Source: Spirochaetaceae bacterium
GTDB taxonomy: Bacteria; Spirochaetota; Spirochaetia; DSM-2461
NCBI GenBank assembly: GCA_027858495.1
Contig: JAQICO010000098.1
Coordinates: 1-32,084 of the forward strand
Length of the DNA stretch: 32,084 bases
Direction of reading: 5' to 3'
In this document: piece by piece, positions 1-32,084 of the stretch
Numbering within the stretch: the stretch's first letter is position 1
Layout: every line of letters begins with the position of its first letter
The notes under the pieces: model-generated
Database searches by the model: none
Told to the model about the DNA's origin: nothing
What the model saw: the letters and a program-made list of their open reading frames with translations, nothing else
Translations under genes and position numbers: made by a program

Positions 1-168
1 TATAAAATTGATACAGAAGCAGAACAGGAACTAGCCTCGGCCTTCGGGATTCAGAGTATTCCCAGCATACTTTTTATACCCACCGATGATAAACCACAAA
101 TGGCCATGGGAGCTTTACCCAAGGAAAGTTTTGTGGAAACCATAAAAACAGTATTAAAAGTTGAGTAA
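1..168 (+). CDS. Thioredoxin-family protein, C-terminal fragment
   Basis: The window opens inside this gene; 55 residues remain before a TAA at 166-168. The fragment reads as the second half of a thioredoxin fold: a beta strand and helix ending in FGIQSIPSILFI, where the SIPS sequence is the conserved cis-proline loop that sits opposite the active site, then a beta hairpin (GAL) and a C-terminal helix. The CXXC motif would lie upstream of the window, so I cannot tell whether it is redox-active. It could be a thioredoxin, or a thioredoxin-like domain at the end of a longer periplasmic or cytoplasmic protein. A weak hairpin (TTAGTAT/ATACTAA, 180-201) follows the stop without a T run. Confidence 0.75.
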   Translation, partial: YKIDTEAEQELASAFGIQSIPSILFIPTDDKPQMAMGALPKESFVETIKTVLKVE

Positions 169-240
169 TGGTGATCGGGTTAGTATTTTTATGGATACTA
201 ATAAATACCCATTTTTAATGAATAGTCTATAAAGTATTTA

Positions 241-390
241 GAAGGGAGCTGTCCCAAAAGTCATGATTTAGTTCTGAGACAAGGCGTTTTTTGAACCGGC
301 AACACAGTATAGATGTGCAACATGAGTAGCCCGTGCAGAAAATCTACGCATTATCAGGGCTAAAGGGGACTTTTGCCACAGCCCCTTTTT
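241..390. repeat. MITE-like element with imperfect terminal inverted repeats
   Basis: The left arm at 242-270 (AAGGGAGCTGTCCCAAAAGTC onward) and the reverse complement of 361-387 (AAGGGGCTGTGGCAAAAGTC onward) align over nearly 30 positions with few mismatches, enclosing about 90 bases without a convincing ORF. TATTTA occurs immediately outside both ends (235-240 and 391-396), a possible target duplication, although it is AT-rich and could be chance. The GGGGCTGTCCCAAAAGTC type of end resembles, from memory, ends of bacterial insertion sequences. The element sits between convergent genes and its right arm runs into a T tract, so the long hairpin may also act as a transcription terminator. Confidence 0.5.
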
Positions 391-393
391 TAT

Positions 394-1962
394 TTAAATC
401 TTTCTGTACACTCGATAATCGATGTGATATTTTTTAGCCCGAATCCCCATCATACGGTTAGTGAGACCCAGCATTTGTGATGCCTTGAGTAAATTACCCC
501 GAGTACATTTTAAAGCTTCAACAATCATTTCATATTCCAAAGCATCTAAACGCTGTTCCAGGGTTCCCTCCTGGTTTTTTTCAGGGAGAGGATATTCTGC
601 CATCTGAAGAGACGGGGGAAGATGATACCCATGAATGCTAATGTCGTCACTGAGTATTACAGCCCGTTCTATGGCATTTTCCAATTCCCGTACGTTCCCC
701 GGCCAATGATAGGCAGTCAACATATCTATGGCGGGTGTAGATAGTCGATTTATTTGTTTTGTATTTTGATTATTATATTTTTCGATAAAATGTTCTGCCA
801 ATAAAATGATATCAGCCTTACGTTGACGAAGCGGCGGAACGGGAATAGGAATAATATTCAAACGGTAATAAAGATCTTCCCTAAAGGTTCCCTGCTTTAC
901 CATGGTCTCCAAATCGCGGTTGGTAGCCGCAATTATACGGGCGTGAGTAAACAACGTCTCAGATCCTCCAACTCGTTCAAACTCTCTCTCCTGAAGTACC
1001 CGCAGTAGCTTGGCCTGCACCCCAAGACTGACTTCTCCAATTTCATCTAAAAAGATACTGCCATCCTTGGCTTGTTCAAAACGACCAATTCTTCGATTCA
1101 TGGCGCCGGTAAAGGCTCCGCGTTCATGGCCGAATAATTCACTTTCTATAATAGATTCAGGTAAAGAGGCACAGTTCAATTTTATAAAAGGCGAATCTTT
1201 CCTACCACTCAATTCATGAATACATTGGGCGACCAACCCCTTACCTACACCACTTTCCCCAAGAATAAGCAGGGTTGCATCACTGGTGGCAATCTTTTCA
1301 ACCATTTGATAAAGTCTCTGCATTACCTTGGAATTACCCTTGAGTTTATCACTGATATGTCGGTTGTCCTCTAAACGTTCATGCAAAGAAAAATTCTCAG
1401 ACCGTAGTTGATCCATCTCCTCTTCTAGATTCTGGTAATGCTGAACCGCATGATAGAGGATACTGGCACAAATTTTTAACATAACGTTCTTTTGCTGTAA
1501 TTCCTTTGGACTCAGATCTTCAAAAAATGCACTTAAAGCTCCAATGGTTCCAAGACCTGATTTTACGGGAATACAGATAAAGCTTAAGACCTGACCATCA
1601 TGCATGGAATAACCTGTACGATTAAGAAAACGTTTATCCTGAGATATATCGGGTATCAACATTTCCTGACCAGACTCCACTACACGCCCAGTGATACCTT
1701 CACCCAGAAGATATACCGCCCGATCTCTATTTTGAGGATCAACACCACAACCGTCTTTAAGATAAATCTTACCTGTTTTTCGATTAAATATAGATATCAT
1801 ACTTCTTACACAGGGCAAAGAATCGTTAATTAAATGTAAAACTTGATGGAGGTTATTCTGTATGTTTTTATCACCAAGAATAATTCGGCTAATTTCTGCC
1901 ACCAGATTCAGAGGTTCCAGATTATGTTTGTCTAGGTCTAATTTCTCTGCTGATTTTGTCAT
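394..1962 (-). CDS. NifA-like sigma-54-dependent activator (GAF-AAA+-HTH)
   Basis: A 522-residue enhancer-binding protein that would remodel sigma-54 RNA polymerase using ATP. An N-terminal GAF sensor (about 20-175) contains GEGITGRVVESG and DISQDKRFLNRT, strings typical of NifA GAF domains. The AAA+ domain has Walker A GESGVGKG (235-242), the sigma-54 contact loop GAFTGA (282-287) and Walker B GSIFLDEIGE (301-310). The C-terminal Fis-type helix-turn-helix ends in MMGIRAKKYHID, which matches the NifA C-terminus. No nif genes are in the window, so a role in nitrogen fixation is unproven; an orphan activator of another regulon is equally possible. The start is supported by AGGAG nine bases upstream (1972-1976). 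The stop lies at the edge of the inverted-repeat element. The gene appears to be driven by a sigma-54 promoter of its own. Confidence 0.9.
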   Translation of the reverse strand: MTKSAEKLDLDKHNLEPLNLVAEISRIILGDKNIQNNLHQVLHLINDSLPCVRSMISIFNRKTGKIYLKDGCGVDPQNRDRAVYLLGEGITGRVVESGQEMLIPDISQDKRFLNRTGYSMHDGQVLSFICIPVKSGLGTIGALSAFFEDLSPKELQQKNVMLKICASILYHAVQHYQNLEEEMDQLRSENFSLHERLEDNRHISDKLKGNSKVMQRLYQMVEKIATSDATLLILGESGVGKGLVAQCIHELSGRKDSPFIKLNCASLPESIIESELFGHERGAFTGAMNRRIGRFEQAKDGSIFLDEIGEVSLGVQAKLLRVLQEREFERVGGSETLFTHARIIAATNRDLETMVKQGTFREDLYYRLNIIPIPVPPLRQRKADIILLAEHFIEKYNNQNTKQINRLSTPAIDMLTAYHWPGNVRELENAIERAVILSDDISIHGYHLPPSLQMAEYPLPEKNQEGTLEQRLDALEYEMIVEALKCTRGNLLKASQMLGLTNRMMGIRAKKYHIDYRVYRKI

Positions 1963-2001
1963 AGCGCCATGCTCCTATTTTTAAAAAGTCCAAAAACTTA
2001 T

Positions 2002-2019
2002 TTGCAAGAAGGATACCAA
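2002..2019 (-). promoter_or_regulatory. Sigma-54 (-24/-12) promoter for the NifA-like gene
   Basis: On the minus strand the sequence TTGGTATCCTTCTTGCAA fits the sigma-54 consensus TGGYAYR-N4-TTGCW at every position except R, with GG and GC exactly ten bases apart. The predicted transcription start, about 12 bases downstream, is near 1992. That gives a leader of roughly 30 bases containing the Shine-Dalgarno site of the NifA-like gene. A sigma-54 activator behind a sigma-54 promoter suggests autoregulation or a cascade. I looked for TGT-N10-ACA upstream activator sites between this promoter and 2143 and saw none. Confidence 0.6.
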
Positions 2020-2143
2020 TCGGCATGACAGGGGAGAGATTCTATAAAACATCAGCGAAAGCTACATAACAGTAGCAAAAGGGGCCTGTTTTTCACATAA
2101 ATGTATTTATTGTGGAATTTGTAAATAAAAATTTTATCGAATC

Positions 2144-4564
2144 TTAAAGATATAAGTTTATTTGCTCAATCAATAGATGGAAATCTGCTTTTAGAGATGA
2201 AATAATCTGGGTTATTTCTTTAACATTCCCTTGAGCTGCTGCTATTTCAAGCTGTTCCGCCCTTTTCCCCAGGGTATTCATGCTTAAATTCCAGGAACTC
2301 CCCTTTATGGAATGTGCTTCTTGGCGTAGTTGCTCCCATTGTTCCTGAACAATCAGAGCATCAAAACTCTGTAGCTGCTTTTGAAGCTTTTCTTTATATT
2401 TTGGAAGAATATCGAGGACCACTGCTTCATTGCCTAAAAAGGTTTTCAAAGCCTCTTGATAATCAAAAACGGCTGGATTGCCAAGTAAAGGAGAGTTTGA
2501 AGATGGAGTTTCCTCTTGTTGAAAATCTATATCTTCCCCCGGAACCTGATCGTCCGAGGATAATTCCTCCAACTCAGCTGACGGATTATCCTCCTGTAAA
2601 TATTTTGTTAAATAGACTAAAAGATCTTCCTTTTTGAATGGCTTATGTAATATATCATCCATACCTACTTTTTCACATCGCTGTCGTTCGTCCTTAACGG
2701 CACTGGCCGTTACAGCGATGATGGGTAATTGGCAACCCATATTGCGCAGCTCTTTGGCAGCCTCATAACCATTCATCACTGGCATTTGACAATCCATAAA
2801 AATTAACTCAGGCTTAGTCTCTCCATAGAGTTCCAAGGCTTCTTTACCGTTTTCAGCACAATAAACCTGACAGCCTAGTTTTTCTAAGATGGTCTTAAAG
2901 AGCTGTTGATTTACAAGATGATCTTCCACCACTAGGATTTTTCTATGAAGCAGCTCCATGGACGGATCAACTTGGTCCTCTATCTGTATAGAATCCACGG
3001 TGGGTAGCTCCTCCAAGAGAGAACTATCCACCCGATCCCCACTTCTCAAGGTTCGATAAACCTTGGCAATCAATTCTTTGGGATTCATGGGCTTTGTAAC
3101 ATAATCGTCGAACCATCCGAGAAGTTTCATCTTAGCTTCATCGGTACTGCGCCCCTTCATCGGAGTTAAGATAAGGGGAATGTCTATATCCTGATCAGAA
3201 TGAACCTCACTGGCAAACTGCCATCCGTCGATTCCAGGCATCTGCTGATCCACCAAGCAGATTTGATAACCAGGCCCTTCCAAGGGATTTTTTAGGATCC
3301 TCAAGGCGTCTTCCCCCCGGGCAATCTCCCTTACCTCTGCCCCCCAGAACCGAAGATATCGGGCTGTAAGATTACGAATTCTGTCGTTATCATCGACCAA
3401 TAAAATTTTTACAGAGCTCAGAAATTTCGAGGGAAGAGGCAAAATGTCATCATGAGAATCCAAAATCTCCATGCCCAGGGTAAAATAAAAGCTGGAACCC
3501 CTGCCAGGGTCGCTGTTAAAATCCAGTTGACCGCCCATCCCTTCTACCAAATTACGGGAGATATACAACCCTAAACCCGTACCGCCATATTTTCGCGTGG
3601 TGGAGCTATCAGCCTGCTGAAAGGCCGCAAAAAGATTTTGCTGTTTGTCCAAGGGAATACCGATGCCGGAATCTTCAACTTGAATATGTATGAAGGAAAT
3701 ATTTCCATCCCGTCGTTTTTCTTCACAGATTAGAATAATTTGACCCTTGGAGGTAAATTTACATGCATTGGTGATTAAATTTACCACCACTTGACGAATT
3801 CTTACAGGATCACAACGCAGCATTCGGGGAACCTCAGGAGCAATGTATAATCCCAACTCCACTCCTTTATTATGAACTTCCAAGGTTACCATATTCACAA
3901 TACTATTGAGCAGATCGTGAAGATCGAAGGGAGTGTATTCTATCTCTAATTTACCGGCTTCAATTTTGGACATGTCAAGAATGTCGTTTACCAGAGATAT
4001 TAGAACTGTAGCTCCGAATTGAATCTGAGAACTGTATTCCTGCTGTTCTTCATCCAGAGCTGTATCCAATAGTAGTTCAGACATACCTATGATCGTATGA
4101 ATGGGAGTGCGGATTTCATGACTGGTATTTGCCAGAAATTCGGTTTTTACCCGGGTGGCTTCTTCTGCCTGCTCCTTGGCGCTTCTCAATCCCCGCTCGA
4201 GCTCTTTTACCGTGGTTATATCGTGTAATATAGCGACTATGCCATTAAAATCCGGAGTATTAATTTTCTTTAGATGAAATTGTCCCCAACGTATTTCCCC
4301 GGAAGGCGCCAAATAGCGGCAGGATATTTTTAAAGCCTGCCGGGAAGGATCTTCTGTAAAGAGCTTTAATGTCTTCCGCCAGGGATCTCTGTCATTTGGA
4401 GCGATGCAGCGGGAAATGCTTTGTCCCAGTAAAGGCAGATTTGCCACCATCCGGCTGAAACTACTGTTGCTGTCCACCAGGCCGCCGCTCAATGAAAGAA
4501 GAACTACACCCTCCGGTGAATTTTCGTAGAGTTCTTCAAGACTTATATCTTTAAAAAGATTCAT
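2144..4564 (-). CDS. Hybrid sensor histidine kinase (PAS-HisKA-HATPase-REC-REC-HPt)
   Basis: An 806-residue multi-step phosphorelay kinase. A PAS-like sensor occupies about 1-120 and there is no signal peptide or membrane segment, so it should sense a cytoplasmic signal. The dimerisation helix carries the phospho-accepting His149 in TSHEIRTP. The ATPase domain shows the N box LITNACKF (Asn266), G1 DSGIGIP and G2 [10 protein letters not shown]. Two receivers follow with phospho-aspartates at about 439 (LVDQQMPG) and 591 (FMDCQMPV), then a C-terminal HPt domain with His751 in HSIKGSS. All phospho-residues for a His-Asp-His-Asp relay are present. The gene starts five bases after the stop of the two-receiver protein without a clear Shine-Dalgarno site, so it is probably translationally coupled. 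The output partner may be that protein, the NifA-like activator, or another target. Confidence 0.93.
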
Positions 4565-4569
4565 GGCTG

Positions 4570-5826
4570 TTAAAAATCACTATCCAGCATTTCCAGAGCC
4601 TTTTCCATAATCCCTTGAGGCTTAATCGGTTTCACAAGATAACTGCCCACATTATACTGCATCACCTTTTGCACGCTCTCTTTACGGGAAAGCCCGGTAA
4701 GAACAATGACGGGAATCTTTTTAGAATAGGTACTTAAAAACTGTAATACAGCAAAGCCGTTAAGTCCGGGCATCACTAGATCCAAAAAAATCAAATCCAA
4801 AGATTGTTGGTTATTTAATGCAGTAATAAACTCATTGCCGTCCTGATAGGTCAATAGATTCCATTGGGTATCCGCAATGGCAGATTGAACGATGGAATGA
4901 ACAATAAAATCATCGTCCACCACAGCAATATTAAAGGTTTTCTCATAGAGCCTTTGCCTTCTACCTTCCTTGGCCTCATTGGCAAAGTTTAGCTGAAAGG
5001 CCTCTTGATTCATATCCTGTTTAGCACTGAAAAACTGATCCTGAACGTTATCCTGCTCTGCAGTCAGCTTTTCTAATCCCTGAATACCCAATAGACCGTC
5101 CATAGCCTTCTCCAAGGTGGAAACCGTCTCAATGCCCTTCAATTCAATATCTTCTTTAATATAGTTACGTATTGCCTCGGAAACAGTAAGTATTTTTATC
5201 TGTTTTGAAGAGCTGCAAAACTCCAGAATATCTTTAAGCAGATCCCCCAGTTTCCATAATTCCTTATCATCACTTTGAATATCAGTCATCAATAAGAGGA
5301 TTCTAGGGAATTGGACTTTATAAAGGCTCAATAACTCAGCCACTTTATATCTTAATAAATGAAATTTTTCTCTATTAAATCCCTGGGCTATTTCAATAAA
5401 AAGAATTTTATCATTAAGATGAGCATCCAAGATACAGGGAGTGTTATCCAGTTGTATATCCACATTGATAGCCTTGGAGACCGCCTCCATGAGGGTATCA
5501 ATTTTTAGAGGTTTGAATAATACGCTTTTAACACCCAGCCGTCCTACCTGCATCACCGTATCTTTATCCACTCTACTGGTGGTTATCAATACGGGAATAT
5601 CCTTATGGTTTGGACTCTCTGCCTTATATTTTAAGATTTCCATGGAGCTTTTACGGGATAAATAATAATCCATAATCACCAAATCAGGGATTTCGGTGCG
5701 TAGTTTTCCAAATCCGTCTAGTCCATTAATCCCCTGGATTACTTCAAAGCCATAACTGGAAAGCTGTTTTGTAAGGAAATCTCTTACTAAAGAGGAGTCA
5801 TCAATCACTAGAATACGTTTTGCCAT
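4570..5826 (-). CDS. Two-receiver response regulator with a central STAS-like domain
   Basis: A 418-residue protein with a receiver at each end. The N-terminal receiver (1-120) has the acidic pair IDD, phospho-Asp53 in IMDYYL and Lys105 in FKP. The C-terminal receiver (298-418) has VVDDD, Asp349 in FLDLVMPG and Lys in LVKPIKP. The region between them (about 138-246) is unannotated by motif. Its order of strands and helices, with [13 protein letters not shown] and [12 protein letters not shown] at the end, looks to me like a STAS fold; this is inference only. There is no DNA-binding or enzymatic output domain, so it probably works as a phosphate sink or protein-interaction hub. It is the first gene of a pair with the hybrid kinase, five bases upstream of it. 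The start ATG has only a short AGGG nearby. Confidence 0.87.
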
Positions 5827-5917
5827 ACCCTATAATCTAATCTTATATAGGAAATATCGCAAATAGTTTTTATATGCTGGGGTAGAAAAAAAGCAAAATT
5901 TATTCTATGAAAGGACT

Positions 5918-7156
5918 ATGACTTCATGTTCTATGGCAGGCATTCACAGTATTACTGAAAAAAAAGTAAATCTCAAAAGCTGGGGTCCCTTTATCTTCGA
6001 AGGTAACGTACAGCAAAAAGAATGCAGAATTTTTGACAGCCAGGGCAGTCTGTCCAGCATAAAGAACCATATTGGACTTAGAACCTTTTACTGGGAAGGG
6101 GATTTTCTAATCCGGGAATGCCAAATCGATTCTTCAGAGGAAATAGTTGAAGAGATTATCTACCATCTGGATTCTCGGGGATTCTGCACTCTCCGTGAAA
6201 TAAAAAGAGCCGGCCAAGAGAATCACCAAAGAATTAAACGTAAAGCGGAACAGGGTGGTCTAATCGTGATAGAACAAGACGGATCGACCCTTCGAGCCAT
6301 TCAGAGAGATAATAATGACCGGGTTGTAAAAGAAATAATCTACACAGGAGAAAATCCCGACAGAATTATTCATTATAGCTACGACCAGCAGGGGCGTTTA
6401 ATACAGAAGGATCAAAAGGAGGCCCAGGGAGTTCTGAGAAACAGAGAAATCCGAAGTTATGGTGATGGTGGTGAAATGATTCTTCAACGCTGGGAAGATG
6501 GACAGGGCCACAATATAAGAGAACTGCATTACTCTTATCCCCATGGTGAAAATGCCCTGTGGCTGCTCTGCCAGGTGAGTTTACCCCATCCCATTTTCAA
6601 AGGCAAATTGAAGCCCATTTATAGACTCTACCGAGAAATAAATTTTTATCCACAACAGCAGCCATTGACAGTTCGGCAAAGAGAATCCCAGGAGCAGATC
6701 CCATTAAAACAAGGGGAAAATTCCATTTCATCGATACAACCATCTCTCAATCAAAAAGGGGATACAAGTGAAGAAATAGAAGAGATAGAATTTTCCAATG
6801 GTAATTATTCAGGCCCCTTGAAGGAAAAGAAAATGCATGGCCGTGGGGAATTCCGTTTCAACGACGGCTCTATATATGTTGGAGAGTTTAAAGAGGGACA
6901 TATCCAGGGTAACGGGGAAATGGAATTCGCCGACGGAAGAATTTATCGGGGAGGATTTCAAAGGAATCAAATGCAGGGACAAGGCCAATGCAGCTGGCCC
7001 AACGGGGACCATTACAAAGGAACCTTTAATCAGGGAGAAATGCACGGACCAGGAGAATTTCGCTGGGCCGACGGCACCCTATTCCGAGGAATATTTGAAC
7101 ACAACAAGCCCTCAGAGCAGGGAATGCTTGAGCCGCCCTCAAAAAAAATGATGTAA
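5918..7156 (+). CDS. MORN-repeat protein
   Basis: A 412-residue protein with no signal peptide or membrane segment. From about residue 294 to the end there are five tandem MORN units, each of the form Y-x-G-x-F...G-x-G-x-(F/C)-x-(F/W)-x-(D/N)-G, for example YVGEFKEGHIQGNGEMEFADG. MORN repeats form an open beta sheet used for protein or lipid contact in known families. The N-terminal 290 residues contain loose YD-like strings (HYSYDQQGRLIQKD, IRSYGDGGEM) that suggest antiparallel beta hairpins, but I do not recognise a named domain. AAGGA lies just ahead of the ATG at 5918. A second in-frame ATG at 5933 is less well placed. The gene diverges from the two-receiver regulator across 91 bases. Function unknown. 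Confidence 0.82.
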   Translation: MTSCSMAGIHSITEKKVNLKSWGPFIFEGNVQQKECRIFDSQGSLSSIKNHIGLRTFYWEGDFLIRECQIDSSEEIVEEIIYHLDSRGFCTLREIKRAGQENHQRIKRKAEQGGLIVIEQDGSTLRAIQRDNNDRVVKEIIYTGENPDRIIHYSYDQQGRLIQKDQKEAQGVLRNREIRSYGDGGEMILQRWEDGQGHNIRELHYSYPHGENALWLLCQVSLPHPIFKGKLKPIYRLYREINFYPQQQPLTVRQRESQEQIPLKQGENSISSIQPSLNQKGDTSEEIEEIEFSNGNYSGPLKEKKMHGRGEFRFNDGSIYVGEFKEGHIQGNGEMEFADGRIYRGGFQRNQMQGQGQCSWPNGDHYKGTFNQGEMHGPGEFRWADGTLFRGIFEHNKPSEQGMLEPPSKKMM

Positions 7157-7181
7157 ACTCTTTATGAAGCGACTCAACCTA

Positions 7182-7508
7182 TCAATCACCAACTTCAGCT
7201 AATTCTTTAAGAAGGGTTATAGCCTCTTCTTTTTCCTTAATCTTTGTTTTTCTAACCGCCTTACGAATAACATTGTCCCAGTGTTTTTCTTCCAGGTCTT
7301 CCTTCATTTCTAAAAGGATCTCCAGAATTTCATCACAGCTGTCAATATTATATATTTTTTCTAAATCGTGAAAAAATAAATCATGGAGTTGATTGATAAA
7401 ATCTCCGGGGGTTCTGCTCTCTCGACTCTGTTTCCTTGCCAAGACCTCAGACTTTTTTTGAACTCTTTTTAATTCTCTTTCTTTTCTAGCTAGATCTGTA
7501 CTCTTCAT
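7182..7508 (-). CDS. Small charged coiled-coil protein, unknown function
   Basis: I do not recognise this 108-residue protein. It is rich in Lys and Glu. The first 35 residues are basic (KERELKRVQKKSEVLARKQSR) and likely helical; a central part with DFINQLHDLFFHDLEKIYNID looks like an amphipathic interaction helix, and the C-terminal third (KTKIKEKEEAITLLKELAEV) is again helical. There is no signal peptide or membrane segment. AGAGGTG lies four bases before the ATG, a good ribosome site, which supports real translation. It is downstream of the 325-residue gene by 66 bases on the same strand and convergent with the MORN gene. It could be a small nucleic-acid-binding or scaffold protein, but nothing decides this. 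Confidence 0.65.
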   Translation of the reverse strand: MKSTDLARKERELKRVQKKSEVLARKQSRESRTPGDFINQLHDLFFHDLEKIYNIDSCDEILEILLEMKEDLEEKHWDNVIRKAVRKTKIKEKEEAITLLKELAEVGD

Positions 7509-7574
7509 GATACACCTCTCAAACCGCTAGAGATGATAGACAGAATCTCCCAACTAATCAACACCCCACAGGGA

Positions 7575-8552
7575 TTAATCCAGGTCTTCTAGGTCTTCAG
7601 GATCATCATATCCAAGAATTTTTTCACCAGTTACGGTATAGATGGAATGAATAGCCCGGTAATATTCCAAGGCTTGGGGATAGTTGAACCCCTGAGTGGC
7701 CACCAGTATGTTATTCTCCACCTTGTTGCCCTCGGAATCCAATTTGTAAACGATTCTGCTGTTTACCACTTCCCGCAGGAAGGAAGGAAGTATACCATGG
7801 GATTTCATATAGGCAAAGAAGGATATATCTTCATCTATAAATCGGTTATCTGGAGAATAAAGATATTCCTGACCGTCAACAATCTCTTCAAAGGGACTTT
7901 TGGAATAGTGAAAGACCCTGCTTGCCGAAGTGGTATTGGTCAAAACATGTTCCTTGACCAATGTCTCAGTCATGAGATGAACCATCTCTCGAAATTCCTT
8001 CCATCCCAGGGTAATGCGCAGGGTCATCACTAATATATCTGTCTGCAGATTATTTTTATGTAAAATCGCAGGCATATCGTAGTTGACGATAAAATGTTCC
8101 TGTACCTTTTTTATGGTCTGCCCATGAAAAGTTAATAGATTTTCTTTGGGGACACGCATTGCAAAGAGTTCTTCCTCTGTAAGTCCCAGGGTTATCAAGG
8201 CTTCAAAAGCTCCCAAGATGGAAGCTTCTTCCCAAGGGACTGCGAAGTACTTGCTAAATTCCTTGCGCATAGAATCTGTAAAGGCTTCTTTTCCCATGGC
8301 GGCAAATAATAAATTTAAGGAATAATGATGTTCGATAATATGATTTTGCAGGATATAATCTCCTGGCATATTAGCTAAATAGACCATCTTCACATGTTTT
8401 TTTAGAAATGGATTATTATATATGACACTGACCAATATACTTTCTACTTTTACACCATTTGTTTCTGGTCTAAGATAGAGGTATACATCCTGACTTTTTC
8501 CCTGAATATCAGGCCCCTGGTAGGGAATCAGCAGGGAAGGCTTACGTCTCAT
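7575..8552 (-). CDS. Conserved-looking protein of unknown function, coupled to pfkA
   Basis: A 325-residue soluble protein without recognisable motifs, signal peptide or membrane helix. It begins with a strand-rich segment (SLLIPYQGPD, DVYLYLRPETNG, VESILVSVIY), followed by a mainly helical body with an HHYSLNLLFAAMGKEAF stretch, and ends in an acidic tail (DDPEDLEDLD). Its ATG overlaps the TGA of the phosphofructokinase gene by four bases (ATGA), so the two are almost certainly translated together. That tight coupling suggests a role tied to glycolytic flux or a shared regulatory need, but the sequence alone does not show one. It is not a kinase or isomerase by any motif I can see. Confidence 0.75.
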   Translation of the reverse strand: MRRKPSLLIPYQGPDIQGKSQDVYLYLRPETNGVKVESILVSVIYNNPFLKKHVKMVYLANMPGDYILQNHIIEHHYSLNLLFAAMGKEAFTDSMRKEFSKYFAVPWEEASILGAFEALITLGLTEEELFAMRVPKENLLTFHGQTIKKVQEHFIVNYDMPAILHKNNLQTDILVMTLRITLGWKEFREMVHLMTETLVKEHVLTNTTSASRVFHYSKSPFEEIVDGQEYLYSPDNRFIDEDISFFAYMKSHGILPSFLREVVNSRIVYKLDSEGNKVENNILVATQGFNYPQALEYYRAIHSIYTVTGEKILGYDDPEDLEDLD

Positions 8553-9643
8553 AGAGGGATTCCCATGGAAACATCAAGATGTTTGGCAGTCCGAATCAGT
8601 CCGCAATCGGCTGTGACATATTTCTTTTTACCCACCACATCGGCCAGGGGAACAGGAATAAAACCATTTTTTTGAACCGCCATCATATAACCGAATTTTC
8701 CCTTTAATACCAAATCTGCAGCTTCTGTACCTAAACGGCTGGCAAGCAGCCTATCCCGTGGAGTAGGAATTCCCCCCCTCTGCAGATGCCCCAGGGTTGT
8801 AATCCGGGTTTCAATGCCCACTCTCTGTTCGATTAGTTTGCCCAAATTTCGTGTTACCTTCTCACCGTATTTAAGATCCCGTTTTTTCCAATCGGTTTTG
8901 GATAAATCCTGACGGAAGAGGAATTCTTCATGGCTCATGGCACCTTCTGCAACCACGACGATACTGAAGCGTTTATGCTGACTCTCTCTTCTCTGGAGCG
9001 CCGAAATAATTTCTTCCTCAAAGAAGGGCATCTCTGGAATAAGAATAACATCTGCCCCGCCTGCTAAACCAGCGCCAAGGGCAAGCCAACCGGTATTATG
9101 TCCCATAACATCCACCAGCATACATCGATGATGGCTGCTGGCTGTGGTATGCAGCCGGTCAATGGCTTCGCAGGCTATGGCCATACCTGTATCGTAACCG
9201 AAGGTTACATCGGTACCATATACGTCGTTATCGATGGTCTTTGGCAGGGTGATTATATTTTCAATCCCGTGGGTCATTAAATGGTAGGCGTTTTTTTGAG
9301 TTCCCCCTCCCCCAATACAGATGAGCCCATCCAGGCCTAATTCCCTATAGTTCTCCACGGCCAATTCTGTTCGATCTTCATAGCCTCCCTCATTTAAGGG
9401 GTATTTATTAGGTTTTACCCTGCTGGTCCCAAGAATGGTCCCGCCTACCGTGAGCAGTCCCGAGGTTTCCTTTTTTCCTAAAGGAATTACTTTATTTCTA
9501 ATAAGGCCTCTGAATCCGTCCTGTATTCCCAGCAGCTCGATTCCTTCCTGCTGTAGGGGTTTTGCCACCCCTCGAATGGCCGCATTTAATCCGGGGCAAT
9601 CTCCTCCGGAGGTTAATATTCCTATCTTTCCTATGGATTTCAT
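8549..9643 (-). CDS. pfkA: 6-phosphofructokinase, mixed-substrate (group III-like) type
   Basis: A 364-residue cytoplasmic enzyme phosphorylating fructose 6-phosphate to the 1,6-bisphosphate, the committing step of glycolysis. The N-terminal nucleotide loop is GILTSGGDCPGLNA, the catalytic stretch is LPKTIDNDVYGTD, and the fructose-6-phosphate site appears as MGHNTGWLALGAG and IPEMPF. In this superfamily, Gly at the position equivalent to E. coli 104 favours ATP and Asp favours pyrophosphate; here the loop reads IGGGGTQ, so ATP is the likelier donor, although Lys in PKTIDND is shared with pyrophosphate enzymes. The usual Asp103 of GGDG is also Gly. The start is fixed by AAGAGGAAATC before ATG. 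Promoter at 9660-9688; it is cotranscribed with the overlapping downstream gene. Confidence 0.92.
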   Translation of the reverse strand: MKSIGKIGILTSGGDCPGLNAAIRGVAKPLQQEGIELLGIQDGFRGLIRNKVIPLGKKETSGLLTVGGTILGTSRVKPNKYPLNEGGYEDRTELAVENYRELGLDGLICIGGGGTQKNAYHLMTHGIENIITLPKTIDNDVYGTDVTFGYDTGMAIACEAIDRLHTTASSHHRCMLVDVMGHNTGWLALGAGLAGGADVILIPEMPFFEEEIISALQRRESQHKRFSIVVVAEGAMSHEEFLFRQDLSKTDWKKRDLKYGEKVTRNLGKLIEQRVGIETRITTLGHLQRGGIPTPRDRLLASRLGTEAADLVLKGKFGYMMAVQKNGFIPVPLADVVGKKKYVTADCGLIRTAKHLDVSMGIPL

Positions 9644-9659
9644 GATTTCCTCTTAACAA

Positions 9660-9688
9660 ATGATATATGAAAGCTCAGGGAATCTCAA
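9660..9688 (-). promoter_or_regulatory. Sigma-70 promoter for pfkA
   Basis: On the minus strand TTGAGA (9688-9683) and TATCAT (9665-9660) are separated by exactly 17 bases, five of six matches in each box. The transcript would begin just inside the 17-base gap before the pfkA ATG, leaving room for its AAGAGG ribosome site only if initiation is at the near end, so the exact start needs care. Confidence 0.5.
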
Positions 9689-9730
9689 ATATTTTATAAC
9701 CCAACAAAGAAAAGTCTCGCTAAAAAAACC

Positions 9731-9759
9731 TTTCACGGCTCCACGGAATATTCTATACT
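9731..9759 (+). promoter_or_regulatory. Sigma-70 promoter for ppx, placing the start site at the ATG
   Basis: TTTCAC (9731-9736) and TATACT (9754-9759) are 17 bases apart. Only six bases separate the -10 box from the ATG at 9766, so the predicted transcript starts at or next to the first codon. No Shine-Dalgarno sequence is present in between, which points to a leaderless mRNA. Confidence 0.5.
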
Positions 9760-9765
9760 GAATAA

Positions 9766-11292
9766 ATGAGATACGTTGCTGTTATAGAGATTGGAGCCAC
9801 CGCGGTAAGGCTTTCTGTCATGGAATTCAAATCATCTGAAAGTTCCCGGGACTGGAAAATTCTGGATCATGCGGAGAGTCACTCATCCATGGGCCAGGAT
9901 ATTTTTGAAACCGGTAAGATAAGTCGGGCGACCCAGGAAGAAATCATCCACCATATTAAGAGCTTTCTTGATCTTTGTAAAACCTATGCCCCAGAGGATA
10001 TTTTATTACTAGGGAGTTTCGCCATAGGAGAAGCCCAGAACCGAGAACTGCTACAGGACCGGATATTGATGGAAACTGGTCTGGAGATTCGAATACTTGG
10101 GGGCATGGAAACCAATCAGCTTAGATATTTAGCCTTGAGTAAAATATTAAATTCACCTGAAATGAGTCTGAAAGAGAACAATTCCCTGATCGTAGATATC
10201 GGTAGTAGCTCCACCGAGGTGATGTATCTGGAAAACGGCAATATGACTTGGGCGGATACCCTTCAATTAGGAGTAATCCGGGACCGGGAAAACCTTGCAC
10301 AATCGCCGGATCATCTGGGAGAAGAATTGGGCCAGCAGATTGGCCTGAAGATTCGACGGGTCTTAATGCAGTTCGCCTCAGAATACAACCTGAAGGACGT
10401 TCATCAGATAATATTGATGGGCCGAGAGATTCTTTCTCTAGCGCCTTTTTTGGGAGAAAAAAGCCCCCTGGGATGTTACTGTATCACCTCAAAGGATTAC
10501 CTTGATTTTCTTAAGGAATTAGGAAAATACAATGCCTTGGAACTTAAGAAGAAATACGGTTTGAGCTACCGTAGATCAGCCGGAGTTTTACCGGCCATGT
10601 ACATTGGGGCAAGTCTGTTGGATTTAACCAGTACCAGACAGCTGATAATCCCAACCTCCTCTGCTTTAGACGGTATTTTCGTTCACTATATATCCTCTCC
10701 CCGTAAAATAAAAAATCTTTTTAAGGCCCAAATAATTTCTTCTGCCTGGAGTCTTGGCCGCCATTACCATATAGACGAGAACCACGCCTCCTATGTAAAG
10801 GAGAAGGCTCTACAGATTTATCAATATATCTGTGAAAAGAAAAAAATGGAGATGGGGAATCCTGTACTACTAGAAACCGCGGCTATACTTCACGATATGG
10901 GGGGCTATATAAGTAGCAGGGCCCATCATAAACACGGCCAATATCTGGTGGATAATTCCACACTCTTTGGATTAAATGCCAGACAAAAAGCCATTGTTGC
11001 TCAAGTGGTCCGTTACCATAGAAAGGCAAAACCAACCCTGAGTCATAGGGCCTATATGGACTTTCCCAGGGAAACCAGAGTGATAATTCAGCAATTGGCG
11101 GCGGTAATTCGGGTGGCCGATTCTCTGGATAGATCTCATACCCAGAGAATCCATTTTAGCCTCTCCACCGACGGCAGCCGTTTTATCATCCATTGTCAGG
11201 GTAATGTCGATAACAATCTGGAGAAATCCAGTTTAAAGATGAAGGCTGATCTATTTGAAGAGATCTACGGATTGAAGGTTATATTAAACTGA
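9766..11292 (+). CDS. ppx: Exopolyphosphatase, Ppx/GppA family with C-terminal HD domain
   Basis: A 508-residue protein, close in length to E. coli Ppx. It would release phosphate from polyphosphate ends, or hydrolyse pppGpp. The actin-like fold is shown by the phosphate loops VAVIEIGATAVRLSV near the N-terminus and SLIVDIGSSSTEVMYL near residue 145. The usual EEARL string in the catalytic region reads METNQLRYL, so one acidic residue is kept and the next is replaced. The last third is an HD-type domain with LLETAAILHDMGGYIS and AHHKHGQYLV, as in the E. coli enzyme. It is 72 bases upstream of polyphosphate kinase on the same strand, which supports the polyphosphate role over GppA. No ribosome site precedes the ATG. 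Confidence 0.88.
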   Translation: MRYVAVIEIGATAVRLSVMEFKSSESSRDWKILDHAESHSSMGQDIFETGKISRATQEEIIHHIKSFLDLCKTYAPEDILLLGSFAIGEAQNRELLQDRILMETGLEIRILGGMETNQLRYLALSKILNSPEMSLKENNSLIVDIGSSSTEVMYLENGNMTWADTLQLGVIRDRENLAQSPDHLGEELGQQIGLKIRRVLMQFASEYNLKDVHQIILMGREILSLAPFLGEKSPLGCYCITSKDYLDFLKELGKYNALELKKKYGLSYRRSAGVLPAMYIGASLLDLTSTRQLIIPTSSALDGIFVHYISSPRKIKNLFKAQIISSAWSLGRHYHIDENHASYVKEKALQIYQYICEKKKMEMGNPVLLETAAILHDMGGYISSRAHHKHGQYLVDNSTLFGLNARQKAIVAQVVRYHRKAKPTLSHRAYMDFPRETRVIIQQLAAVIRVADSLDRSHTQRIHFSLSTDGSRFIIHCQGNVDNNLEKSSLKMKADLFEEIYGLKVILN

Positions 11293-11364
11293 GGAAATAC
11301 TTTATGGGACTTCCTTATTATTTGGAACAACAACTATAAGAACAAGATTTTTAAGGATAAAAAA

Positions 11365-13437
11365 ATGGAAACACATAATTTTATAAATCGAGAATTATCC
11401 TGGATAGAATTTAATCGTAGAGTATTTTCTGAAGCCCAAAGAGAAGATCTCCCTCTGATGGAACGGATTAAATTTCTAGCTATTGTTCATTCTAATTTCG
11501 ATGAATTTTATATGGTACGTATAGCCAATCTAATCCATGAGGTAGAATGGGGAAATCAAATTAGCTGCCCCTCCGGCAAAAAACCTTCGGAGATATTGGA
11601 TGCCGTCCTAGAAAAGATGTCAAAGATAATAAAGAAACAACATAGATGTTTTCTGGAAGATTTATACCCCAAGCTGAAGGAACTTGAGATACTAGATATT
11701 TTCCCCCAGAAAAACAATCCAAATCCCTGTGAAATATTATATAAAGAGGAGATAGAACCGCTGCTGACACCCCTGTCCTGCGATCCTAAAATCTTTGACC
11801 GCAACTTGATAAAAGGCCAGGAGATTCATCTTCTTCTGCGGTTAAAATCGGGTCAAAAAACCAGGGATCTAGTGATACCTTTACCGACAAACCTGCCCCG
11901 TTTTTTCAGACCTCAGGACCAAGGAGCATTTCTTCCCTTAGAAACTATTTTATTCAATCATATCGCCCTCTTGTTCCCCCAAGAAGAACTGCAGGATAAA
12001 GCCCTCTTCCGCATACTGAGAGATGCAGATCTTACGGTGGATGAACAGAGAGATGAAAATTTCCTCAAGGCCATGGAAGAGGTTTTGGAGAATAGAAAAG
12101 ACAGCCGCCCAATGATTTTGGAGTATAGTCAATGCAGCCCTGAATTGCTAACCCAACTTCAACAACTGCTGAATCTACCCAAGCAGCGCTGCTTTGAACA
12201 CAGCGGGATATTGCAGATGAAAGATTTTTTTCATCTACTCTCTCATCCACTATCTTTAGAACTGATGCTGCCGGAACAAAAACCCCAAACATCACCCTAT
12301 CTTTTGGATAATAAACCTCCCTGGAAAAAACTGCTTGAGAGGGATATTCTGCTTCATCATCCCTATGAGAGTTTCATTCCTGTGGTTCAGCTTATTCAAG
12401 CCGCCGCGGAAGATCCCAGAGTGATGGCCATAAAAATGACCCTCTACAGAACCAGCACCGACTCCCCGGTAATCCTAGCCCTGCTGGAAGCAGCCAAGGC
12501 AGGAAAACAGGTAACAGTACTGGTGGAATTAAAAGCTAGATTCGACGAAAACCGCAATATCAGAGGTGCAAAAAAACTCACCAGAGCAGGGGCCTTGGTC
12601 ATATTTGGTGTGGCGGGATTGAAGGTACATGCCAAGGCATTGCTTATTCTCCGGAAAGAAAAAGAAGGCTTCAAGCGTTACCTCCATATGAGCACGGGAA
12701 ATTACAATGACATTACCGCTAAAATATATACGGATTTTAGTTTACTCACCACCAGAGAAGATTTAACCTTGGAGGCAGCCCAATTCTTTAACGCTCTAAC
12801 CGGCCATTCAGATCCTCCGGAATTACACAAATTAGCCATGGCCCCCTTCTCTCTAAAATCACAGGTGATATCACTTTTAGAACGTGAAATATCCCGGGCT
12901 CAAGAGGGAGAAGAAGCCAGGTTTATTGGAAAATTCAACAGTATTACCGATCCGGAAATGGTTGAAATGATGTATAAAGCCTCTCAAGCTGGGGTAAAGG
13001 TAGAGTTAAATATCCGAGGGATCTGTTCGGTGATCCCCGGGGTTGAAGGATTAAGTGAAAATATCCGAATTATTTCGGTTATAGGTCGGTATCTGGAACA
13101 CAGCCGTTGTTATTATTTCCTTAACGGTGGGCAAGAGGAAATTTATTTATCCTCGGCTGACTGGATGCCAAGAAATCTCGAACGCCGGGTGGAGTTACTT
13201 TTCCCCTTACTGGATCCAGAACATCGAGAACAGGTAAAACATATCTTAGAATATACCATGGCCGATAACTGCCAAGCCCATCAATTAAAAAAGTCAGGCC
13301 GCTGGATCAGGCTGAAACCTGGAAAAGCCGGAAGTTTTAACAGTCAGGAATATCTTTATGAATATTACCAAAACCGCAGCATCGAGGCTCGGCAGGAGAA
13401 ACAGGAAACCCTGAAGATACGAAAGACTCCCCTTTAA
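11365..13437 (+). CDS. ppk: Polyphosphate kinase 1
   Basis: A 690-residue PPK1 enzyme, the usual family length, catalysing reversible transfer of ATP gamma-phosphate to polyphosphate. The N-terminal domain begins NFINRELSWIEFNRRV and contains FLAIVHSNFDEFYMVR, both family signatures. The two phospholipase-D-like C-terminal domains carry the catalytic histidines in GLKVHAKALLI and YLEHSRCYYFLNGG. Other conserved parts are HHPYESF, KMTLYRTSTDSPV and SSADWMPRNLERRVE. AAGGAT six bases before the ATG gives a plausible ribosome site. It follows ppx by 72 bases with no terminator between, so the two probably form one polyphosphate operon. No truncation seen. Confidence 0.96.
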   Translation: METHNFINRELSWIEFNRRVFSEAQREDLPLMERIKFLAIVHSNFDEFYMVRIANLIHEVEWGNQISCPSGKKPSEILDAVLEKMSKIIKKQHRCFLEDLYPKLKELEILDIFPQKNNPNPCEILYKEEIEPLLTPLSCDPKIFDRNLIKGQEIHLLLRLKSGQKTRDLVIPLPTNLPRFFRPQDQGAFLPLETILFNHIALLFPQEELQDKALFRILRDADLTVDEQRDENFLKAMEEVLENRKDSRPMILEYSQCSPELLTQLQQLLNLPKQRCFEHSGILQMKDFFHLLSHPLSLELMLPEQKPQTSPYLLDNKPPWKKLLERDILLHHPYESFIPVVQLIQAAAEDPRVMAIKMTLYRTSTDSPVILALLEAAKAGKQVTVLVELKARFDENRNIRGAKKLTRAGALVIFGVAGLKVHAKALLILRKEKEGFKRYLHMSTGNYNDITAKIYTDFSLLTTREDLTLEAAQFFNALTGHSDPPELHKLAMAPFSLKSQVISLLEREISRAQEGEEARFIGKFNSITDPEMVEMMYKASQAGVKVELNIRGICSVIPGVEGLSENIRIISVIGRYLEHSRCYYFLNGGQEEIYLSSADWMPRNLERRVELLFPLLDPEHREQVKHILEYTMADNCQAHQLKKSGRWIRLKPGKAGSFNSQEYLYEYYQNRSIEARQEKQETLKIRKTPL

Positions 13438-13535
13438 TTACAGGAATTAGAAACATTAAAAAGTTTTACTCTTAAAGACTTCAATAATATTGGAAGTTCC
13501 TTCATAAAAAAGAAGGATCAATTTATAAAAATGAA

Positions 13536-13564
13536 TTGACAACATGGTTCAGAAGCCCCATGAT
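13536..13564 (+). promoter_or_regulatory. Sigma-70 promoter for the chemoreceptor gene
   Basis: TTGACA (13536-13541), a perfect -35 box, is followed after 17 bases by CATGAT (13559-13564), four of six matches. Transcription would start near 13571, ahead of GGAG at 13577-13580 and the ATG at 13589. The upstream in-frame ATG at 13544 lies between the two boxes and is therefore unlikely to be used. Confidence 0.5.
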
Positions 13565-13588
13565 TTTATAAAAACCGGAGAAACCTTT

Positions 13589-15796
13589 ATGAATCGTTTC
13601 CTGGCCTTACTATTTTTTATTTTTATCACCTTTAACTTAACAGCTCAACAGATAGAGGAGATATCCCAGTCCAAGGGCTTACTGGAATATAGTTACAAGC
13701 TTTCTCAGGATTATAAAGAAACCTACAATCAGGGTGGAAATTGGCAATTTTTGGAACTCCCTTTCAGTATGCCTTCCAAAATCACTGAGGGGCAACAGGT
13801 TTTATGGATTCGCAGTGATTTTCGTCCATCACAAAATCTATCTCAGCAGATGCTCGATGTAAATTTGGGTAAGTTTAAGGGGGCCTTGGAAATATGGCTG
13901 AACGGACAACCCATCTCACAATCCGGTGTAATGGGTGATAATTTTTTCTTTCCCAAATATACCTACCGCACGGTTCAGCTTCCCCCCGGTTTAATAAACT
14001 GGAATGAAAAAAACACCCTGGCAGTGAAATATTATTCCCCTCAGGGAGATTTCCCCGATATCGCCCCCTGGCAGATTGAAGATTACAACATCAGCTATCA
14101 GAGAAAAAATCTATCGGACTTTCTCAATGCCGGAATGTATTTGGCCTTTGGATTTTTATCCCTCTTTATCTCTCTTTACTTTTTATTGCAATTTTTTTGC
14201 AACCATAAAAATAAAGGAGCCCTATGGTTTGCCCTGGCCAATATTGCGCTGGGCATCTATTTCTCTGAAATGGGTCTTTTTATCAATATTCTTAATCCGA
14301 TACTCTTCTTTATCATTGGAAAGAGCATGTTATCGGTGTTTTTCCTTTTTCTAACTCTGTTTATCCTGGAATATTTCGGCATTTTTAATGTCCAATGGCT
14401 CAGAAGGACCGTGGTAGGAGTGCAAAGTCTCATAGTACTTTGTTACCCTCTGTTTGCCCGGGATTATAGTTCGGGCATGGGTATATTTGTACCTTCTTTG
14501 GGCCCAGGGGGTATATGGTTAATTCTGATTGCGGTAATAATGGTAAAATCAGCGAGACAAAAGAATCCCGATGCTCTGATTGTTGGAATTGGAGTGGCCT
14601 TTGGTTTATTGGCGGCCTTCTATGATTTTGCTTTCGTCTTTATGGGCAAAGAACCCTTTTTCTGGCTGCAAGGCCCGGGAATTGTCATTTTTGATATATG
14701 TATTTTTGTCACCCAGGCCTTAAGAGCCATAAAAAACCATCAATCTCTTGCCCGTTACAGCAGTGAAATGGAGGAGCAGAAAGAAGGATTAACCTCTCTT
14801 TTAAACGAAATAAATAGTTGTAGCGGCTCGCTGTCCTCCATCAGCCAGGATTTGGACGATAATATTCAGCAGGCAGGGGATTCTATGGAAACCCTAAGTA
14901 AAGACAGTGAAAATATCTCCATAAAAGTTCAAGAACAGTCTAAGCTTACACAGGAATCCGGAGAGGATGTGGAATCTCTGTTAAGAACCTCGGAATCGGT
15001 GTTCCAACGGCTGGATAATCAGGCAGAAGAGATATTAAAGACCAGCGGAACCATAGAGGAAATGTTAAAAACCATAGACCAGGTAACCACAGGCCTGCAA
15101 GAAGTGGCCCACTCTGGCCAGACCCTTGAGCAGTTATCCACCCTGGGGGAACAGGCCATGGGAACCTCCAGTAAATCCATGGATGAAATACTGGAGCTCT
15201 CTGCCAATGTGTTTCAGGTGGTGGATGCCATGAATGACCTGGCAGACAAAACCAATTTACTATCCATGAATGCCTCCATTGAGGCCGCCCATGCCGGTAT
15301 CAGCGGCCGGGGATTTGCTGTGGTAGCCCAGGAGATAAAGAAATTAGCTGAAGGATCTTCCAAACGAGCGGCCGAGGTTATTCTGGAACTTCAGCATATA
15401 AGGGATAAGATAAAGGAAGGTGTGGAAAACAACCAAAGAGCCAATGAAACCTTCCAGGAAATCACAGGGAAAACCCGGGTAACCGTTAACTGTATCGACC
15501 AATTATACATCACTATGGCCGGTCAAAAACAATCCAGTGAGCAGGTTCAAAATACTCTTGTCTCGTTAAATAAGGAAGGCCAAGCCCTGAGGGGCGAAAC
15601 CGATCAGCAGCAAAAAATGTCTCAACATCTTGAAAAGCAATTAAAGGAATTGGTAGCTTCTTCAAAAGAAATGAATTCAGGAATCCAGAGTATCTTCAAG
15701 GAGATAAAACAGGTAACCCAGTCAGCCGAAGAAATCGGGGATCTATCAAGTAAAGCGAAAAACGAAGCGGAACGTCTGGAGAGCTTGACCGATTAG
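13589..15796 (+). CDS. Methyl-accepting chemotaxis protein with 7TM-DISM sensor
   Basis: A 735-residue chemoreceptor. It starts with a signal peptide (MNRFLALLFFIFITFNLTAQ), followed by a roughly 155-residue extracytoplasmic beta-sandwich resembling the DISM/galactose-binding type (WQFLELPFSMP, LEIWLNGQPI, NTLAVKYYSPQGD). Seven hydrophobic segments lie between about 177 and 395. The cytoplasmic coiled-coil signalling part contains the kinase-control hairpin NLLSMNASIEAAHAG followed by GRGFAVVAQEIKKLAE. It would relay an external signal to CheA-CheW. The start chosen has GGAG eight bases upstream and gives a proper signal peptide; a start at 13544 would bury the signal behind 15 charged and polar residues. 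7TM-DISM chemoreceptors are familiar from spirochaetes. Ligand unknown. Own promoter at 13536-13564. Confidence 0.9.
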   Translation: MNRFLALLFFIFITFNLTAQQIEEISQSKGLLEYSYKLSQDYKETYNQGGNWQFLELPFSMPSKITEGQQVLWIRSDFRPSQNLSQQMLDVNLGKFKGALEIWLNGQPISQSGVMGDNFFFPKYTYRTVQLPPGLINWNEKNTLAVKYYSPQGDFPDIAPWQIEDYNISYQRKNLSDFLNAGMYLAFGFLSLFISLYFLLQFFCNHKNKGALWFALANIALGIYFSEMGLFINILNPILFFIIGKSMLSVFFLFLTLFILEYFGIFNVQWLRRTVVGVQSLIVLCYPLFARDYSSGMGIFVPSLGPGGIWLILIAVIMVKSARQKNPDALIVGIGVAFGLLAAFYDFAFVFMGKEPFFWLQGPGIVIFDICIFVTQALRAIKNHQSLARYSSEMEEQKEGLTSLLNEINSCSGSLSSISQDLDDNIQQAGDSMETLSKDSENISIKVQEQSKLTQESGEDVESLLRTSESVFQRLDNQAEEILKTSGTIEEMLKTIDQVTTGLQEVAHSGQTLEQLSTLGEQAMGTSSKSMDEILELSANVFQVVDAMNDLADKTNLLSMNASIEAAHAGISGRGFAVVAQEIKKLAEGSSKRAAEVILELQHIRDKIKEGVENNQRANETFQEITGKTRVTVNCIDQLYITMAGQKQSSEQVQNTLVSLNKEGQALRGETDQQQKMSQHLEKQLKELVASSKEMNSGIQSIFKEIKQVTQSAEEIGDLSSKAKNEAERLESLTD

Positions 15797-15818
15797 TGAT
15801 TGTTCCCAATTGCTGACA

Positions 15819-16415
15819 TTATGCCTGGCCTATGGCTTTGCCGCTATAAAATCGACGGTATTTCCAATGCATTATTTTCCTCTGAAACCATGAAATTTTT
15901 GAAGGCGGCCCAAGAAACCATCCATCAACAACGGCTCTACAGCATTTTTCCAGGATGGATGCAGTAGCTTCAAGGTCATAGATATTTTCTGCGCAGCATA
16001 AACCGCCGGTATGGTGAACCAACAAAGCCGAGACTCCGGTCAGTGAGGCCTTTATTCTGCCAACTTGTGTAGACCGAAGAACCGGTCCGAGGATCTGCGC
16101 ACCATCATCCAGTAAACAAGGAAGATTAACTCCCAATGAAGAGGCCGCAAGACTGTATGGTCCTCGGGAAAGCAGCACTACCCTGATATTGCTTCGTGCC
16201 GCCATGGCTTGTCGGAAGAGATCCAGAATTCCGTGTGCTGGACCTATATCTGCCAATGGGCTGATCTGAACATCATGGAGACCAAGATTATCCAAATCAA
16301 CAGAACTATAGAGACAATATAAATCGGAATCATGGAGGATGGCTAAATCCCGAGGTTCCTTCAAAAGCCCCTGTTCTTTCAAGTTATTGGCAAGGTTTAT
16401 CAGCTCCTGTTTCAT
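15819..16415 (-). CDS. Degenerate class II aldolase-like protein (probable pseudoenzyme)
   Basis: A 198-residue protein that at first looks unknown but aligns by eye along its whole length with the neighbouring class II aldolase. Its VVLLSRGPYSLAASSLG falls where the neighbour has AVFHTHQIMASILASRG, and its LLVHHTGGLCCAENIYDLEA falls where the neighbour has LLANHGAVICGINVEEA. The HTH zinc-ligand pair is replaced by LSR and the upstream ligand Glu is not kept, so at least three of four metal ligands are missing; a histidine remains in the third site. It likely keeps the fold but not the chemistry. Its ATG overlaps the aldolase TGA by four bases and has GGAG six bases upstream, suggesting balanced synthesis and possibly a hetero-oligomer. 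A wholly different function cannot be excluded. Confidence 0.65.
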   Translation of the reverse strand: MKQELINLANNLKEQGLLKEPRDLAILHDSDLYCLYSSVDLDNLGLHDVQISPLADIGPAHGILDLFRQAMAARSNIRVVLLSRGPYSLAASSLGVNLPCLLDDGAQILGPVLRSTQVGRIKASLTGVSALLVHHTGGLCCAENIYDLEATASILEKCCRAVVDGWFLGPPSKISWFQRKIMHWKYRRFYSGKAIGQA

Positions 16416-17056
16416 GGAGTTCTCCTTCTGGGATATTTTTTCTTAAAATACTCCAGACGTTCTTGTGCATTTTCTACTCTACCCTCACTAAAGGCACTGG
16501 CCTGACGGGCAATATATTCTTCACAGGCCTGTTCCAACAGTCTGGTTCGTTTAAGGGCCTCTTCCACATTTATACCGCAAATCACCGCACCATGATTGGC
16601 CAGAAGCAACGCTTTGGGAGTGGTTTTCCTCAGGATTTTTTTTATATTTCTACTCATTTTGGCCGAACCCGAGGGAGCATAGGCACAACAAGGAACCACT
16701 TGGCCTAAATTTCCATGCCACTGTTGGGCAGGAAGAAAATCCCTGCCTCGGGATGCCAATATAGAAGCCATAATTTGGTGAGTATGAAATACCGCATTTA
16801 TATTTGGATTCTGTTGATAGAATATTCGATGCACTTCTCTTTCGGAGGATGGAGAATTCAGTCCTTTATATCGGCCATTATAAATGGATAACTCAACTAA
16901 ATCGGAAGGGGTAATTTGTTGATAATTGAGTCCTGAGGGGGTTATTAAAAAACTATTTTGAGAGATTCTTATGCTGAAATTTCCCCAGGTACGGTAAATT
17001 AGCCCTTCTCTAAGCATAAACCTACCCATATCGCATAATTGTTGTGCAGCGTCCAG
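16412..17056 (-). CDS. Class II aldolase/adducin family protein, probable CTG start
   Basis: A zinc-dependent class II aldolase or epimerase of the FucA/AraD family, acting on a sugar phosphate that I cannot identify. All four metal ligands are visible: Glu in SSEREVHRIFY, both histidines of FHTHQ, and the histidine in LLANHGAVICG. The phosphate-binding segment is YRTWGNFSIRI and FLITPSGLNY. The first ATG (17029) lacks a ribosome site and would remove part of helix 1. Extending upstream to CTG at 17056-17054 adds LDAAQQLCD, which completes the family N-terminal helix, and places a perfect AGGAGG (17063-17068) six bases before it. I therefore call CTG as the start, 214 residues in all. It overlaps the degenerate paralogue by four bases. 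Confidence 0.82.
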   Translation of the reverse strand: MDAAQQLCDMGRFMLREGLIYRTWGNFSIRISQNSFLITPSGLNYQQITPSDLVELSIYNGRYKGLNSPSSEREVHRIFYQQNPNINAVFHTHQIMASILASRGRDFLPAQQWHGNLGQVVPCCAYAPSGSAKMSRNIKKILRKTTPKALLLANHGAVICGINVEEALKRTRLLEQACEEYIARQASAFSEGRVENAQERLEYFKKKYPRRRTP

Positions 17057-17078
17057 TTGAATCCTCCTGAGAAATCAG

Positions 17079-17363
17079 CTATGAAACATCGGTCAAGCCC
17101 TTAACAAGCTGACTGTTACGTTTAATTATATCCCCAAGGCTGGTGATAAATCTATCAAAATCTTTCATCAGCTCCTTATTCTGCTGCATTTTCTTCTGAA
17201 TCTCCCCAGCTGCTGTATTCAAATGATCCAAACTACTTCCAACATGACTGCTCTGTTCTGCCTGTGATTGAGAGACAGAAGACACATTACGAGTCAATTC
17301 CTCAAGCCTTACCATGGCCTGAAGCATCTCTTTACTGCCGCCTGATGATTTTAAAGTACATGT
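17079..17363 (-). pseudogene. Remnant of a methyl-accepting chemotaxis protein, C-terminal part only
   Basis: The open frame from an in-frame TAA at 17366-17364 to a TAG at 17081-17079 encodes the tail of a chemoreceptor signalling domain. After KSSGGSKEMLQAM it reads as a heptad-rich coiled coil (RLEELTRNVSSVSQSQAEQ, SSLDHLNTAAGEIQKKM) ending GDIIKRNSQLVKGLTD, as in the descending helix of receptors. There is no sensor, membrane segment or kinase-control hairpin. An ATG at 17327 would give an 82-residue protein but has no ribosome site. The rest of the gene seems deleted, as the region upstream belongs to the promoter of the WG-repeat gene. A small free coiled coil made from the ATG is possible but less likely. 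Confidence 0.6.
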
Positions 17364-17420
17364 TTAAGTTTTGTTAATACCAACAGATTTTGCAAGGTTG
17401 AAAAAAATACAAAGTTTATT

Positions 17421-17449
17421 TTGAGTTTTCCCGTTTAAAAACTTACAAT
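17421..17449 (+). promoter_or_regulatory. Sigma-70 promoter for the WG-repeat gene, leaderless arrangement
   Basis: TTGAGT (17421-17426) and TACAAT (17444-17449) are 17 bases apart. Seven bases later comes the ATG at 17457, where transcription should begin. No Shine-Dalgarno sequence is present. This matches the arrangement seen in front of ppx. Confidence 0.55.
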
Positions 17450-17456
17450 TAATAAT

Positions 17457-18515
17457 ATGGAAAGAGTTTCCCAATTGACATGTAAAGACATCCAGGGTTT
17501 CCGCATAAAGTATATCAGAAAGGGCGGAGGGATAAGTCTGTCTCTCTGGGATGCCCAGGAACACCAACTTTTAAAGAATGGTCAATCTGTGGAGATTCAT
17601 CCAAGAAGTATCCATTACAGTCTCGACGGCAGACACTGGCGCATAATGGACGACCATGGGCGGGATATTTTCCCCAGAGGTTACGACCTGCATAATACAC
17701 CGGTTCTTATGGGAGATGACCGATATGTCTATAAAAAAGACCAATTTTACGGGCTTATTGACCTGGAAGGAAGAGATATCATTCCCTGTGACTTTGAGGA
17801 AGTATTAGATTGGGACGATCATTTTATCAGTTTAAAAAAAGGAAATGACCGAATAGTACTTAATCGCTTCGGCGATGTAATTATCCCTGAGGGCTTTGAT
17901 GATATTCACATACTTGGAGATGGCCTCTTTCAAGTCGAAAAATCCGGAAAACAGGCCCTTTATATGATGGAAGAAGGCTTTATTACCTCATATGACGACT
18001 ATAGTTTCACATCCTTTTATGAAGGGATTGCCGGATATCGGCGAGGGAAAGAAGAATGGGGGCTCATAGATGCCACCGGTAAAAATGTATCTGTTCCGGA
18101 TTTGATAAATCTTGAATATCTTGAATCCGGGATTTTTATCTTCTGTTTTGATCTGAACCGGTGGGGAGTATTGGATGATCACCAAAACATACTATTCCCT
18201 ACTCTTTACAGCTGGATTGAATCTTTGGGAAATGGATATTTAGTACTGACAAGAGCAAAAAAAAGTGGATTGGTAGATATAAAAGGACAAGAAATACTTC
18301 CCTTTATTTTCAAAGGAATCAACAGTCTGGACCATCATACATTTCTATGCCAAGACCAAAAGGGTTATCTATTTTTCGATGAAGATGGCCACCCCATGTT
18401 CATGGAACATTTCAGTTATGCCACACCCTTTTTACAGGGAGCAGCCCAAGTGGTCCACCAAAATGAAAATTATCTGTTAAACGAAAAGGGGCAGATTCTA
18501 TCCCTTGAAAAGTAG
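17457..18515 (+). CDS. WG-repeat protein
   Basis: A 352-residue protein built of repeated beta units of the WG (KWG) type, in which a Gly-(Leu/Val)-(Ile/Leu)-Asp core is followed by G and I-(I/L)-P. Clear units are YGLIDLEGRDIIPCDFEEV, WGLIDATGKNVSVPD, WGVLDDHQNILFPTLYSWI and SGLVDIKGQEILPFIFKGI, with weaker ones before and after (RIVLNRFGDVIIPEGFDDI, KGYLFFDEDGHPMFMEHF). There is no signal peptide. The fold is presumably a propeller-like or solenoid scaffold; no catalytic residues stand out and I infer a binding role only. The first codon lies at the predicted transcription start. It stands alone, with the FMN riboswitch of the next operon beginning 78 bases after its stop. Confidence 0.78.
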   Translation: MERVSQLTCKDIQGFRIKYIRKGGGISLSLWDAQEHQLLKNGQSVEIHPRSIHYSLDGRHWRIMDDHGRDIFPRGYDLHNTPVLMGDDRYVYKKDQFYGLIDLEGRDIIPCDFEEVLDWDDHFISLKKGNDRIVLNRFGDVIIPEGFDDIHILGDGLFQVEKSGKQALYMMEEGFITSYDDYSFTSFYEGIAGYRRGKEEWGLIDATGKNVSVPDLINLEYLESGIFIFCFDLNRWGVLDDHQNILFPTLYSWIESLGNGYLVLTRAKKSGLVDIKGQEILPFIFKGINSLDHHTFLCQDQKGYLFFDEDGHPMFMEHFSYATPFLQGAAQVVHQNENYLLNEKGQILSLEK

Positions 18516-18593
18516 GCTTCACCAGTTATAGATTGACCAGACTTCTATGTTGTAGTACAATTTGCAACATGCTGCCAATGCAGCTGAGGACAT

Positions 18594-18729
18594 TTTGATT
18601 TTCGGGGTAAGGTGCGCTTTTAAAAAGCAATTCCTGACCGGCGGTTACAGCCCGCGACCTCTCCCTAGGGAGAGTTGAATTGGTGAAATTCCAATGCCGA
18701 CGGTATAGTCCGGATGGTAGAAAATCAAA
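18594..18729 (+). promoter_or_regulatory. FMN riboswitch aptamer (RFN element)
   Basis: The conserved core is plain: TTCGGGGTAAGG, then CCGGCGGTTACAGCCCGCG, then TTGGTGAAATTCCAATGCCG and GACGGTATAGTCCGGATGG. P1 is a ten-base perfect pair, TTTGATTTTC (18594-18603) with GAAAATCAAA (18720-18729). Binding of flavin mononucleotide stabilises this fold. It heads ribD-ribE-ribBA-ribH, so high FMN should reduce riboflavin synthesis. The expression platform downstream suggests control of translation initiation at ribD. Confidence 0.96.
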
Positions 18730-18730
18730 G

Positions 18731-18841
18731 GGATGATTTTTAGAGGAATATATAATTCCAACAAAAATTATCCTTCTCTAATTTTTGAAAAACAACTTAA
18801 ATTAGAGAAATAACCCCGGAACTCCTTAGTCCAAAGGAGTT
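18731..18841 (+). promoter_or_regulatory. Expression platform of the FMN riboswitch with an SD-sequestering hairpin
   Basis: Three helices follow the aptamer. The first is GGATGATTTTT (18731-18741) with AAAAATTATCC (18763-18773), eleven pairs with one wobble. The second, TTCTCTAATTT (18774-18784) with AAATTAGAGAA (18799-18809), is a perfect eleven pairs and abuts the first. The third, AACTCCTT (18820-18827) with AAGGAGTT (18834-18841), buries the ribD ribosome site AGGAG at 18835-18839. No T run follows any of them, so a terminator is unlikely and occlusion of the ribosome site is the natural reading. Confidence 0.75.
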
Positions 18842-18846
18842 ATTAA

Positions 18847-19953
18847 TTGAATCATGTAGTTTTTATGAAACAGGCACTCGCCCTGGCACAAAAAGGAACC
18901 CCAGCACCCAATCCCCATGTAGGTGCAGTGGTGGTATCCCGAGGAAAAATTGTAGGACAGGGCTACCATGAAAAAAGAGGTGGGCCCCATGCTGAAATGC
19001 TAGCCCTTGGAGAAGCAGGATCCTTGGCCCAAGGAAGTACCCTTTACACAACATTGGAACCCTGTTGCCATGATGACCCGATGAAAGTTAATGCCCCCTG
19101 TACCAAGGCAATCGTCAATTTTGGTGTGAAACAGGTGGTAGTTGCTTCAGAAGATCCCAACCCAAGAGTATCAGGTAAAGGGATTTCCTTCCTGAGGGAC
19201 AAGGGCATTAGAGTAATCACCGGCATTCAATCCCAGGAAGAGCGGTACATTAATAGAAAATATCACCATTTCAGTGGCTGCGGTCTTCCCTATGTACATT
19301 TAAAGATGGCCCAAACCATGGATGGTTATATCGCACCCATCGGCAAGGGAGGCGTAAAGATTTCCTGTGAAGAATCTCATAGAAGGGTGCATCAGTTACG
19401 GGGAAAATACCAGGCAGTCATGGTGGGTAAAAATACCCTATTGATGGATAATCCCCAGCTGACTCAACGGGGAGACTCCGGACTTAATCCCATAGGGATC
19501 CTCTTGGATCCCACCCTGGAATTACCCATTAATCTTAGGGTCTTTGAATCTAAAACAAGTGAGCGATGGATTTTTTACAACAGGAATTATTCCAATCAAA
19601 AGAAACTTTCAGAACTGTCCAATCTGGGCGTAAAAACCTTTCCAATAAATGCGGACCCGGGCAGTCTATTAGATCTTCATGAGCTGTTACAGATCTTGGG
19701 AGATCTGAATATTTCGACTCTCCTGGTAGAGGGTGGAGGAAAACTGGCGGGTTGTTTATTGGAAGATCATCTGGTTCAGGAGATCACCTGGTTTGTGGCT
19801 CCTTTCTTTTGGGGACAAGGACAGCCTTGCATAACAGCACAGGGGATTATCCCCAAGGGATTTCAGCGTTTTGAAATTCAAAACTGCCTGTCCAGCGGTT
19901 CAGATGTTGAAATTAATGGAATATTCAGGGGGACTTTATGTTCACAGGGATGA
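18847..19953 (+). CDS. ribD: Bifunctional riboflavin deaminase-reductase RibD, TTG start
   Basis: A 368-residue enzyme for the second and third steps of riboflavin synthesis: deamination of the pyrimidine, then reduction of its ribosyl side chain. The N-terminal deaminase has PNPHVGAVVVS, the zinc motif GGPHAEM and TLEPCCH...APC. The spacing between the two zinc cysteines is eleven residues, three more than in the common EPCxHxGxTPPC form. The reductase begins YVHLKMAQTMDGYIA and includes VMVGKNTLLMDNPQLTQR and LLVEGGGKLAG. AGGAG seven bases upstream selects TTG at 18847; the next ATG (18865) is too far and would cut into the conserved start. The TGA overlaps ribE by 16 bases. Controlled by the FMN riboswitch. 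Confidence 0.94.
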   Translation: MNHVVFMKQALALAQKGTPAPNPHVGAVVVSRGKIVGQGYHEKRGGPHAEMLALGEAGSLAQGSTLYTTLEPCCHDDPMKVNAPCTKAIVNFGVKQVVVASEDPNPRVSGKGISFLRDKGIRVITGIQSQEERYINRKYHHFSGCGLPYVHLKMAQTMDGYIAPIGKGGVKISCEESHRRVHQLRGKYQAVMVGKNTLLMDNPQLTQRGDSGLNPIGILLDPTLELPINLRVFESKTSERWIFYNRNYSNQKKLSELSNLGVKTFPINADPGSLLDLHELLQILGDLNISTLLVEGGGKLAGCLLEDHLVQEITWFVAPFFWGQGQPCITAQGIIPKGFQRFEIQNCLSSGSDVEINGIFRGTLCSQG

Positions 19954-20561
19954 TAAAAGAAATCGGCCGAGTTCTTGGTGTAACCAGGAGCCGTAACTAT
20001 ATGCGTTATGAGATATCCAGTTCCAGGATAATAGATCAGCTTGAACTAGGTTCTTCGGTAGCCCTGGACGGGGTATGTCAAAGTGTAACTGCTCTGGGGC
20101 GGAAAAGTTTTACCGTGGAAGCTCTTAGCGGAACCCTGGATAAAACGACCCTGGCCTATATTTATCCGGGTATTTATCTGAATCTGGAACCTTCCTTAAA
20201 TCTGGGGGATGGTATGGATGGACATATGGTACAGGGCCATGTTTCCGGGCAGGGTGTGATCAAGGCCATAGAGAAAAGACCTAAGGACTTCCTTGTAAGG
20301 GTGGACTGTTCCGGCTGGAAAGGCAGGCTACTGAAGGAAGGCTCCATCGCCCTGGACGGAATCAGTTTGACCGTCTATGACATGTTTTCCCAGGGCTTTG
20401 TTGTCAATATTATTCCCGATACCTGGTCCAGGACCACCTTACCCATGAAACGTGTGGGCCAAAGAGTGAACCTGGAAGAAGATATTCAGCAACGAATCAT
20501 CGGGGAATCAATAGAAAAAAGCCAAATGGTCGATGAAAATAAATTAAAACAATGTGGATAA
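19938..20561 (+). CDS. ribE: Riboflavin synthase, alpha subunit
   Basis: A 207-residue riboflavin synthase that dismutates two molecules of 6,7-dimethyl-8-ribityllumazine into riboflavin and the pyrimidine precursor. It begins MFTGMIKEIGRV and shows the internal duplication typical of the family: SSVALDGVCQSVTAL in the first barrel and GSIALDGISLTVYDM in the second, with HMVQGHVSGQGVI between. Length is close to the usual 200-220. A GGGGGACTTT sequence directly before the ATG provides the ribosome site inside the end of ribD, with which it overlaps by 16 bases. The reading frame is intact. Confidence 0.95.
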   Translation: MFTGMIKEIGRVLGVTRSRNYMRYEISSSRIIDQLELGSSVALDGVCQSVTALGRKSFTVEALSGTLDKTTLAYIYPGIYLNLEPSLNLGDGMDGHMVQGHVSGQGVIKAIEKRPKDFLVRVDCSGWKGRLLKEGSIALDGISLTVYDMFSQGFVVNIIPDTWSRTTLPMKRVGQRVNLEEDIQQRIIGESIEKSQMVDENKLKQCG

Positions 20562-20563
20562 CT

Positions 20564-21751
20564 ATGATTCTATATATAGATGTAAAAGAAGCAGTAAAAC
20601 GTCTTAGCAATGAAGAAATGATCATTCTGCAGGATTCGAAAGACAGAGAAAATGAAGGGGATATACTCTTCTTTGCTCAATACAGCAGTAAAGAAAAAGT
20701 CCGTTTTTTAGTGGACAGGGCTAAGGGTTTGATCTGTGTAGCCCTAAGCGAAAAAAAGGCTGATAAATTGGGATTGACTCCCATGGTCCGTGAAAATAAC
20801 AGCCTCCACTATACGGCCTTCACACAATCGCTGGATGCCCTGATGGGAATAAGTACCGGTATTTCTGTGATGGACAGGAATACCACCATCTCTCTGCTGG
20901 GTCAGCAAAAGGCTCAACCCGGTGATTTCGCCAGACCGGGACACATATTTCCACTAATAGCAAAAGAGGGCGGCATATTAAAGAGACCGGGACATACCGA
21001 GGGAGCGATTGACCTGGCAAGGGCCGCCCAGTGCGAGGAAGCGGTGGTAATATGTGAAATCCTTGGAAAGGGGGATTCCATGGCCCGGGGTAAAGAACTA
21101 ATGGATTTCGCCGAGGAAGAAGGCCTGGGGATATTAACCATAGAAACTCTTATGCAATATTTTTTCAAAGCATACAATACCGTTGAACTTCCCCTGTCTC
21201 AGGGTAATTTTTTCTTGAATACCTATCCGGTTCTAGGGGAAGAAACCCAACATCCCCTGGCTTTGATTTCTCAAAATCATCCTATGGGAGAATCCCCCTT
21301 AGTACGAATTCATTCAGAATGTATGACTGGCGATGTCTTCGGCTCAAAACGCTGTGACTGCGGAGAGCAGCTGGAAACATCCCTGGAAATATTATCCAGG
21401 GAGGGCGGAATACTCATTTACCTTCGCCAGGAAGGCCGGGGAATAGGTCTTATAGAAAAAATGAAGGCCTATGTACTTCAGCAACAAGGGCTGGATACCC
21501 TGGAAGCAAATACCGCCCTGGGTCATGCAGCAGATCTTAGAGACTACCAAACAGCCGCGTTGATATTGAGAGATTTGGGTATCCAATCCATAAAATTACT
21601 AACCAATAATCCCGACAAAATCCTCCAGATGGAAAACCAGGGTTTTAAAGTGGAACGACATTCTCTTGAGATTCAGCCTAAGAAGGAAAATCTTAAATAT
21701 CTGCTCACAAAAAAAGAAAAATTTAGTCATCAGCTAAGCATAGGAGTATAG
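20564..21751 (+). CDS. ribBA: Bifunctional DHBP synthase / GTP cyclohydrolase II
   Basis: A fused RibB-RibA enzyme of 395 residues supplying both riboflavin precursors. The N-terminal domain makes 3,4-dihydroxy-2-butanone 4-phosphate from ribulose 5-phosphate: [26 protein letters not shown] and [20 protein letters not shown] are present. The C-terminal domain opens the imidazole ring of GTP: zinc ligands in [15 protein letters not shown], catalytic [11 protein letters not shown], and KLLTNNPDK. Two starts are possible; I prefer ATG at 20564 because it follows the ribE stop by two bases with a partial GGAT site, whereas ATG at 20552 overlaps ribE and has no ribosome site. Both domains appear complete and likely active. 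Confidence 0.94.
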
Positions 21752-21753
21752 CC

Positions 21754-22215
21754 ATGAAAGAATATTCAGCCAATTTAATTTGTACGGAAAAGAAATGGGC
21801 CTTTGTGGTCAGCCGGTTCAACGATTTGATAACCGGACAATTATTAAAGGGTGCCGAGGATGCAATAATCCGTCACGGTGGGCAGGGTGACGATATTACC
21901 TTGATCAGGGTTCCCGGGGCCTTTGAACTTCCTCTGGCTGCCCAGAGAGCTGCCCGAAGTGGAAAATATAATGGAGTACTATGCCTGGGGGCGATAATCA
22001 GAGGGGCCACTCCCCATTTTGATTTTGTTGCCTCCGAAGCAGCCAAGGGCATTGCACAGGTAAGTTTAAAGGAAGACTGCCCCATTTCCTTTGGAGTATT
22101 AACCACCGACAGCATGGAACAGGCTCTGGAACGGGCGGGAGTAAAGGGAGGCAACAAGGGATTTGAAGCAGCTTTAGCTATGATTGAAATGGCCAATTTA
22201 TTGGAGTTGTTATAA
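21754..22215 (+). CDS. ribH: 6,7-dimethyl-8-ribityllumazine synthase
   Basis: A 153-residue lumazine synthase, the usual length, joining the RibD product with dihydroxybutanone phosphate. Family features are [42 protein letters not shown] with the catalytic histidine, [19 protein letters not shown] and [10 protein letters not shown]. It starts two bases after the ribBA stop and has AGGAG eight bases upstream. It is the last gene of the operon, followed by a long perfect hairpin at 22239-22270. These enzymes usually assemble into pentamers or icosahedral shells. Confidence 0.96.
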
Positions 22216-22238
22216 ATCTTAAAGACTCATTATCTCAA

Positions 22239-22270
22239 TCAACCAATAATCCCCGTGGATTATTGGTTGA
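22239..22270. terminator. Perfect 14-bp hairpin between convergent genes
   Basis: TCAACCAATAATCC (22239-22252) pairs perfectly with GGATTATTGGTTGA (22257-22270) around a CCGT loop. It lies 23 bases after the ribH stop and 52 bases before the end of the opposing methyltransferase-like gene. Neither side carries a T run, so it is an unusual intrinsic terminator; it may instead block 3' exonucleases or bind a protein. Confidence 0.5.
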
Positions 22271-22322
22271 ATCCTCTGTTATGGGAAGACACAGGTAAAT
22301 TCACCGGATATTCAATTTTATT

Positions 22323-23009
22323 TTAAGGGATAGTCTTAATGGAAAGCATTTTATTCCCTCTTTTGATAAATTCATAGTCCACAGTAAACTCTTCAACCAG
22401 ATGATTTTCATCGCTGTATTTCTCAATGATTTTATCCACATAAACCGACCTTCGTCCGCTTAGATCCAACAGGGGAAAGATTCGTATTTCATGGGCAATT
22501 TTTAAAATACTGTCGATGGATTTTTCATGAAAACTATAAGACAGATTATCGGAGTATAAAAAGAATAAATGGGAACATAGAGCTAAATCGAATTTTGATT
22601 TTAACTTCGGTAGATCGGGTAATTCCCCATAGATATATCTGCCCTGGATTTTTCCTTGTTCAAAATCATTTAGAAAAGAATCCATAGCATTTTTTCGAAT
22701 ATTTACCAAATAATCAATATCTTTAATTTTTCCCCAAACGAATAGATCTTTATTCTTTTGAGTTTGTTTTATGACTATTGGGAATGTTTCCTCTATACGG
22801 TTTTCAATTTCCCCTTTGGAATATTGATAGATAGGATCTACAGATTGTATAAAGCCGCCCCGTTTGGTCAACTCATTATTAAAATTCGCCGGGCCATCAC
22901 CACAACCCAGGATTCTTTTTTTGAGATCCTCTTCAGTTAGGGAAAACATATCTATGTATTCTTCAAAGGCCCTTCCCCAAGGGACCACCGAATCGTAGTG
23001 AATGGCCAT
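22323..23009 (-). CDS. SAM-dependent methyltransferase-like protein
   Basis: A 228-residue soluble protein. The sequence RILGCGDGPANFNNEL near residue 32 looks like motif I of a class I methyltransferase (hhxxGxGxG type), followed at the expected distance by an acidic strand end, IQSVDPIYQYS. FDLALCSHLFFLYSD near residue 140 resembles motif IV. The C-terminal part (RIFPLLDLSGRRS, VDYEFIKRGNKMLSI) fits the last strands of the fold. The substrate cannot be inferred. GGAG five bases before ATG supports the start, and it has its own promoter (23033-23061) downstream of the trp operon, so it need not be functionally linked to tryptophan synthesis. Confidence 0.7.
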   Translation of the reverse strand: MAIHYDSVVPWGRAFEEYIDMFSLTEEDLKKRILGCGDGPANFNNELTKRGGFIQSVDPIYQYSKGEIENRIEETFPIVIKQTQKNKDLFVWGKIKDIDYLVNIRKNAMDSFLNDFEQGKIQGRYIYGELPDLPKLKSKFDLALCSHLFFLYSDNLSYSFHEKSIDSILKIAHEIRIFPLLDLSGRRSVYVDKIIEKYSDENHLVEEFTVDYEFIKRGNKMLSIKTIP

Positions 23010-23032
23010 GGATGCTCCTTCTTTTTCTGTAT

Positions 23033-23061
23033 TCTATAAATCTATACAAATATATTCTCAA
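23033..23061 (-). promoter_or_regulatory. Sigma-70 promoter for the methyltransferase-like gene
   Basis: On the minus strand TTGAGA (23061-23056) and TATAGA (23038-23033) are separated by 17 bases. It falls in the 58-base gap after the chorismate mutase gene, where no terminator is seen, so read-through from the trp operon may add to its expression. Confidence 0.4.
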
Positions 23062-23067
23062 GGCTGA

Positions 23068-23391
23068 TTAATCTTTTTTCATCTCCCACTCTTCCATCTC
23101 CTGTTGGATGAAAAAGTCGATCATATTCTTATATATCATACGAATAAGATCCTCTGAAACATGGTATTTCCGGGCCAGAGCCGCCTTGGATTCTAAAACC
23201 TGGGCTACCCTCTTAGAATCCTTCACAGCCTTGCGATCCTTTTTAAAGGCGGCAGCAACTTTCACATATTCCGCGCGGCGGGCGATGATCTGCACCAATT
23301 GCTGATCCAGATCATCTATGGCCCGGCGTATTTCCATCATATCTTTACAGGCTTCTGGGGAGATCAGGGGATCCTGGGAGTCTAGGGACAT
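23068..23391 (-). CDS. Chorismate mutase, AroQ fold, PchB-like
   Basis: A 107-residue all-helical protein with the pattern MEIRRAIDDLDQQLVQIIARRAEYVKVAAAFK split over the first long helix, DSKRVAQVL in the second and IRMIYKNMIDFFIQQEMEEW in the third. Arg and Lys residues of the active site are in the expected places. It would convert chorismate to prephenate, the first step toward Phe and Tyr. The layout (ACKDMMEIRRAIDDLD, then RAEYV and RVAQVL) is closer to PchB-type isochorismate lyases than to typical AroQ, but with trp genes as neighbours and no salicylate genes a mutase is more likely. It begins one base after the trpA stop, so it is part of the trp transcript. Confidence 0.82.
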   Translation of the reverse strand: MSLDSQDPLISPEACKDMMEIRRAIDDLDQQLVQIIARRAEYVKVAAAFKKDRKAVKDSKRVAQVLESKAALARKYHVSEDLIRMIYKNMIDFFIQQEMEEWEMKKD

Positions 23392-23392
23392 A

Positions 23393-24139
23393 TCAATTCC
23401 CCAAAAGGGTCTTCAGCAGGGCACCTGCACCTGCTGCGGGATCCTTTCCCTGGACCATGGCAGTCTGGATAGCCCGAACCAGCTGAGAACCCACAATCTG
23501 TCCGGCCGAGATAGGCGCCAGCATTTCCACCTGCTCTGCCTTTTGTATGCCAAAGCCCACATAGACATTGACGTCCCGCTGCTGCAGTTCCTTCAGAAGG
23601 GTTATCTGTTCCTCCCCCAGTTCGGTATAGGTCCCGGTGATTCCCCGGCGCAATACCAGGTATATCCATTCCGGTTTAAGATCCAGAATTTCTTCCAGCC
23701 GTTTTTTATCCACCGTGCTGATAAGTACAGGAACGATTTCCATTCCCGCAGCATCTCCAGCGGCATAGAGCCCTTCATCCAGGCCGATACACAAATCTGG
23801 AATGATCAACCCTCTTGCTCCGGCTTCCTTGGCCCGGCGGACATAGTTTTCCACTCCAACGGTGTAAACCGGACCGCCGTAACTCATGATATAGATAGGT
23901 CTATCGAAGGCTTGTGAAATGTCCTTCACCATTTTAAAGCCCTGTTCCAGCTTAAACCCGGCATCGAGAGATTTTTGACAGGCCTCCTGAATCACCGGGC
24001 CGTCGGCCATGGGGTCTGAATAGGGGAACTGAATTTCCAGAGCGCCGGCTCCGGACTTGATCAGTTCTTCCGCTATCCTGCGGGATTCCTCCATACTGGG
24101 GTATCCTGCTACTAAATGGGTCATCATATTTTTAGCCAT
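23393..24139 (-). CDS. trpA: Tryptophan synthase alpha subunit
   Basis: A 248-residue TIM-barrel that cleaves indole-3-glycerol phosphate to indole and glyceraldehyde 3-phosphate. The catalytic Glu lies in GALEIQFPYSDPMADGP, which also includes the catalytic Asp. Other conserved parts are YIMSYGGPVYTVG, GLIIPDL and YVGFGIQKAEQV. It starts [15 protein letters not shown], a short N-terminus. I prefer ATG at 24139, overlapping the trpB stop by eight bases, because GAGAG lies just ahead. An in-frame ATG at 24157 would add six residues not typical of the family. The TGA is followed after one base by the chorismate mutase ATG. Confidence 0.94.
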   Translation of the reverse strand: MAKNMMTHLVAGYPSMEESRRIAEELIKSGAGALEIQFPYSDPMADGPVIQEACQKSLDAGFKLEQGFKMVKDISQAFDRPIYIMSYGGPVYTVGVENYVRRAKEAGARGLIIPDLCIGLDEGLYAAGDAAGMEIVPVLISTVDKKRLEEILDLKPEWIYLVLRRGITGTYTELGEEQITLLKELQQRDVNVYVGFGIQKAEQVEMLAPISAGQIVGSQLVRAIQTAMVQGKDPAAGAGALLKTLLGN

Positions 24140-25349
24140 AGGTTCTCTCACTTTCATCCTTTAAAAAGGCTCTCCATTCTTCTCCGCCCAGGGCGCCTGC
24201 GGTTATAAAAAGATCCTTATCTCCCCGTCCGCTCATATTAACCACCAGGGTCTTGCCCGGTCCAAGTTCCTTGGCCAGTTCCATGGCACCGGCACCAGCA
24301 TGGGCGCTTTCCAAGGCGAAGTTACCGCATTCGGTACGGGCAAAGAACTTCAGGGCCTCCAGGGCTTTATCGTCGGTGGCCTCGCGAAATTCCACCCGTC
24401 CGGTATCGGCCAGCGCTGCCAATTGAGGGCCTATCCCCGCATAATCCAAACCCGCTGAGATGGAGTGGGTATGCTGTACCTGGCCTTCGTCATCTAGCAG
24501 GAAACGGCTCTTGTAACCTTGGACAATGCCCACCTTTCCTTCGGTCATACGGGCGGCATTTTCACCAATCCCTGGTCCGCGGCCACCGGCTTCTACGCCG
24601 ATCAATCGGGGGGTTGCTTCATCTATAAAGGGCTCAAAAAAGCCGATGGCATTGGAGCCACCGCCCACACAGGCGATCATGGCGTCCACTTTATCCATAT
24701 CCAGTTGTTCCTTCACTTCACGGCCGATGACCGACTGGAATTCCCTGACCATATGGGGATAGGGTGCTGGTCCCAGGGCGGAGCCCAAAACATAAAAAGT
24801 ATCACTGAAGGTGGCGGCCCAGTCTCGTAGGGCCTCGTTTACCGCATCCTTCAGGGTTTTGGTTCCGCTTTCCACCGACACAACCTTGGCTCCAAACATC
24901 TCCATCCAAAACACGTTGGGCTTCTGACGTCGGATATCCACCGAACCCATGTATACCACACATTCCAAGCCCAGCCGAGCACAGGCCGCCGCTGTGGCCA
25001 GACCGTGCTGGCCGGCTCCGGTTTCTGCGATCACCCGGGTTTTACCCATGCGTTTGGCCAATAGAGCCTGTCCCAGGGCATTGTTAATTTTATGGGCGCC
25101 GGTATTGGCCAGCCCCTCTAATTTTATGTAAATATCCGCACCGCCTAATTCCCGGCTGGCATTTTCCGCATGCAGCATGGGTGTAGGCCGTCCGATATAG
25201 GTCTTTCGGTATTTTTCCAGATCGGCCATAAAGGCCGGATCAGCCATGGCCCGGGTAAAGGCCTCTTCCAGCTCTTCCAGGGGTTCCCGAAGGACCTCGG
25301 GAACATAGCGGCCCCCGTAGGGTCCAAAAAAACTATCCACCAAATTCAT
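24132..25349 (-). CDS. trpB: Tryptophan synthase beta subunit
   Basis: A 405-residue PLP enzyme that condenses indole with serine. Signatures: [13 protein letters not shown] at the start, the PLP lysine in [21 protein letters not shown] for the substrate carboxylate, the phosphate loop [10 protein letters not shown], and [14 protein letters not shown] near the C-terminus. Length is typical for TrpB1 partners of TrpA. Its ATG lies within the last codons of the uninterrupted TrpCF frame, overlapping by 17 bases, and the end overlaps trpA. Sampled lines in this gene are 57-58% GC, higher than most of the window. Intact. Confidence 0.97.
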
Positions 25350-26778
25350 AGGCCTCTATCTCCTTAAAGAATTTCTTTATTTTGTTATGATCCTTTATCC
25401 CCGGCTCTTTTTCAAGTCCGCTGGAAAGATCCACTATATAGGGGTTATATTCCCTCAATACTTCCAAAATATTATCTGGATTCAATCCGCCGGCCAGCCA
25501 TCAGGGCTGCTCTGCGGCCTGTAAATCATCCCTAGATATCTGCTCTCCCGTGCCGCCGGCCACTCCCGGACGGTAAGCATCCAGCATCACAGGCTGGGGA
25601 CCATAGTCCTTTATCTTCTGCAGATCCTCCGCTGCCTTGGGGCGCAGGGCTTTATAACCGGGATACCCCCGCAGTATGGAAGGTTCTTCCTTTCCGTGAA
25701 ACTGCAGAGCCTGCAAATGCCCCTGGGTTAACAATTTTTGAATATCCTGAGGGACATCCTGTCCGTGTTCCAGTACCACCACGCCCACCCTGGGGATGAT
25801 AGAGCCGTCCTTCCGGGTAAATTTTTCAAGGTCCAGGGAGGCGATAAATTCCAGAGAATCATTCCTGGGAGAAGGAGCCAGGATAATGCCCAGCTGATCG
25901 GCTCCGGCATCAACGGCAGCTGCTACATCTTCCTTTCGGGTGAGACCGCATAGCTTTACCAAGGGCCGTCCGGGCTTTTTTCCGGCCATGATATGTTTCC
26001 ACACAGCATAGTGATCCTGGGTTGGTTCTTCAAAGCATTGGGCTAACTCCTGGGCTAATCCAGCTTTACGAACCACTCCTTCGCCCACTAAAATTCCAGA
26101 AAAGCCTGTGCTTAATACAAATCGGGCTTCTTCGGCGTAGAAAATCCCCGATTCGTAGACCACTTTACAGGGCCATTGGATTTTCTGCATCAGCGCCAGG
26201 GGCATCAGCCGGTCCAGCTTGAAGGTTTTCAAATCCCGGCAGTTGATTCCCACAACCGGGGGATTCAGGGGCGCAACGGACTGTAACTCCTCTTCATTAT
26301 GTATCTCCACCAGGGGAGTCATTCCCAACTCCACTCCCCGGCGGAACATTTCTTCCAGCCTTTGGGGCTCCAGCATGGCGGCAATCAGTAAAAAGGCGTC
26401 GGCGCCGCAACGATAGGCCACTTCAATATCTTCCACATGAAGTAAAAAATCCTTGCGCAACACCGAAACCTCGGGATGGGCCTGCTTCAGAGCAATCAGG
26501 TCTGCCAGGCTGCCGCCGAAGTAATCCTCCTCGGTTAGCACCGAGATATTGCCGGCGCCGCTCTGCTTATAGAGAGCGCCCTGTTTTACCGGGTCCAGCT
26601 GGGCGTTGATCACACCCTTTCTTGGGGATTTGCGCTTCACCTCGCAGATAAGCCCGTTTTTTGCCATAAAGGGAGTAATGGGTACTAGCCGCTCATGGGG
26701 AATTTCCACCCCCAGGCCAAAACCTTCCACATCCAGACGCTGCTGGCGCCGCTGAGCAATTTCTTGCAATATGGTCAT
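25333..26778 (-). CDS. trpCF: TrpC-TrpF fusion, interrupted by an in-frame TGA
   Basis: Indole-3-glycerol-phosphate synthase (about residues 1-255) fused to phosphoribosylanthranilate isomerase (about 275-481). TrpC shows [42 protein letters not shown] and GILVGEGVV. TrpF shows the catalytic cysteine in [22 protein letters not shown], and the catalytic Asp in [14 protein letters not shown]. At 25503-25501 a TGA stops the frame after QAAEQP, yet the same frame continues with [15 protein letters not shown] and [17 protein letters not shown], the phosphate-binding end of TrpF, up to a TAG at 25335-25333. If the stop is real the 425-residue product lacks two barrel strands, and TrpF should be inactive. 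A sequencing error is the simplest alternative. TAG of trpGD directly precedes the ATG. Confidence 0.9.
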
Positions 26779-28374
26779 CTAGGCTTCCTTATTTCTGGCC
26801 TGGAGTTTTTTTACCAGAGCAGCTGTTTTGCCGCCATCCAGAGCCTCAGCAGCCAGTTTTATGCCCTGGGCGTAGTCCTTTGCTTTGCCGGAAACCATCA
26901 AGGCTACACCTGCGTTAAGTACGCAGATATCTCGAAGGGCCTTTTTGCCCTTGCCCTGTAAAAGTTCCCGGGCCTGGTCAGCATTTTCAGCACCTGTACC
27001 ACCCTTCAGATCTTTCATGTTTACAAGATCAAATCCCAAGTCCCGGGGATCCATGGAAAATTCCTTCTCTGTTCCGTCTTCTTCAATGAGGAAACACTGG
27101 GTGGTGGTGGTCAGGGAAATTTCATCCAGACCGTCGTCTCCCCGAAGGGTCATCACCCGTTTCACACCCAGCATCCGGGCGGCCCGGGCCATAATGGGCA
27201 ACATCTTGGGTTCGTAAACACCGATCAATTGATAACTGGCCGAGGCAGGATTCACCAAGGGACCAAGACAATTCATTATAGTTTTAATGCCCAATTCCTG
27301 ACGTACCGGACCGGCATGTCTCATGGCTCCATGGAAAAGCGGAGCAAATAGAAAGCTGAATCCTTCTTGCTCGATAGAATCGGCGGCCTCCTGAGGGCTC
27401 TGCTCAATGGGCAAGCCCAATTCCCGGTAAAATTCCGCACTGCCGCTCCTGGAGCTGACGGCCCGGTTACCATGTTTGGCTATCACTGCTCCGGCCGATG
27501 CTGCAATAAGGGCGGAAAAACTGGATATATTAAAGGTTTCCAATCCGTCTCCGCCGGTGCCGCAGGTATCCAGGGTCTCCCGAGGCACCTTCACGTGCTT
27601 TTTCTTCTTCATCAATACGCCGGCACAGCCCGCCACTTCCTCGGCGGTAATGCCCTTACAGTTCAGCCCCACCAATACTGCGGCGATATAAGCCGGATTC
27701 AAATTCCCTTCGGTGAGCTCATCCATAAATTCTGCGGCCAATTGCTGACTTAGATCCTTACCGGCCAGCACGGTGCTGAGGATTTCCTTCTTACGGAAGG
27801 GCAAACGGTGATATTTCAAAAAATTACGCAGCAGGGCCTTGCCCATGTCGCTTCCGGCAGACTCAGGATGAAACTGAACTCCTTCGATATCGTATTCTTT
27901 ATGACGCAGCCCCATTATTTCTCCGTCGGCCGTGCGGCTGGTAATCTCCAGGCAATCAGGCAGACTGCTTTCCTGAGCTGCAAGGCTATGGTATCGGACA
28001 AATTGAACTCCCTGGGGCAATCCTCTGAATAAGCCCATACCATCATGTTCCACCACTTCCTTTTTACCGTGAACAATCCGTTGAGCGCCGATGATTTTGC
28101 CCCCAAAGGCCGCGGCAATGGCCTGATGGCCCAGGCAAACACCTAGAAGGGGTATTTTTCCGGCGAAATGCTTGATGGCCGCCAGTGAGATTCCCGCTCC
28201 ATCGGGTCTGCCAGGCCCTGGCGAGATAATCAGGGAATCGGGATTTAGAGCATCCAGTTCCTCCAGAGTCACTTTATTATTTCTAAAAACCTTAAGTTCC
28301 TCGCCGGAAAGCTCAGAGACATACTGCACCACGTTATAGGTGAAGGAATCGTAGTTATCTATCATTACAATCAT
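26779..28374 (-). CDS. trpGD: TrpG-TrpD fusion: anthranilate synthase glutaminase / phosphoribosyltransferase
   Basis: A 531-residue fusion. The TrpG part (about 1-190) supplies ammonia to TrpE: MIDNYDSFTYNVVQYV, oxyanion loop SPGPGRPDGAG, nucleophile Cys in LGVCLGHQAIAAAFGG, and His-Glu in GVQFHPESAGS. The TrpD part (about 200-531) adds phosphoribose to anthranilate: DTCGTGGDGLETFNISS for pyrophosphate binding, KHGNRAVSSRSGSAEF, NCLGPLVNPA and LRGDDGLDEIS. The TrpG-TrpD arrangement is known from enterobacteria. GGAGG lies seven bases ahead of the ATG within the end of trpE. Both domains look complete. Confidence 0.95.
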   Translation of the reverse strand: MIVMIDNYDSFTYNVVQYVSELSGEELKVFRNNKVTLEELDALNPDSLIISPGPGRPDGAGISLAAIKHFAGKIPLLGVCLGHQAIAAAFGGKIIGAQRIVHGKKEVVEHDGMGLFRGLPQGVQFVRYHSLAAQESSLPDCLEITSRTADGEIMGLRHKEYDIEGVQFHPESAGSDMGKALLRNFLKYHRLPFRKKEILSTVLAGKDLSQQLAAEFMDELTEGNLNPAYIAAVLVGLNCKGITAEEVAGCAGVLMKKKKHVKVPRETLDTCGTGGDGLETFNISSFSALIAASAGAVIAKHGNRAVSSRSGSAEFYRELGLPIEQSPQEAADSIEQEGFSFLFAPLFHGAMRHAGPVRQELGIKTIMNCLGPLVNPASASYQLIGVYEPKMLPIMARAARMLGVKRVMTLRGDDGLDEISLTTTTQCFLIEEDGTEKEFSMDPRDLGFDLVNMKDLKGGTGAENADQARELLQGKGKKALRDICVLNAGVALMVSGKAKDYAQGIKLAAEALDGGKTAALVKKLQARNKEA

Positions 28375-28376
28375 TG

Positions 28377-29780
28377 TTAGACCTCCAGTCCAATGGCCCC
28401 GGCCAGGGCTCTCATTTTTTCATTGGTTTCTTCCAATTCTCTTTCCGGTTGGGAATCATAGACGATGCCCCCTCCTGCCTGGAAGACGAATTTCCCGTCA
28501 ATTTTCAAGGAACTTCTGATGGTTATGCAGGATTCTGTTTTACCACCGGCATCGATAAATCCCACCAGACCGGCGTAAAAATCCCGGTTGATCTTTTCGA
28601 TTTTTCCGATACGGTTTACCGCTTCAATTTTAGGAGCTCCGGAAACAGTGCCTGCAGGAAAGGTCTTTCGGATCACCTCATCGGCCCCCACACCGGGTTT
28701 CAAGGTTCCTTTCACTTCAGAAACGATGTGCATCACCTTGGAATATCGTTCGATGGTCCTTAGGGCGGTTACTTCCACCGAACCGGCCTGGCAGATTCGG
28801 CCTAAATCGTTTCTTGCCAGGTCAACCAGCATCAGATGTTCTGCCGCTTCTTTTTCATCGGCCAGCAGCTCCTTTTCCATGGCTAGATCCTCGACGCGGT
28901 CTTTACCCCTTCGACGGGTTCCGGCGATGGGCCGTACCGTAGCGGTGGTTCCATCACTCTGAACCTGCAGTTCCGGAGAGGCGCCGAAAAGCTGATATTC
29001 ACCAAAATCCAGATAAAATAGAAAGGGTGAAGGATTGCTGCGCCTAAGGTTGCGGTAGGCCTCCAGGGCGGACATGGTAGATTCCACTTCTAAGCGCCGG
29101 GAAGGAACACATTGCAGAAGATTACCTGCAACGATTTCTTTCTTGATAATCTCAACCGCCTTTTTATATTCCTCTTCCCTCTCTTTGGAAGATATTATTT
29201 TAAATTTATGCTGATGCCGGTTTTCTTTGAGATAGTTAAAATCCAGATCTTCGATGCGTTCTACAGTCTCTTTCATAAGAGCATCCAAATCGCAGGATCT
29301 GTCTTTGTAATTCAGCCCAACCAAATTAATCTCATCACGGTAATGGTCATAGATTAAAAATAAATGTCCAAAGATGAATTGAGCCATGGGAATCAAAGAA
29401 GGTCGTTCTTTGGGGAATTCCATGGCATCACAGAACTGGGAAAACTCGAAGGAGAGGTATCCCACGCCCCCCGAGGGAACGGGAAAGTCCACTTCTTTAT
29501 CCAGCGCTTCATGCTCTTGGGCTAGGGCCACACAGAAATCCAGTATATCTCTGCCCTTACGTTCCAGCTGTTCCCATCCCTTGGGACTGCTGCGTTTGAT
29601 CTCTGGAGTGTCCTCCATATGAATCAACCGAAAGGCCTCTTTAACCAACAATACCGAATATCTTGCCTGACCTTTATCTAGGGAGGTAGACTCCAAAATT
29701 ACCGAAGCCCCCAGTTTTTTAGCCAGTCCAAAGGGAGTAAACCTCTCCCCATCCAGGGTTTTTATCAAATAGGATTTCAT
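28377..29780 (-). CDS. trpE: Anthranilate synthase component I
   Basis: A 467-residue enzyme that, with TrpG, turns chorismate and ammonia into anthranilate. The segment VILESTS followed by RYSVLL matches the tryptophan-binding LLES region, so feedback inhibition is likely. The chorismate-binding core is intact: QCVPSRRLEV, FLFYLDFGEYQLFGASPE, RPIAGTRRRG, HLMLVDLARNDLGRI, TFPAGTVSGAPKIEA and IQAGGGIVYDS-like FQAGGGIVYDSQPE. The start is ATG at 29780 with GGAGG five bases upstream; an in-frame TTG at 29792 overlaps that ribosome site and is unlikely. First gene of the trp operon, under the promoter and palindromes just upstream. Confidence 0.95.
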   Translation of the reverse strand: MKSYLIKTLDGERFTPFGLAKKLGASVILESTSLDKGQARYSVLLVKEAFRLIHMEDTPEIKRSSPKGWEQLERKGRDILDFCVALAQEHEALDKEVDFPVPSGGVGYLSFEFSQFCDAMEFPKERPSLIPMAQFIFGHLFLIYDHYRDEINLVGLNYKDRSCDLDALMKETVERIEDLDFNYLKENRHQHKFKIISSKEREEEYKKAVEIIKKEIVAGNLLQCVPSRRLEVESTMSALEAYRNLRRSNPSPFLFYLDFGEYQLFGASPELQVQSDGTTATVRPIAGTRRRGKDRVEDLAMEKELLADEKEAAEHLMLVDLARNDLGRICQAGSVEVTALRTIERYSKVMHIVSEVKGTLKPGVGADEVIRKTFPAGTVSGAPKIEAVNRIGKIEKINRDFYAGLVGFIDAGGKTESCITIRSSLKIDGKFVFQAGGGIVYDSQPERELEETNEKMRALAGAIGLEV

Positions 29781-29793
29781 CACTTCCTCCAAA

Positions 29794-29813
29794 TGTATCT
29801 ACTCATAGATACA
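29794..29813. promoter_or_regulatory. Palindromic operator at the trp transcription start
   Basis: TGTATCTA-N4-TAGATACA (minus-strand reading), a perfect eight-base inverted repeat, covers about -2 to +18 of the predicted trp transcript, which should begin near 29811. A protein bound here would block initiation. In RNA it could also form a hairpin at the 5' end. Its half-site closely matches that of the palindrome at 29835-29854. Confidence 0.6.
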
Positions 29814-29817
29814 GCAG

Positions 29818-29846
29818 ACTATAACGCGTCCGGTTGTTTCTGTCAA
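29818..29846 (-). promoter_or_regulatory. Near-consensus sigma-70 promoter of the trp operon
   Basis: On the minus strand a perfect TTGACA (29846-29841) is followed after 17 bases by TATAGT (29823-29818), five of six matches. The predicted start near 29811 leaves about 31 bases of leader before trpE, too short for a Trp-rich leader peptide and attenuator. A promoter this strong needs repression, which the two palindromes could provide. Confidence 0.75.
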
Positions 29847-29854
29847 TAGAAACA
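29835..29854. promoter_or_regulatory. Palindromic operator over the trp -35 box
   Basis: TGTTTCTA-N4-CAGAAACA on the minus strand, seven perfect pairs plus one mismatched inner pair, contains the whole -35 hexamer. Together with the palindrome at 29794-29813 it gives a shared form TGTWTCTA-N4-TAGAWACA. Centres are 41 bases apart, about four helical turns, so two dimers would sit on the same face of the DNA. Confidence 0.6.
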
Positions 29855-29932
29855 TTAAAATTGTGAAATTAGTCGTTTTTAAATTTCTTATGACTCTAAG
29901 CCTATCCCAAACCCCAAAAAAATAATTGAGAG

Positions 29933-29961
29933 TTTAGAAACTTTGTATTAGTATGTATAAT
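29933..29961 (+). promoter_or_regulatory. Sigma-70 promoter for the SH3-domain lipoprotein
   Basis: TTTAGA (29933-29938) and a perfect TATAAT (29956-29961) are 17 bases apart. The transcript would start near 29968. The upstream in-frame ATG at 29953 lies at the -10 box and cannot be the translation start from this promoter. Confidence 0.55.
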
Positions 29962-30024
29962 AAATTTGCAAAAACCTTTTCAATAAAAATCTATAGGGAT
30001 TTGCATAATAAAATGAGGAGAAAT

Positions 30025-30954
30025 ATGAAAAAGCTGTTATTACTAATTTTTGTTGGTTCACTGGTATTTTTTAGTTGTTTAGGAAAAGAAGAAGAGGAGC
30101 AGGTAGAAATTCCTGCGGTTGAAGAAGAAAGCATTTCCTGTTTTAGTATTTATCCCGGAGATGGGACCTTGGGAGTTAGAGTCGCAGCTGGACAGGATCA
30201 AGAAAGAGCTTATTATTTAAGTTTCCTAGAAGAAGTAACGTGGACAGGGAATTCGAAAGAAATTGGAAATTACACCTGGTTAGAAATAATCAATGAAGAA
30301 GGTGAAAGAGGCTGGTGCTGGGAAATATACCTGCCTGCCGATGCTCAACCTGCCATTATGACAGACGATATGCTCATCTATGAAAAACCGGAACTTGGTG
30401 CAGTGACAGCCAATACAATAAAAACAAAACAATTTTTAGCCATTACGGGAACAGAGGGCATTTTTTATGAAATTCGTTGGGTAACAGCCTCGGATAAAAA
30501 ATATCATGATGGTTTCATAAAAAAAGATAATATCAGCTCTGGCAATCAAGCCCTGGAAGATCTGCAGGTTATTAATTTGATAGAAAAGGCTCAAACAATC
30601 AACAATGTCGATGTGGCCAAGGAAATCATTAATGATGCATTAACCTTTAGAAATTCAGCCTTTTATCAAGAAGCTCGATTAGTAGCAGACCAGCTAGCGA
30701 ACCCCGTAGTAGAAGAGGCTGTGGCATTGGCCCTGGGTGCCAGCGTAAAAATAACCAGAGACGGTGTGAATATGCGTAGTGCTGCAGATACTGCCTCGGA
30801 AGAAATTACCATGTTAAACAGTGGTACAGAGGGTATAATTTCAGCCATAAGCCCTGAAGCCGAAACCATTGGAAGTTATGGAAGTAATTTCTGGTATAAG
30901 CTAACCCTGGAAGACCAAAGTGAAGGTTGGATTTACGGAGCATTTGTAGAATAA
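30025..30954 (+). CDS. SH3-domain lipoprotein
   Basis: A 309-residue probable lipoprotein. The signal peptide MKKLLLLIFVGSLVFFSC ends in a loose lipobox (FFS-Cys18), of the kind accepted in spirochaetes but off the strict consensus. An acidic linker (KEEEEQVEIPAVEEE) follows. The C-terminal 70 residues form a bacterial SH3-type domain: VKITRDGVNMRSAADTASEE, then a beta-rich stretch and EGWIYGAFVE. Two earlier segments (about 40-95, ending RGWCWEIYLP, and 100-165, ending HDGFIKKDNI) have the same rhythm and are probably SH3-like too. The start is set by GAGGAG four bases before ATG. Probably anchored in an envelope membrane facing the periplasm or outside, binding peptidoglycan or protein; no enzyme motif. 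Confidence 0.82.
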   Translation: MKKLLLLIFVGSLVFFSCLGKEEEEQVEIPAVEEESISCFSIYPGDGTLGVRVAAGQDQERAYYLSFLEEVTWTGNSKEIGNYTWLEIINEEGERGWCWEIYLPADAQPAIMTDDMLIYEKPELGAVTANTIKTKQFLAITGTEGIFYEIRWVTASDKKYHDGFIKKDNISSGNQALEDLQVINLIEKAQTINNVDVAKEIINDALTFRNSAFYQEARLVADQLANPVVEEAVALALGASVKITRDGVNMRSAADTASEEITMLNSGTEGIISAISPEAETIGSYGSNFWYKLTLEDQSEGWIYGAFVE

Positions 30955-30967
30955 CACAAAGCAATGC

Positions 30968-30994
30968 TTGACATAATTTATTTTTTTATATAAG
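30968..30994 (+). promoter_or_regulatory. Probable promoter of the tRNA cluster
   Basis: A perfect TTGACA (30968-30973) is followed by a T-rich spacer and TATAAG (30989-30994), at a 15-base spacing that is shorter than ideal. Transcription would begin just ahead of tRNA-His. No other candidate is seen in the 56-base gap. Confidence 0.4.
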
Positions 30995-31010
30995 TTTTTC
31001 CAGCATGCGA

Positions 31011-31084
31011 GGTGAATGTAGTTCAGCTGGTAGAGCGTCAGATTGTGGTTCTGATTGTCGCGGGTTCAAGTCCCGTCATTCACC
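31011..31084 (+). tRNA. tRNA-His (GTG)
   Basis: Acceptor GTGAATG (31012-31018) pairs with CATTCAC (31077-31083). The extra G at 31011 opposite C at 31084 is the hallmark of tRNA-His. The anticodon loop TTGTGGT carries GTG, and the T loop is GGTTCAAGTCC. CCA is not encoded. Confidence 0.95.
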
Positions 31085-31094
31085 CTGGAAATGT

Positions 31095-31168
<74 letters not shown>

Positions 31169-31176
31169 CATACATT

Positions 31177-31249
31177 GGGCCGTTAGCTCAGATGGTAGAG
31201 CAGCAGACTCTTAATCTGCGGGTCAAAGGTTCGATCCCTTTACGGCTCA
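31177..31249 (+). tRNA. tRNA-Lys (CTT)
   Basis: Acceptor GGGCCGT (31177-31183) pairs with ACGGCTC (31242-31248) with one wobble. The anticodon loop CTCTTAA holds CTT, and the T arm AAAGGTTCGATCCCTTT is complete. Discriminator A; CCA is not encoded. Confidence 0.95.
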
Positions 31250-31271
31250 TAAAAAAAGAAAGATTGTACTT

Positions 31272-31351
31272 GCGAGAGTGGTGGAATTGGTAGACACGCT
31301 GGTCTTAGGAACCAGTGCTCCGGCATAAGGGTTCGAGTCCCTTCTCTCGTA
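31272..31351 (+). tRNA. tRNA-Leu (TAG)
   Basis: Acceptor GCGAGAG (31272-31278) pairs with CTCTCGT (31344-31350). The anticodon stem CTGGT/ACCAG encloses the loop CTTAGGA with TAG. A compact extra arm (TGC...GCA) marks it as class II. At 80 bases it is short for tRNA-Leu. CCA is not encoded. Confidence 0.94.
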
Positions 31352-31358
31352 ATAATAC

Positions 31359-31384
31359 TAGATCGCAGGTAGAGCGATCTACCA
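31359..31384 (+). other. Two mutually exclusive hairpins after tRNA-Leu
   Basis: TAGATCGC (31359-31366) pairs with GCGATCTA (31374-31381), eight perfect pairs. Its loop and 3' arm can instead form GGTAGA (31368-31373) with TCTACC (31378... to 31383), closed by a GCGA tetraloop of the stable GNRA class. AGATCG (31360-31365) can also pair with CGATCT in the terminator stem at 31404-31409. It may be a tRNA-processing structure or a leader element. Confidence 0.4.
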
Positions 31385-31402
31385 TGACAGTATCTATGTA
31401 GG

Positions 31403-31434
31403 ACGATCTGGATATTATCTAGGTCGTTTTTTTT
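31403..31434 (+). terminator. Intrinsic terminator of the tRNA cluster
   Basis: ACGATCTGGAT (31403-31413) pairs with ATCTAGGTCGT (31417-31427), eleven pairs including two wobbles, around a three-base loop, followed by eight T residues (31427-31434). It separates the tRNA transcript from the trigger factor gene. Confidence 0.85.
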
Positions 31435-31467
31435 GTATCAGATATTACTATTAAAGAGGAAATACAG

Positions 31468-32084
31468 GTGAACATCAGTAAAAACGTGGAAAAGCTGGAT
31501 AATTCAGCAGTAAAACTGACTGTAACTGTCCCCGCAGCCGAAGGGGATAAGGCGTATAACAATCTGCTTCAGAAATACGCCAAGGAAGTTCAAATCAAGG
31601 GCTTTCGAAAGGGTAAGGTTCCCCGCAATATTCTAGAACTGAAATTCGGAGATGGGCTTAAACAGGAAACTGCAGGTAATTTGATCGATGAAGCCTTTTA
31701 AGCTGCAGTAGTAGGATTGGACAAGGAAAATCAACCCCTGGGATATGACTATCCCAAGATTGAAGAAGAACCAAACTTTGAATTAGGCAAAGATACGACC
31801 TTTGCAATAAACTACGATGTGTTCCCCCAGTTTGATCTTAGTGATTACAAGGGGATTGAAATTAAAGAGCCCCAGTTTAAAATCGCTAATAAAGATGAAG
31901 AAGAAGAGCTGAAAAATATCCAGGAACAGAATGCCATGGTTATCGACAAAGCCAGTAAAACCGTGGCCGATAAGAACGTGGTAACCATAGATTATTATGA
32001 AGTTGACGATAAAGATCAGGAAATTGAAGGTACCAAGCGGGCAGATTTTGTATTTACCGTAGGAAGCGGAGAAAATTATTATAA
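31468..32084 (+). CDS. tig: Trigger factor, interrupted by an in-frame TAA; continues past the window
   Basis: The ribosome-associated folding chaperone. It starts at GTG 31468 with AGAGGA seven bases upstream. The N-terminal ribosome-binding domain is clear: VEKLDNSAVKLTVTVPA and the ribosome-docking signature GFRKGKVPRNILELKFG. At 31699-31701 a TAA stops the frame after NLIDEAF, 77 residues in. The same frame continues without further stops to the window end, reading AAVVGLDKENQPLGYDYP and then YDVFPQFDLSDYKGIEI, the expected linker and start of the prolyl-isomerase domain. So a single base separates this from an intact gene. It is either a sequencing error, a true nonsense mutation leaving a free ribosome-binding domain, or read-through; the first is simplest. 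Confidence 0.88.

Follow-up and report, generated by a model that had tools for sequence, protein, structure and literature searches.

In the window, by which we mean the whole stretch of DNA that was analysed (32,084 nucleotides, contig JAQICO010000098.1 of the Spirochaetaceae bacterium assembly GCA_027858495.1), we found two overlapping genes of the class II aldolase family, A and B, on the minus strand (Table 1). The A protein is 214 residues long when read from a CTG at 17056 and 205 residues long when read from the first ATG at 17029 (16412–17029). The CTG sits six bases past an AGGAGG sequence (window 17054–17068), and the conserved N-terminal helix of A opens at the CTG, so that a start at the ATG would trim part of this helix. 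Judging from these features, CTG is probably the start codon of A. Directly upstream of A there is an 82-residue open reading frame (17079–17327, minus strand) without a Pfam match; by eye it looks like the end portion of a chemotaxis receptor, and it is possibly a remnant co-transcribed with A. A promoter and terminator scan around the A/B pair gave nothing better than shuffled sequence. A and B are the only Aldolase_II proteins found in the window's genome, which is 74% complete. Elsewhere in the window there is an FMN riboswitch (18594–18729, plus strand, 102.8 bits) that precedes a riboflavin-type gene run at 18847–22215 (by eye), a tryptophan-type gene run on the minus strand at 23393–29792 in which trpG-trpD and trpC-trpF are fused by eye, and a cluster of four tRNA genes at 31012–31351 (plus strand).

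Table 1. Features of the A/B locus, in window coordinates.
Feature	Position	Strand	Basis
Gene A, zinc-bearing class II aldolase subunit	16412..17056	minus	PF00596 150.6 bits; open reading frame and start
Probable ribosome-binding site AGGAGG for CTG start of A	17063..17068	minus	Sequence; putative function
Gene B, zinc-less paralogue, 198 residues	15819..16415	minus	Open reading frame; PF00596 21.6 bits; model Z 21.6 to FucA
Overlap ATGA, holding the B start codon and the A stop codon	16412..16415	minus	Sequence
Probable ribosome-binding site of B, AGAAGGAG, within the 3' end of A	16422..16429	minus	Sequence; putative function
A Glu72, aligned with FucA Glu73	16841..16843	minus	Alignment
A His91-Thr-His93, aligned with FucA zinc ligands His92/His94	16778..16786	minus	Alignment
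A His155, aligned with FucA zinc ligand His155	16592..16594	minus	Alignment
B loop LDDGAQ (residues 102-107), at FucA 112-117 in the alignment, Tyr113' among them	16095..16112	minus	L, D, D, A and Q invariant in B alignments
B residues 182-190 (M182, Y186, Y190), C-terminal tail; Y190 aligned with FucA Tyr209	15846..15872	minus	M, Y and Y invariant in B alignments

The score of B against the Pfam Aldolase_II family (E 2.2e-4) lies just below the cut-off of 22.2 bits, and BLASTP gives a weak match between B and A (24% over 113 columns, E 2e-4). When B was modelled with AlphaFold2 from a 25-sequence alignment (pLDDT 90, pTM 0.83), the model superposed on E. coli FucA over 180 residues at 2.0 Å, and the 50 matches listed in a Foldseek search with this model were all proteins of the class II aldolase fold. 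Because the B model superposes on FucA despite the weak BLASTP match, the likeness in fold between B and A is more than chance. The A half of a natural fusion matches FucA with a Z of 28.5. Sequence searches with B alone gave no match in the PDB and confirmed no relative in genome contigs; in both cases the B profile did find matches. When A was searched against the NCBIfam sugar-phosphate aldolases and epimerases, the best score was 113.4 against a cut-off of 251 and none reached its cut-off among the matches listed (25 of 31); the NCBIfam search with the window's B gave no match.

At the positions of FucA E73, H92, H94 and H155 we found E, H, H and H in A, and I, L, R and T in B. A therefore carries the three-histidine metal site and catalytic glutamate of an active class II aldolase, and B does not. 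The initial annotation had aligned B with the neighbouring class II aldolase and had noted that B lacks the HTH zinc ligands and the ligand glutamate; both observations are borne out, and the predicted fold of B is that of a class II aldolase, not one foreign to the family. The same annotation had taken the ATGA overlap to imply fixed co-production. The overlap is there, and by itself it would imply coupled translation, not complex formation; however, in 26 adjacent A/B pairs the spacing varies, the extremes being an overlap of 10 bases and a gap of 12 bases (starts picked by script), and the four-base overlap is thus not universal.

Pairs, fusions and single-gene relatives

Of 61 genomes, 12 have a match to B, counting the one that contains the window, and the pair is not unique to this strain. 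In five other genomes A and B are adjacent, with an ATGA overlap in each (L004–L008), and at four loci A and B lie in one open frame of 360–409 codons (L009, L011, L014, L015). Three loci carry a single complete aldolase, which we call S (L010, L012, L013); S is a single-gene relative with the zinc site, LDDxAQ and tail on one chain, and is defined by its loop. We then have a larger set of 110 loci (L030–L139) from a search of the B profile in 394 genomes of the class (30 loci) and in genome contigs (the best 80 of at least 423 loci), with domains classed by their aligned residues. Among these 110 loci, which include two entries each for at least three contigs (L031/L060, L045/L087 and L042/L123), 46 are fused (41 A-B and 5 B-A), 26 are adjacent (19 with A then B and 7 with B then A), 34 have S alone, 3 were listed as A alone and 1 has a zinc-less domain alone (L069). 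The three listed as A alone consist of one other loop type (L058), one S cut by the contig end (L096) and one S variant. Where carriers have a name, they come from the phyla Spirochaetota, Bacillota, Thermodesulfobacteriota and Myxococcota; Desulfoluna spongiiphila (A/B, L065) and Paenibacillus taihuensis (a natural fusion, L139) are examples.

The 83 zinc-less domains reduce to 75 at a 98% identity limit, and for 74 of these 75 distinct domains the locus also encodes a zinc-bearing partner, either adjacent or fused. As a reverse control, we searched the A profile in the 394 genomes: the best 30 matches comprise 24 A domains (the window's own included), every one of which has a B, and 6 S domains. 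The solitary zinc-less domain (L069:1951–2607, a Bacteroides MAG) is an S-type aldolase that stands without a partner in its locus. The glutamate and one zinc histidine are changed; in other respects it closely resembles the S-type L077, and it may be a sequence error or a stand-alone dead copy.

In a 93-row tree made with a quick method, B forms one clade (SH-aLRT 100), S branches beside A and B, and A forms one group save for AraD, which falls inside it, and L148, which falls outside it. When the tree was built without the trait columns (AraD and L148 left out), B is again one clade (99), A needs two changes and some long B branches meet. The window's A and B lie on long branches in the 93-row tree (1.26 and 1.13). 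Because the A-B and B-A orders both occur, separate as well as fused, fusion has probably taken place more than once.

We also looked at the genes around these loci, with the operon families named on 9 representatives and L069 counted as a pair; because of contig ends, all counts are lower bounds. A class III aminotransferase is nearby in at least 59 of the 92 flanked loci (17 of 22 pair loci, 26 of 38 fused loci and 16 of 32 S loci), an FGGY kinase in at least 51 (15 of 22, 15 of 38 and 21 of 32, respectively), and a TetR-type regulator in at least 24, across pair, fused and S loci. Since the operon partners are similar, A/B seems often to occupy the place that S has in other bacteria. When nine operon proteins were compared with NCBIfam, no curated cut-off was reached among the matches listed, and we therefore leave the substrate without a name; a literature search for such an aminotransferase/kinase/aldolase gene cluster found nothing relevant.

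We considered whether the window's pair lies inside this operon and rejected it, as the flanking genes scanned are an MCP-signalling protein, a WG-repeat protein and the 82-residue frame. In the window's genome, as far as its 74% completeness covers, there is no close relative of the operon aminotransferase or of the FGGY kinase (best matches 27% and up to 28%, in short pieces). Because these operon genes have no close relative in the genome, the window's pair may have drifted to another role, and, taken with the long branches of A and B, their absence suggests that its substrate may differ.

Conserved positions divided between A and B

Excerpts of published work describe the active sites of FucA and AraD as each built by two adjacent subunits, and suggest FucA Tyr209 for epimerisation (PMC5434028). 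The FucA site is common to two neighbouring subunits and includes Tyr113', Met114', Val202' and Phe206' (PMC11274987), where the prime denotes the neighbouring subunit; Glu73 and Tyr113' are described as essential, with a catalytic role for Tyr113' (PMC11841055). FucA mutants Y113F and Y113F/Y209F appear in titles of PDB entries. Tyr209 is presumably also contributed by the neighbouring subunit.

To compare the paralogues, we sorted the domains into three sets: B (75 distinct domains, zinc-less), A (73 domains, zinc-bearing and accompanied by a zinc-less partner) and unpaired (52 domains, zinc-bearing but without such a partner). The class labels take account of nothing but the zinc ligands and whether a partner is present, and L069 and L096 were excluded from the count. 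The reference consisted of 76 positions whose conservation reaches 94% or more across 34 S rows, with B represented by the 74 rows that remain without L069. We found that 22 of the 76 positions are kept by A and lost by B, mainly in the zinc and phosphate pocket, or 20 when the two label-defining zinc histidines are set aside; S residues T26, W27, G28, N29, P43, G45, Y48, P72, E75, H96, Y130 and H157 are present in 100% of A and in 0–30% of B. In the other direction, 12 of the 76 positions are kept by B and lost by A, and these make up the LDDxAQ loop and the C-terminal tyrosine tail; S residues L114, D115, D116, Q119, K178, M203, Y207 and Y211 are present in 97–100% of B and in 0–29% of A. 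The window's proteins follow this pattern, with A retaining 19 of the 22 and B 2 of the 22 positions of the first group, and B retaining 10 of the 12 positions of the second. A retains 2 of these 12, its loop reads AQQ..G, and it thus lacks the loop and tail of an S-type homomeric aldolase.

The loop residues DDQ are kept in none of the 73 A domains. Among the zinc-less domains 74 of 75 have DDQ and one has EDQ, although for the B rows from the genome-contig search the LDD motif was a built-in condition of the search; the motif also occurs in B domains that came in through the A profile, and the loss in A is unaffected by this selection. Unpaired zinc-bearing domains, which were reached through B or LDD searches and are for this reason a biased sample of the loop, have DDQ in 35 of 52 and EDQ in 15 of 52, and the remaining two are L148 and the protein of genome G174 described below. 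Loop variants in B are rare (IDD in L193 and LED in L154). Among A rows, 13 of 73 keep the first loop Asp and 6 of 73 keep both, and the loop is deleted from A in three fusions. The window's A has a tyrosine at the FucA Tyr209 column, the sole case in the 73 A rows. Zinc-site loss in B is not total in every case, with one of the three histidines kept in 37 of the 75 zinc-less domains and two kept in 3. In a set drawn from several phyla (22 B and 3 S sequences), eleven columns are invariant.

When S is aligned to FucA, D115 falls at Tyr113, D116 at Met114 and Y211 at Tyr209. Because the set of positions kept by B includes those of FucA Tyr113 and Tyr209, it appears that B keeps what reaches across to the neighbour and A keeps what does not.

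A candidate shared active site and its parallels

Homomers can in principle turn into obligate heteromers by complementary loss after duplication, and to our knowledge there are few clear natural cases in which one shared active site is parted between paralogues. From the comparative sequence evidence, we consider it likely that A and B are subunits of one class II aldolase-type enzyme, an obligate hetero-oligomer that would have arisen when an ordinary homotetrameric aldolase of the S type was duplicated and the two copies underwent reciprocal loss. In the proposed arrangement, which draws on the tetramers of the family, A and B would alternate in a C4-like ring, as A2B2 or as two A-B fusion chains. 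Zinc and substrate would be held on A, and the neighbouring B would insert its loop into the A site, bringing an Asp at the FucA Tyr113' position together with a further Asp and a Gln, while the tail Tyr of B (FucA Tyr209 position) would also enter the A site. There would then be two working and two vestigial sites. With the following B completing each A site, the loop and tail that A itself carries, like the metal site of B, would be free to decay. In the window, the ATGA overlap would couple the translation of A and B. The reaction is probably the aldol cleavage or 4-epimerisation of a phosphorylated ketose, with dependence on a metal. A model of the natural fusion L067 (pLDDT 92.5, pTM 0.90) has confident domain packing and fits a rigid packing of A against B. 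The initial annotation had suggested that a dead partner could complete or regulate a hetero-oligomer; the near-constant partnering of zinc-less domains and the loop and tail kept by B and lost by A support such a complex and favour "completes". The reciprocal loss in A is an addition to that annotation, which had only the loss in B.

An unlikely alternative has A catalytically self-sufficient and B acting as an allosteric or stabilising partner outside A's active site. Excerpts on the trypanosomatid deoxyhypusine synthase supply a precedent for an activating dead paralogue (PMC3663545), and the 13 of 73 A rows that keep the first loop Asp speak for it; however, B keeps almost without exception the positions that reach the neighbour's site, these are what A has lost, to the point of loop deletion in the three fusions, and a pure regulator is not expected to preserve exactly the neighbour-reaching residues. 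That A/B fusions occur in both orders, and that B is found without a zinc-bearing partner in just one of 75 cases, makes it quite improbable that B has a separate function, as a ligand sensor or other enzyme, and is merely co-regulated with A, even though the vestigial pocket of B would be free for another ligand and many B proteins of Clostridia retain a single His, with Asn at the position of the third ligand. We give very little credence to B being a decaying duplicate without function: its zinc site is lost and several B rows have long branches, but B has the eleven invariant columns, forms one old clade, and is encoded by an intact open reading frame with a plausible ribosome-binding site.

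This one enzyme family includes the S form encoded by a single gene, A and B as neighbouring genes, and both A-B and B-A fusions, many of them in operons that resemble one another, which makes each step testable. If A and B are indeed halves of one hetero-oligomeric enzyme, proteins annotated as "class II aldolase" may be inactive alone, and single-gene screens would miss their activity. In genome G174, ranked a few places under the best 30 of the A-profile matches, there is a 293-codon A-B fusion frame (L190:3314–4165) in which the B half is cut to an LDDFAQIAG loop, one helix and an MRFVYLKKYSK tail, without the zinc-site strands. Compared with three full fusions of its family, the A half of this frame is 52–54% identical to two and 44% identical to the other. 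By eye, there is a repeat-element-like stretch at the A/B junction, and a 500-codon frame upstream resembles the operon aminotransferase. We raise only tentatively, as a doubtful reading, that the dead partner B is a mere carrier of two catalytic segments and able to shrink to them. The frame comes from a single genome and may represent a gene in decay, yet what survives of B is what the proposed mechanism deems important. If the G174 form is functional, there would be a natural series within one enzyme family from one-gene enzyme to heteromer, to fusion and to a minimal donated segment.

In a literature search for heteromeric or pseudoenzyme class II aldolases, in which few subscription journals were covered, we found none but adducin among the matches listed, and a split of the shared site in the class II aldolase family appears to be new within the literature searched. 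Adducin alpha/beta (8IAH) is described, in the excerpted source, as a heterotetramer of aldolase-fold domains that has lost enzymatic function (PMC12599920). Unlike A/B, in which one partner retains the full metal site, adducin is a non-enzymatic cytoskeletal protein, and B is a stand-alone protein of 198 residues without other Pfam matches and so is not of the adducin multidomain type. In the trypanosomatid deoxyhypusine synthase (PMC3663545) and the AdoMetDC prozyme system (PMC6221367), excerpts describe an active enzyme that requires a dead paralogue in a heteromer. A/B shares with both a conserved pairing of active and dead paralogues, given that all but one of the 75 zinc-less domains are partnered; in contrast to A/B, those are other enzymes of eukaryotic parasites, and B is predicted to donate catalytic residues directly.

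Among class II aldolases, E. coli FucA resembles A/B in its fold, in the metal ligands and Glu of A and in a site formed from two adjacent subunits, but it is a homotetramer with both halves on one subunit, whereas in A/B each paralogue carries one half and Asp replaces Tyr113. E. coli AraD (L-ribulose-5-phosphate 4-epimerase) shares the fold and a two-subunit site, with Asp120 and Tyr229 given as catalytic residues in the available excerpt (PMC5434028); it has one kind of subunit, however, and Asp120 aligns with the Gln of LDDxAQ, not with its Asp. The S-type aldolases (among them L045, L066 and L129) are the nearest single-gene relatives and have similar operon partners, but they differ from A/B in carrying the zinc site, LDDxAQ and the tail together on one chain.
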